From Nymphaea colorata (taxonomy: Eukaryota; Streptophyta; Magnoliopsida; Nymphaeales; Nymphaeaceae), in contig NC_045144.1 of the NCBI RefSeq assembly GCF_008831285.2, forward strand, positions 22,461,716 through 22,525,715: a stretch of DNA of 64,000 bases, read 5' to 3'. Position 1 is the first letter of the stretch, and the number at the start of each line of letters is the position of its first letter. Under the pieces are notes generated by a model that saw nothing but the letters and a program-made list of their open reading frames with translations, was not told where the DNA came from and did no database searches. A program made the translations under genes and the position numbers. Below are positions 1 to 64,000 of the stretch, in pieces.

Positions 1-295
1 TCGAATTCCCTCGCCAAAATTGTATTCAAACTTGACTCATCTATAAGTAAGAATTTAACTTGTAAGAATTCGACTAGTTTAAACTGGATTCGGTTTGGTT
101 CGGCTACATAATAAATGTTCAAATATAATAAAGAACTAAGAGTAGCAACTAAATGAGTTAAAGCATACGACGCAGGTCTAACATTGAGTTAAACAAGTTA
201 AGCAAGTAAGTCGAGCTCAAACCCAACACTGACTTGAGTTCAGTTTGAGTCAAAGCTCAGAGTTTTCTAAGTCAAGTCCAACTCGAGCTACCCAG
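1..295. repeat. hAT-MITE-like dispersed repeat, fragment
   Basis: This stretch is rich in AGTTAAAC, CAAGTCGAGCTC and AACTCGAGC motifs. It matches part of the MITE at 37102-37531 in the same orientation: both contain a 'taactaaatga.ttaa' block followed by 'caagtcgagctcaaac'. Related pieces lie at 23920-24075 and 61945-62135. The left end is outside the window and I could not find a clean right terminus, so the boundaries are approximate. Confidence 0.5.
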
Positions 296-569
296 TGCCC
301 CGTCTCCCCTCCAACACGCAAGTGGGCCTCTAACACTATCATGAAAGGAACTTTTTTTTTAATGACCCACCAATAAATTCCAGTTGTTGGCCCAACCAAA
401 GACCTCCGGGAAATATGTTTCGCGCTTCTCATTGAAATGGTCTTCGGAAAATACGTGTCCCTTTGTCCCTTCATCATCGAACATAAGAGGGTGTCGATTG
501 ACGCCGAAAGGTGGAATTGAAATATCGAATACGTCGTGCTTCTGGTGATTTTCTGTCCTCTTCCTAGTC

Positions 570-1463
570 ATGGCCCTTCAGCTTTCAAGATTCCTCATAT
601 TCTTCCTTTACATTCTAGCTCATATCGCTAGATCACCTGCAACTTCACCCAATAGCACCTTTCTCTTCAATAGCTTCCGCCAGTCAGACCTTAACTTGTC
701 TGGCTCTGCAACTGTTACTAGGACTAGGGCTCTTCAAATGACTAACGGTCAACATTCCATGGAACCAGGCATCAAAGGCAATGCATTCTTCACTGCCAGT
801 CTACAGTTTAAGAAGCCTACCGCTTCCAAGAGAACCAAATCATTCAGTACTCGTTTTGTGTTCACAATTGTCTCCAAAGCCCATCAATCAGGTGGCCATG
901 GCTTCGCATTCATCGTTGCGCCGTCCCCCAACTTCTCCAACGCCATGGGAGGTCGCTTCTTTGGCCTCTTCAGCATCAGGAACAATGGAAACACAAGGAA
1001 TCAAATATTTGTAGTTGAATTCGACATAGTTCAACAAACAAATTTGCATGATATAGATGAAAGCCATGTGGGTGTCGACATCAATGGTGTGAACCCCAGT
1101 GCCTCCGAACCGGCTGCTTACTATACAGGGAATCGCAAAAAAGAACAGGGGGTCCTAGACAGCCAGACACCCATTCAAGCATGGATAGAATATGATGGGC
1201 CGATGAAGCAGCTGAATGTCACCATAGCTCCATTGTCACACCAACTCAAGCCTAATTGCACACTCATTTCACGTTCCATTGATTTGTCCCCTGTTCTGCT
1301 TGAACACATGTATGTTGGATTCTCTTTTGGTACACAAAAGCTGGTAAGCAAGTGCTATATTTTGGCATGGAGCTTTGCAATGGATGGAAAAGTTCCAGAG
1401 TTGGACCTTTCACACCTTCCCCTCTATTCCTCAGGATTGTACTCCTCTGTGGAAGTCTTTTAA
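570..1463 (+). pseudogene. LECRK: L-type lectin receptor kinase, signal peptide and lectin domain
   Basis: L-type lectin receptor kinases are plasma-membrane proteins with an extracellular legume-lectin domain, one membrane segment and a cytosolic Ser/Thr kinase. The 297 codons here give a hydrophobic signal peptide (about residues 1-22) and a lectin domain (about 28-275). Family blocks visible are FLFNSF (31-36), FSTRFVFTI (92-100), GGHGFAFIV (108-116), VVEFDI (148-153), HVGVDINGV (166-174) and YVGFSFGT (248-255). The ATG at 570 is the natural start: it opens the signal peptide and nothing upstream in frame looks coding. After LDLSHLP (278-284) the frame stays open only into an unrelated tail, while the membrane segment continues in another frame, so a frameshift lies near 1430-1465. 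A sequencing error there cannot be excluded. Confidence 0.88.
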
Positions 1464-1615
1464 GCTGTACCTATACATTTTTGTAGCTTTAGTGGCTCTA
1501 TTGGTTATCATCGTCACATTTAGCATTTCCTATTTGACCAAAAGAAAGAGAAAGCTGACATCTGAGAAGATAGAAGGCTGGGAGATGGACTACCCACATA
1601 AGCTTCCCTCCAAAG
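1440..1615 (+). pseudogene. LECRK: LecRK transmembrane and juxtamembrane segment (shifted frame)
   Basis: In the frame of position 1375 the sequence encodes a hydrophobic span (LYIFVALVALLVIIV, about 1470-1530) followed by a basic stop-transfer run (KRKRK) and a juxtamembrane HKLPS motif. LecRKs typically have such a segment just before the kinase. It is out of frame with the lectin domain upstream and is cut at 1615 by the 5' LTR of Copia-1. The reading frame resumes after 5832. Allowing for the duplicated target site, the inserted length (4222 bp) accounts exactly for the frame change, so the insertion split a continuous coding region. Confidence 0.8.
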
Positions 1616-1984
1616 TGTTAACCAAAATACCAAGAAGACTCTCAAAGTGAATTACTTGGGAGATGAAAAGTCATGTCTCTTAAGGGATGAAAAGTCACGT
1701 ATGTTGGGAGATGAAAAGTCATGTCTCTTGGGAGATAAAAAGACATGTTTCTTGAGAGACGAAAAGTCATGTCTGTTGAAAGATGAAAACTCATGTCTGT
1801 TGAAAGATGAAAAGTCATGTCTCTTGGGAATTAGAGATCCCTTATGTAACTCCTCTATATAAAGAAGTCTCTCCACCAAAGGAATGCAAGCAAGAAATAA
1901 TAGAGCAGTGGACGTAGGCCTATTGGCTGAACCACTTTAAAAATTCATGTCCCTTTAATTACTTTTTCATTTGGATTTCTAACA
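1616..1984 (+). repeat. Copia-1 5' LTR
   Basis: 369 bp, starting TGTTAAC and ending TTCTAACA directly before the primer-binding site. It matches 5466-5832 along its whole length with scattered differences. It contains seven 24-bp repeats (1662-1829) and a TATA box TATATAAA at 1856-1863. Confidence 0.92.
1662..1829 (+). repeat. 24-bp minisatellite in Copia-1 U3, seven units
   Basis: Seven tandem units of the form GATGAAAAGTCATGTCTCTT plus four bases, just upstream of the LTR TATA box. Because 24 is a multiple of 3, the array reads as an open frame of 8-residue repeats (GDEKSCLL), but this is very unlikely to be a protein. The position in U3 is like the tandem enhancer boxes of tobacco Tnt1. 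An enhancer role here is inference. Confidence 0.85.
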
Positions 1985-1997
1985 TGGTATCAGAGCC
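1985..1997 (+). other. Copia-1 primer-binding site (initiator Met-tRNA)
   Basis: TGGTATCAGAGCC directly abuts the 5' LTR. TGGTATCAGAGC is the usual plant copia site complementary to the 3' end of initiator methionine tRNA. Confidence 0.9.
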
Positions 1998-2339
1998 ACT
2001 GGTCTTTGTTAGTGTTGCTACTAGATCCTAAGGATTACATCTTGTGTTGCTGCTTTTCATTCTCATAGAAGATCAAGAAGCATCATCAAATATAGGAGTC
2101 AACTCTTATACGGGTATGAATTTCCTTGTTTCTCCTCACCATCAAGTTAAATTCTGAAAATTATCTTATTTGAGAATCTCAATTCACTTCAATCTTGATC
2201 TCATTTGATCTTATGGGATACATTGATGGAAGCAAACCTGCTCCATCAATGTGTAGATGTAGAACAACTAAAATTAGTTCAGAATATATTGAATGCCTGA
2301 GAAAGGATCAGTTACTTTTGAGTTGGATTAAGTCCTCTC

Positions 2340-2760
2340 TATCTGAAGCAATACATACCCAATGAGGTTTGGAGTGCTCTTAAACAGTCATATGTTGCTC
2401 AATCCAGGGCTCGAATAATGTAATTAAAATCACAGTTTCAAGATTTGAAAAAGGGGTGGAGATGCAGTAAAAATCAGAGATGGATCAGGTTTAAGAATTT
2501 TTTATATTGTTTCTTCAAAGACATCTCAAAGTTTAGTTTTAAATGGTCTCCTTCATGTGCCCAAAATAACAAGAAACTTGTTATTCGTACAACGTTTTTC
2601 TAAAGATAATGGAGTCTATTTTGAGTTTCATCCTAATATGTGCTATGTTAAGCAACAAGGAATAGGAAAAATTCTTCATCAGGAACTAATAGTGATGGGC
2701 TATATAAGATAGACCTTAATAGTAGAAAAAAGGGAGCGCAACTTGGAGAAAGGCAGACTA
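2340..2760 (+). pseudogene. Copia-1 gag remnant fused by deletion to protease C-terminus
   Basis: At about 2360-2455 the translation resembles copia gag (VWSALKQSYVAQSRARIM, then a stop, then QFQDLKKG). Right after it, from about 2460, the sequence reads as the region that follows the aspartic protease active site (DGSGL...LLHVPKITRNLLF...VYFEFHP). The gag C-terminus, the zinc knuckle and the protease DSG motif are missing, so an internal deletion joins mid-gag to protease. Stops and frame changes are frequent. Confidence 0.6.
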
Positions 2761-2841
2761 TTGGGCAATGGCACAAAAGACTTGGTCACCCTTCATTTTC
2801 CATTGTTAAGAAGGTTTTGAACAAGTGTTATTTGTCTTATT

Positions 2842-3603
2842 ATGATGATTGATTGTTTGAATTATTTGTGTGAAGCTTGTCAAAAAGCTAAGAGTCATAA
2901 ACTTCTATTCAATGCTATTTCAAATAAGGTGAAACACCCGCTTGAACTCATTTATGCTGATGTATGGGGTCCAGCTCCGGTGGAGAGTGTGAATGGTTTT
3001 AAGTACTACGTGATTTTTATGGATGCCTTTTCATGGTATTCTTGGATTTATTTGATGAAGAAAAAATCAGATGTTATTCATGATTTCAAAGCTTTCAAGG
3101 AACTTTCTAAAAAACTCATTGGACACAACATAAAATATTTTCACTTAGATTGGGGAGGAGAATTTCAAGGACTTCAATCATACATTATTGATAATGAGAT
3201 TGGATATAGAATATCATGTCCTCATACCCCTGAACAAAATAGAGCAGCTGAAAGGAGACATAAACATATTGTTGAAACAAGTTTATCTCTAATGGCAGAA
3301 GGTAATATTCTCAAGAACTTTTGGTCCTATACTTTTTGTACTGTTGTTTATTTGATTAACCGAATGCCAACGAAGGTTTTTGATTTTGCTTCTCCTTTGG
3401 AAAAATTGTTCAAAGAGAAACCTGATTATGACTTCCTCAAGATCTTTGGATGTGAATGTTTTCCTTGTTTAAGAGTTTATCAGAAAAATAAATTAGATTA
3501 TCGATCTGAAAGATGTGTTTTCTTGGGCTATGCTCCTCAACATAAAAGATATTATTGTTTGGGTGTACAGACCGGTAAAATCTCTATTTCAAAGCATGTC
3601 TAA
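2842..3603 (+). pseudogene. Copia-1 integrase
   Basis: Integrase inserts the cDNA of the element into the genome. This 253-codon block carries the end of the zinc-binding domain (CEACQKAKSH), then a core with acidic residues in YADVWGP, FHLDWGGEF and AERRHKH, and the copia-type C-terminal part ending VFLGYAPQHKRYYC. The second Asp and the Glu are separated by 33 residues instead of the usual 35, so two residues have been lost. NGVAER has become NRAAER. The block is open but disconnected from the RT frames downstream. Confidence 0.85.
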
Positions 3604-4039
3604 TGTAATGAGAGAAAATTTCCTTTTATTGATACTCAAGAAACTAGAACTCAAGATCTAGAAAGTCAATACCTCCACAATATCAGGGGAACCCTTACTT
3701 CAGTTTGAAACAAATAGTGAATATCAATCTAAAACTCTTGGAAATGAGAAGTCAACCCAATCCAATGAAAATGAACCAAATCAAGAACGAGTCCATCCTA
3801 TGACTACTAGATCTCAAGTGAGAACCTTCAAACCTAATCCTAAATACAATGAGTTTCATACATATTTTTCTAGTAAACACTATCTTTCAAAAGCTTTTGT
3901 CTCTATTCTTCTTGAAGACAAAGAACCCCCAAATTTCAAGAAAGCATATGAAGATGAAAATTGGAGGAAGGCCATGTAAGAAGCATATGATGTTCTCATT
4001 TGAAACAATACTTGGAAACTTATTCCAAAGAAAGAAGCC

Positions 4040-5172
4040 AAACACATTGTAGGACGTAAATGGGTGTTCAAAATCAAGCGAAAGGCAGATGGATCGTTGG
4101 AAAGATACAAAGCTAGACTCGTCGCCAAGGGGTACAGTCAAAAAGAAGGAATTGACTATACTAAAACCTTCAGCCCTGTTGTAAAGCATACTACAATTCA
4201 GACAGTATTGACTATTTCTATTAGTCATAAATGGAAAATACATCAGCTGGATATTCAAAATGCATTTCTATATAGATCTATTACAGAAGAAGTTTATATG
4301 GTTTAACCACCCAGATTTCAAAATCATTCTTTCCCAAATCATGTATGCAAGCTTGAACGTCTTTATATGGTTTAAAATAGGCTCCTAGGGCATGGTTTGC
4401 CCGTCTTAGTCTATTCCTCCAAAATCTTGGTTTTAAAGGGGCTCAAACAGATTCATCTCTTTTTATTTTGAGAAAATGAGAAATACTTCCATATGTTTTG
4501 GTATACGTGGATGACATGATCATAATAGGAAGCTCACCTGAATATATTCATAAAATTATTTGTCAATTCAAAAGTGAGTTTGCCATTAAAGATTTGGGTG
4601 AGCTTAATTTCTTTTTGGGCATAGAAGCAAAAAGAATTGACAATAAGCTAATATTGTCTCAAAGGAGATATATATTTAAGCTTCTCAAAAGATCAAATAT
4701 GTTAGGAGCTAAGGGAGTTTCAACTCCCATTGCATGCTCCCCTGCTTCATCTGCTCAAACTGGATCAAATTTTTATGATCCAATTCTTTATCGCATCATT
4801 GTTGGTGCTCTTCAATATTCTACTATGACTCGTCCAGACATCTCTTATGCTGTCAACAAGGTTTGTCAATATATGTATCATCCTACTGATGCCCATTGGG
4901 ATGCCGTAAAGAGAAGCCTAAGATATTTGAAACACACTATTGATTATGGTCTTGTTATTAGACCTAGTTCAGTTCTTAATATTAATGCTTACAGTGATAC
5001 AGATTGGGCAGGATGTCTTGATGATAGACGGCCTATAGGTGGACATGTAGTGTTTATTGGATCTAATCTAGTTATATGGAGTGCTAAAAAGCAATCAGTT
5101 ATCTCTCATTCTAGCACTGAGGCTGAGTATCGATCTATTGCCAATACCACTGCTGAAATCATGTGGTTATAA
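4040..5172 (+). pseudogene. Copia-1 reverse transcriptase with first part of RNase H
   Basis: Two open pieces make up the domain. Piece 4064-4306 has KARLVAKGYSQ and LDIQNAFL with the first catalytic Asp, then stops where PPGF should follow. Piece 4498-5172 has YVDDM, the KDLGELNFFLGIE block, TRPDISYAV, and RNase H motifs SDTDWAG and SSTEAEYRS. Between 4307 and 4497 the coding sense continues but with stops and shifts. Reverse transcriptase copies element RNA into DNA; this copy cannot make a continuous enzyme. Confidence 0.85.
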
Positions 5173-5440
5173 TTTTTATTAAAAGAACTTTGTGTTTTTC
5201 AATCACAACCTCCCATATTATGGTGCAACAACATCGGCGCAGCCTATCTTGCAGCTCACCCTGTGTATCATAGCCATAGCAAACACATAGAGATTGACCT
5301 TCATTTTTTTCTAGAAAAATTGGCCAAAGGAGATTTGAAAATTCAATACATCTCTTCTAAAGATCAGGTTGCTGATATTTTAACTAAGTCACTTAGTAAG
5401 CAGCACCATTATCAAATAATTAACAAGCTCAATCTTATTG
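5173..5440 (+). pseudogene. Copia-1 RNase H C-terminal part
   Basis: After the stop at about 5170 the copia sequence continues (WCNNIGAAYLAAHPVYHSHSKHIEIDLHF), followed by the conserved copia tail QVADILTKSLS at about 5365-5400. The upstream stop separates it from the main RNase H part. Confidence 0.8.
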
Positions 5441-5451
5441 TTGGAGCATTG

Positions 5452-5465
5452 AGCTTGTGGGGGGA
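5452..5465 (+). other. Copia-1 polypurine tract
   Basis: GAGCTTGTGGGGGGA lies directly before the 3' LTR. Such purine runs prime plus-strand DNA synthesis. Confidence 0.8.
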
Positions 5466-5832
5466 TGTTAACAGAAGTACCAAGAAGGCTCTCAAGGTGA
5501 ATTACTTAGGAGATAAAAAGTCATGTCTCTTAAGGGATGAAAAGTCATGTATGTTGGGAGATGAAAAGTCATGTCTCTTGGGAGATGAAAAGACATGTCT
5601 CTTGAGAGACGAAAAGTCATGTTTGTTGAAATATGAATAGTCATGTCTGTTGAAAGATGAAAAGTTGTCTCTTGGGAATTAGATACCCCTTATGTAACTT
5701 CTCTATATAAAGGCACCTCTCCACCAAAGGAATGCAAGCAAGAAATAATAGAGCAGTGGACATAGGCATATTGGCTGAACCACTTTAAAAATTCATGTCC
5801 CTTTAATTACTTTTTCATTTTGATTTCTAACA
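5466..5832 (+). repeat. Copia-1 3' LTR
   Basis: 367 bp, TGTTAAC...TAACA, with the same seven-unit 24-bp array (5512-5677). One unit has lost two bases. It differs from the 5' LTR at many scattered sites (roughly 5-6% by eye), so this is not a recent insertion. Confidence 0.92.
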
Positions 5833-6555
5833 CAGAGAACTCTACGGCGCAACCAAAGGTTTCAAGGAGGAGTTGGGGGAAGGAGGGTTTGGCAGTGTCT
5901 ACAAAGGTGTGCTTTCCAGGAGCGGAATCGAGGTTGCAGTTAAGAGAGTATCGCATGGTTCAAAGCAAGGGATGAGGGAGTTTGTGGTGGAAATATCAAG
6001 CCTGGGGAGGATGAGGCACAGGATCGTGGTCCAATTGCATGGTTGGTGTAGACGAGGCGATGACCTGCTCCTGGCTTATGAATTCATGCCATATGGGAGT
6101 ATAGACAATTTTCTTTTTGATGTGAAAGGTAGAAGCCTGAGTTGGGAACAGAGGTTCAAGATTCTAAAGGGAATTGCTTCCGGCCTGTTGTATCTTCATG
6201 AAGAGTGGGAGCAAGTGGTTGCGCACAGAGATGTTAAAGCAAGTAACGTGTTGTTAGATGGTGATCTAAATGGCAGGTTGGGTGATTTTGGTCTTTCCAG
6301 ACTCTATGAGCATGGGGCCAACCCCAAGACAACCCAAATCGTTGGGAGTTTTGGGTACATGGTGCCGGAGTTCTCCCGCACCTGGAAGTCCAGCACGAGT
6401 GCCAATGTCTACTCTTATGGTGCTTTGCTTCTAGAGGTGGCCTACGGAAGGAGGCCTATTGAGCCGGAGAGACATTGTGAAGAGATGGTTCTAGTGGAGT
6501 TAGTCCACTCTTTGTGGAAGGATGGACGTATACTGGACGCCATGGCAAAAGGCTT
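5833..6555 (+). pseudogene. LECRK: LecRK kinase domain, main part
   Basis: This is the cytosolic Ser/Thr kinase of the gene that starts at 570. It begins right after Copia-1 with [10 protein letters not shown], then the glycine loop [11 protein letters not shown] (from 5873), VAVKRVS with the catalytic lysine, HRDVKASN (catalytic loop), DFGLSRLY, and the P+1-side [12 protein letters not shown]. The LecRK signature [14 protein letters not shown] follows. Catalytic residues are present, but some conserved positions have drifted (RIVVQLHGW for the usual RNLVQLLGW; NVYSYG for DVFSFG). The frame runs into a stop at 6583 only because of a frameshift near 6545-6550. Confidence 0.9.
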
Positions 6556-6750
6556 GGGAATAGCTACGTGGTGGAGGAAGTAGAGCTTGTGCTGAAGCTT
6601 GGCATTCTCTGTTCACAGGCTGCACCTGAATCAAGGCCAAACATGCGGCAATTAACTCAGTATCTTGACCATGACGCCTCACTACCAGATCTAGAATGCC
6701 AGAATCTTGTTATTCAAGACGATCCAGGCTTGGACCAAATAATTGTGTAG
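6545..6750 (+). pseudogene. LECRK: LecRK kinase C-terminus and tail (shifted frame)
   Basis: In the frame of position 6514 the kinase continues as [23 protein letters not shown], then APESRPNMRQLTQYLD, which is the last kinase helix region of LecRKs, followed by a short acidic tail and a stop at 6748-6750. It is one frame away from the preceding block; the shift falls around the GGCAAAAGG stretch at 6546-6554. Together with the lectin-domain frameshift and Copia-1, this makes the locus a pseudogene unless the shifts are assembly errors. Confidence 0.85.
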
Positions 6751-7942
6751 TACCCTTCCTCTGAGAACCTGTCACCAACTTTAGGAAACTCAGGCCTGTA
6801 ACCTATGAACACAACTGCAGCATGTCGTTGCAGACCCATCAATCAAAAGTCATAGATCAGTAAACCATTTCGCAAGTTGTCAAATAGCAGAATACCATGC
6901 TTTGCTTTAGGTTCTTCATGTCTGGTTCGCTATAAGATCTCTCATGTCTGTTATTTTTGGAGCCGAGTGCGATACCCCGTTTCTCTACTCTTTGTATAGT
7001 CTTGGCCTACCAAAATGTTTGTATGATTTTATACCAGCAGTGTAATATAAAATACAACTAATTACCTAATGACGATCGTTTTTTTTTTCTGTTTTAGTTT
7101 TTTCCTGAATCAAGGGTACAGAATAGATTATCTCATTTTACACATTATTTTATCTTTGTTTTCTCGCTGTGCATTTTAGATGTTTGAACGTATACTTGTG
7201 ATATTGCTATAAATATAAGGTCATTTTTTCTTTACCATTATATTAATTTCTATTAATTTTCATGTTATTTTTATTTATTTATTTGTACTTCCTATACTAC
7301 TAGTGTTCACTTGTAATTTCTTTGCTTCTATAGTTACTTTGTAAGCGCATGCTTCTTGGATCAAAGAACAATTAAAGAAAACTAGGAAGTATTTCAAACT
7401 TGTAAGAAATCTAGGGTCAGTAAAGAACACCAAATATGTGTTGGTGGTACTAGCGGTAACACCATGCATCAGATGACTAAAAGGAAAAGAGTAAAAATTG
7501 TCGAGAATGTATGAATTTGTCTACTGCTTATTAATGATCAACATGCTGCAGGCGTTGCCAACCTGCAAGAAAGGTCAGCTGGTAAAGGATGTGTGCACAT
7601 GAAGTATATAGGTTACATGTTTTCTCATTCAAGCAAAAAACTGCTGGGGGTGCAAACACAGTCTCCTTCTTAGTTATGTTATGCCCCAATTTTATCCCAT
7701 TTTCCACTTAACTTGATTCTCCATCTTGTGTTGATCTTCATGGCTGGCTTCTATTTGATTGGGATGGTGTCCAGGTACTTGGCTACAGATTTGCTTCCCT
7801 TTGTTTTTCTGTATCTAGGATTTCAAGTATGAATTGACGGAGCCAACCAAGTAGATAAAACTTGATAATCATAGTGTAAAATATAATTTAGGTGATGGAT
7901 TTATGCCTTCTCATTATTCATACAGTCGACTCATGCTTCTTT
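6751..7942. other. LecRK 3' flank, no gene seen
   Basis: AT-rich sequence with AATAAA-like motifs after the kinase stop. I found no convincing coding sequence, RNA gene or repeat. Confidence 0.4.
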
Positions 7943-8264
7943 TGTTGGTAATAAACAATAAAGGAACACAAGAGAGCACTCATACAACTCACGACTCCCA
8001 TAAGGCTACCTTGGCACACTTTACACTTGATACAAATGGCACAAACCAATGCACCTATTTATAGGCTACCTCAAGACACTCAACTTATAACTCATAAACC
8101 TCCACACTAATGGTCATTACAAACATGATATTAAAAGATATTAAAAAATAAAAAACCTCCCCATTACCACAATTTATTATGTCATAACTATTGACATTAA
8201 ACTCTTAATTCACTATGCCATAACACTATGACATTAAAACAAAAACTACAATATTTATTCCACA
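7943..8264 (-). repeat. Probable 3' LTR of minus-strand copia relic
   Basis: On the minus strand the segment starts TGTGGAATAAATATTG just after the RNase H end of the relic and ends ATTACCAACA. It holds a TATA box (TATAAATA, minus, around 8060). Those are copia LTR properties, but no partner LTR was found, so the boundaries are inferred. Confidence 0.45.
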
Positions 8265-8270
8265 TATTTA

Positions 8271-10195
8271 CTAAAATTGTTTGCATCGTAGTTTAACACT
8301 CTTATTTGATGCAAAACTTGATACTCCAAGAGATGACCTGAATTTTACGAACTTTGAATGGTTGAGTGCTTTCGTAAATCTGTCTGCAACTTGATCATTT
8401 GTGGAACAATATTTCATTATTATCATTCCATCAATAACAGCTTCACAGACAAAGTGATGACACAAATGTGTTTAGCTCTTCTGTGGGATACCGGATTATT
8501 TGTCATGATGATTGTTGCATGATTATCACAAAAAGTTCAGTCGCCTCATCTTGTTTTTGTGCAAGTCCCTCAAAATTTTTCGAATCCAAATAGCTTGACA
8601 TGCAGATGTGGTGGCTGCAATATACTTCACTTCAGAAGATGATAGAGTTATAGTTGTTTACATTTTAGACATCTACTACAAAGCCCCCGATCCAAGAATA
8701 AAAGCATATTCACTTGTGCTTTTTCTGTCATCAACAAAACCAGCCTAGAAGCTGTCAAAAAAGCCAATTAACTTAAAATTGGAATTAGATCGATACCAAA
8801 TCCTATAGTTAAATGTTGATCAGATGTAACAAAGGATCTGTTTTGCTGCTCCAAAATGATGTATTGATGGACAATACAAAAACCTTGAAATCAGACTAAC
8901 TGGGTACACAATATCTGGGCGTGTCTATGTGAGGTACATTAATTTCCAACTGGACTTCCATATAACTTTTCATCAGCTTTCACAGTACCATCATTTATCG
9001 TTAACTTCTCATGAGAGTGAAACATAATTTGCATAATAACACATTAAATTTCTGAAGTATGTTAAAAACATAGTTTTCTTGAGAAATAAAAATTCCATTG
9101 TTAGTCTATTGAACCTGAAGTTCAAGAACATAATGTAACAATCCCAGATCTGACATGTCAAATTCACACGTCATGATTATCTTAAATTTTTCAATGAGAA
9201 TATTAAAGGAACTTGTATAAATGATGTTATCTACATAAACACATACTATGAGAATATCATTACATATTCCCTTTATGTATAATGTGGGTTCACTTTCACT
9301 TTTGTGAAAACCATTATGCATTAAGTATGTATCTAATCTCTCATACCAAGCTCATGGTGCTTGCCTAAGATCATAAAGAGCTTTTTTCATCCTTGTACCT
9401 TCTCTTCTTTTCCATTAATAACAAATCCCTATGGTTGGCAAACATATACTTCTTCTTTAAAAAACCATTTAAAAATGCAGACTTCATATCAAACTAAAAA
9501 ACCTAACCATTTGGTATGAGAAGCAAATGCTAAAATGATTCTAATAGTTTCAAAACATGCAATAGAAAAAAAAGTTTCTGAGAATTTTACCCCATACATT
9601 TGAGCATACCTTTTTGCGACAAGTCTTGCTTTATATTTTTGCATGCTTCCATCAACATTGTATTTTATTTATGTAGACCTATTTTAACACCAATGGCATT
9701 TTGGCCATCTGGTAGATCTACAAGTTTCCAAGTGTCATTCCTTTGAATGGCCATTATTTCTTCTTCCATGGATTTTTCGCATTCTTGTTTTCCGCAAACA
9801 TCTTCAAAACATGTTGGTTTTGTAACCATCAAAGCAAGTGCACAACTATAAAGATTATCAATTCTCCTTACCTTTCTTCAAGGACTATCACTATCCATAA
9901 TGGGTCTAATATTTTGGTTTCTTTAGCTCTCCAAGGAAATGGTGTTGTTGGTGGAGGCTGAGATTCATCTTTTTCAAATTAATTTGGTTCGTTTAGGTCA
10001 TTTTCAATAACCAAGTCTCTTTTTTGTTAACTTACTTCCAAAAACTATTTTCATCAAAAATAACATCCCACCGAATAATAAGTTTCTTGGTATCAGGGTT
10101 ATACAACTGATACCCTTTCGTAACATCCGAATATCCAACAAATATACATTTTTCACTTTTCTTGTCCAACTTAGTATGCTCACTTGAATCAATTA
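8271..10195 (-). mobile_element. Ty1/copia relic (integrase to RNase H), minus strand
   Basis: Reading from high to low coordinates, 10192-10004 resembles the copia integrase C-terminal part (a GYxxxxKGY-like block), 9660-9350 the start of reverse transcriptase, and 9321-9106 the RT core with VCVYVDNIIYTSS (YVDD decayed to YVDN) and FDMSDLGLLHYVLELQV. At 8640-8440 lie RNase H pieces (KYIAATTSACQAIW; CDNHATIIMTNNPV) and at 8400-8330 NDQVADRFTKAL. It has many stops and frameshifts. Confidence 0.82.
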
Positions 10196-10279
10196 AAGCA
10201 TATGAAATACATTAAAAAACTCATAAATTAGTTACATTAGGTTTGTGTTTCCACCAAGCTTAATAGCGTGTTCGATTGC

Positions 10280-10620
10280 GTATTGTTTTAATTGCTATGA
10301 CATGTTGCACCTATGAACTTGTATGGATCAAATCATTATTGACAGACATGAATATCCTAGTTAGTCAACCCATGGAGCTCAAATGTGACAACATGGCAGC
10401 AATGCATATAAGTGTGAATCTGATATTTCATGAAAGAATTAAACATATAAAGTGGACTGCAATTTTGTCTGTGAGAAGATTCTAAGCAAATAAATATTCA
10501 CCACATGATAGCAGTTGAGTTAAACTTGCAGACATTTTTACCAAGTCCCTACACTGTGATCAGTAAAAGAAGATAATTGACAAGTTGGGGCAGATTAGCA
10601 CCTGCACTCCAACTTTAAGG
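10280..10620 (+). mobile_element. Ty1/copia RNase H fragment, plus strand
   Basis: The translation gives YELVWIKSLLTDMN, then CDNMAAMHISVNLIFHERIKHI, and after a frame change VKLADIFTKSLH at about 10526-10556. This is the C-terminus of copia pol. It lies head to head with the minus-strand relic, so it is a separate fragment. Confidence 0.8.
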
Positions 10621-10984
10621 AGAGCGTATATACCATTGAAATTCCCTGTCTTTTTCATGTAATCCTCATTCCATTGTAGGAGGAATATAGTTTTGGGCAA
10701 GGTCTTGTCAGTTTCCCAGTAAACAAAAAAATGTTTCTTCCTTGAGTAGGAAGGGTGCCTCCTACTCATTATACTTTGATGAGGAGCCATTCCCTTTAAT
10801 GGTCATCATTGTAATGGTGAAAGAAGGTGAATGAAAAGTAGCAGTGTAAGATTTCCTCACTGTGGATGTAGACTGTATTGCCTAACCACACAAGGTTGGT
10901 GTGCTTGTGCTAATTGCTTGAATAGATCTCTTTTAAGAAGGTAATCTATGATGGTTCCCTATTATATAAAATAGTTATATATTT

Positions 10985-11100
10985 TTTCATTAGGGGCTGT
11001 GAAGTTTAAGGAATCCCATTTCAAGAAGCAGATTAAGGTTAAAGGACAACGACTCACACCCTACGTCAAGGTAGTACCATAAGCTACTGATCTTGAAGAC
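10985..11100 (+). mobile_element. Possible Ty3/gypsy pol C-terminal relic
   Basis: The translation contains QIKVKGQRLTPYVK followed by an in-frame stop and LEDINP. Plant gypsy polyproteins often end with a K-V-N-G-Q-R-L-K block. The match is short and otherwise unsupported. Confidence 0.3.
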
Positions 11101-11397
11101 ATCAACCCATGGTAGACGTGACATAAGCATGAGGATATCTAACTAGAGCACTTGTGTATCATATATATACTATACTAGTTTAGTTAGTAGTTAATTACTT
11201 TGCTTTCATTTATTTTTGTATACTTCATCCAGGCATTGACCATTTGTGTTTTAGTGGTGAGTAGTTTTGTTAGACAAATGGATGTTTCAAGCATCTTATT
11301 TGGGGCTACTCAACAAGTAGTGCTTTGAGTAATCATAATTATGGTTCGTTGATGATGTAGAAAACTACATTTTCTATAAACACAGTGGTGGTGCATA

Positions 11398-11953
11398 CTA
11401 TAAAATCGTACCTGACATCAATATGTTTTGTCATCTCATGATACATCTAATCTTTGGTCAAGTGAACGACACTTTGACTATCATAATAAATAATCAACTT
11501 TTCTTGACTTGTATAAAGTTACGATAACATGCCCCTCAACTACTGCTTACGAGATTGATTCAAGTCATATAATGATTTCTTTAGAAAACACGCATGATTA
11601 TCTTTTCCTTCAACAACAAAATCTTCAAATTGATGCATATATATACATATATATATATATATTTTTAATAATTTACCAAATAAAAATGTTGTTTTAACGT
11701 CAAGCTATTCTAATTTCATATCATACATGGCAACTAAAGCAAGTATAGAACTATGCTTATCAACAAGAGAAAAAAATATCACTAAAATTAGTTTCTTCTA
11801 CCTAGTTGTAGCCTTTTGCAACTAACCATGCTTTGTCCTTTGCATCTACTAACTGTGAGGTACCTTCCTTTTTCTTAAAGACACACTTGCAAAAAATCAT
11901 CATCTTGTCCTTAAGTAATTTACAAGCTTTCATGTTTGATTTCTATGCAGAGA
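11398..11953 (-). mobile_element. Copia relic A, with RT-to-RNase H deletion
   Basis: On the minus strand this reads as RT N-terminus (VFKKKEG, then FSLVDKHSSILALVAMYDMKLE and LDVKTTFLFGKL), then SLYDLNQSRKQ, then directly RNase H (LIIYYDSQSVVHLTKD, KHIDVRYDF). Everything between the RT 'SLYGLKQSPRQW' region and the RNase H 'WLRGML' region is missing. Relic B at 23336-23915 has the same deletion. A TA-rich microsatellite (about 11637-11665) interrupts the RT part in both. Confidence 0.8.
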
Positions 11954-11954
11954 T

Positions 11955-12898
11955 TTACAAGCCAAGGGGAGTTCATGAAAAGTGGTAGAGGTCTTCAGCA
12001 AGGTAGTCTTTTATCACCTTTTCTTTTTTTGATTTGATGGAGAATTTTTCAAGGAACCTCCAAGCTAAGATCATGAGGTGGAAAAATGATATTCCTATTC
12101 TAGGAAGAGGTGCTCCTAAGTATGGCTCTATCCCGTATGTTGATGATGTGTTGTTCTTCATGCAGGCTAATGATAAATTGTTAAGACATTTGCTGGGATG
12201 TCTAAATGAATTTAATAGAGGATCAGGTATGCAGATCTAATTTTGTATCAAGGAAGACTCCAACATACTGATTGGAAGGAAGGGTAGTTTCTATTGGAGT
12301 ATTTAGGACTGCCTCTATCCCCATATAGGCTAGAGGGAAATGTTTGGGACCCTGTGGTTCTCAAAGTTCAGAAAAAATTGTGCTTATGGAAAGGAAGGCT
12401 ATTGTCGTTTGAAGGAAAAAATTGCTTGATCAATTTTTTTCTTCACACTCTTCATATATATAGGATGATGGTTCTATTAATATGCACGGATGCCATAGTT
12501 AAAAATTTAAAGATGCTCATGTCTGGGTTTTTGTGGGATAATTCAGAAGTTGGCCATAGATCCAATTTGGTTGCTTTGGAGGTTTTGGCTAGACCTCACT
12601 TGGAGGGAGGAGTTGGTTTTTGCAGATTAAAAGATAAGAATGTGGCTAATCTTGCTTTTTTGGGATATAAGGCATTGACTGAGGATAATACATGGGCAAA
12701 ACACCTGTAGACAAAAAGTATCTTAGTCTTATGAGTGCTTGGACTTGCAGGATTGGAAGCAAAGAGTCTCTAATTTGGAAGGACATTAGGAAAATATGGA
12801 AGAGGGTTTGTAACAATATTTGTTGGCAGGTGAAAGATGGGAAGAAAGCCAATTTTTTATCTGTGGAATAATGGAATTCTATTGGAATGCATAGAGTT
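11955..12898 (+). mobile_element. L1-type LINE relic, RT and downstream part (5' piece)
   Basis: Non-LTR retrotransposon ORF2. Motifs in order: SGRGLQQGSLLSPF (RT finger region, about 11975-12020), YVDDVLFFMQAN (catalytic YxDD, about 12138), FLxYLGLPLSP (about 12290), and the post-RT region WKGRLLSFEGKNCLIN, SGFLWDN, LEGGVGFCRLKDKN, NLAFLGYK. Frame changes and stops are present. The piece begins abruptly at the end of copia relic A and is cut at 12898 by Copia-2. It continues after 17768. Confidence 0.88.
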
Positions 12899-13198
12899 TA
12901 TTAACTCAGCTGAAATACACTCCAAAGAAAATCAGTATACATTAGATGTATTATGAAATATTTTTTATATCAGGCCTTGCGTGAAAGATTAGAAGTGGCT
13001 AGGCATGCTGGAACTCGTGGTGGAGCAGAGCAATGCTGGAATTCGTGGTGGAGCAGTGCAACAACTATTTGTTATAACAGAAAATATCTTTTTAAGAACA
13101 TTCTTTTGTTTTTAGTATATAAAGCACAGTTGTGCTCATTGTAAAGTAGTGCGACAGAAAAGCACAAATAGAAAAATAGAAGTTCTCTCTTTCCTTTA
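12899..13198 (+). repeat. Copia-2 5' LTR
   Basis: 300 bp, TATTAACTC...TTTCCTTTA, followed at once by the primer-binding site. It includes a twofold repeat of about 29 bp (GCTGGAA/TTCGTGGTGGAGCAG, about 13009-13065) and a TATA-like element (TATATAAA, about 13117). Confidence 0.93.
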
Positions 13199-13211
13199 TG
13201 GTATCAGAGCT
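13199..13211 (+). other. Copia-2 primer-binding site
   Basis: TGGTATCAGAGCT directly after the LTR, matching the initiator-Met tRNA 3' end. Confidence 0.9.
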
Positions 13212-13227
13212 CGAGAGAGCAGCATCC

Positions 13228-14195
13228 ATGGCGTCTCCCATTGAAGCAGCAGTCACAAACTAGAAGTACTCCTACCCGTCCATGCTGAATGTGGCAAATT
13301 TTGTGTCCATAAAACTCTCCCCAATGAATTTCCTTCTCTGGAAGACCCAGGTTCTTGGTTTGATCGAGAGTCAAGATTTGCATGGATTCATCAATGACGA
13401 AATCTTTGTTCCTGATCAGTACATTATCAATGAAGATAAGCGAGAGATTAACCCAGACTACTTGCAACGGAAGAAATCGGACCGACTCCTACGTGGGTGG
13501 ATCATGGGCACCCTATCTGAAGAAGTCCTAGGGATCGTTGTTGGTTTGAAAACATCAGAATAGGTATGGAGGACACTCGAGGAGGCATACGCTTTGGATT
13601 CTCAAGAAAGAGAATGTTGTCTGCTACAAAAATTGCAGACACACAAAAAGAAGAATATGATTATGGCTGATTACATACGGATTTTCAAAAGTATTTGCGA
13701 TGAATTGCAGGCCATTGGATGACCGGTGAATGACCATACAAAGGTCTTTCTTCTCTTAAATGGATTGGGGCCTGAATATGAGTCGTTTGTGACGTCAATG
13801 TTGAAGCCCCCAATTCCTGTTTATAAGGACGTTATACCATTGCTACAAAGCCACGAAACATTGAAGTCACTCAATCAATATGAAGGAGAAATCCAGCACC
13901 AATCTTCATTTTATGCCCAAAGTCAGATGTTCTATGGTAAACGTGGAGGAAGAGGAAGACAATACTTCTCTTCTCAAGGCAGGGGTTTTATCCATATAAC
14001 CATGGGCAACAAGATAATCAAGGAAACATTGCCAAGGCTTCAACAAATCACAAGAAATTTACAGATGCCAAAAGAAACACCACAGTGAACAAAGAAAAGG
14101 GTATGGTATGCCAGATTTGCTTTAAATCGAATCACTCTACTCTTAGATGCTGGCACAGATTTGATAATGCATATAAGGTAGAAGAAGCTGCATAA
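13228..14195 (+). pseudogene. Copia-2 gag
   Basis: Gag forms the virus-like particle and binds RNA. From the ATG at 13228 the copia gag start MASPIEAAVTN runs into a stop within 12 codons, where Trp is expected. Coding resumes with VANFVSIKLSPMNFLLWKTQVLGLI. Further pieces are at 13726-14088 (FLLLNGLGPEYESFVTSML; a Gly/Arg-rich GKRGGRGRQYFSSQGRG) and a zinc knuckle CQICFKSNHSTLRC (CX2CX4HX4C) at about 14109-14150. At least three frame breaks separate them. Confidence 0.85.
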
Positions 14196-14213
14196 GCTTT
14201 AGCGGCAATAACT

Positions 14214-14652
14214 ATGGTTGATAACCAGGATCATGCCTGTTTTCCAAACTCTGGAGCGACTTCGCACATAGCATCATACTCAGGTATGCTTCTGAACACA
14301 ACCAAATATAGAGGTACAGAAAGAGTTATAGTGGAAAATGGACAATCTCTTAAGATTACACAAGTTGGAGAAGCAAAAATCGGCTCTAACCAAAATAGAT
14401 TAAAATAGATTAGAGTTGAAGAATGTTTTAGTTGTTTCTGAAATTAGAAGAAATTTGATTTCACTAAGTCAACTAATAAGAGACTTACCAGTGGATTTTT
14501 GTTTTTCGCATGACCATTTCCAAATTAAGATCAGGGAAACAAAGCGAGTGTTAGCTGAAGGACGTCGTCAAGGTGATCTTTACATGCATGACGTAGGAAT
14601 AAAGGAGGCATGTTTTTCAAACCATCAAAACATAGTCAGTTTGGAGATATGA
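14214..14652 (+). pseudogene. Copia-2 aspartic protease (active-site Asp changed)
   Basis: The protease cuts the gag-pol precursor. The active-site block reads FPNSGATSHIAS, with Asn (AAC at 14247-14249) where the family has the catalytic Asp of D-S/T-G. Downstream LKNVLVVSEIRRNLISLSQL is the usual region after the protease. A stop at about 14406 breaks the frame. Confidence 0.82.
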
Positions 14653-15801
14653 TACAGAAGGCTAGCTCATGTTAACTATAGTGTTTTGAAATTTCTAAAT
14701 AGATAAAAACAAATATGTAGTTTGAATGTTAAAGAGAAAAATATATGTGTTGGATGTTCTATGGCAAAATCTTCTCGTTTACCATTCTTTACTACAGATA
14801 AACAAGAGACACAACCTTTTGATATGCTCCACTGTGATTTATGGGGGCCATCACCAATAGTTTCAGTACAAGGGATGAGATATTATGCAATTTTTGTTGA
14901 TGATTCCACAAAATATTGCTGGATTTTTGCTCTAAGAGAGAAATCAGATTTTGTGTCTTGTTTTGAGAAGTTTATTGTATACATAAAGAATCAGTTCAAT
15001 AAAATGATCAAGATCATTCATTCAGACGGGGGAACAGAATTTGATAATAATAGAATGAAAAAAAAATTTGACGACAATGGAATTCGTCATATAATGTCTT
15101 GCCCATACACACCACAGCAGAATGGGCAAGCTGAAAGAAGACATCGAATTGTTACTGAGTTGGGTCTAGCGATGTTATTCTATGCAAATTTACCCCTAAA
15201 GTATTGGGTGGATGCATTTAACGCTGTTGTTTGGGTTCATAACAGAATTCCTACAACACTCTTGAATATGAAATTGCCTTATGAGAAGCTGTTTGGTGTC
15301 AGGCCTGAGTATGATTACATGAAAACATTCAGGTGCTTATGCTACCCATACTTGAGAGATTATGCCAGACATATGCTAGAACCAATATCATTACCTTGTA
15401 TATTTTTGGGTTACAACACTTTGCATAAAGGCAATAGATGTTTACACCTTAAATTAGGACGAGTTTACATCTCCAAGCATTGCATATTTGATGAACACAG
15501 CTTTCCATGCAAGAGTGTGGTAGACACAAAGGTTGAAAATGTTAGAACTCAGTACGATGCTTGGTTTCCTGAAAATGAAGAAACAAAGAAATACTTGGGT
15601 GCCAAGACACAAGAACAAGAACCTATGTCTGTTTTGTCAGAAAGTGAAATAGCCAAGATGCATGGAATAGAGGAAGTGGTTGGTGATGAACATAACCACA
15701 ATACTTCAAGCTCTCACATCAGAAGTTTGAACATTAATGAGCAGGAAAACAACAACTCACAGGAGACAGACACATTTGCAAATGAGCAAAACCTGAAGTA
15801 G
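14653..15801 (+). pseudogene. Copia-2 integrase
   Basis: The longest surviving frame of this element, 14722-15801, with 359 codons. The zinc-binding part (RLAHVNYSVL...CVGC) straddles a stop before 14722. The core has HCDLWGP, HSDGGTEF and QQNGQAERRH, with 35 residues between the second Asp and the Glu, as in active D,D35E integrases. The C-terminal part has FLGYNTLHKGNRC. This domain alone looks intact. Confidence 0.9.
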
Positions 15802-17400
15802 GCATAACACCAACTCTCATACAGTAGATTGAGACACGTTCGATGCATGGAATAGTTAAGCCCAACCCACTATACCTACTGTCATGTACATTACTTCCTA
15901 AAGAACCTGATTCTATCAAAGAAGCCTTATCACATAGAGGTTGGGCAGCTGCCATGAAGGAGGAGATGATGCTCTTAAAACCACTGAAACGTGGGACTTG
16001 GTTCCAAGAAAACATGCAAAACACATCATTGGATGCAAGTGGGTTTTCAAAGCCAAAGTTAAAGTGGATGGAAGCTTGGACATGTTGAAGGCGAGGCTTC
16101 TGGCAAAGGGCTACAACCAAATACCAAGAGTGGACTTCATTGAAACATTTTCACCCTTTATTAAGCCAACAACAATCGGAATTATATTTACTGTTGCCTT
16201 GTCAAGAAAATGGAGGATACATCAAATGTTCATCAAGAATGTTTTCCTCCATGGCGAACTAGATGAACCTGTCTTCATGGATCAGCCACCAGGATTTAGA
16301 GACCCAAATAAGCCTAACTACGTTTGTAGACTAAATAAGGCTTTATATGGGCTGCGTCAATCTGCAAGAATGTGGTTTGACAAATTCAGCAACTTTCTAA
16401 CAAATTATGGATTTTTCTGCAGTCCAGTAGACTCATCGCTGTTCATTTACAAAGGCAAGCATGGAACCATATTGCTGCTTTTATACGTTGATGATATTCT
16501 AATTACTGGTGATAGACAAGATATAATCATAAGTTTTATTGCAGATATCAGTTCAGCTTTGCTATGAAAGATCTAGGAGATGTCCATCACTTCCTAGGCA
16601 TACAAGTACAACAAGAAGAAGATGCCATATTCTTAAATCAAACAAGATATGCAAAGGAAATTCTTCAACATGCAAACTTGAGTGATTGTAAGCCTAGCAA
16701 CACACCTATGGCAGAAACTCCTCATTGCAATCAGTCGAGCCCATGTTTCCAAGTTGCCACATTTTTTCGAAGCATAGTAGGTTGTCTGCAATATCTTACC
16801 TTCACTCGTCCGGACTTGGCATACAGTGTCAATTTTGTGTCACAGTATATGCAATCACCATCTCAATAGTATATACAATCACCATCTCAATTCCATTTTC
16901 AATTAGTTAAGAAAATTCTCAGATATGTGAAGGCCACTATAGAACATGGACTCTGGATACAACCAACTGATTGCATGCTTCTTCAAGGGTACTCTGACAC
17001 TGATTCGGTTGGGTGTCCAATCACCCGATGTTCAACAACTGGATATGGCATTTATCTTGGCCCAAACTGCATCTCATGGTCTGCTAAGAAACAGCCGACA
17101 GTAGCACGTTCAAGCTCAGAAGCAGAGTACCGTGCATTAGCCTCGATAGTAGCAGAGATGACTTGGATCACTTATATATTGCATGATATTGGGGTTAGTC
17201 TATCCAAGACACCAATATTGTACTATGATAATATGTCTGCATTACACATGACCATTAACCCAGTAATGCACAACAGGTCCAAACACATTGAATTGGACTA
17301 CCATTATATCAGAGAAAGAGTTGCATCCAAACTCCTTGAAACTAGATATATCCCTTCAGCAGAACAGGTGGCAGATATCTTCACAAAACCATTGGGATGA
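15802..17400 (+). pseudogene. Copia-2 reverse transcriptase and RNase H
   Basis: Open pieces are 15941-16567, 16564-16869 and 16927-17400. Visible motifs: GCKWVFKAKV, KARLLAKGYNQ, DQPPGF, LNKALYGLRQSARMWF, YVDDILITGD, KDLGDVHHFLGIQVQ, TRPDLAYSV, then RNase H GYSDTDSVGCP, RSSSEAEYRALA, YYDNMSALHM, HIELDYHYIRE and the tail EQVADIFTKPLG. The first catalytic Asp block, normally LDVKNAFLHG, reads MFIKNVFLHG, so the Asp is lost. A repeated 'ATCACCATCTCAATAGTATATACA' type duplication breaks the frame near 16855-16890. Confidence 0.88.
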
Positions 17401-17454
17401 GCTCGATTTCTTTATTTAAGGAACAAACTTGGACTAAAGCTACAACACCCAATC

Positions 17455-17469
17455 CAGTTTGAGGGGGGA
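17455..17469 (+). other. Copia-2 polypurine tract
   Basis: CAGTTTGAGGGGGGA directly before the 3' LTR. Confidence 0.85.
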
Positions 17470-17768
17470 TATTAACTCAGCTGAAATACACTCCAAAGAA
17501 AATCAGTATCCGTTAGATGTATTATGAAATATTTTTGATATCATGCCTTGCGTGAAAGATTAGAAGTGGCTAGGCTTGTTGGAACTCGTGGTGGAGCAGA
17601 GCAATGCTGGAATTCGTGGTCGAGCAAAGCAACAACTATTTGTTATAACAAAAATATCTTTTTAAGAATATTCTTTTGTTTTTAGTATACAAAGCACAAT
17701 TGTGGTCATTGTAAAGTAGTGCGACAGAAAAGCACAAATAGAAAAATAGAAGTTCTCTCTTTCCTTTA
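17470..17768 (+). repeat. Copia-2 3' LTR
   Basis: 299 bp, TATTAACTC...CCTTTA. Against the 5' LTR I count about 13 substitutions and one indel, about 95-96% identity, so the element is clearly older than Copia-3. Confidence 0.93.
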
Positions 17769-18080
17769 GAGTTACACAATCTCGTTAATTAGCAGGAAGA
17801 TCTTAAGGTCAACATGGAAAATGCACTGCTAAGATATAAGGGGGAAGCCAGATGGAAAGTTTTTGCTTCTATAGGAGAAAGGTGTAATGTTCAACTGATC
17901 CAGGGTCATGACACCATATGTTGGCGTAACAACAACCCTCCAATCACATCCAAAAGCCAGATTTGGGAGAGGATTTGAAAAAAGAGTACAACTATTAATT
18001 GGAGAAAGAAAATCTAGCTGTCTGGCTCCCTTCCTAGGGCTTGTTGGGTAGTCTATATAGGTAGCTTTGGGGTGTCATGA
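17769..18080 (+). mobile_element. L1-type LINE relic, 3' piece after Copia-2
   Basis: The reading direction matches the LINE at 11955-12898. The translation contains CWRNNNPPITSKSQIWERI and KIWLSGSLPRACW, which resemble the end of plant LINE ORF2 around its zinc-binding region (S-V/T-K-S-x-W, then W-x-G-x-x-P-R). It begins at the Copia-2 target site, so the two pieces were one LINE copy. Confidence 0.65.
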
Positions 18081-19273
18081 CCCAAGTTTTTTTACACCAA
18101 TTTTTTTTTTATAGATAATAACAAAAGAAACATTGAGTCTTATTCCGAACAAACTTGAGCAATGACCAAAACAGAAAACAAATCAAATGCCAACAAAAGA
18201 GACACTCTTTTTGACTCCACATAGAACACTTAGACTAAAACAACTAAAGTATCCATAAAGTCCAAACTCGACGTAGTGTCCAGATTGCCAATGCCGGTCC
18301 ATCACAAAGACTGAGGATGTCACTCCTGTAGCCACGATCTCTCAAGAACTACCTATAGGGATCGAAAGAAGAGTCAGATTTCTTTTGAGTATGGAAACAT
18401 CCAGTCATTCATGGAACATGGTCTGACAAAATAAGTTTAGAATTATGTTAAACAATACATATGGGGACTTTATGGTCGATGTCCGTAAGTCATCAATCCA
18501 TAATGCACCTTAGGGTTGGATCTTATCATTATGAATGAGGTGTAACTGACCTCCATATGTTTGTAGAACTAACCGTGGTCCATTAACAATGATCATGGTC
18601 ATCGTGACGAACCAACAACAAAAAACCCTATAGGCACAACTCACAGGTTGCACAGATTATATCTTCACCATGCGATCCAAACTGAACAAGGGTAACCTGA
18701 AGTGAAGCCTCCTGAGATATCCCAGATCGCCGCTGCAGCACAGGGTCCAACCACCGGTGTTACCCAAAGTGGTAGACCGGCCCCTTTAGGCACTCGGGTT
18801 GAGGGATAGGAGACGCCCTGCTCTCCAACCAAAAGCATAACAAAATCCCGAGCCCTTGTGCCGCCCAATACCCTGTGTGTCATCAAGCGCAGACGGAGGA
18901 GTGTGCGACTAAAGTAAGCTCGTGCGCATCACCATCTCCCTAGACAAAACCAACTACTAGACCAAAGTTCATGCTCGCACTCGCATGTACCATTGTATAA
19001 TACATAGTCCACGCCTTGTTCTATGCATTCAAATGTGAGGGTTATCCTTACTAGACATAGTTTATTAACTCTCCCGAAAGCCAACTTTAGGCCCCAATCC
19101 CAAAACAAAACCAGTCTAGCCAATTTAAATTCCCAAGAATTAGGGACAACCACTATAACATACACATCAGGTATACACTACCAAACTTTGTTTATTTATG
19201 GTCCTTTATCAATTTGTATATATGTGTATCCACTGGTATGGAATACACCTCATACATTCATATATCTCCTTGT

Positions 19274-19275
<2 letters not shown>
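18081..19275. other. Unassigned intergenic DNA
   Basis: No convincing coding sequence. A T-run at about 18105-18115 follows the LINE piece and might mark the end of a retroelement. Several open frames near 18665-19165 have no recognisable motif. Confidence 0.35.

Positions 19276-19330
<55 letters not shown>
19276..19330. repeat. (TA)n microsatellite
   Basis: An almost pure TA dinucleotide run of about 54 bases. Confidence 0.95.
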
Positions 19331-19332
<2 letters not shown>

Positions 19333-21689
19333 TGAACCACCCTAAGGCTTTATACTAACGATTCAGGCTATTGTCCCCTCACAATTTGTTCATATTTGAG
19401 GGCACAACCAACTTAATTTAAGTACATGAGATAGCAACGTTTGAGTTACCTCAGCTCTTTGTTAAAGAACTGTAGCATTTACATACAATTGTTTATTACA
19501 TCTCTAGCTATTTTTTTGTTTCCTCCCCTACTGGAATTTCTTTGTTCTCAGTAGTTGCTTTCAACATTTTACCTTTGTATTCATGTTTATCACTTTTAGT
19601 AGGAAGAACCACATGTCCAAGTTAGCTACACCGATCTCTGAAACCACATCTTTTACAGTTTTTCTCCATTCATCCCCACACTGCACACACCCTACAATAA
19701 TACCTTAACTCTTATGGAGCTTGGTGGTTTCAGCCAACAGTTTCAACCAGATATTTTAGAAGTTTGATTGTCGACTTCTACTAGTTTCTATTTGGTGTAT
19801 TCTCATTTCCTGTCCTGAAAATTTCTGTAAATTTTTTATCCTGATTCTATTTCTGGTTCCCCTGTTCTTGTTAGTTTTGCTTATTGAATGAATTTTCTGT
19901 ATTAGGCAAAACAACAATTCCTTTGATGACATTCCTAGGCTAACCTTACTCAAAAAGGTGATTCTATCTATTTAGATTCATCCCATTGATCTCTTCTGGT
20001 TAATTCGTAGATAACATGAGAATCTTACTGTTCTTTAATCAAATCTGCAGGTTTACTAAATAATTTTTATTTCCAACCATTCTAAGCATGTGCGGCTACT
20101 CACTGTTGCTCAGCATGTCATCAAGGGATGACTGAGTATTTCAGAATTTCCTCACCCAAATCAGATTGAGTTCTGTTATGTGTTATTATATAAACATACC
20201 AATGTATAAGAGCTGCGTGCTTCTATTACGATTAAATATTCCCCTACATATCTAGTATTACTAACTTCAACTGAGTGACAATCATAGAGTACTAAGCAGT
20301 CCCCTGCTAAGTAGGCCTTGTATCAATCGTGTTATGTTTTGCATAGGTCTAGTTAATGTTGATGCAAGACTCTCTCTTTTTCTTTCTTGTGTTTTGTTAT
20401 GATTTAAACACTAACATAATGCATGAGATCCTTAGAAGGATATGACAGAAACATAATAGCTAAGAGACATGGTTGATATATCCTACTCCTACTGAATTTT
20501 GGTGATATACATCTACAGTTTCCTATCATCACCAAACCCATTCACGAAGGAACTTACCACCCATATCATTTCAACATGCAAGCACATTTGTATTCAGTCC
20601 AGCTACTGCAACATATATCCCGCAAATTGAATTCACAGCTACATATAAGTATGTATAAGTATACACTGAAGATCTATATGTGTACCTTATATATAGATGC
20701 ATATATATTTATATATATATACAGATCTTCATAAGAACAGGGGTTTTCCCTGTTGAACTTACAACTAAGTGCCACCAGCTACAGAAAATATCAATCTATG
20801 CACATCTTAAATTTAGATATCATCACGTCACATCACCCATACATTCACCGTCTATCGTAAGACTGATCATGCAAAATACTTCCTTAATAAATCTGATTGT
20901 ATTCTAAATTTCAGAAACAACTCCATAATCGTGATCATCCTTTCATTTTAATGTAATGCATACTAACTATTTCAGTCCAACAGCCTACTTATTACTCTAG
21001 GCCTGTTCGGATACACATTACATATTTACTTACATGCATCTATATTTCATGAGCATAACATACATGAACTACATGCTGATGTCTGAATATCCCCATACCT
21101 TATTGCTTCATGCTGCAGTCAATTCAGTCCACCAAGAGGGCTGTCGTTCCAAGGTAGTCTAAAATGATTTCTTTGCAAAACATGCATTCTCATGTGTAAT
21201 TTCAGCCCCACCAAGTAGAATTCTCCTTGCTTATTATATATATACCTACCTATACAGACTATGTATAAAAGAAACTATATAACACTTACCAGGGTCTCTC
21301 TAACTGTACAGCCCCTGATTTTTTACTATCAGCACCCTAGCTCCATAGCTTTCTTGATCCTCCAAGCCGCGGATGATAGTCATGTGGACCAGTTCCTCTT
21401 TGCTCTTGATCTTCACCCCAAGATGCAGGAAAAACAGGGGTTAGCTTTCACTTTTCCGAAATAACCTTTCAATTTTTTACTATTTCAGTTACTTCTTCCA
21501 GCCAGGTATATGTTTAGTAACCCCTTTCCTTCCTTTCCATTACTGCCCCTCTATTATGTAGTTGATAGTTTCAACTATTTTTAAGAGTCATTTAAATCTA
21601 CCGTTTATAACCTGTACCTATATTTATGTTTTCACAATAATTAAAGAAAAAGAAAAATTCGTGGGAGTTACATGGGAGGCTACCCATGG
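19331..21689. other. Unassigned AT-rich intergenic DNA
   Basis: I see no gene. A short TATA-rich patch lies at about 20685-20722. No LTR ends, coding motifs or hairpins could be supported. Confidence 0.35.
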
Positions 21690-22608
21690 AAGTTAGGGCA
21701 CAACGTTTTGGCCTAAACATGGCATCGATCTATTTGGGCTTTTGTGGCTACTCCCACAAATATGTCTACTTGCTCCTTCACTGCTAATATTTGGGCTTTT
21801 GTGGCTGCATGATTTGGCATTGGTCGGAAGCCAGTTAGGGACATTTGCGCTAAGATTGTGTGGTGGTTTAACAAAAGACTGCTATGAAAAGAGATGAAGA
21901 AATGTTGGGAGGTTTGGTTTTAATCTTGTCATTTGGAGAATATGGTGTTTTAGAAACAAGGTTAAACACCAGAACGTGTGCAGGAAAACAAGAGAGGCAA
22001 AAAAGAAGGTTTGGAATGCCTGTGTTGAATTGATATTAAAGCAAGATTGGCCACTACATGTGGAGTGAGCGATTCAATTGTGGAAAAGAACTAGTATTTT
22101 TAGTTTTTTACCCTTTTTTGGCTTACTAAGAATTTGTTGGGTTGGGTCATAAAATTGACCTTCATGAAGGAAGGAGCAAGGAAGATTCTATGCAGGGCTT
22201 CTTTGGAAAGATAGTTCCATGAAAGGAGTAAACTCTTGGTGGATAATAATAGGGGGGCCAGTTTTGGATACTGCTTATTTGAATTGGATATTTCCGCTAA
22301 TAGTCTAGGATAATTCTTGTATATTCTTGAAATCTAATAGTGTAGCATGGAAGTCTTCGTTGCAGAAATTTTGCAATGGGCCATAATCTGCCTGCTCGCA
22401 TCAGGGTTGTCTTTGGTTTTTCCAGGTGGATTCAAAATAACGTTGTGTGTAATGATTTCATTTCTATAGAAGTGGTATCCTTGCTCTCTAAACAAGAGCG
22501 GTGGTGAACTGAGTGTCTGAGCTGCTCATTTGTTATTTTTATTAGTCGTTCATTCTTTCAGCTTTAATGGAGTAGGGGTGATCCTCCAACCCGTTTTTGC
22601 TTAAAAAA
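21690..22608 (+). mobile_element. LINE ORF2 C-terminal relic and 3' tail
   Basis: At about 21905-22000 the translation gives LVIWRIWCFRNKVKHQ, like the W-x-x-W-x-x-R-N block near the end of plant LINE ORF2. Downstream, 22550-22608 is a LINE-type 3' end: TTTAATGGAGTAGGGGTGATCC, CCGTTTTTGCTTAAAAAAA. The part from 22255 onward is duplicated at 30371. Confidence 0.55.
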
Positions 22609-23475
22609 ATAACTCTCTGGCTATAAATGTAGCCAGCTGATTTCAGTTACACACACACACACACACATGCATGCACACACACTCTTTGCTTACATCCATG
22701 GGCAAAGGAGGAGCACCATTCTACTATTAATCAAGTCAAATAGAGGCTACAACGAGGCAATACAATAAAATCCCTCAAGACCCAAATCGAGCAATGCCCT
22801 AGAGGGAATCGCAAGAAGGAGGGAACTGAAGAGAATAAGATAATACCTTTTTCTCTCTCAAAAAGGAGGAATATAGGCAAATACCTCTAGAAATAGCCTC
22901 TAATTCAAAGATGGAGCCTTTGTCGTAAATGGCGAGCCAAAATGCTTCTTTTCGCTTTTCTTTCTCAAATTTTTCCCAAGAAATAAACCCCTAGACCCTA
23001 ATTTGTAAAAGGAAGAGTGCCCTTTATGGTTCCCTTATTTTTTCATAACTCACATCATTAAGTGGAAAATATTTCTCTTATGTGGGGTTCAAGGTACACG
23101 TAACAAATCTCTTCCTTAACTTATACACCATCATAGCTTTGACAAAATAGTTTACAGACTCCACCTTCACCAACATAGCCTGAAAAAGGCTCATCTTAAA
23201 AAGTAAAAACACCAATCAAATTCAGTCATTGCTTGAACTTAGCAATTAGAACTGCTTGGTTAAAACATATGCAGGATTTTCAATGGTACCAATTTTCTTC
23301 ACAATAAGTTTATCCAGTGCAATAATATCTTCGAATAAAATCATACCTGACATCAATATGTTTTGTCATCTCATGATACATCTAATCTTTGGTCAAGTGA
23401 ACGACACTTTGACTATCGTAATAAATAATCAACTTTTCTTGACTTGTATAAAGTTACGATAACATGCCCCTCAAC
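22255..23475. repeat. Duplicated LINE-tail/copia block, copy B
   Basis: Matches 30371-31565 in the same orientation through the LINE 3' tail, the DNA after it (ACTCTCTGGCTATAAATG), a CA-rich microsatellite and the 3' end of a copia relic. Each copy has deletions the other lacks: this one misses about 190 bp seen near 30770-30960 but keeps about 220 bp (about 23108-23330) lost from the other. Confidence 0.85.
22648..22684. repeat. (CA)n-rich microsatellite
   Basis: ACACACACACACACACAC, then ATGCATGC, then more CA repeats. A shorter version is at about 30713-30745 in the duplicate block. Confidence 0.9.
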
Positions 23476-23565
23476 TACTGCTTACGAGATTGCTTCAAGT
23501 AATATAATGATTTCTTTAGAAAACACACATGATTATCTTTTCCTTCAACAACAAAATCAAATAAT

Positions 23566-23607
<42 letters not shown>

Positions 23608-23915
23608 TTTTAATAATTTACCAAATAAAAATGTTATTTTAACATCAAGCTATTCTAATTTCATATCATACATGGCAACTAAAGCAAGTATAGAACTATG
23701 CTTATCAACAAGAGAAAAAAATATCACTAAAATTAGTTTCTTCTACCTAGTTGTAGCCTTTTGCAACTAACCAAGCTTTGTCCTTTGCATCTACTAACTG
23801 TGAGGTACCTTCCTTTTTCTTAAAGACACACTTGCAAAAAATCATCATCTTGTCCTTAAGTAATTTACAAGCTTTCATGTTTGATTTCTATGCAGAGATT
23901 CAATTTCTTCATGCA
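23160..23915 (-). mobile_element. Copia relic B, with the same RT-to-RNase H deletion as A
   Basis: Minus strand, about 23912 down to 23160. It starts MHEEIESLHRNQT, then VFKKKEG, FSLVDKHSSILALVAMYDMKLE, LDVKI..FLFGKL, SLYDLN.SRKQ, jumps to LRGML, then RNase H (LIIYYDSQSVVHLTKD; KHIDVRYDF) and finally the copia tail LNLIGV at about 23210. A (TA)n array (about 23571-23605) sits inside the RT part. The deletion junction is the same as in relic A. Confidence 0.82.
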
Positions 23916-23919
23916 TCAC

Positions 23920-24075
23920 AACTAGGGCTGAAGACAAGCCAAGTCAAGTCCGAGCTCACCCAGCTCGAACTCAGCTTGGCTCTTATTTTGCTTAGTTCGA
24001 GCTCGAGCCAAGCTTCATAAAGCTCGCCTGAAATCGAATCGGTTGACAATAATGGAACTTGAGCTCAACTCATCG
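23920..24075. repeat. hAT-MITE-like repeat fragment
   Basis: Begins CTAGGGCTGAAGACAAGCC, close to the terminus TAGGGCTGCAC of the MITE at 37102-37531, and continues with CAAGTCAAGTCCGAGCTC and GAGCTCGAGCCAAGC motifs. I found no matching right end, so it is probably truncated. Confidence 0.45.
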
Positions 24076-24374
24076 AGATTGTTTACCTTCAGCAGAGGCC
24101 TCGCTTCTTTCTTCCTTGCTACAAAAGGAGATGGTAGAGATGGCTGCAGGGGCGAGATGATGAGAGCCAAACTTCGAAGGCGTATGCAGAAAAAAGAAAT
24201 GACAAAAACCTAAAAAAAAAAATCAGATCAAGGGTTTTGTGCTCAAAGCCCTCAATTGAGCAAGCGATAGATCCCTCGAGTGAGGGTTATGGGCTCAGAG
24301 GCTGAGAGCCCTGGCTCAGCTCAAGCAGAGAACCCAAGCTCATGTGAGTAAGGTACTTGGTTTTGACCAGAGAA

Positions 24375-24505
24375 ACCTCACTTAAGGATTTTGAGTAGAG
24401 AACCGGGGAACCCTCGCTCGAGCGAGGATTTTGAGTAGAGAACCAGGGAACCCTCGCTCGAGCGAGGATTTTGAGTAGAGAACCAGGGAACCTCACTCGA
24501 GCGAG
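24375..24505. repeat. 40-bp minisatellite, three units
   Basis: Three tandem units starting AGGATTTTGAGTAGAGAACC and ending in the palindrome CTCGCTCGAGCG. Single unit-like pieces continue on both sides with the CTCGCTCGAGCGAG core. Confidence 0.9.
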
Positions 24506-24569
24506 CAAGGGGACCATCAAAACCCTCGCTCAAGCAAAAAGGTTTTTGAGAGCTCAGAACCCTTGCTAT

Positions 24570-24795
24570 AGAGGGAGAGAGAGAGAGAGACAAATTAGAA
24601 GAGGAAGGAAGAAGAAGGGCTGCAGATGACTTACCATTGGTCATCTGTGTATGTGTGGCTGGAGAGAGAGAGAGAGATTAGAAGAGGAAGGAAGAACAAG
24701 GGCTGCAGACTAGAAGAGGAAGGAAGAACAAGGGCTGCAGATGACTTACCATTGGTCATCTGTGTATGTGTGGCTGGAGAGAGAGAGAGAGAGCA
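24570..24795. repeat. Complex GA-rich tandem repeat
   Basis: GAGA runs, AGAAGAGGAAGGAAGAA, GGGCTGCAGATGACTTACC and TGTGTATGTGTGGCTGG recur twice; the AGAAGAGGAAGGAAGAACAAGGG part occurs three times. The copies are almost identical, so the expansion is recent. Confidence 0.88.
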
Positions 24796-25429
24796 TGTAC
24801 TATGCCAAGTGTCACATTTAAACCACTTTTAAGACCCACCTTTTGTCCCTCCTTGAACCAGATGGTGCAGGTGTACGTTTATACTTGACTCAGTCCCCAT
24901 TAGGGTGTAAACCCTTGATTTTCTAGAGTCACATTACCAACCAGGCCCAGCCCATGCTAATCTAAGCACCTCGGTCCCAGCATCCCAAAAATGGGTGTTT
25001 CAGACAACCAAACATTTGTAAGGCTTATGCATTTGAACTGATCTACGTTTTCTAGACATTCAGCTATATACTACCTACCATTTTTATCTTTTTTGTTGAA
25101 AATTAAGTGGGATGTGTTTTTTGTGTTTGGACATATATAAGTGGTAAAGTACATGTTCCAAAATATGTGTTATTAAATAAATTTTATAAGGGAAAGATCG
25201 AAGGAAAATCAGAACGTTGGAAACCAAATTGTTGACAGAGCTTTACTTTTCTTCCTCTTCTTCTTCCTTCTCTTAGAAACTTTGTCAATTAGAAAAACCA
25301 TTTTTAAATTGGCCAAGAACAATGACCATATGTGCTGACTCATTAAGCTTTCCAAGATCTCATTTAGGTGAGCATGGGAGACCTACCACCCAAATTTAAG
25401 TCATCTTTACTGCTCTTAAGATACTTGGT
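24796..25429. other. Unassigned intergenic DNA
   Basis: No coding motif or repeat could be supported. Confidence 0.3.
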
Positions 25430-25861
25430 TTGCTTTTGGTGCATCGAGAAACCATCTCTGTAATGCTTAAAGTAGCACATTGTTCGCTTAATTACAAACC
25501 CTCTTCAATTTTCACGAGCCAGACGATAGATCTCTTTGCAAATCTGATCCAATTGGAGAATCCACAATTCGTAGATACTTGGTGTGCAATTAATCCAGAA
25601 ACTGAACCCTAATATTTTCTGGAGCGAAATCATTTTGGACTTACTTGTTATGTTATAGGTGAAATGAGATCTGGTTTTGATTAGATATCCAAGCCAACCT
25701 GTCGTGAAAATTGACGGACCCGAGGTGTGGTGTATTGGAAAATTCTTTTCGGGTCGGTTACAGATTCGGTTTGCCCTTTTGAACCCACGGTAACAACAAA
25801 TCTCGTAGCACTGCTCTCTCTCTTGTCTCTCATTTTCGAAGAGGAAAAGCAAAAGAGGTTG

Positions 25862-26508
25862 TACTTCATCTCCCTTTCTCCTCCTAGCTGGAATTCTTTT
25901 CATGGTTTCTCTCAATTTCTATGGAAATTTTTGTCTATTCAGTTGAATGCGGACTGCGATTACGGGCTTCTTTCTTTCTTCTTCGTTTCGCGCTCTCCGA
26001 TTGGTTAGAGTGTGGACATTACAACATGGCCTCTAATTTATTGTTTTTCTCGAGTGTTACCGGTGATTAGATTTAGTATGTGTTGGGTGTGCGGACGGAT
26101 CAGTTTGGCAGTTTAGGCGCTGTGGATGTTATCTTGCTTAAACCCTTGCCAGAGTTTGTTTTCTTTCTTGTTTGATGGATCATTTTACTTCATCTCCCTT
26201 TTTCCTCCTAGCTGGAATTCTTTTTAGGGTTTCTCTCAATTTCTGAGAAATTTTTCTCCTATTCAGTTGAATGCGGGCTGTGATTACGGGCTTCTTTCTT
26301 TCGTCTTCATTTCGTGCTTTCTGATCAGTTAGAGCGTTGGACATTGCAAGTTGATTTTCCTTTGATTTATTGTTTCTCTTCTCGAACGTTATCGGTGATT
26401 AGATTTAGTACATGTTTGGCGTGCAGATGGATTAGTTTGGTGGTTCAGGCGCTGTGGATGTTCTCTTGCTTAAACCCTTGCCAGAGTTTGTTTCCTTTCT
26501 TGTTTGAT
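25862..26508 (+). repeat. Tandem duplication of about 324 bp, promoter-like
   Basis: Copy 1 (25862-26178) and copy 2 (26186-26508) both start TACTTCATCTCCCTTT and end TTTCTTGTTTGATG. They share nearly all sequence with scattered substitutions. The pyrimidine-rich, less AT-biased texture resembles the 5'UTR or proximal promoter of a plant gene, and a candidate start codon follows at 26580. Confidence 0.85.
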
Positions 26509-26579
26509 GCACCGGGAGAGTTTGAAGAGTTTTTGGGTGGTCCCTTGTGGGTTTTACGATTGCAGACTTGTAGAACAGA

Positions 26580-26681
26580 ATGGGCGATCTGGGCATTGAG
26601 GCGCGGAAGCCACTCCTAGGTTTGTCTACGTCGCTTGAGGGCAAAAGGAGGAGCAAGAAGAAAGTGCTCGAGAATGAAGGT
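26580..26681 (+). CDS. Candidate first exon, unidentified protein
   Basis: An ATG at 26580 opens about 33 codons (MGDLGIEARKPLLG..., then a basic KRRSKKK patch) up to AATGAAG|GTAGAG, a good splice donor, at about 26681. The preceding 700 bp look like a plant 5'UTR or promoter. I do not recognise the protein and see no second exon. A LINE begins 650 bp downstream, so the gene may be interrupted or dead. The call rests only on texture, start context and donor site. Confidence 0.3.
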
Positions 26682-27160
26682 AGAGGTGCCGTTAAATTTG
26701 CTTGATTACATATTCCGTGCGGTTCATTTTTTAAATTTTTTAACGAATTTTGGCCGCAACCAATTTTTGACCTTTGATGTAATCGGAGTTTAAATGTCAG
26801 GCATGGCCAATTTATAGGTCGTAGTATCAGGTTAACTGAAATTCGAGGTAGGGTTAGCTTTTTGCAGGATCATATTTCCGTTTTGTATGATTTTCTATAT
26901 TGAGGAGCTTCTTATTTAATTTTTCGATTATTTAAATTTCAGTCTGGTATTTGTGCTTCAAATCTGCAGCCTTTTAAGTGAAACTATGTCAATTAGGAAC
27001 TTGATCTCCCCCATCTAATTTCTTAGAATTGACAGTCTAGATGATTCCCATTAAATATGGTATATGTGCACATGGTAGTTACCTTTTTCAATGTGTGCGT
27101 ATGTGTGCCAAATGATTCCCATTAATTTTGATATGTGAGCATATGTAATTACAAGTTTCG

Positions 27161-27165
<5 letters not shown>

Positions 27166-27215
<50 letters not shown>
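27166..27215. repeat. (TA)n microsatellite
   Basis: Pure TA run of about 50 bases. Confidence 0.95.
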
Positions 27216-27218
<3 letters not shown>

Positions 27219-27389
27219 CTAATAGTTTATGTTGGTTGTTATTTTTTATTTTGCGTTGTTTAAAAGTCTACCAAAAATGCATTTGCAACATCTAGTTATT
27301 TGGCCGTAACTTTTAGTGAGGGTACACCTTTTGCAATAGTTTTGAGTGATAAAAAATTTAAAAAAAACCATCCGGCGGAGGAAAGAAAT

Positions 27390-28800
27390 GATGGTGACAA
27401 TGATAGACCCGTGGTTTGAGAAATGGAATCACCCTGAGGGGTTGGGGAAAGCTCACAAGGCCTTGCCTGATACCGACGATCATTCAAGGGAGCGGGAAGG
27501 TCTCAAAAGGATGAAGGAGGCTGGTGTGCAGGGCATGGCAGGGAATCAGTGATATAGTTCTTGGGCGGTGATCATCAAAAGTGCAGCAGGCAAAGAGGCG
27601 GATTGGGAAGATGCGTTGGATATCCCCGATCTTGGCATTCAGAATGTTAATGGACATTGGGCCTTGGTGATTTCTGATGAGATTCATGAAAGAATGGTGC
27701 TGCCTTTCTGAGGCCTGCGATTGGGACCCTAGTTGGGGAAATCCTAGGGTCAAATGCATATATTGGAAAGCTTTGAACATTTGGAATCAACTCCCTTTAC
27801 AATGTTGCAGAAGGGACTGTTTCTCATTCAAGCATCGTCTAAGGGGGCGTTGGTGGAAATCTTGTTGCCTATAAAATGGAAAGTTCATGATAGGTATTTG
27901 GTAATTAGCAAATGGGAATCGGGGAAGCCAATGAAGATGAAGGTAGCCTCTAGTGTACCAATATGGGATTGTTTGCCAGATATGCATATTTTGGCAGGTA
28001 TTGAAAAGCTGATTGGCGGCCACTGGGTGGCTGAAGACAATTTAACTAAATAATTTGCAAGGAATCGATTTGCTCGAATACGAACCTTTGTTCCTTTCAA
28101 TTTTTCTCTTGTCAATTCTATGTGCATAGTAGATGGTGATTGTGTTCTTGAGCAATTGGAGGAATACGAGGCAAGAATTAGGTTCTGTATTAGATGTGGG
28201 ATTTCTTCACATGGTGAAGGGGCTTGTCCTCAGGTACAGGCAGCTTCCCCCTCTCATTGCTTCCTTTAATCCTCGAAAGTACTTGCTCCAGTAGTTCATC
28301 CACTAATTGACAAGTGGACCCAAGTCAAGGTGGTGAGACGTAAATCGAAATCTGGTTGGTCTCAGATTACAGGAAGCAATCAGAGGGGGAATATGTTGTC
28401 AGTGCTTGGTAATAAAATTCAAGACGCGCCACAAACTGATCTTGATAGGGAACAACCAGATCGCTGGAGAGAAAAGGAGGAAGTAAAAGGGGTGTGGAGA
28501 TGGGTGGAATATCATCTATGGCATAAGACTTTGACGGAAAATCAGATGTGGGTTTGAATCCTAATGGTGGGGAATTGGAGATGGAGATTTTCTATGGTGA
28601 GGAGCAGACTGGGTCAGATAAGAACATAGAGGATCGAACACTAAGTTCAAACATGGTTGTACATGTTGTGCAAGATAAGAGTTCCAAAAGTAAGAATTCT
28701 AAAGCCAGCAGGAAGAAACCTCTTGCTAACAAGGAGTTGAGTATGTTGAAGAAGAAAGGAAATACTAAGAATCATAATTATGTTCTGAAAGAAAATTAAG
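27390..28800 (+). pseudogene. LINE ORF1 (RNA-binding protein) remnant
   Basis: ORF1 of plant LINEs is an RNA-binding protein with a DUF4283 region and a zinc knuckle. Here DUF4283-like sequence (FLIQASSKGALVEILL, then LVISKWESGKP, then VPIWDCLPDMHIL) runs about 27800-28050. RFCIRCGISSHGEGAC, a zinc knuckle of the C-x2-C-x4-H-x4-C type, is at about 28180-28235. Lys-rich segments follow to 28800. Several stops and shifts break the frame, for example near 27710 and 28051. Confidence 0.72.
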
Positions 28801-28914
28801 AGGTGAATGTTTGGCCTGGGGGACAAAATATGAAATTCAACCTAGCAGGAGGGGAGGAGAATATCGTAGGGGTATCTAACCACTAGGGGACAAACTTTTA
28901 ATCTCTAATCAAGG

Positions 28915-30340
28915 ATGAAAGTGGTATTATGGAACGCCAGGGGATTGTCCAGTAAGGCTGCACAAACAGACTGACTGAATCTGGTTAGTCATGAGAATCT
29001 TAATATTATTTTCTTCTTTGATTTGATGCTAACTGAAGAGTGTCCGTTAAGCTTTTTTAGGCGATTTCAAAATTTTGATATGGAATCTCATACTGAAGTA
29101 GAAGGTAAATGGGCTAGGATTAGTTGTGCCTAGAAGAAAAATGAGTTTAAATTTCTGAGTTGTCGGTTTAATTTGCATTGAAACGATTGTATCTTCATGG
29201 AAAAGACAAGAGGGAAGAGGATTGATGTCATTGGGGTCTATTTGCATACTGATTTTAGGGTCAGACATGGCCAGTGAATTATGTTGGCGGCTATGTTGAC
29301 GGGCAGGCATAGTCCAATGCTGATCTTGGGGGATTTTAATTCAGTCAGAAAATCTTCTAAGAAGTTGGTAGGGCCTCGGCATTTTTGGCTTGCACGGCCT
29401 TCAATTCTTTCATCCAATTTGTTGGTCTAGAATAATTAATGGATGGGAAAGATTCTTTGCTTGGTTGAATCATCGTAAGTCCGCAGAGTAGTTATGAGTA
29501 AAATCAACTGATGCTTCTACAATAAAACTTGAGCTGAGATGTTTGATGAATCACTGAAGTTAAGGTGAGATTTTAGAGCCTCTTTTGATCATGCAGCGTT
29601 GGTGGATTTTTCTGTTTCACAGATTCAACGTGAGTTTGGCAAGAAGGTGTTCAAATATTCCTTTCACTGGGACAAACACCTAAGTTGCCAAAATATTATA
29701 TCTAGATTATGGCAGGTTGAAGACAAGGGCTGCCCTATGATGCAGCCATGTGCGAAGCTGGACAAAATAAGAAAGGGTCTATGCCACTGGAGAAGGAATG
29801 CTTTAGAAAAAGTAGATCTAAAAGTTGATCGTTTGCAGAAAGCGCTGGATGATATTCATTTTTGTGATGATAGGGGTTCAAACCATTGGTTTGAGAAGGA
29901 AGAAAAAATCAGATCTGAGCTGAATAAGACCCTGGAAGAAAAAGAGATCTATTGGAAGCAGAGGTCCGACGTGTAGTGGTTAAGGACAACTGGACAAGAG
30001 ATGGAAATAATAGATTTTTCCTTTCTATGGTGAAAAGGATGGTTCAGAAGAGAAGGCTTGCTGAAACTTCAATTGATGAGGGCTCATTTAATGACCCCAT
30101 GCAAATTCAAATCAGTTGAAAAAATCATTTAAAAAAAAATTCTCTACAGATGACTCAAAAGGATCCCTGCCTGAAGATCTATGGCCTGGCATGTTAGTTT
30201 CTGATCAGGATAATGAGTATCTGCTTAAACCAGTGACAGAAGAGGAGATCAGACAGGCTGTAATAGGCTAGAAGGTGGATAACTTTTTGGGGCCTGAAGG
30301 CTTTCCCCATGGATTTTTTCAAAAACAATGGTAAATAGTA
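28915..30340 (+). pseudogene. LINE ORF2: endonuclease and truncated RT start
   Basis: ORF2 begins MKVVLWNARGLSSKAAQ at 28915, the usual start of the apurinic-like endonuclease that nicks target DNA. LILGDFNSV at about 29320 is its GDFN motif. At 29599-29976 a 125-codon frame matches the linker (FHWDKHLSC..., HWFEKEEKIRSELN). Then WTRDGNNRFF, and PVTEEEIRQAV...LGPEGFPHGFFQKQW at about 30225-30335, the first RT block. Multiple stops are present. Confidence 0.85.
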
Positions 30341-30370
30341 GAAGATTTGGTGAGCAGAACTATCATAGAG

Positions 30371-31565
30371 GGGCGAGTTTGGAAACTGCTTATTTGAATT
30401 GGATATTTCCACTAATAGTTTAGGATAATTCTTGTATATTCTTGAAATCTAATAGTGTAGCATGGTAGTCATCGCTGCAGAAATTTGCAACGGGCCATAA
30501 TCTGCCTGCTCACGTCAGGGTTGTCTATAGAAGTGGTATCCTTGCTCTCTGAACAAGAGCGGTGGTGAACTGAGTGTCTGTGCTGCTCGTTTGTTATTTT
30601 TTTTAGTCATTCATTCTTTCAACTTTAATGGAATAGGGGTGATCCTCCAACCCGTTTTTCCTTAAAAAAAATAAATCTTTGGCTATAAATGTGGCCAGCT
30701 GATTTCAGTTATATACACACACACAGATGCATGCACACACATTCTCTCTATAGACTTAAAACGATATTTTTTAGGATTCACTAGAAAAATGAAAAGAGAA
30801 AGAGAAAAGTAGGTGAGCAGAAAAAAGATTGATAAAAACTCAACCGAAAAGTGGGAATGGTTATGTTTTCTGATCGCAATAATCCACCATAGAAATTATT
30901 AAAAAAAGAAGAAAGTTAAACCATAGGGAACAAGAGTAACACATTAATACAAGACATACGTGATTTGACAATATGCTTACACCCATGGGCAAAGGAGGAG
31001 TACGATTCTACTATTAATCAAGTCAAATAGAGGCTACAACGAGGCAATACAGTAAAATCCCTCAAGACCCAAATGGGCAATGCCCTGGAGGGAATAGCAA
31101 GAAAGAGGGAACTGAAGAGAATGAGATAATACATTTCTCTCTCTCAAAAGGGAAAAATATAAGCAAATACCTCAAGAAATAGCCTCTAAATCAAAGATGG
31201 AGCCTTTGTCGTAAATGGCGAGCCAAAATGCTTCTTTCTGCTTTTCTTTCTCACTTTTTTCCCAAAAAATAAACCACCAGACCCTAATTTGTAAAAGGAA
31301 GAGTGCCTTTATGGTTCCCTTTTTTTTCATAACTCACATCACTAGACTTATTTCCTTAAAGACTCAAATGTGGAAAATATTTCTCTTATGTGGGGTTCAA
31401 GGTACACCTAACAAATCTCTTCGAATAAAATCGTACCTGACATCAATATGTTTTGTCATCTCATGATACATCTAATCTTTAGTCAAGTGAATGACACTTT
31501 GACTATCGTAATAAATAATCAAATTTTCTTGATTTGTACAAAGTTAAGATAACATGCCCCTCAAC
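30371..31565. repeat. Duplicated LINE-tail/copia block, copy C
   Basis: Homologous to 22255-23475 (see copy B). Here a 220-bp stretch is missing between 'caaatctcttc' and 'gaataaaatc'; copy B has TCTTC on both sides of the equivalent stretch, which suggests a microhomology deletion. About 190 bp around 30770-30960 have no counterpart in copy B. Confidence 0.85.
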
Positions 31566-31975
31566 CAAATACATTTTTTAATTGCCTCAATGATTGCTAT
31601 ATATTTGGCCTTTGTGTAGATAATACAATAGTAGACTATAAAGTAGTTTCCCAACTGATGGCACAACTTTCAAGAGAGAAAATCAAGCCAATAAGTGATC
31701 TCCTCCTATCAAGGCTACTTGCATAATCTGAAATCAACATATCCAACCAAGCTATCACTGTTCATACCAAAGTCTCTAATGTATCCTTCAAGAATCTAAG
31801 AATCTACTCCACTGCTTGCCTATGGCCTTTTCAGGAGATGATCTATCTACTAACAACATTAATTGCATGCGAAATGTCAAGTCTAGTACAAACCATCACA
31901 TACATAATGCTGAGTCAGGCAGGCCATAACAACACTAGTTGTATCCTTCTTCAAGCTGTAGCTGTAAGATCTTCT
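31426..31975 (-). mobile_element. Copia relic C (RT end to RNase H, undeleted)
   Basis: On the minus strand this gives CLTQ..., a degraded TRPD-ISHAI region, YVDFRLCK (RNase H start), LESCAISWET, KAKYIAIIEAIKKCIWLRGML and DSQS..HLTKD. It covers the very segment that relics A and B have lost, so it represents the ancestral undeleted form. Stops are frequent. Confidence 0.75.
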
Positions 31976-32260
31976 TTTCCAGGCTCCGAGTCAACTTTTG
32001 CTTTTTCTGTTTTTCTTTGGTAGTTAAATATACTGGAAGAAGGACTTGTATAAACCAAGTGATTTGACAGTCCTTTTGGCAAAGGTTGAAGAATCTGAGG
32101 TATAACCTTCTACATAGTTGACTATTTGCCTTTTCTTTAACTTATACATGAGATGTTTACTCCTTTTCCCAAATTCAATTGGTCAATGCGTTTGCAGTCG
32201 TTTTTGCTTTATCTTATTCTGTTTTATTTTCTCTATTATAGGTTCTTCCATCTTTTGCAG

Positions 32261-33345
32261 GTGAAATACAAAGGAGTGAATGCCTCAGATCTCTGAGGGA
32301 TATTTCCCTTGCACTTGCTGAGATGCCTGCACGTGGTGATCTAACAGGTGATGTCTGTCACTCGGCAGATGGTTACCATCTCAATGTTAAAGTATATGAG
32401 AAGCTGCTATTTAGTGTTTTTGACATACTGGACAAGGGCAAACTTGCTGAGGTTTGCTTCATACTGAAATCGTTGGCAATGGTTAGATGGCTGAACACAC
32501 TAACTGCAAATATTTCATTTCTCATCTCGTTTTCACAGGAAGTAGGAGATTCGTGAACTCTTGAAATCAATCTGGCAAATTCTAGGAATCACAAGGACTA
32601 TCCATGGTATATGCTATGCTTGGGTCTTATTTCAGCAGGTATCTCTTTGTAACATATCTTTTGCTTCTGTTGAAATGACTTTTTTTGCATCTACTTGTTT
32701 CAGTTATGGGAGTGTGCTGCAGTATCCAAGTTGTTGCATTGTGATATGTTTTGAAAATGAAACATCTAGAAAGAAGGTTTCTTTCTTTGACTTTCTCTTT
32801 TTCTCAACCAAAGCTTTGTAGAAAATGGAAGAAATATACTCCGTTTTAATTCATATTTTTATGAGGCCCTATTTTTAGTGACATTGAATTTGTTATCATG
32901 AATACTGGGAGGCCATATTATTATCTTTGAGAAGTTTGAATTATGAAACTTTCAAGCATGACATTAATTGTTGAGAAGTGTTTTTCTTTTACCTTTATCA
33001 ATCCTGTTGTTCTTTATGCAAACGTTTAGAAACAATTGACGTTCCTTTTGTTGTCACATTTTTTTATTCTACTGTAACTAATGTAATGTTTTTCATATTG
33101 GCTTTGTTATAACAGTTTATCATAACTGGTGAACAACGGCTTCTACAACATGCCACTGAAATGCTAAGAAAGATTCCACTAAAATAACAGCGAAGTATGC
33201 AGGAAAAGTTATATTTGAAAGGCCTCTGTTTTCCAATCGAAGGAGAAATAGGGAATCAAGAATTAACATTTATGCATTCTGTCTTGTCACCTATAAAGCA
33301 GTGAGCTGATAAGCGTTTGGAGGATTATCATTGCCATTTTTTGAG
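32261..33345 (+). pseudogene. PATROL1: PATROL1-like (MUN/DUF810, unc-13 homolog) gene fragment
   Basis: PATROL1 is a plant MUN-domain protein that helps deliver the proton pump AHA1 to the plasma membrane of guard cells. Three exon-like blocks keep canonical borders. Exon 1 (32261-32451, after TTTTGCAG) reads QRSECLRSLRDISLALAEMP, then ARGDLTGDVCHSADGYHLNV and YEKLLFSVFDIL. Intron 32452-32538 is GT...CAG. Exon 2 (32539-32638) has SIWQILGITRTIH and CYAWVLFQQ. Intron 32639-33115 follows. Exon 3 (33116-33345) has FIITGEQRLLQHA, KIPLK, QRSMQEKLYLKGL, RLEDYHCHF. Exon 2 has lost about two bases near 32547, and exon 3 has in-frame TAA and TGA stops. Only a central piece of the roughly 1100-residue protein is here. 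Retained introns exclude a processed copy. Confidence 0.85.
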
Positions 33346-34656
33346 GTTAGTCTCTGCTTAGAATGACTCGGTGATTGTATTTCTGAATATGATGGTTGTT
33401 GATGAACATACATCGTCAAATACAGGAAGATATTGAGCATGATTATGATAAATCTTAGAGGATTTATAATAAAGCTGCTAAGAGATAGATTGTGCTTGTT
33501 CCTAGCCCTTTTGGGGAAGGAACAGAATTTGCTGGGGCAGGTGGGGATCTACCAAGCCAGGATTTCAGCCCATGTGAGAGTGGGCTGAATTGTTATAATT
33601 GGTATCTGGTTCAACACTTGGACCTGCGGTCTTATACGCATAGACATGCTGCCTTAAGGGAGATGAAATTGAAAGTTCTACATCTAAGATTATGAAAACC
33701 TTGAAGGATTGATATGAATGCTAGCTAAAAAATAGATTGACCATTCAGGGGAGAAACTAAAACTATTAGGGGGTGGGTTGGGTCCACTAAACCAGGAGCC
33801 CAAACCCATGTAGTAATGGTTTATGTGTGGAATTTAGATGATAGAAAACATGTATTCTAATTGATTGGTGAATTTAGGTAATCACAGTTGGAGCTGATCC
33901 AGCGTTCGAAATGGTTGTGAAATTTTATCTTATTTGGGAACTTGATTAAGAGAGTTGTGATGTCCACTGGTGCTGTTCTTTGGATGATGTTGGACTGGAT
34001 CAAGTCAGCATTGATATGTTCTCAACTATGCAAGAAAGGTTAGGTGACAAAGGATTTATACCGATTCAACTTCTGCAGCCATAAGAGAAAGAAAAAACTT
34101 CTTGAAGGGTGTTTGTTCCTTTTTTTTTTGGAGCTTTTAGGAACTTTGCTCTTGTTACAAGGGGATGTGCTGCAATTATCAAAAGTAATCAGAGACCATT
34201 ATGAAAAAGTCATCCTTCCAGCGACTTGTACAACTAATTAAGACCATATTCTAATTAATTGACTTGTAGTCTTTTGTAGCTTCTCAATCTGTTTGAAGCA
34301 TTTAAATGAAGTATTTTGATGGATAAATGTACTAACAAGTGCCTATAAGTAGATAAGTAGACAAACATATCTCTGAACAAACAAGCAAACAAATAAGTAA
34401 TGTTTGTGTTTGTGTTTATGTGTGCATGCATGTGTGTGTATATGTCTACTTCATTTTCCAATAAGCTGACAAAGCAATTTAGACAGGCTTAAGCGCTGAC
34501 TGTGTTACATTGGTCTTGAAGTGATCCTGTCAATAAACATAACTAGTTCTGCGACCGTCTTTATTTTCTTTTCTTCTACAATATTTTTTTCAAATCAAAC
34601 CTTTTTTTGTGGTGTTTATTACATTTTGATGGATATGAAACTTCCTTCCAGGTAAG
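33346..34656. other. Unassigned DNA before gap
   Basis: No further PATROL1 exon could be recognised. CAG|GTAAG just before the gap (34649-34656) looks like a splice donor, but no exon could be assigned to it. Confidence 0.3.
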
Positions 34657-34756
34657 NNNNNNNNNNNNNNNNNNNNNNNNNNNNNNNNNNNNNNNNNNNN
34701 NNNNNNNNNNNNNNNNNNNNNNNNNNNNNNNNNNNNNNNNNNNNNNNNNNNNNNNN
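34657..34756. other. Assembly gap (100 N)
   Basis: Exactly 100 N bases, the conventional length for a gap of unknown size. Confidence 0.99.
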
Positions 34757-35370
34757 AGTCAGGTGTTTTTGCTGAATAGCTAGTTGATTGGGGAGCTTTT
34801 CTTGTGTCAAAAGTATCAAAGTGAAGACTCAAGGCAATGACTATCATGTCCCAAGAAGAGGCAAGCTATTCAAGATCGTACAGATCTGCATGTTGTCTGA
34901 AATCATGTTTCCCATTATGGCCAGGTCTTTAGCCGTGACCAATATCTTGTTGACATAATCAACCACTCTAACTAACTAATTCATTTTATATGAATTATAC
35001 TGCTCTAAGAGTAACTAAATATGCATCGTAGTGCCGGTGCTATACTTCGAGGAGATAACATGAAACATCTCCTCAACTGTTGGATGGTCCTCAAATACCC
35101 TCATTAGGTCATCTTTCATGAAGGCTAACATAATAGTTTTAGCCATCAGATCATTTGTCTAAAAAACATCATAGGCCTTCTTTTCCTCATATGTGGGCTT
35201 GTCACCTAAAATAGAAAAATGAAAGTCCATGACATGGATCAACCACTCAAGTGTCAAGGCCAAGAGGGTCCGACGCTTTCATGCATGAAAGTTGATTCCA
35301 TTGAGTTTTTCAGTCTTGGCAAATTCTAAGGCTTCCACTCTAAAAGTCATTTCTAAATTTGAATTTTAAT
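34757..35370 (-). mobile_element. Ty1/copia gag relic, minus strand
   Basis: From 35370 downward the minus strand reads RVEALEFAKTEKLNGINFHA, a stop where Trp is expected, then KRRTLLALTLEWLIHVMD, KAYDVF, NDLMAKTIMLAFMKDDLMRV, VEEMFHVISSKYS, LLLEQYNSYKMN and ILNSLPLLGT. This is the N-terminal copia gag fold (LNG-x-N-x-x-x-W start; short-chain helices). It runs into the N gap, so its 3' continuation is unknown. Confidence 0.8.
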
Positions 35371-36440
35371 GACAAGTTAAGAAAATCACAAAGGAGAGGA
35401 CTAGCCACTGTTAGAGTATATACATCATAAGAAAACATGCATATTAGGCCATGAATACTCTACCAATATTCTAAAATAACTTAAAATCAAGGAGGCTTCA
35501 ATTCAGAATTTTATAAAGAGGTTTTCTTCCTTTATTTTTAAAATAACTTTTGAAACCCTCTTTGTTATTTTGATAAAACATAAGGGTGTCTTTATGCAAT
35601 TTTAACTAAATATTTGGTTGCAAAACAAATTTAACTTTCGTAAGCCTCTTTATGAAAAATTTTTACCAAAAACGTCGCGGCATTCATTTTCATTAAATCT
35701 GATCAGGTTTTGGGAATATGTCAAAAATGGTGGAATAAATCTGAAATTTTTAGTCTGAGACTATAAATTGGCTTCAACATGAGTATTTCTCATTTTTTGG
35801 TTGTACTTCTCTATCCTCTTTGAATTCTCTCTGCTAGGGTTTCGTCCACCACTGTCCATAAAGCTGATTCTGGTGGCTAATGACCTACTAACCAGCGAGT
35901 ATCGGCAACCTGCTAACCGGCAAGTATCATCGACCTAAAAGAAAAAATGCAGCGCGGCATAGGGAGCAACATTTGAGTAGTCATGGGTCCGCCTGAAAAA
36001 GGTAACAGTGACGTAGGGCTTCACCGCGCAGTGAGCCAGCCAGATTTGAAGGTCCAGCGAAACCGTCTGCAGCGACTGAGGGTTGTTGTAAGTTCACCGG
36101 AAAGAGGCATCTCTGGCTGCATCAGAAGGGAAAAAAACAATGGTGGCTTCTCCAGCCACACCTGGCAGAATAAACAGCCGTGGTGAATAAACAGCTATGG
36201 TGTTCAGTCACTCAAGCAGCAGACAGCTAGAAGGAGCGGTAGCAGATTCTCTGGTTAAGCTTCAAAAACTGGTAGTGGTGGTTTTCCAAGCTATCAAGTA
36301 AACTACTTTACACCCTTTTCCTCCTATTTTTTTGTTCATTTTCCTTTTTTTTCTTCTTTCGAGCAGAGGAATCTCTATTATTTGTTTCTGAAGCACAATA
36401 CTTCTCCTTATTTGTTATTGATGTTTGTAGATCATAAAAA
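35371..36440. other. Unassigned DNA
   Basis: A GC-richer patch at about 35840-36240 with CGGC/CAGC-rich words differs in texture from its surroundings, but I could not identify it. Confidence 0.3.
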
Positions 36441-36454
36441 AACAACATTCTAGT

Positions 36455-36575
36455 GTATATATATATATGTGTGTGTATGTATATATATATATATATATAT
36501 GTATATGTATATGTATATATATGTATGTATATATATATATATATATAATATATATATATAGAGAGAGAGAGAACA
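36455..36575. repeat. Compound TA/TG/GA microsatellite
   Basis: TATATATATATGTGTGTG, TATG repeats, more TA, then GAGAGAGAGAGA. Confidence 0.93.
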
Positions 36576-36939
36576 AAATAAAAAATAATATGAAAAATGA
36601 GTTTTAAATATATATTTCGGGCAGATTCGAGCATGGCAAATTTCTTTTATGCCAACCCGAATGTTAAATAACCAATCCAAGTCCAGCCCATCACAGACTG
36701 GATACCCAATTACTTATCTGGTACCCAACCCGGCAACCACCTTTGGTCTGCCAGCCGCAACAAAAGCTGTGGCCAGACCTATGAAGAAAGTATGAACAGA
36801 CTTGACCTGTTGAAAAATGTATTAGACTTATTAGCCAAGTAATCATGTCCAAGATCTACAATAAAGGTCAATTTTTATTTTATTTTATTTTATTTTTTAT
36901 GTATAGTTTTAGACAACGGTGGTTGCTTTTGGAAAAGTA

Positions 36940-39650
36940 TCTTATAAAATTCATCAGAAAAGGACTGCATCAACAATTGGACTGTCAGATCCAAGCATGA
37001 TATGTCTATATAAAAAAACTGAAATCAGCAGGCTACTTTTGTGGTCCGATGATTTTTTTTTAATTTTGTGTTTTTAAAAACTTTCACAATAGATGCATTC
37101 TTAGGCTGCACAACGAGTCAAGCCAGCTCGAGCTTAACTCGAACTCGCTTGTCTAAACTCAACTCCAACTTTACTCATTTATAGACGTGTCGAGTTTGAG
37201 TTCAAGTATATGCTTGAAATGTTATATGAGTCAAATTCAAGTTGTAAAAACTCGACTTGGCTCGATTGCATAGTAAAGGTTGAATTACAATGAGAAAAAT
37301 ATTTAGATGAATAGTAACTAAATGATTTAATCGAGTTAAACTAGTTAAAAAAATGAGACATACTTAACATAAATGAGTCAAACGAGTCAAGTTCAAGCTG
37401 AATGTTGGACCATCAAGTCGAGCTCAAACTTGTTTTATGGAGCTCAACTTGAGTTCCAGCTCAAATTTTTTGAGTAGAATCGAGTGTGAGGAGGCCCAAC
37501 TTGATCTTGACTCAGCTCATGTGCAGCCCTATGCATTCTGGAAGTCATGATCATGTGGCAACTGACTGCACCTTTTGCTATATTTTTTAATGATGTAAAA
37601 CTTTATATATCCGCACTACTCAAAATCCTTCATTCTCTCTCTTTTGACAATTGCCAGTATGTACAGTTGTTAGGCCTGTTTTAATATATTTAGTTGACAA
37701 GACTTAATGTCCCATTATAATGCGAGTACCCCGCGAGGAAAAGGGAAAAAAGTGATGGATGAGAGATGAAGAGCAGGTGCCAATAAAATGTTAATGCATA
37801 GCGAAATTTGGGGACAAGAAGTCCCCTAGATACAAGAAAAAACCGCAAAAAGAAAATTGAATAAAAAAAATATACAAGTCAACTGCGGTCCATAAAAGCA
37901 AATTTCGGTGAGGTGAGGAATGAGAGAGAACATACAGGTTGCAAGAGTCTAGCTAGTTGGGAGAGAGTGAGTTGAATTTATTTGAACAAAAACGAATTTT
38001 GGTTCACATCATATTAAGTACATAAAAAAATTCAATTATTCATAAATATGAGCCAAAATTTGTGTGGGCTTCTCTAGTATTGAATTATTGCGCTTCTTCA
38101 ATTTAATAATGCATAAAGCTGAAGCACGTAGAAAAAATCATTTTGATATCCTCATTGAGATATTTTGGATAGATGTTATTCAGCATGTATAAATACACTT
38201 ATTTAGGGACTTAATTCAAAAGTGAAAAGTGGGGAACTGATTTTTTTTCCTTTTTTGTGGATAGGCATTCTCTTGGATGAACTGCCTCGTGTTTCCTCAT
38301 CCTTCTTTCGTTGCCATAATGCAGTCGATATTTTTGCTTATTTTTCACAAAACATCTGCTTCAGGTTGGAGGATGATACCTTATAAACTTACCTTTGCCC
38401 CCATGTCTAAGGGTTCAGGGCATGCTTTGAGGACCTAAGTGGAAGCCGTGCCATCATCTGCAGTCCAAGAGAGCAGTAACCATCCAAATCAAGCCAACAA
38501 TACACCACTTACATGCCGACCGGCTCGACCAGTTATGCTACACTTTTGTCGGAACTTGTTGAACATGTAGTTGTACAGTAGTCTAACACAGCTCCTATTC
38601 CAAATCCATTTACTAAGCCTGAGCCCAGTTTTGAACATAAATTTTCATTAGATCAAAATCCAATCACTGAACCAAAATCTGGAATCCAAATTAGAATCAG
38701 ATCCAGAAAGCTTTTTTTGGCATAAGAATCGCCTGGATCCACATTCTACTGTGTTAAAGTTATACTGATCTGACAGCAATACTTTAGCTGTCAGATTTCA
38801 AATTCAAACCAAACCCCAATGGAAAAAAGCAGGCCTGTTGGACATATGCCCATCCATGAAGCTTATCATTTACATCCATAAGCCTTGCTCTTTTCGGCTC
38901 TCCAGCATAGAGAAATGATTGAAACGTGGATGGCGAACAATAATGCAACATTCTGAAGGCTACATACATTTTTCAGCTTTAATTAACCACACGATCCTTC
39001 AAGTTAATTCCAGGTTGACCCCAGAAATACATGCGTGCTTGAACAGATTAATTTCATTGGATGCACAAATAATTAAGTTAGTGTGCAGTTCTACAAAATG
39101 CACGTGGAAATTTGGAAACTAATATCACAAACATCCTTATCAGGAAAATACCAGTGGGGTTTTCTCAAGTATTTTTCAGTAAAGTTGTCTTTCATTTGAA
39201 AATTTTTGGGAAAAATCACAAGATTTTCCTGATATTTTTACTTGTTTTCTCATAAATATGGCCAGATTAGTGAAAATCTTGCGATATCTGTGACAGTGGT
39301 GGAAACAATATTGATATATTTACAGAAGATGGGTCGAACCCACTTGTCTTTTTGGTGTCCTTTATCAAAAGCAAGACTTAAATTAAGTGTACCACTTAAT
39401 TTGCAAAAGTTAATTAAACAACAAAAACACATTTATCACAAATCAACGAAGGACATAATCTAGTTGAACCGACAGCATCAAAATTAAGAAATATGGATCT
39501 AAAATGAAGCACTCTTTTTTTTTTTCTTTGTCTATGTTTATGATTTTTTCTTAAACATGTTTGCATCATTTCCAAAAAACAAATTATGAAAGAAATAGTA
39601 GGCATGAGTGCATAAAAGTTGATGTACGACATGCATACTGTTCATAGACC
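36940..39650. repeat. Large duplicated block, copy 1
   Basis: Three collinear parts match 58997-60540 at moderate identity: 36940-37093 with 58997-59170, 38092-39010 with 59391-60282, and 39400-39650 with 60285-60540. The piece from 37102 to 38090 (MITE plus about 550 bp) has no match in copy 2. No coding content was recognised in either copy. Confidence 0.85.
37102..37531. mobile_element. hAT-type MITE with 8-bp target-site duplication
   Basis: 430-bp element. The left end TAGGCTGCACAACGAG and the reverse complement of the right end, TAGGGCTGCACATGAG, form imperfect terminal inverted repeats. It is flanked by a perfect 8-bp duplication TGCATTCT (37094-37101 and 37532-37539). An 8-bp duplication and TAGGG-type ends fit the hAT superfamily. 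There is no coding capacity. Internal CTCGAG/CAAGTCGAGC words link it to the fragments at 1-295, 23920-24075 and 61945-62135. Confidence 0.9.
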
Positions 39651-41345
39651 ACTCCTTTTAGACAAAATCTTACACTTATACATTACTTTTAAACTTTTAA
39701 AGGTCTACTTAAATATTTTTCATTGCATTAAACAAATACGAACTTTGAGTTTATTTATAATGAAACAAAATGGTCGTAAAACTATATTCTTTCATGTTAT
39801 TCTATTGTTTACCTTGTTAACACATGGAGAATTTATGGGGTGAATTTGTTTGTTCAGGCATGTGGTAGGCTTGGTTATGGGCTTTTGACTCTTGGCTTTT
39901 AAGATTCCACGTTCCGTTTTGGCTTTGATAGAGAAAGACTGTGCAGCTGTGCTCCTTTTCTAGTGGAGGGATTCAGAAGATCCTAGACGTAAGACATTAT
40001 GCAATGAAATGCATGGACAGATCTATGCGGTGCCCTCTTTTCCCTCTATGAGAAAGGAGGAGTAGACTTTGCTAAACTTTTAAGTGAAGTAAAGCTTTTC
40101 TGATTTACTTGGCCAAGTAAATTCCTTGTTGAAGGAATTAAGATCCAAGTATCACTAGTTTCCGTGGGTTATATTATGCCATCTCTTTGAATGGAGAAGC
40201 TGATAAGCTTTTGTGGATTAATGGACAGGAGGCATCCTCACTTAAATGTAATGACATTTACAATTATATCAGGAGGAAGGACCAGAAAGACCCATTGAGA
40301 TGTGCATGTTTTGAAAGAAGCTCCCAACTATGGATTGAATCCAGTGGTTTGGGGTATTACTAGCGACCAGCAAGATGCCCAGTTTAGAAAGGGATGCAGA
40401 AACAGTTGACAAAAGTCCTGTGTTTTGTGGGCCGGAAGTCATTTTATAATTGTCATAAATATTTTTATGAAGAGAAAAAAGTTTTTGAAAATAGAATAAG
40501 GTTGTAAACAATCAAGCATGAATCTAATCTTGGGTCATTACTTGAGTTTTGGTTTTGATGAAGTCGGCAAATGAAAAGGTATTGGGAGAAAAATATTCAA
40601 AAAAATGAAAAAGAAAAAAGACTTGAATACAAGAGGAATAAGGAGAAAAAGAGAGAAAGAGATTTTGAAAATCACAAAAATAAGGATTTATAATAGAGAG
40701 ATATACGTATACTTGTACATACTTATATATGTATATATATATATGTATGAATACGTATATGAAAGCTTGCGAAGAAGAAGTTTATATCAAATAGAGAGGG
40801 AGAATAAGTTTTTATAAAGAGAGAGAGAGAGATTTTAGAATGAAATACACATATATATATTTATATATACGTAAATGAGAGTTTGTAAAAGAATATGTTA
40901 AATCATAAAGAGAGAAAGACAAAGAGAGATAGTCATGTACTGGTATACGTATATAACATGTATATATACATGTCTTCATGAGTGCTGAAATCAATAAATA
41001 ACTTGGAAATATCTGACTTAAATTTTTCTATGTAGGCCGGAGAGGAACTTGGACTCATGCAAAAGCCTAGGCTAAGTGTCAAAGGCCTCATTTCTTGCTT
41101 TTGAAAATCTATTGAAAAAAATGATTCCAAATATTTATACGTGTGAATCATAAAAACATTATCATTTCATTTGTTACAAGAAATATATTTCTTGCACTGT
41201 TGTGCATGGAAAAAAAATCAATCAGTCATGAAATGAAGAGCGACATAAGAAAGCACTCATTGGGGTTCATAATCGGGTGATTGAGAAAGCAACTAAGCGT
41301 GAGAATGACATGAACATGAACTTCAACATGTACAAATTTTTGAAG
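39651..41345. other. Unassigned AT-rich DNA with GA/TA patches
   Basis: No gene seen. Between about 40600 and 40960 GAGAGA runs alternate with TATATA and ACGTATA words in loosely repeated units. Nothing else can be supported. Confidence 0.35.
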
Positions 41346-41789
41346 GGCTTTCTTGGGTTGGAGAAGTCTGAACCTCAAAAATCAACAAAGTTGGAAAAAT
41401 CCCAAACCGAACACTCATTCTTGTAGTGCATTTGCTCATTAATCAAGAAAATTAGTATATCATGCATGAACATCATCTCAAGCATATAACAAGCATATTT
41501 ATTATAAATAAATGAAGAAATGGAATTTTATTTCACCTTGTTCATACTCCCGGTGCACTCAAGAGTAGGCTTTCTTGGGTTGGAGAAGTCTGAACCTCAA
41601 AAATCAATAAAGTTGGAAAAATCCCAAACCGAACACTCATTCTTGTAGTGCATTTGCTCATTAATCAAGAAAATTAGTATATCATGCATGAACATCATCT
41701 CAAGCATATAACAAGCATATTTATTAGAAATAAATGAAGAAATGGAATTTTATTTCACCTTGTTCATACTCCCGGTGCACTCAAGAGTA
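41346..41789. repeat. 222-bp tandem duplication, nearly identical copies
   Basis: 41346-41567 and 41568-41789 both run from GGCTTTCTTGGGTTGGAG to GGTGCACTCAAGAGTA. I see only a few substitutions, so the duplication is recent. Confidence 0.93.
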
Positions 41790-41837
41790 GCTCTTGACTC
41801 CAAAGAGGAAATCTTTAGAACTTTCTTGCACGGCCAT

Positions 41838-42100
41838 GTAGGTAAAGGGTAAAACCTGCAATGCGAGCCAAAGCACGTAGGTAAGATGTTAAACCTGCAA
41901 TGCAAGCGAAAAAGCAATCCAAATAGGTAAGGGGTTAAACCAGCAATACAAGCCAAACAAAAACCATTTAAGGGGGTTAAACATGAATTCAATTTTCGGC
42001 AAACGCATGCAAGGGGTTAAACCTGCAACATAAGCTCAAATAACTCATTTAGGTAACGGGCTAAACCTGAAACATAACTCTAAACATATTTCATTTAAAA
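41838..42100 (+). repeat. Degenerate minisatellite upstream of LTR
   Basis: Repeated words TAGGTAAGGGGTTAAACCTGCAA and 'gcaatgcaagcc' at spacings of roughly 40-50 bp, at least six copies, just upstream of a polypurine-like tract. Such arrays occur in the 3' untranslated region of some plant gypsy elements. Confidence 0.75.
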
Positions 42101-42165
42101 ATCTAGGTTGCTTATCTTTGTCACTAAGCGTGGCTTGTGCTGGCTTAGTAACAAAGAGGGGCATC

Positions 42166-43420
42166 TGTTATCACCCCAAATTTCTCAAAAAAAAAATTGA
42201 TATTTTATTTTCACCCAAACCAAATTTTTAGTTTTTTGATTTAATTTTTTAGACCCTAAGCCAAATTGTAGACCCAAAACAATTTCGCTACTAGTCGAGC
42301 CAAAATGAATCTCTAAACCCCTGTCTGAACCCAAACACAAAATTCAAATTCAAACCTAGCTTTTGACATGAGATTGAAATCGAAAATCCATCTCTTTTGG
42401 ATCCAAATTAGATCCAAAACCCAAATCTAGATCCAAATCGAGCATTTCAAACTCAAATTCCAAAGTTGAGACCCAAACGACAAAATTTGATGCTATGAGC
42501 GCCACACACACATGCATGAACCTTTACTTTGTTTTATGTCTCGTCCTTGCATCAAAAATGTGTTTTCTAGCTTAAGCCACCCAGTAGCACATGTCAGCGA
42601 CTAGGAACTCAATCCGGATCTAAAACGAGTATGGAATCATTCAAAACAGAGTTGGCTCCCCATTTGTAATGAAATCCATTTTTATACACATTCAAAAAAA
42701 TTGGTTTTATGCTTTCTTATTAAACAACTTTTTTTATTATTTACTTACTTATTTGATTCTGTTTTGCCTTATTCAATTTAAAAAAGGGCAACTGTGATGT
42801 GCAAACATGCAATCGCGAGTTGCACATCACGCCTGGCACTCGACAACACAATGCGCATGGCCATTTTCATGTTAAAACCGCCCCTTGGGGGGTGGTTTTG
42901 GCCTGGCTGGGTGGCATTAGCCCTGCCCACATCCCAAAAAGGTGTTTGCAGGGCTAGCGGCCAATCCCACTTAGTCAAAGCCTATTTTAAAAAATAAAAA
43001 ATAAAAATATTACAAAATACTTGAAATTCGCATAAAAAACTTGTTAAATTAAAAATAATTTAAATTTTGAATGTTGGCTCCAAAACTCCCTATAAATACC
43101 CTCACAATCCTCCCTCTTGGGCATGAGCTAACCCTTACCGAATTTTTAGTGCTTTCTCACCTGAAATTTTAGAATTTTTCCTTAAATTTTAGAATTTTTC
43201 CTTAGTTTTTTTCTTTCCATTTCTCTCTTCCTCTCTTCTTCGTTTTCTCCAATATTGGAAGCAAGTTTCTCCAAGTTCAAACTCTTCATGGGAGCAAGAG
43301 GAGACCTCTTAAAGGGACATTTTCATCATTTTAGAGCTTCATCCAAGGCGATCCTTAGATCATTCAAAGAAGGAGACTGATTTCTAATATAATCTATATT
43401 CGAGGTATGTAGTCCTCCAT
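42166..43420 (+). mobile_element. Ty3/gypsy-type LTR (solo or remnant)
   Basis: The purine tract AAAGAGGGGCATC is followed by TGTTATCACCCCAAA at 42166, a typical gypsy 3' LTR start. A TATA box, TATAAATA, lies at 43091-43098. No pol sequence is present next to it, and the right end is uncertain because no TG...CA partner or target duplication was found. Confidence 0.55.
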
Positions 43421-43610
43421 TTTATTTTCATTTCCTCTTGCCACTTCCCCATGGCCGTGCAAGAAAACTCTAAAGATTTCCTCTCCGGAGTCAAGAGCTA
43501 CTCATGAGTGTTCCATTTCTTCATTTATGTCCAAAAAATATACTGTTATATGTTTGAGATGATGTTCATGCGTGATATACTAACTCGGGAAAGTCATTCT
43601 CTAATCATGT

Positions 43611-44916
43611 AAGATCAATGCATCCATACATTCACTTTTACTTCGCATCACGAATGATCCCAAACATATCTCTAAAAGAACTTAAGCAAGATGAGACATA
43701 GCTCTAACTAGGTAGTATCCAAACTGGAGTAAAGTCTCAAACCTATTTAACTTCTTAAGAGAACACTAATTCGACTTCAAAAGTGATTTTCAAGGATTTC
43801 TATATAATATTTGTAAAGATCTTCCCATTCAAGATTTTACTCAAATCAAAGCATATGACTCTTCAAAAACTTTCTCAAAATCTTGAAACATCAAATCTTC
43901 AATATTTTTCTCAAACACTACACCACATTTAGAATGAAAAAGATATTTAAGCCAAAACAGAATGCATCAAGAATAAATATAGCCCTTGTATTGATTACCC
44001 CTAGTAAAGGCGCAGGAAATGGTCATTCCTCGTACTGGTGGGCGAGTACCTTTCTCTCTCATTCAAAATAAAAACCTCATTTTTCAAGAGCACTCCAAAA
44101 TCCAATAAATTTTTGTGGATGCAAAAACTATTCTTCTTGGTATGCCTGTTAATTTGTGAACCCCATCAAATTTCTCCACTTTGTTCCTTTTGCCCATCTA
44201 TTAAAGTGCTGAATTATTTGGGAAATCCTTCTCCAGGGCAACCCAGATTCATGGATCCTTCCAAAGTTCTCACTTTATATGGGTGTGGAAGTGTGGCTGG
44301 GAAGGAAAGGATGGAGAGTTGGAAATGCAAGCAAGAGAAATTACACATGTTCATAAATGAAAATGGTGGCAAGGACTGAGTTCTAGATGGTAATGGACCA
44401 GATCTAACACTGTAAGAGCTTTACAATCCGCATAAAACATTGAACCACCATTCCTGGTTTTGAACGTGCCGTTCAAATTTGCAAGATTCAACATTAGGAT
44501 ATGTCAGCCTGGTTTTTCTAGTTTTGGAATGAAGCAACATACCTTTTCAACTAGAATAGTGTTATCAGTTTCAATCTTGCTAACACCTGATTTAATCTTT
44601 TGAGCATTATGGATGACGAAGACAACCATTGCATAAGCTGACGGGTGGGCTTTAGTGGATGGACTAGGCTTTTTAAGCCAGTAGCAGTGGCAGCAGCAAT
44701 AGAAGAGGAACATTGATTTGAGAACAGTTTAGAATATATATCTGCTCTTTATTGTCTTTATATTCAGAATTGCACTATATTCAATTGAATTTTTGAGTTT
44801 TCTCTACCTCCCTGAATTTTCTTGAGATGAAATAAGTTTTTTTTCTCTCTCTGTCTTTCTATCTATCCATCTTTCTATCTATACATATATATTTATATTT
44901 ATTTATTTATATATAT
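43611..44916. other. Unassigned DNA
   Basis: No gene recognised. Open frames near 43883-44379 lack known motifs. A short pyrimidine and TA microsatellite lies at about 44840-44920. Confidence 0.3.
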
Positions 44917-45166
44917 ATAACAAATGGCTACATTAGCCGTGGTTGTTTTCATAGCCAATGCACAAATAAGCAGTAATAGCCACAGCTAAAAACATTGCTA
45001 ATGGTCCAAGTAAACCGTGGCTGATGGATGCAATAGCCACAGTCTAAGGTACGGCAAAAGGTCAATAGCCACAAGGACTATTTCCCCATTGATGAAGGTA
45101 TTTCCATCCATAGTTTTGGGTCTATTAGCCGTGGTTTTGACCATGGCTAATGACCTTTTTGTTATA
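44917..45166. mobile_element. Small TIR element (MITE candidate)
   Basis: The left end TATAACAAATGG, then CATTAGCCGTGGTTG, is mirrored by the right end, whose reverse complement is TATAACAAAAAGG, then CATTAGCCATGGTC. The roughly 250-bp body is full of TAGCCACAG/TTAGCCGTGG words in both orientations, so it folds on itself. The superfamily is not clear: the flanks are TA-rich and hide the target duplication. Confidence 0.6.
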
Positions 45167-46120
45167 TCCACCGATTATTTTCTTCCCATCCCTCATCTTT
45201 TAGGGCCTGATATTATTTAGTAGATGATTGATTTCTATTCCTTTTTGGATGGAATGAAAATAAGGGAAAGAAAGATCCAATATTTCTGGTATTTTTCTTT
45301 AAATTAGATCAAAAGGAGGAAGAAAAAGGGAGGATGGAAAGAGGAAGAAGGAGAAGGGAAAGAAAGTAGGCAAAATGGCATACTAGGTGGATGATGGCTA
45401 CCATTACTTGTTCAAGATCTTTGACTCTAGTGTCAGAATGTCAAACCTCCTCTTGAGGTTCCCAAGGAAAGACTTAAGCCTTGAGTCAAAGTCAACAATT
45501 GACGTCGAGTTCGAACTGGGAGCATCCACGTGGATGATATGGTCATGAAAGCACATATTTGGGATACCACAAGCCAGAAACAGTGAGTGATATGGCTGGA
45601 GTTTCATGGTTTTTTTATTCGGTTTATGAATTTTTCTGGTTTTATTTTGTGATTTTTGAAAACTTGAGGGAATGGCTCTGGTGGCTCATTGTCTTTACAG
45701 CTTAGGGCTTTTACTTTTCCACCATGATCAAATACATGGATCTATCTCTCCTCCATTCTTTCCTCATTTTGTTCTTTATAGTGTTTGCACATGATTGATG
45801 TAGATTTGGTGCCTATTTTTTTTCATATTGAAATTCTATACCCTAAAATTACTCACAATTTTAATTGTTTACACCTTCAGAAAATTGTCTTCTCCCTGTG
45901 CTTCTTAGACGTATGGTCGAGCCACAATGATAGATTTTTTGTTCTCTTTGAGCATCTTAGCGTTGTCTAACTCCACAAGTACTTTCATCTTCGCATTTTC
46001 TACAATTTCTAGCTCCTCTGCACTCAGACACTACTTTTTTACCTTGTCAATCTCAAGGTCCACAAGATCGTCCTCAGTGTATCCTAAAGAAACCAAAAAA
46101 GTAAGTTATCATTACTTGAT
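45167..46120. other. Unassigned DNA with coding-like minus-strand pieces
   Basis: On the minus strand, 46080-45920 gives an acidic, Leu/Lys-rich helical stretch (EELEIVENAKMKVLVELDNAKML) and 45607-45404 gives [20 protein letters not shown]. They could be remains of a transposon protein. I do not recognise a family. Confidence 0.25.
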
Positions 46121-46124
46121 GCAG

Positions 46125-46257
46125 TTGCATGAATCCAAATGATGAGGATGTTCTTCGTGAAAATGCTATAGTAAGGCAAGAGGTAATAGCGACTACAGTT
46201 GATGAGAGTGTAGCTGTTCAAGTTTGTGAACTTAGAAAATCATATCCTAGAAAAGGT
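46125..46257 (+). pseudogene. Possible ABCA-type transporter exon
   Basis: After an AG acceptor (TTGATGCAG) the frame reads NPNDEDVLRENAIVRQE and DESVAVQVCELRKSYP, ending at AAAAG|GTTGAT, a possible donor. This resembles the linker in plant ABCA-subfamily transporters just before the first nucleotide-binding domain, where a DEDV-x-EE-x-x-VKQ block leads into IRGL-x-KTYPG. The next exon with Walker A was not found, so it is probably an isolated fragment. The match covers only about 40 residues. Confidence 0.42.
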
Positions 46258-46260
46258 TGA

Positions 46261-49200
46261 TATGTAAGTTTTAGTATAGTGCATGTGGTTAGTCAGTTCA
46301 TAAGAAACATGCTTTTGCACTCCATTGTTACTCTTTCATTTCTATTTGAACTTCTTTGTCCAGGCTTTCCTCTCTTTGGCATGCTTAACAGTTACTTCTG
46401 TTGAGCACATAGATTCTATCTGCTATTTCACTGTCTTTAGTTGCATAATAAACTAAGGTAATCAAACGTGCCATAGTTTCGTGCTGCATAACTGACATTC
46501 TCTAGACAGTAGAACCCTGTTAGTGCAGCAAGTGATAAACGGCCAAACGATGATCAGTCTTGCATAAATGAAACCAGGTCTTTAACTAAATGCACCTGAA
46601 GGTTCAGTCAAAATAGTAGTTGTAGTAATATATATTGTGATACTAGAAAGATATAGTAATTAGATAAAGATACAGGCTAAAAAAAAACTAAAACTGAGAC
46701 ATCAAAGGTGGCTTCATGATGCCTGTTTTAGCAAATGGTTTCAGCACTCATTTATGCATCAGATCTGCTAAAATTTAAATGTTCATATTTCTCAAATCAG
46801 GAGTTGGATATTGTGTCAACAAGTGGACTTGATTCAGATCGCAGCCATATATCTTTTTTAATTTTTAGGTCTGGCACATGGCATAGAATCCCATATTCTA
46901 GGCAGTTTTTTTATAAACATGGTGAAAGGTTGATCAACCATCCCCGTAGATTAAGATGGTGCAATACATGTCATGTCTAACAAAAGTAGTAATAGATAAG
47001 GCACTTAAAACATGAATAAAAGTTACTCCAATTTTATTTTTCTACAAACTAGAGGCCTTTCAGGGTAGAAGATGATGAACACTGTAATTAATACAGTATT
47101 TCTTTGGCATACATTATTGTATCATATAATTACTTTACTTTGAAGGGTCAGCCAAACCCCAGCTTGGTTTTGCAAAAAAAGCTTGGATAAATTGAGAATG
47201 GTTGAGTCTTTGACGATTCATGTATTAATAAGGCAAATTTTGCTAAAGGAAAACTACTTGAGGGTGGATTTGATTCAGATCTGCTCCATTCGGATCCATT
47301 TGAGTGATCCACAAAACAATACCATGACCTGTTTCTTCAAGGTACAAGAGGCTCTTCAGTTTTTTTCTTCATTCTGTTGATATAATCAACTTGATGTGAG
47401 AACATAGTCTTGCTTTCCTTCTAAAATATCAATATAATAAGAGAAAAGTGCTATCTTATGTTTATAAATTTTTAGTAAACCAACTTGAACACAAGTACGT
47501 GCAAAAACCACTTCTAGATTTTATGTGCTGAGATCAGTCATGTTTCTACACCAAACAAACAGTTTTATAACTATGTCACATGGATGCAGTGTGCGGGTGC
47601 GAGATGCAGCAAGGTCCAAAAAAACTTTGGTGTGGGTGCAAACAGAATGAAGAAACAGAAATATAAAATATCATAGGATGACTTGATGACAACAAAAAAC
47701 AAAAAATGATTGGAAATCAGCTGGAGTCACCAAAATGTTCAAAAGAGGGAATCGGCGGTAGTTGGGGAAAATGGGTAAATCAGCTAACGCTTTTCAATTG
47801 AATGTTGGGAATGTCTATTTGAGATGTGGGGAGGGGAAAACCGTCATCTAACCAGTAGGTTGGCCGAAAAACAACGTGAAATCCAGCAAAAATAGTGTGA
47901 AGGGCATCGGCTGATGAGGGAGTTGAGTGGACCTACCTGAACCAAGTGGACATCGAGGAAGCCCTGTGGCACATAGGGACTGGAGCAGTCAGGTAGGCAT
48001 CAAAAATTTGACCAAAGAGGCACGACAGCACCCAAGAGTCAGTGTTTGCCGGTGAGTTTTAGGATGCTGGAAAGAAGAAATTTGTCAGAGAGAACCATGA
48101 TTTGCTGAAAATCTTTGTCGGCTGTTGGAAACAAGCTTCTCACGAACCGCAGGAGCAGCAGTCTTTGTCGACCGTCAGCAGCTGAAGGGCTTCAATGAAG
48201 CCCTAATACGAGAGAATAAGACCCTTGTTTGACAAGGGTTTATGATTTTTCAAGTTTAAAAAAGGAAATCACTAAAAAGAGGACATATTTGTCCTCCGCT
48301 TGTCCTGACCACACCCAACTCGTCATTGACCAGAGTTGGGTGCACCTCCGATGTGCCATCTTTTCCAACAGGTGTGGTAGACTGCTCTGGGCATGTGTTG
48401 ACCATGTCGAGTGCCATATCTGGCTGCACCCGCTTCGGTGAGGATGCAGCGGCCAGTTTGCTGAATTCTTATGACATAGATTTACACTTTTATCCTTTAT
48501 TGGATGCACATTGAATTTTTGAACTTACGTGCAGCGGCCTGTTTACTGAATTCTTATGACATAGTTTTACACTTTTATCCTTTATTGGATGCACATTGAA
48601 TTTTTTAACTTACGTGGATTGGAAAAGTTTGTTTCTAGATGTTTCTTAGGTTGTTATGTTACAAAAAATTGGCTCTTTGTGAAAAAAATTTCATACATAA
48701 TACCACTTCATTCTTAATGGGTCACCTTTTATATATATATATATACATATATATTTGTTTTAAGGTGTTTCACATGAGATTCCATTCTCCTTTTGTATAC
48801 AAAAGGAATATTAACCATTTTTAGCTGATGAAGTCTGGTGTTTGGGAAGATTGGTGAAGATGGTGTTTTTCATAAACGTCTTAATGAGGAGAACATTCAT
48901 ACAATGAAGGATATTATGGCATTTCTATCTATCGATTTTCATAGGTTGAGGAGCATAATTTTCTTCATTCTTTTGTCTTTCTTCTCAAGTGCTTTGAGCT
49001 TTCCATGGCAATGACCCTTCTTATTCAGACACTTGCATTAAATGCTGGACTAGATGAAATGTACTTCAATTTGGGGTTCGATAATGGTTAATTTATTTTA
49101 TCAGATTAGTAAGCTCTTGCAAAAGAACTAGTATGTCACGATGACTATTTTTCTTCATCTCTCTCCTTTTTCGTAAATTACTACTATATGATCTCTTGTG

Positions 49201-49902
49201 GCACAATTGGTTTTTTCTTTGAATTCCATTACGTTGTGCTCAGCTTTCTAGAGATGGTTCAATAAAGAAGCCTAACCAAAAATGTTTTTCCAAATTCAAT
49301 TGAAGGTGGTGAATTGGTTAATATTGATATACTTCTTTATGGCACTACAATCACATACGCGGCATAATATAGGTTTTTGGATATGCTCTGAGATTTCCTT
49401 TTCATCCTAATGACAGTTTTCCTATTTGGACTGAACATTTACAATAATTAAGTTATGCAGATGCCTCCAGCTAAGTTTGAAGCTTTACTAACTCAGTTAT
49501 TGCCTAGATATGTATATAACTTAATCCTATCTCAGTTCTGGTCAGCTCTATATTGGAGATCTAAAGATACACCACTCCTTATTTTGCTTAGCATTATATC
49601 ACCATCTGATGGTGACAAACAACATTATAATCATGATGTTCTTCATTGTCAACATCATATTAATTGCATATACTTGTTTTGTTTGAGAAATAATTTGGTT
49701 GAAGTGTATTTGCATTACTATATTGACAACACTAAGTCTGGCATTATCTAGTCACTTGAAAATTGTGAAATTGAAACTATCTTTGAGATATATGCTTGAT
49801 ATGTTTGATTTTACCTCAGCTTAGTAGTCATTCCAAGCATTGAATCTTGCTGGTTTATTTCTGCTCTGTGATGTGATCGTTGTTGTCATGCTGCTTTTGT
49901 TT
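46261..49902. other. Unassigned DNA left of Copia-3
   Basis: No gene recognised apart from the small tandem repeat at 48446. A splice-like piece (GCAG|ATGCCTCCAGC...ACTCAG, 49458-49497, MPPAKFEALLTQ) might be an exon, but I cannot connect it to a known protein. Confidence 0.3.
48446..48615. repeat. 85-bp tandem duplication
   Basis: 48446-48530 and 48531-48615 both start GCAGCGGCC and contain GAATTCTTATGACATAG and CCTTTATTGGATGCACATTG. Only a few differences. Confidence 0.92.
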
Positions 49903-50067
49903 TGATAAGATTAGAAAGAATAATCTTTGATCAACTACGAAATCTGCCCTAACTCCTCTTTATATAGACTAGAGGAGAGAGAGAAGTTACAAGAGAAACA
50001 TCTAAAGGAAAAGTTATTACAAAAGTACCCTCTTAAACCTAAAACTGAATATAAACACATCTTAACA
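49903..50067 (-). repeat. Copia-3 3' LTR
   Basis: 165 bp, on the minus strand TGTTAAGATGTG...CTTATCA. A TATA-type element (minus TATATAAAGAGG) lies at about 49958-49970. Identical to 54932-55096. Confidence 0.95.
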
Positions 50068-50082
50068 CTCCCCCTCAAGTTG
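50068..50082 (-). other. Copia-3 polypurine tract
   Basis: On the minus strand AACTTGAGGGGGAG lies directly before the 3' LTR. It overlaps the end of the gag-pol stop region. Confidence 0.9.
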
Positions 50083-53000
50083 GAGCGTATATGTCAAATA
50101 GGCTCAACTTGGAACAGCAGCTTTGGAATGGTCCCCTTGCAAGAGCCTTAGTAAAGATATCAGCCGTTTGCCCTGTAGTTGAAATGTGTGAGGTACTTAC
50201 AAACCCCTTTTGAATCATGTCTCTAGTATAGTGACAATCTACTTCAACATGCTTGGTTCTTTCATGAAAAGCCGGATTATTAGCAATAAACAGTGCAGCT
50301 TTGTTATCACATAACAGTTGCATAGGAAGAGGCACTTCGACAGTAAGATCCAACATCAGGGATCTAACCCACATAACTTCAGCAGTACCCTGAGCCATAG
50401 CTCTATACTCAGATTCTGCACTTGATCTGGCAACCACAGTTTGCTTCTTACTCTTCCATGTAACCAAGTTGGATCCAATAAACACACAAAATCCAGTAGT
50501 GGATTTTCTGTCTGAGGGGCATCCTGCATAGTCGGCATCAACATACACAGATATAGTGAGTGAGGTACCATTCTGAAAGAAGAGTCCCGTTCCTGGTGAA
50601 TTCTTTAGATACCTAAGAATCATCATAGCAGCATCCCAATGAACTTTCTTGGGCTTATCCATAAATTGACTCACTCTGCTAACAGCATAGGCAATGTCAG
50701 GTCGAGTAACAGTGATGTATAGGAGCTTCCCAACAATCCCTCTATACTGTCTTGCATCAACATCTTCAGTATCATCATCATACAAGCGGGTATTGATATC
50801 CATAGGCGTGGATGCAGGCCGACACCCCAGCATCCCTGTCTCTTGCAAAACATCAGTAACGTATTTCCTCTGGCACATGATAAGGCCCTTTTGATTTCTG
50901 GCAAACTCAATACCAAGGAAATAACGTAGTTCACCAAGGTCCTTGGTGACAAAGTGTTGTCCAAGGACATCCTTGATGTTGGAAATCCCCTGATCATCAT
51001 CCCCTGTAACAATGATATCATCAACATAAACAAGAACTATCACCGTACCTGTAGAAGTCTTCTTGACAAAGAGGGAATGGTCGGCCGAAGAACGTCTGAA
51101 GCCCTCATTCTCAATATTCTCTGACAATTTCTGAAACCAAGCTCGAGGACTCTGTTTCAGACCATAAATCGCCTTTCGCAATCTGCACACTTTCTGACAC
51201 TCCCCCTCAGCAACAAACCCTGGTGGTTGCTGCATATACACTTCTTCATGTAAGTCACCATAGAGAAAGGCATTTTTGACATCAAGCTGTGAGAGGGACC
51301 AATTCTTGCTGACAGCCACAGCAAGGAGAATCCGTAAGGAAGCATGTCGTGCCACAGGAGAGAAGGTATCATAATAATCAACCCCATAAGTTTGGGTATA
51401 GCCTTTTGCAACCAGACGAGCCTTATATCTGTCAATACTGCCATCTGCTCGGTATTTGATAGTAAAGACCCATCTGCAACCAACAATGGCTGCATCAACT
51501 GAAGGAGTAACAAGGGTCCAGGTGCCTCTAGACTGAAGAGCATCCATCTCTTCTTGCATAGCCGCTGCCCATTTGGGATCAGAGAGAGCATCCATGGGAT
51601 TCTGTGGAAGAGCAATAGCCGACAGCCCCTTGACAAACTGTCGGTACATAGGGGTGAGTCTATCCATGGATAAATGACCAGAGATAGGATGCAAAGTGCA
51701 ACTACGTTTGCCTTTCCTTTGAGCAATGGGCACATCAAGTTCATTAGGAGCAGGAACATGCTCGTGACATACTCCTATGTCATCATTACAGAAAACATTG
51801 TCAGTTGAGTTTGTGTCAGGAATTACCTTGGGCGTGCTGGGTGAAGGCACAGGTGCACATTGAACAGGCGCAGCAGGCTTAGTACGACGATGGTAGACAG
51901 CCCCAAAACGTGGATCAACTGGGTTTGGACAACTCATGAGAGGTAGAGGAAATTGGACTTCATCATTTAATGCAGGCGCCCTTAATTGAGTTCCATTTGG
52001 GGAGAAGAAAGAGGTTGATTCAAAAAATGTAACATCAGCACTCACATAATACCGACGAGTAGAAGGATCATAACATCGATATCCCTTTTGAGTGCGGGAA
52101 TAACCAACAAAGATCGTTTTGATGGCCCGAGGAGACAACTTATCTCGCCCAGGACCAAGCAACTGAACAAAGGCAACACATCCAAAAACACGAGGTGGAA
52201 CAGAAAACAAGTCTCTGTCAGGAAAGAGGACAGAGATAGGAATAAGGTCTCCCAACACAGATGACGGCATACGATTAATAAGATAGCATGCTGTGAGAAC
52301 AGCATCGCCCCAGTAAGAATGGGGAACATGGCTATGTATGATAATGGTTCTGGCAACATCAAGAATATGACGGTGTTTCCGTTCAGCAACCCCATTTTGT
52401 TGGGAGGTATAGGCACAAGAAGTTTGGTGGATGATACCCTTATCCCTGAAAAATTGTTCCAAAGAGGAAGCACAGAACTCAAGAGCATTGTCAGAGCGCA
52501 CAATTTTGACACAAGTATCAAACTGAGTCAGAATTTCATTGATAAAATTTTTGATTACATGACCCACTTCAGATTTATGCTTCATAAGAAAAACCCAACT
52601 AACACGACTATAGTCATCGACAGCAACAAGATAATATCGATGACCTTGAAGAGCAGGTGTACGACTCGGACCCCAAACATCAAAATGAAGTAACTCAAAC
52701 ACAGAATGGCTACTTCGACTGGGCCGCGGAGGAAAGGATGACCTATGGTGTTTGCCCAACTGACAAGACTCGCATTGAAAAGAAGACTTGGGAGACAACT
52801 GAGGAAGAACATGCAGCAGTTTCTGAAACGGTAGATGTCCAAAACGTAAATGCCAAGTATAAGCCGAGGATGAGGACGACCCTGCAGAGGTAGATCCAGC
52901 AAAGGGAAAGGGATGCACTAGCCTGTAAAGACCTCCCTGTTCACGGCCACTGCCAATCACCCTGCCCGTCAGTATATCCTGAAACACAAGAGAAGAGGAG

Positions 53001-54280
53001 TCAAATATCGCACGACAGTTTAAATCTCTGGTAATCTGACTGATAGATAGTAGGCTATGTGGGAATTCTGGTGCATGAAGAACATGTTGCAATGGTAATG
53101 ATGAAGTAAGTTGGACCTCTCCAAGTCCAACAACGGGAGAATATTTGCCATCTGCTAGAATAACCGAGCGACCAGGTGGAGTAGGGACATAAGAAGTAAA
53201 CTGTGCCTTGTCTCCACAGAGATGTGTCGATGCACCCGAATCAATGAGCCAATCTGTAGTGTCAGAATACATACCAGATGAAGATGCACTGGCAGCAGTA
53301 GTGATAGTAGAGGTGGTCGGATCAGGAGCTTGTTGAGGTCTATCTCCAATCAAGTGTCTCAACTGAGAGATAATATCATCTGCACGTAACTCACTGGAGG
53401 AAACAGGATGTTGAGTCTTAGGCTGCTCTGGAGAATCAGTAAAAACAGTCTGATTGGCAACAGCTGGACGACCATGTTTCTGCCAACACTTATCCACAGT
53501 GTGACCAATGCGATGACAAAACTGACATACTGGGCGCGAAGGGGTATTGCCACGGCCACGGTATCCTCGTCCTCTGGCAAAGAGGGACCCACCTCTGCCA
53601 CGAGTAGCAAGCATAGCAGAAGTGGTATCAAGAACAGTCGATGAAGGGATTGGAATTCTGCTTAGCCTACTATAAGCTTCATCAATAGGAGGAATCGAGG
53701 GACTAGTGAGCATCTGATTCTTTGCTGATTCATAAACAGAGTCTAATCCAGACAGAAATACTCCGACCATAAGCATATCTCTGTATGCCTTCTGTTGCTC
53801 ACACTTACATGCAGGAAAGTAGCTGTTTAGTCTCTCAAACATGGACTTGAGACTAGAATAATAAGTATGTAGAGGGCGACCATCTTGGCGCATCTGATGA
53901 ATATCATGATGAAGCTGCATAATTCTGGTTTCATTCCTTGCTTGTGAATAGGTGGCTGCAAGGGAATCCCACATATCCTTTGCACTTTCCTTATGCAGGA
54001 CTTCATTGGCAATGTCTTGAGTAAGAGTACCAACAATCCATACCATAACCAACGAATTATCTTTAAACCAAGTAGTATATTTTCCTACCTTCTGTACGGG
54101 CTCGGGCTCCAATATAAGATGTTCCTTCTCATGAGCGATCAAGGTTCTTTTTACTTGCATGGCCCACATCTCGTAATTACCCCCATCCATTTTGGTGATA
54201 AAGCTGGAAAATGGGGAACTCTTCATCTCTCCCGACGACACAAAGGAAGAGGTATTAGCGCCGCTGCTAATTTCAGACAT
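50075..54280 (-). CDS. Copia-3 gag-pol polyprotein, complete (1401 aa)
   Basis: One uninterrupted frame encodes the whole replication machinery. Domains in order: gag (1-250, W39 region to Arg/Gly-rich 227-244), zinc knuckle C252-C255-H260-C265, protease DSGAS at 347-351, integrase zinc-binding H477, H482, C503, C506, integrase core D534, D597, E633 (exactly 35 residues between the last two), RT with D1000 in LDVKNAFL and YVDD at 1085-1088, and RNase H with D1248, E1289/E1291 and D1325, ending in QTADIFTKAL (1371-1380). Length and order are normal for plant copia. Gag and pol share one frame with no stop between them, as in most plant copia elements. The start at 54280 is the first ATG giving the full gag N-terminus. 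No missing catalytic residue was seen. Confidence 0.97.
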   Translation of the reverse strand: MSEISSGANTSSFVSSGEMKSSPFSSFITKMDGGNYEMWAMQVKRTLIAHEKEHLILEPEPVQKVGKYTTWFKDNSLVMVWIVGTLTQDIANEVLHKESAKDMWDSLAATYSQARNETRIMQLHHDIHQMRQDGRPLHTYYSSLKSMFERLNSYFPACKCEQQKAYRDMLMVGVFLSGLDSVYESAKNQMLTSPSIPPIDEAYSRLSRIPIPSSTVLDTTSAMLATRGRGGSLFARGRGYRGRGNTPSRPVCQFCHRIGHTVDKCWQKHGRPAVANQTVFTDSPEQPKTQHPVSSSELRADDIISQLRHLIGDRPQQAPDPTTSTITTAASASSSGMYSDTTDWLIDSGASTHLCGDKAQFTSYVPTPPGRSVILADGKYSPVVGLGEVQLTSSLPLQHVLHAPEFPHSLLSISQITRDLNCRAIFDSSSLVFQDILTGRVIGSGREQGGLYRLVHPFPFAGSTSAGSSSSSAYTWHLRFGHLPFQKLLHVLPQLSPKSSFQCESCQLGKHHRSSFPPRPSRSSHSVFELLHFDVWGPSRTPALQGHRYYLVAVDDYSRVSWVFLMKHKSEVGHVIKNFINEILTQFDTCVKIVRSDNALEFCASSLEQFFRDKGIIHQTSCAYTSQQNGVAERKHRHILDVARTIIIHSHVPHSYWGDAVLTACYLINRMPSSVLGDLIPISVLFPDRDLFSVPPRVFGCVAFVQLLGPGRDKLSPRAIKTIFVGYSRTQKGYRCYDPSTRRYYVSADVTFFESTSFFSPNGTQLRAPALNDEVQFPLPLMSCPNPVDPRFGAVYHRRTKPAAPVQCAPVPSPSTPKVIPDTNSTDNVFCNDDIGVCHEHVPAPNELDVPIAQRKGKRSCTLHPISGHLSMDRLTPMYRQFVKGLSAIALPQNPMDALSDPKWAAAMQEEMDALQSRGTWTLVTPSVDAAIVGCRWVFTIKYRADGSIDRYKARLVAKGYTQTYGVDYYDTFSPVARHASLRILLAVAVSKNWSLSQLDVKNAFLYGDLHEEVYMQQPPGFVAEGECQKVCRLRKAIYGLKQSPRAWFQKLSENIENEGFRRSSADHSLFVKKTSTGTVIVLVYVDDIIVTGDDDQGISNIKDVLGQHFVTKDLGELRYFLGIEFARNQKGLIMCQRKYVTDVLQETGMLGCRPASTPMDINTRLYDDDTEDVDARQYRGIVGKLLYITVTRPDIAYAVSRVSQFMDKPKKVHWDAAMMILRYLKNSPGTGLFFQNGTSLTISVYVDADYAGCPSDRKSTTGFCVFIGSNLVTWKSKKQTVVARSSAESEYRAMAQGTAEVMWVRSLMLDLTVEVPLPMQLLCDNKAALFIANNPAFHERTKHVEVDCHYTRDMIQKGFVSTSHISTTGQTADIFTKALARGPFQSCCSKLSLFDIYAPT

Positions 54281-54918
54281 CGCTCAACACAATGGAGGAA
54301 AACCGAGCCACGGAATAGGAAGTGCAGGCAAAAAAGAAGACAATCACATATCGAAAGACAACATGCTGATCATGAAGCAGTTAACACGGGCAGCAATCCA
54401 TAAGTCTGATCGGCTGGAAGAGGCAACAACAGAACTGAACGAAGACAGATTACCAGAGGCGACAGCGAAGACGCTGAGAGGAAAAATCAGCGTGCAGAGC
54501 AGCGGCGGAGTAGAGGAGGCGATGCAGCGAAGACGCTGAGAAGAAAATCAGCGCGCAGCGGCAGCGGAGAAGCAACAGTGACAGACGGCGGCGGCGGGCG
54601 GAGGTGACAGCCACGGCAGGCAGCGGCGAAGATGACTGCAACAGCGGACGGAGGCGTCGGGCGGAGAAGACAGCAACGGGCGGAGGCGTCGGGCGGAGAA
54701 GACAGCAACGGGCGGAGGCGTCGGGTGGAGAAGACAGCAACGGACGGAGGCGTCGGGCGGAGAGGTCAGGACAGCGACTGGCAGAGGCGTCGGGTGGAGA
54801 GGTCAGCGACGGGCGGAGATGGGTGGACACGAGCGGGTGGAGGAAGCGCAGCGATGGGCGCGGTCAGGCGGCGGGCGGCGCCGCTCAATCGGCGCGCCAA
54901 GGAGGAGGAGACGGCTGC
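54281..54918 (-). other. Copia-3 untranslated leader
   Basis: About 640 bp between primer-binding site and gag ATG, unusually GC-rich compared with the rest of the window because of the minisatellite at 54644-54817. RNA of this region is expected to carry packaging and dimer signals, but I cannot point to them. Confidence 0.75.
54644..54817 (-). repeat. GC-rich 32-bp minisatellite in Copia-3 leader
   Basis: About five units of GCGGAGGCGTCGGGCGGAGA plus 'agacagcaacgg' (plus-strand sense). The first three are near-identical and the last two carry substitutions and a short insertion. Confidence 0.9.
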
Positions 54919-54931
54919 TGCTCTGATACCA
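54919..54931 (-). other. Copia-3 primer-binding site
   Basis: On the minus strand TGGTATCAGAGCA follows the 5' LTR directly, matching initiator-Met tRNA. Confidence 0.95.
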
Positions 54932-55096
54932 TGATAAGATTAGAAAGAATAATCTTTGATCAACTACGAAATCTGCCCTAACTCCTCTTTATATAGACTA
55001 GAGGAGAGAGAGAAGTTACAAGAGAAACATCTAAAGGAAAAGTTATTACAAAAGTACCCTCTTAAACCTAAAACTGAATATAAACACATCTTAACA
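54932..55096 (-). repeat. Copia-3 5' LTR
   Basis: 165 bp, no difference seen from 49903-50067 when compared base by base by eye. Confidence 0.95.
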
Positions 55097-55639
55097 TGTT
55101 TTGATGTGGCAGTATGTTTTCTTTCCACTGTAACATGATCATGTGTCAATCTTTCTTTGAATTTGTTGGGAGACAGGAATGAGCTTCAATGAAGCTGCAA
55201 GGCTCTTACAACTGGTAGATTCACTCTCTCTCTCTCTCTCCCTCTTTCTCTCTCTCTCTCTTGTGATAGTCAACAATACCTTTTTTTTTCAATAATCTAA
55301 AGACCCTACAAGAATTATGACATATAGTAATGCAAAAATACCAATCGTTACAATAAGTATGGGACTTTTCCAACGCAATGTGAAATTAATGAAAGATATA
55401 TCAGTATCATTACTAGACTCTTATCCTTCATTTGTTTGATGTTTGTTAGCTTACTGTGCTTCATTCTCTGTTGGATGAGTTATCCCCTAACTACTAACTA
55501 TTTGATATCACATGAAACATCTTATCTTCGACAATGACAGCTCTAGGCACTTGGTGGTGTCCTCTATTCTTTACTGAGATTATTTACTAAGACTTCTTTG
55601 TTCACGCACATGCAATAAATTACTTGAGGCATTTAGTGA
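55097..55639. other. Unassigned DNA right of Copia-3
   Basis: A splice-like piece AGACAG|GAATGAGCTTC...CAACTG|GTAGAT (about 55173-55210) could be a small exon (GMSFNEAARLLQL in one frame). A CT microsatellite follows at about 55220-55262. No protein match is recognised. Confidence 0.3.
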
Positions 55640-56135
55640 AGCATTACCATTTTTAGATGTATATAGGAAGCATTCCTTATCTGGAATAGTTTCACTGGGT
55701 GAAGGATGGTTTCCCATGATTCAGATAGGCTCAAAGATTGAGCTGCTTCCTTATGAAAGACATCATTTAATATCCCATCCCTTAGACCAAGTGGCGATGA
55801 GGAATTATACTCATCTGTACTTGCAGCCTGCACAATCGGAGGAGATTTAGATGTATCCCCATCAAAAAAATTTGCTTCATCTCTGTCATTGTTGGCTTGC
55901 ACAGTATTCCATCTAGTTTGCAAGTGCAGTCGAAAATTCAATGCACTTGGGACAACAAGTTGTTATTTGTCCACACTCATTTTGTGTGCATGTGGAGATG
56001 GTTTCATCTGAGGATTGGCCCAAGTTGGTCAACTTTACGTCATGTGATTGCAGTTTGGCCTTTGAAAACTCTTCCCTAGTATTGACATCATTTTCTGTTG
56101 AGCATTTGCCACAAGTTCCAGCAATGGAATAGAAA
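55640..56135 (-). pseudogene. Unidentified coding-like stretch
   Basis: On the minus strand about 160 codons look coding in two frames joined near 55905-55930. The first part (56135-55930) is Cys-rich: CGKCSTENDVNTREEFSKAK, then TCTQNECGQ and CCPKCIEFSTALAN. The second (55925-55640) is acidic and Ser-rich: NNDRDEANFFDGDTSKSPP, then DEYNSSSPLGLRDGILNDVF. Composition and absence of stops suggest a former exon with one frameshift. I do not recognise the family. Confidence 0.3.
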
Positions 56136-57717
56136 ATCTCTTTTTACAGAAAAGGGTTGCTCATTATAGACAAATAAGTTTCACTTAGAATTGTTTCTCT
56201 TAGAAGTTTTACTAAGAAAAGAAAGTGGTACACTATGGAAAATGCTTCTTATAGTCCAGGTATGTTTGATTTGTTGTTTTGTCTGTATTAATATGTAGTC
56301 TAATTGTACAATTAGACAACCACAGTTTCCTCCATTTGTTATTGATCCATATGCACTAGGGCAAGTTGCAATCTCTCCTTATAATTCCCTTAAGTCTAAT
56401 GCTTCCATATTCCTATTTTCTTTCTTGTAATATTTGTTGAACAAGGTTGCCTATTGCATTTTCTTTACAGCTTATGTGTGAATATCTAGAGCTTGAATGT
56501 TTTTCTTATTGTTAAGAATATAAGATGAATGTCTAGTAATGACTGATGTTTCTTTGTGCAATGCATGCATATAAGGAATTGGTATGTCCAAACAGGCACC
56601 ATTCAGATCCAAACAAGTTCCATAACAATAGGCTGTTGGAAAGCGAAACAAAGGTGGACATGTTGAATGTCTTGAAAGTGGTGTTTTCTGATCTGATCTT
56701 GTAACTAAGTTTCAGCTTGATCCTTCTGTTTTTGAAGTACATCTAAGTTTCCCTTGCAATTTATGTTTTCCATATGTATATGGTTCACATAAATATAACT
56801 ATCCTTTTGAATTTTCTAAGGCAGTGAAACATAAATAAGCAGGCACATAAATTGAAGAAAGTTAATCATACAAATATAAAATTTTGAATTCTAGTATGTA
56901 TTTTTTAGGCTGATAAATAAACAAAATATTTTGCTTAGTTGGACCCTCAAAAGTTTGTTGTTGATAGCCTTTCAACAAGTATTTGTTCCCTTTTAACTGT
57001 TATATTTACTTCATACAGTCTTTGAATTTTTCATTGTGTTAGCTTTCCCAAGAGAATTTTATTGGTTTTCATAAGAATCCTGTTGGTCTTGTTGATTGAA
57101 ACTATTCATCAGAGTGCTAGCAGTCTAACTGACCTGATTATAGGTCTATTATTGAACAGATTCATGGCTGGAGACTGACGAGTGCTGCAATAGAGACCAA
57201 GTAAAATACTGGCAACAATTTCCATTACATGGCAGATTTTGTTTGGGAGCTGCCTAGCCCCTACTCTCAGAGTGCGTATTGAAAATTTATGCTGCATATA
57301 TATATACACACACACACACACAGATATATATATATATATAATAAAATTGAATAGTGACTTTGGGATTTTAGAGTCACTGAGCCATCTAACCAGGACCGTC
57401 CCTTCTAACATGATGAATGGTTGAGAGAAAAATAAGAAAAAAAAAGTGATGGGTATGTTTGTCATCTTATATTAGTTTACACTATTTTCTATTTGATTTT
57501 CTCTCAACCATCCATCTACTTTAGATAGACAGCTTTGCTTAGAAGGCTAGATGACTCTAAATAGCCAGCGTCATCATTCACTCAATATATATATATATCT
57601 ATATATATTCACTTTGGCCTATTTATAAATTGCCAGCTGATGTTGCTAAACTGCCACTGTTTTCATTGGCAATGGCTGGTGCTCTCTCGAAAACAGTAGC
57701 AGAGCAATGTGTGGGCT
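56136..57717. other. Unassigned AT-rich DNA
   Basis: No gene seen. TA/CA microsatellites lie at 57296-57342 and 57584-57610. Confidence 0.35.
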
Positions 57718-58203
57718 GTTGTGGGCACTGGGCAATTAGTAATGAAATCAAGGAAGTCATGGACGAGCCAACAAGGCGCCAAGGGCCAAAGGGCAATGGG
57801 CGACAGATGCTCAGTAAGGCTCTTTCTCTCTCTTCTTCTTCTTCTAATTATTATTATTGTTCATATGATTAGTTTGATTTGGGCATTTCTATTTAAACTT
57901 TCTGCTTACTGTTTTAGGGATTTCAATTTGCCCCTTTTGATTACTAATTTTGGGGTTTGTGGGCACTGGGCAGTGAAATCAACTAATCAATGGATGACTG
58001 ATGAGACCACAAGGGCCAAAGGGCGATGGCTAGCTGATGCTTCATGGACGCTTACTCGCACAATAAGTCACTCTCTTCTTCTTCTTCTTCTTTGTGGTTT
58101 CTAAGATAAGTTTGATTTGGACATTTCTATTTAGGCAATTGAGATTTTTTATTACTGTTTTGAGGATTTAACTTTACCGCTTTTGGTTGCTGATTTTGGA
58201 GTC
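57718..58203. repeat. Tandem duplication of about 240 bp
   Basis: Copy 1 (about 57718-57957) and copy 2 (about 57958-58203) share GTGGGCACTGGGCA, GGGCCAAAGGGC.ATGG, a CTTCTTCTTCTT run, AGTTTGATTTGG.CATTTC and TTTTG.TTACT.ATTTTGG. Identity is moderate, so it is old. Confidence 0.8.
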
Positions 58204-58996
58204 TGAGTTTGCCCCTTATGATTTTGCTTACGTTGAAATTAATTAGACGGTCTTAAATATAATCTCCAGTGGTCAGTCTTAATTTTCTCATTTAAATGAG
58301 ATGTGTGAAGAAAGTACCTGTGTGTCTGTAGTCGTGTTAACATTGAGAATAACATTGGCACCTTAAAGATACCATTTTCTCTCTTATTTATTTTTTATCC
58401 ATCACTATAATGATTTGATTTTTCTTGTTGGGATCAATTGTAAGTTTTCCATAACTATAATTATTTGTTTTATTATAAAAGTAATTTCCAATTTAAGTCA
58501 AAAGATGTCTTATAAGATATGTATTAGTGCGCCACAGCCAAAAACTTTTAACTCCGCCTTTGCTTAAAAACCATTTCAACATGCTACAACTGACACAACT
58601 GACAACGGCTGCCATTGGCTAGCCGTTAGGGCAAAAGCCATTGCGAATAACCTTACGCTACTGCAAGTGGGCTATGGGCAAAAGTATTGGTGGTTGCGAG
58701 GAGCTAGTTTTGCACGTCAATAACAGCTACCATCAGATGTGAACTTGTTAGTAAATTGTTGTCGCTAATAAAAAAGTTTAGTTCTGTTTCAAGAAATTTT
58801 GGTAGCCAATAGATGAACTTATTAGTAAATTGTGGTTGCTAATAATTTTTGTTATTTTCCTGAATTTTTTTCAGTTTTTGTTACTTGACGTACAACGTAT
58901 CTGCCTATGGGTGACCGTCAAACACATGTTCCGCAAGTCACATGCATATTTTTAGTTAGTTGAATGCAAATAACGGGCATTTTACTAGTATGCCAA
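58204..58996. other. Unassigned DNA
   Basis: No gene. A short direct repeat, TTAGTAAATTG plus 'tggtTGCTAATAA'-type words, occurs at about 58748-58771 and 58821-58844. Confidence 0.35.
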
Positions 58997-60540
58997 GAAA
59001 ATAAAGGTAGCCTATAAAATTCATTAGAAAAGGACTGAACCAACCATTGGACTATCAGATTTAAGGATGACATATCTATATAGGAAAACTGAAATCAGAC
59101 GTCCATTTCTGTGGCCGGAAGGTTTTTTTTTTTTTTAATTTTGTTTTGTTAAAATCTGTCACAATAGAGGTTGTAGTGCAGTGAGTAGCAAGGCAGTCCA
59201 CCTTTAAGAGGTTTGAGGTTCACATCATGTAGTCGTTGTCACGACCCAGTATGCTCATGGTATGGATCGTAATAGATCCCAACACAAGCTCTGTGAACAC
59301 TAAGGGTGATGGGCACAGGTGGGAGAAAGTTGCATCTCTTCACGGGGGTGGAAAAAAACCAGTCTCCGTGAAAAATAAAAAAAGAATTATTGCTCTTCTT
59401 CAATTAATAATGCAGAAATCTAAAGTGCGTGGCAAAAATCATTTGATATCTTGGTTGAGATATTTTCGATGGCTATTCTTCAGCATGTATAAATAATTTA
59501 TTTAGTAAATTCAAAAGAGAAAAAAGGGGGAACTTTTTCTTTTTTTTCTTTTTGTGAATATGCACTCTTTAGGCCGAATGGCTTCATATATATCTCCTCC
59601 TTCCTTTTTGTTCGTCATCAGGCAGTCAGTATTTTTGTGTATTCTTCACAAAACATCTGCCTCGGTTGGGGAATGATATGTTTGAAGCTGACCTCTTCCC
59701 CCATGTTTAATGGTGGCAGTGGTGATATGATTTTCAGTTCAAGAAAGTAGTACCCATGGAAATCAAGCTGATGACATACCGTTTACATGCCAGCCGGTTC
59801 TACCAGCTATGCTACACCCTTTGTTAGAACTCCTTGAACATGTCAAATAAGTTATATGGTCGTCTAATACAGCACCTATTCCTAACCTATTTACTAAGCC
59901 TGAGCCCACTTTCGAATATAAATTTTCATTAGATCAAAATCCAGTTACTGAAACAGAATCTGAAATCCATTTAGAAACAGATCCAGACATCACTTTTGGC
60001 ATAATCCTCACCCGGATCCAAATGCTTCTGTGTTTAAGTTATACGTATCTGCCAGCATTATTTCAGCTGTCGGATTTGAAAATTCAAACCAAAACCCAGT
60101 TGGAAAAAGCGGTTCTGTTGGACATATGTTCAAATAAGAAGCTGATCACATGCATCCGTCGTCGTAGCTCTTTTTCGCTCTCCGGCATGGAGAAATGATG
60201 GAACGTGAATGGTGAACAATAATGCAACATGCTGAAGGTTATATATATTTTTAAGTCTTCATTAAACGAAGGATCCTTTAATTTGAAAAGCTAATTAAAT
60301 GACAAAAACACATTTATATATCACAAAGCACAAAATTAACAAAGGACATAATTTAATCAAACCGACAGCATCAAAATTAAGAAATATGGATCTAAAATGG
60401 AGCATTCTTTTTTTGTCCCATGATTATGATTTACTTGCATCTTTTTGAAAAAACAAATGACGGAAGAATGATAAGCGTAGAAATGGAAAGTATAGGAATG
60501 AGTGCATAATGTTTGATGTACGACATAATTTTCATAGACC
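58997..60540. repeat. Large duplicated block, copy 2
   Basis: Collinear with 36940-39650 (see copy 1). This copy lacks the hAT MITE and the adjacent 550 bp. Instead it holds a 220-bp insert at about 59168-59385. Confidence 0.85.
59168..59385 (+). mobile_element. Candidate tRNA-derived SINE
   Basis: The insert is absent from the homologous block at 37093. It starts GGTTGTAGTGCAGTGAGTAGC (box A-like), has GAGGTTTGAGGTTCACATC (box B-like) about 45 bases on, and ends in GTGAAAAATAAAAAAAG. The size and A-rich tail fit a SINE, but the boxes are imperfect and no target duplication was seen. Confidence 0.35.
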
Positions 60541-60563
60541 ACTTCTTTTGGACAAAATTTGAT

Positions 60564-60684
<121 letters not shown>

Positions 60685-60739
60685 GGTGTGTGTGTGTGTA
60701 TGTAGAGTGATTTGTAGGGAAGACCACTTGCGTAAGGGA

Positions 60740-61119
60740 TAAAAGACAGACCTCTTAAATTCACGTTAAAAGTGTTTTAAACAAAATATGAACCTTCTAA
60801 TGCATTTATAAACACTAATTTAATATAAATCTTGTTTTAACTTAAGTCATTTTTGTAAAAAAAAAATGATCTTTATAGTTTATACTTTCAAAATTTTGAT
60901 GTTATAAGAGCTGTTCATCTTGTTAGTATTAAAAACAACATAATTTAAGTAAGAAAACAACTAACTTAGTATGTATTTCTCATCAATTCATTCTTAAGAT
61001 TATATCTGTAAGGTTAGATTTCAAAAAGAAATATTTTAATAATTAATTTCAATAGGTCTGGTTTTTGTCTATTACTCAAGTGGTCTAGTTTTTACCAACT
61101 TCTCTCTCTCTCTCTCTCC

Positions 61120-61167
<48 letters not shown>

Positions 61168-61545
61168 GGAGAGAGAGAGAGAAATTGGTAAAGATCTGAC
61201 ACATAGGTCAATGATAAAAACTAGACTTTAATTTTTTGTTAAAAAATATTCTAAATAAAATATAAACATCCTAATATATTTATAAAAACTATTTTGATAT
61301 AAAACATGATTTGAATTAAGTTGGTTTTATGAAAAATGTTCAAGTTCCTATTATCAAAATGTTGATGCTATCAAAGCAATTCATTTTTGCTTAAGCACTA
61401 CTAAAACCTAAAAAATGATCAACTTAATATACATTTTTCATCAACCTAACTTAAGTAAGATTACATTAGTAAGGTTAGATTTTAATAAAAACACTAAATA
61501 TCATATTTAGAGGGTCCGGTTTTTGTCCCTAACCAGTTAGTCTGA
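60740..61545. repeat. Tandem duplication of about 350 bp around a TA palindrome
   Basis: Copy 1 (about 60740-61090) and copy 2 (about 61195-61545) share, in order, AAAATAT.AAC.T.CTAAT.TATTTATAAA, TTAACTTAAGT.-type words, CAAAATTTTGATG.TAT, TCAT...AACTTA.TA, GTAAGGTTAGATTT and GGTC.GGTTTTTGTC. Identity is roughly 70%. Each copy is preceded by a TA array. Confidence 0.7.
61093..61190. repeat. Near-perfect palindrome with CT/TA/GA core
   Basis: The left arm TTACCAACTT(CT)nCCCTCTCAT and the right arm ATGAGAGGGAG(AG)nAAATTGGTAA are reverse complements around a (TA)n centre. This can form a long hairpin or cruciform. Confidence 0.92.
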
Positions 61546-61944
61546 TTCTACCCTTAGCTATCGAAACAACTGGGACCCCCAAAACCAGACTCAGGCCAGC
61601 AGGGCCTGGTGGTTTTTTTAGTAGCAGGGCCAGTTTGGCCCGATGGTTTTTTTTAGTTGGGCCAGCCCATGTGTCAAATAACCTGCCCAAGACCAGCTCA
61701 TTATGGACCCGGTACCAAACTACCCATGAGGTACCCGGCCCATTCCCCACCCTTAGTCGGGTGCTTTGTGGTTTGGAAGTTCAATATTAATGTTGGTACC
61801 AACACATTCTTTTCGCAAGAAAGGATAAAGTGGTGGTGGTGGTGATCGAAGGGGAAGTTTCACGTACCTTTGGTGAAGAAACAAAGGTCTACGTATCTTA
61901 ACAGTAACTTGTAGAAAGAAAGAAATGCATGCTTACATGATTGT
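61546..61944. other. GC-richer repeat-like patch, then unassigned DNA
   Basis: 61550-61760 is rich in GGCCCA, GGTACCCGG and CAGCCCATG words. A similar patch lies at 36650-36780 (CCAGCCCATCA, GGTACCCAACCCGG). This suggests a dispersed repeat; no termini were found. Confidence 0.35.
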
Positions 61945-62135
61945 AGAGGGGTGGTTAAGTCTGACCAACAAGTCAAGACAACTCGGATTCAACTTCAACT
62001 CGCTAGAAACAACTTGACTTGCGAGTTGACTTGTTTATAAACAAGTTAATTTCAAGTTTAAATTTATATTTGAAATGTTAAAGAAGTCAAGCTCGAGTTG
62101 TAAAACAAGTTAACAAGTTAAATGAGTTAAACCAA
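61945..62135. repeat. hAT-MITE-like repeat fragment
   Basis: AACTCGGATTCAAC, TTGAAATGTTA..GAGTCAA and 'ctcgagttgtaaaac' words align with the left half of the MITE at 37102-37531, in the same orientation. Confidence 0.5.
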
Positions 62136-62497
62136 ATATATATATATACACACACGCACATACATATATATATTCATATTGTGAAGCCAGATTTTTTAGT
62201 TGGATATGACTTGTCATCATTCATATTCAAATCCCAATTCGAATCTGAGTTAGTATATGAGTATCCAAAAAAAATAGATGCAGTTAAAAATATATTTGAT
62301 TCAAATCTGATTCATTGATATCCCTACAAATGAACATCTGATTTGCTAAATACGTTGGACTTGTTTGCATGGCGTTGCTTCTAGGGCATGGTGGCACGTA
62401 TGTAGTGGAATTGTTCAATAGAGGTGGTTCGGTTGGAAATTCGATCCATATCCACTATATTGGCATCCCCATTTTTGCCCCGACAATTTCCTGTTTG

Positions 62498-62499
<2 letters not shown>

Positions 62500-62534
<35 letters not shown>
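62500..62534. repeat. (TA)n microsatellite
   Basis: A pure TA run of about 34 bases. Confidence 0.95.
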
Positions 62535-62537
<3 letters not shown>

Positions 62538-63039
62538 ACTATAGTTGAATCGATTCCAAATTATAAGTTTTTCAATAGTCTTAAAACATGTGACAAAAAA
62601 TTTAATCATTCATCAAAATATTCTTATTATATATCCAAATGAAGAGTTGATTTCAGAACATGAGTTTGCCGACACTTTGCAGCAGCTAGAACTTATGGAA
62701 TGACCGACTGTAGACTTGGAGCCGACAGAGGTGATGACAAAAAGCACCCGCAATTTAATGAGAAAAACAGCTCCATATAACAAGAATAATTCAAAGGGTG
62801 TCAATTGCTGTCACCACCAGCTTCCTCACCCCGGTAATAATTAATTTAAGAATGGCCCACCAACTTGATGCTTGGCATACGATCTATTTGCATTGACCGA
62901 ACCGGTACAGGAAATTAGCCTTCATTTCAAAGGTACTTTTCCTAATCCTTTTTACTGGACAATGACTGTGTTGGGGTTAGGCCCCCAGCCTTTTATTCCA
63001 ATAAAATGGAGTAATATGTACAACAACAATGGGTCCGCA
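62535..63039. other. Unassigned DNA
   Basis: On the minus strand near 62804-62740 the words TPFELFLLYGAVFLIKLR resemble the TPFELVYG region of gypsy integrases, but the similarity stops within 20 residues. Nothing else is supported. Confidence 0.25.
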
Positions 63040-64000
63040 CAGGACCTTAAAACGTAGTATTACTTCCTTTTCGTGGATCCCACATGTTATCATGGTGATT
63101 GCATTTCCTATACAATCCATTGGCTGGAATAATTGACCAAAGGTTAATAACTTCAGCAGGAGGCCGTCCCTTGTTAATAGTAAGCCTAATAAGAAAACTA
63201 TTGCTCATGGAAATGTTGTTCACAATTTTTGTGCCATGTTTAATGTTGCTGCGTAGGTGATGCTTCCAATCTCCATCATTGGCCAAAATGTAAATGCACC
63301 CAGAGTTGTCCTCAATGTCCACCAAGTGCCCAACGCATTCCATTAGAATCTCTATCTCCCACCATCCAATGTCATTCTCAAACCAACAGGCCAAACAAAA
63401 ATGGAATTGTCCACAAGCGTCTCTAATGAGACCAGCCACTCCTCTTCTGCCACCCTTACTCCACAAGGTAATGTTGATTTCTACCCATCAATCATCCTAT
63501 TTAACTCCATTGCTCCATAGAATCCCAAGTAGAGACAATTACAGATTTTAACCAACTAAGTTCTTTTGCATTGAAAATTCCACTAGTAATCACTGCAGTG
63601 TGCTCAAAGCCATTCTGCCAAGTTGCCAATTGGTATATCACCCTTATGCTCGATGTGATTGCGAGTCTTCTAGATGAACCATATTGCCATATGGAAGTTG
63701 TCTTTCCAACATTTATTAAGCAGTTTGTCTTTGAAGTCCTTCTTATGCCACCAGATGAGCCCTTGCATTAAGTTTGGGGGACTCCTATGCCACTGCTTAG
63801 CCCTCCCAAATTTTTCAAAAATGTATGTCCATATAAACCGAGCTCCCTTGTAGTTGAAAAAAAGGTGTTTGATGTCTTCAATCTCTTGCTTGCAAATTAG
63901 GCACCTAGAAGCAAGTGACCAGCCTTGCTTGTGCACAAACCCACCAATAGGTAGACGACCTAAAACACCTAAATAAACAAACCAGGTGGCCCTTGGTCAT
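63040..64000 (-). mobile_element. LINE relic: zinc-binding region and RNase H, minus strand
   Basis: Reading downward from 64000, 63936-63670 gives GWSLASRCLICKQEIEDIKH and LFFNYKGARFIWTYIF, the zinc-binding C-x2-C...E-x-x-x-HLFF block of plant LINE ORF2. 63466-63047 then gives SKGGRRGVAGLIRDACGQFH and a downstream helix-rich part, matching the RNase H-like domain (G-x-x-G-x-x-G-x-x-RD-x-x-G) found at the end of many plant LINEs. The rest of the element lies beyond the window. A stop separates the two frames. Confidence 0.78.

Follow-up and report, generated by a model that had tools for sequence, protein, structure and literature searches.

The window analysed here is a stretch of 64,000 nucleotides (C7:22461716-22525715, from a genome of 407.8 Mb in 783 contigs) and contains, at positions 49903-55096, a Ty1/copia element of 5194 bp on the minus strand. 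Elements of this type are transcribed from the 5' LTR and encode one Gag-Pol polyprotein that is packaged with the RNA; reverse transcription is primed at the primer binding site (PBS), proceeds through two strand transfers and is followed by integration with a 5-bp target duplication. Read along the minus strand, on which all features given below lie (except for the unstranded target duplications), the order is LTR, PBS, GC-rich leader, a single open reading frame of 1401 codons, polypurine tract and LTR.

The 5' LTR (54932-55096) and the 3' LTR (49903-50067) form a direct repeat identical at 165 of 165 bases, confirming base by base that, as had been judged by eye, the two do not differ. In the minus-strand reading each LTR runs TGTTAAG...CTTATCA, i.e. 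has the ends TG...CA. The target duplication TGTTT is likewise perfect, as claimed, with one copy at 55097-55101 outside the 5' LTR and the other at 49898-49902 outside the 3' LTR. An exact repeat of 165 bases with such a flanking duplication is far beyond chance. The PBS, TGGTATCAGAGC (54920-54931), which we take to fit the initiator-methionine tRNA, abuts the 5' LTR with no gap; at up to one mismatch it has three matches in the window, among them the PBS of the element itself, whereas shuffled sequences would give 0.18. The polypurine tract region, CTCCAACTTGAGGGGGAG (50068-50085), abuts the 3' LTR and overlaps the stop codon. Thus, both a tRNA-primer site adjoining the 5' LTR and a polypurine tract adjoining the 3' LTR are present. 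A candidate promoter motif, the TATA box TATATAAA, occupies LTR positions 102-109 (54988-54995 in the 5' LTR).

The leader (54281-54931; 651 nt including the PBS) lies between the 5' LTR and the reading frame and contains a 32-bp tandem array of 5.3 units (54645-54818). Its length takes 15 distinct values in the 19 copies measured (L049 was left out of this comparison). The leader was also considered as a structured packaging signal, and this candidate was rejected, as its fold is weaker than that of shuffled sequences (z = +2.89), all 20 of 20 shuffles folding at least equally well.

The gag-pol frame (50075-54280; 1401 codons and the stop) is open throughout. Six of six Pfam families score above the curated cut-offs: Retrotran_gag_2 (53663-54088; residues 65-206; E = 1e-7), Pol_BBD in the protease region (53027-53251; residues 344-418; E = 2.1e-15), gag_pre-integrs (52748-52900; residues 461-511; E = 2.6e-10), the integrase core rve (52406-52699; residues 528-625; E = 1.7e-11), SH3_retrovirus (52007-52192; residues 697-758; E = 9.9e-24) and the reverse transcriptase RVT_2 (50801-51523; residues 920-1160; E = 4.7e-76). 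All motifs listed in the original prediction were found: the zinc knuckle CX2CX4HX4C (53486-53527; residues 252-265), DSG (residues 347-349, within Pol_BBD), the integrase triad D,D35E (D534, D597 and E633, 35 residues separating the last two, and E633 being slightly outside the rve match), YVDD (residues 1085-1088, within RVT_2) and RNase H, recognised by the motifs DAD, AESEY and CDN only. We assume the usual catalytic roles for the DSG, D,D35E, YVDD and RNase H residues. The top match among solved chains is the integrase 7z0h (E = 2.8e-16), presumably that of Ty1. The order gag, protease region, integrase, reverse transcriptase places the integrase upstream of the reverse transcriptase, as in copia elements, and the RVT_2 match together with YVDD is that of a copia-type reverse transcriptase. 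With the full anatomy, the open frame and the six domains, the description of the element as intact stands, and its proteins may well be functional. As far as can be read from the sequence, nothing in the anatomy departs from the Ty1/copia type; according to PMC6317226, plant Ty1/copia elements have, as here, the integrase before the reverse transcriptase in one polyprotein, TG...CA LTRs, a 5-bp target duplication, a PBS and a polypurine tract.

Both flanks were scanned for genes in the three plus-strand frames on either side of the element. The sole Pfam match, to the calmodulin-binding-protein central domain (approximately 48847-48960), appears by eye to require a frame change and hence probably belongs to a gene fragment; the idea that the element had landed in an intron of a functional gene was accordingly rejected on these plus-strand frames. 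No tRNA genes and no Rfam families were found in the window, and no related loci were confirmed in viral contigs. The other copia matches in the window are scattered over several frames (tblastn), which fits the claim that every other element there is broken, the scope of our survey being copia elements alone.

Comparison with genome copies, proposed with the original prediction, yielded dozens of near-identical siblings. A 1001-bp piece of the reverse transcriptase matches at least 40 places, all at 99-100% identity, and a gag piece also at least 40, all at 99-100% identity over approximately 1 kb; since scoring was limited to 40 of 1318 and 40 of 161 first-look candidates, respectively, both copy counts are lower bounds. 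A whole-protein search scored 33 copies, of which 28 are free of internal stops and five contain one. Thus, while the element may be the one with mobile potential inside the window, as had been suggested, this does not extend to the genome.

Sequence was read from 50 copies (44 and six more), selected by similarity, so that young, intact ones are over-represented. Two of these (L046 and L050) represent one insertion inside an inverted duplicated segment, and no other same-insertion pairs were seen among the 94 flank pieces compared; therefore we count 49 insertions. Every one of C1-C14 carries copies, as do small contigs, and wherever both flanks of a copy were read (47 of 47) the 5-bp target duplications match. 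Among 24 coding spans (that of the window and L031-L053), the full 1401 codons are open in 14 and 1398 codons in one, seven are broken by a stop, a frameshift or a deletion, L032 carries a large deletion, and L035 is split by an inversion, its 3' end being inverted together with its target duplication. The last two were left out of the coding comparison (n = 22). A short LTR in L106/L107 was considered as a loss of the TATA box and rejected: the missing 27 bp are LTR positions 52-78, and the TATA box is present. Taken together, the element is almost certainly a structurally complete, young Ty1/copia LTR retrotransposon, whose family has in recent times come to occupy all fourteen large contigs of a plant-type genome.

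Coding sites whose variants are shared by at least two copies fall on codon positions 1, 2 and 3 in the proportion 10/6/23 (p = 0.002), the third-position excess expected under selection on transmitted lineages. For private variable sites the proportion is 28/30/47 (p = 0.044); this lean is weaker, and pure neutrality after insertion does not predict it. The element itself is one of many, singular in one window and ordinary genome-wide, with dozens of siblings, many of them having open frames; the part of interest is a two-base hotspot in its LTR.

In 44 copies, taking one LTR from each, 6 of 129 sites vary in LTR positions 1-129 and 12 of 36 in positions 130-165 (Fisher's test, p = 1.6e-5); the contrast weakens when both LTRs of all 50 copies are included (13 of 129 vs. 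12 of 36, p = 0.0014). Change is most recurrent at positions 132 and 131 (54965-54966 in the 5' LTR and 49936-49937 in the 3' LTR), taken here to be the final two bases of U3. On the tree of the 22 coding spans, parsimony requires seven steps at position 132 and three at position 131. Of the 144 variable coding sites on the same tree, 138 need one step, six need two, and none needs more; with coding sites averaging 0.036 steps each, the Poisson probability of seven steps at one site is near 1e-14.

The bases at positions 130-132 are GAG in 35 of the 50 copies, GAT in six, GTT in four, GTA in two (one of which is the window element), GAA in two and AAT in one. The A at position 130 is carried by one copy in one LTR only, and hence may be ordinary CpG decay. 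Position 131 is altered only alongside an altered position 132 (6 of 6; Fisher's test, p = 0.0004 in 44 copies). Both LTRs agree at positions 131-132 in 44 of 44 complete pairs; thus, the change precedes or accompanies integration. The bases directly following the LTR vary little: an ungapped comparison of 40 copies shows three variants over the first 26 positions, each confined to one copy; beyond these positions a few of the copies have indels that disturb the comparison. With a midpoint root, the changes at positions 131-132 are A to T (three), G to T (five) and G to A (two), compared with three G to T and four A to T among 108 private coding substitutions (Fisher's test, p = 3.5e-7). As the polarity depends on the root, and copying of the cap would push towards G, we give this direction no weight.

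In this one family the pattern at positions 131-132 is strong, and its position suggests a mechanism. The two bases are 29-30 nt downstream of the first base of the TATA box; since TATATAAA starts at LTR position 102, they sit at the expected site of transcription initiation, which is also the expected end of minus strong-stop DNA. The transcription start would then be the G at position 133, 31 nt downstream of the first base of TATATAAA. We consider it rather probable that the genomic copies record errors made at the first strand transfer, by which the 3' end of U3 has been recurrently rewritten over one to three bases (132, 131 and perhaps 130). Minus strong-stop DNA would reach the 5' end of the RNA before its transfer to the other RNA end; at the end of this DNA, untemplated bases could be added or the cap could be copied, the latter yielding the common G at position 132. 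If one, two or three bases were added or miscopied there, positions 132, 131 and 130 would be rewritten in a nested fashion, outwards. Extension of the altered end on the other end of the RNA would place the new bases in both LTRs. Recurrent change focused on the presumed last bases of U3 and common to both LTRs is what we observe. The higher variability of the remaining positions 133-165 relative to U3 is accounted for less directly by such errors.

If, instead, the changes at positions 131-132 were a few old haplotypes reshuffled by recombination between co-packaged RNAs, the same haplotypes should recur in different parts of the tree, as they do, and with little variation elsewhere in the LTR the exchange would be hard to detect. 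Exchange of this kind, also within LTRs, is reported for Onsen (PMC5668417). Still, the excess is sharply local, almost all variable coding sites needing a single step (see above); five haplotypes occur at positions 131-132 among copies that differ at just a few coding sites; and the occurrence of the change at 131 solely together with that at 132 also speaks against reshuffling. This explanation has perhaps a minor share of the probability, and we regard it as unlikely.

Less probable again is that R and U5 tolerate change better than a promoter-held U3, positions 131-132 being merely neutral sites in a relaxed stretch. Leaving out 130-132, the rest of positions 133-165 does vary more than U3 (9 of 33 vs. 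6 of 129 sites in 44 copies, p = 0.0005; 9 of 33 vs. 13 of 129 with all 50 copies and both LTRs, p = 0.02). However, in the same 22 copies U3 is as variable as the coding span (3 of 129 vs. 144 of 4206 sites), hence U3 is not unusually held, and the seven steps at position 132 are far above the neutral coding level.

Errors at strand transfer are a process known in retroviruses. Kulpa and others (1997) reportedly described errors associated with strand transfer in murine leukaemia virus; untidy ends in Ty1 are reportedly the subject of Mules and others (1998). Our literature search, which covered few subscription journals, retrieved no recognised description of a strand-transfer footprint in natural plant copia copies. 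The closest likeness is the U3-R junction of HIV-1, where, according to PMC12172438, mutation is frequent near the start site and is ascribed to copying of the guanosine cap and to reverse-transcriptase error. This resembles the pattern at positions 131-132, although it was measured in passaged virus, whereas ours is read from natural genomic copies, and the presumed last base of U3 is here T and A besides G, unlike in HIV-1. If errors at the first strand transfer are indeed the source, individual insertions can be marked by a small tag from the replication cycle that made them, genome sequence alone suffices to locate the transcription start of a retrotransposon, and any young LTR-retrotransposon family could map its own start and provide an estimate of reverse-transcriptase end errors in nature, both without RNA work.

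The recency of the insertion had originally been deduced from the LTR identity. The identity is real, and among complete pairs of the family 36 of 44 are identical, with six substitutions in 7233 bp; these counts exclude L081, L091, L093 and L094 (one LTR missing or incomplete), as well as L100/L101 and L102/L103 (5' LTR incomplete), the sequence read for each of the latter two containing one or more LTR differences. As the sole argument it is weak, because zero differences in 165 bp are compatible with ages of up to 1.3 My and 3.6 My at the alternative rates of 7e-9 and 2.5e-9 per site per year, respectively, and of up to 0.70 My at 1.3e-8.

Better clocks are the private substitutions and the empty sites, and both say that the insertion is young, so that it is chiefly on these that the claim of recency is borne out. 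Both flanks of the element have matches at 11 other places, ten of which are on C7 and the remaining one on C676; these are paralogues inside one genome and not alleles. At ten of them the matches to the two flanks share exactly 5 bp and the element is absent, the eleventh having one incomplete match. Eight of these ten were read: TGTTT occurs once in seven and TGCTT in one, so that the 5-bp target duplication can be traced to an identifiable empty site, as in Ty1/copia. The nearest paralogue read differs from the window flanks at 11 of 1194 sites. The coding span of the window element has two private substitutions in 4206 bp (among 22 copies), and its flanks have nine in 1200 bp (against the eight paralogues), giving a rate-free ratio of 0.063 (95% interval 0.007-0.31). 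This places the insertion at approximately 0.06 of the time elapsed since the host segment parted from the nearest paralogue read, so that it is younger than that split. That the insertion is old, the identity of its LTRs being due to gene conversion between them or to a collapse in the assembly, is hardly credible: two 165-bp LTRs are easily homogenised, and an assembly in 783 contigs holds at least one duplicated copy, but near-identity to the siblings spans the whole coding region at two private substitutions against nine in the much shorter flanks, the element is absent from empty-site paralogues diverged by approximately 1%, and most complete LTR pairs of the family are identical too.

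The private count corresponds to approximately 37 ky at 1.3e-8 and approximately 190 ky at 2.5e-9, absolute ages that hinge on the substitution rate assumed for the host. The element or a close sibling would have moved at some time in the past tens to few hundreds of thousands of years, roughly. Recombination within the family, as reported for Onsen (PMC5668417), may obscure the tree as well as the dating of copies. The family is a well-dated burst, in which the empty-site paralogues provide an internal clock independent of LTR divergence.

Onsen of Arabidopsis is a copia-type element. According to PMC5668417 it is an LTR retrotransposon family amplified, as here, in bursts, with intra-family recombination complicating LTR-based dating. 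TARE1 of tomato, as described in PMC3701649, is similarly a short-LTR copia burst with many intact copies (LTR of 194 bp, element of approximately 4.7 kb). Its LTRs start with TA and its PBS is TGGTATCAAGAA, in contrast to the TG ends and TGGTATCAGAGC of our element. The same paper uses the rate of 1.3e-8 and dates most TARE1 insertions to 0.75-1.75 My, whereas at this rate the mean age over 40 LTR pairs is here 23 ky, for copies picked by similarity.

The window holds another element, at 12.9-17.8 kb, whose few relatives are mostly on one contig.

Leader length is a second fast-changing feature of the young copia family. Among the 19 copies measured, that is, the element at window 49903-55096 (leader at 54281-54931, minus strand) and its siblings, we observed 15 distinct leader lengths, ranging from 604 to 734 nt with the PBS included. 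This variation apparently arises by gain or loss within a 32-bp GC-rich array.

Two siblings carry structural changes. In the copy on C1 near 22.08 Mb (L106/L107), whose target duplications match, both LTRs are 138 bp long, identical to each other, and retain the TATA box. As the same 27 bp (LTR positions 52-78) are absent from both LTRs, the loss occurred no later than integration, and hence must have happened either before it or along with it. The copy on C7 near 9.67 Mb (L035/L054/L055) is split by an inversion with one breakpoint within the element, the inverted part including the 3' LTR, the target duplication and some flank.

Two further siblings, L037 and L052, are situated at nearly the same position within two members of one diverged repeat. 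Their flanks are 84% and 75% identical, and their target duplications differ (GTTTT and CATAA, respectively). They represent separate insertions into one repeat type.

The surroundings of the young element are themselves repeated. The sequences of window 49600-49902, 55097-55400 and 58200-59200 recur, with 76-99% identity, at approximately ten further places on C7, and one or two small contigs also carry them; sequence matches on C7 fall at 1.0, 13.3-13.5, 22.3, 23.0-23.3 and 24.2-24.5 Mb. On the evidence of these matches, the recurring flanks form a segmental duplication family, largely specific to C7, and the duplicated segments holding them are perhaps tens of kb long.

The older copia element at window 12899-17768 has broken reading frames, and its LTR pieces are 95-97% identical in an ungapped comparison. 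While the young family is dispersed, 19 of the 27 genome matches to the LTR of this element are concentrated on C7, two of them being the window's own LTRs.

Approximately 1 kb from the young element there is a fragment of a calmodulin-binding-protein central domain (48847-48960; E 6.9e-7), of the CBP60 type and apparently frameshifted. Tandem duplications are found at 41346-41790 (two copies of 222 bp, 99% identity) and 48445-48616 (two copies of 85 bp, 95% identity). By eye, the ORFs at 549-1463 and 5831-6583 resemble two portions of a lectin receptor kinase, namely its lectin and its kinase portion; between these ORFs lies a degenerate copia element, with 24-bp tandem repeats at either end and an exact PBS-type sequence at 1985-1996.
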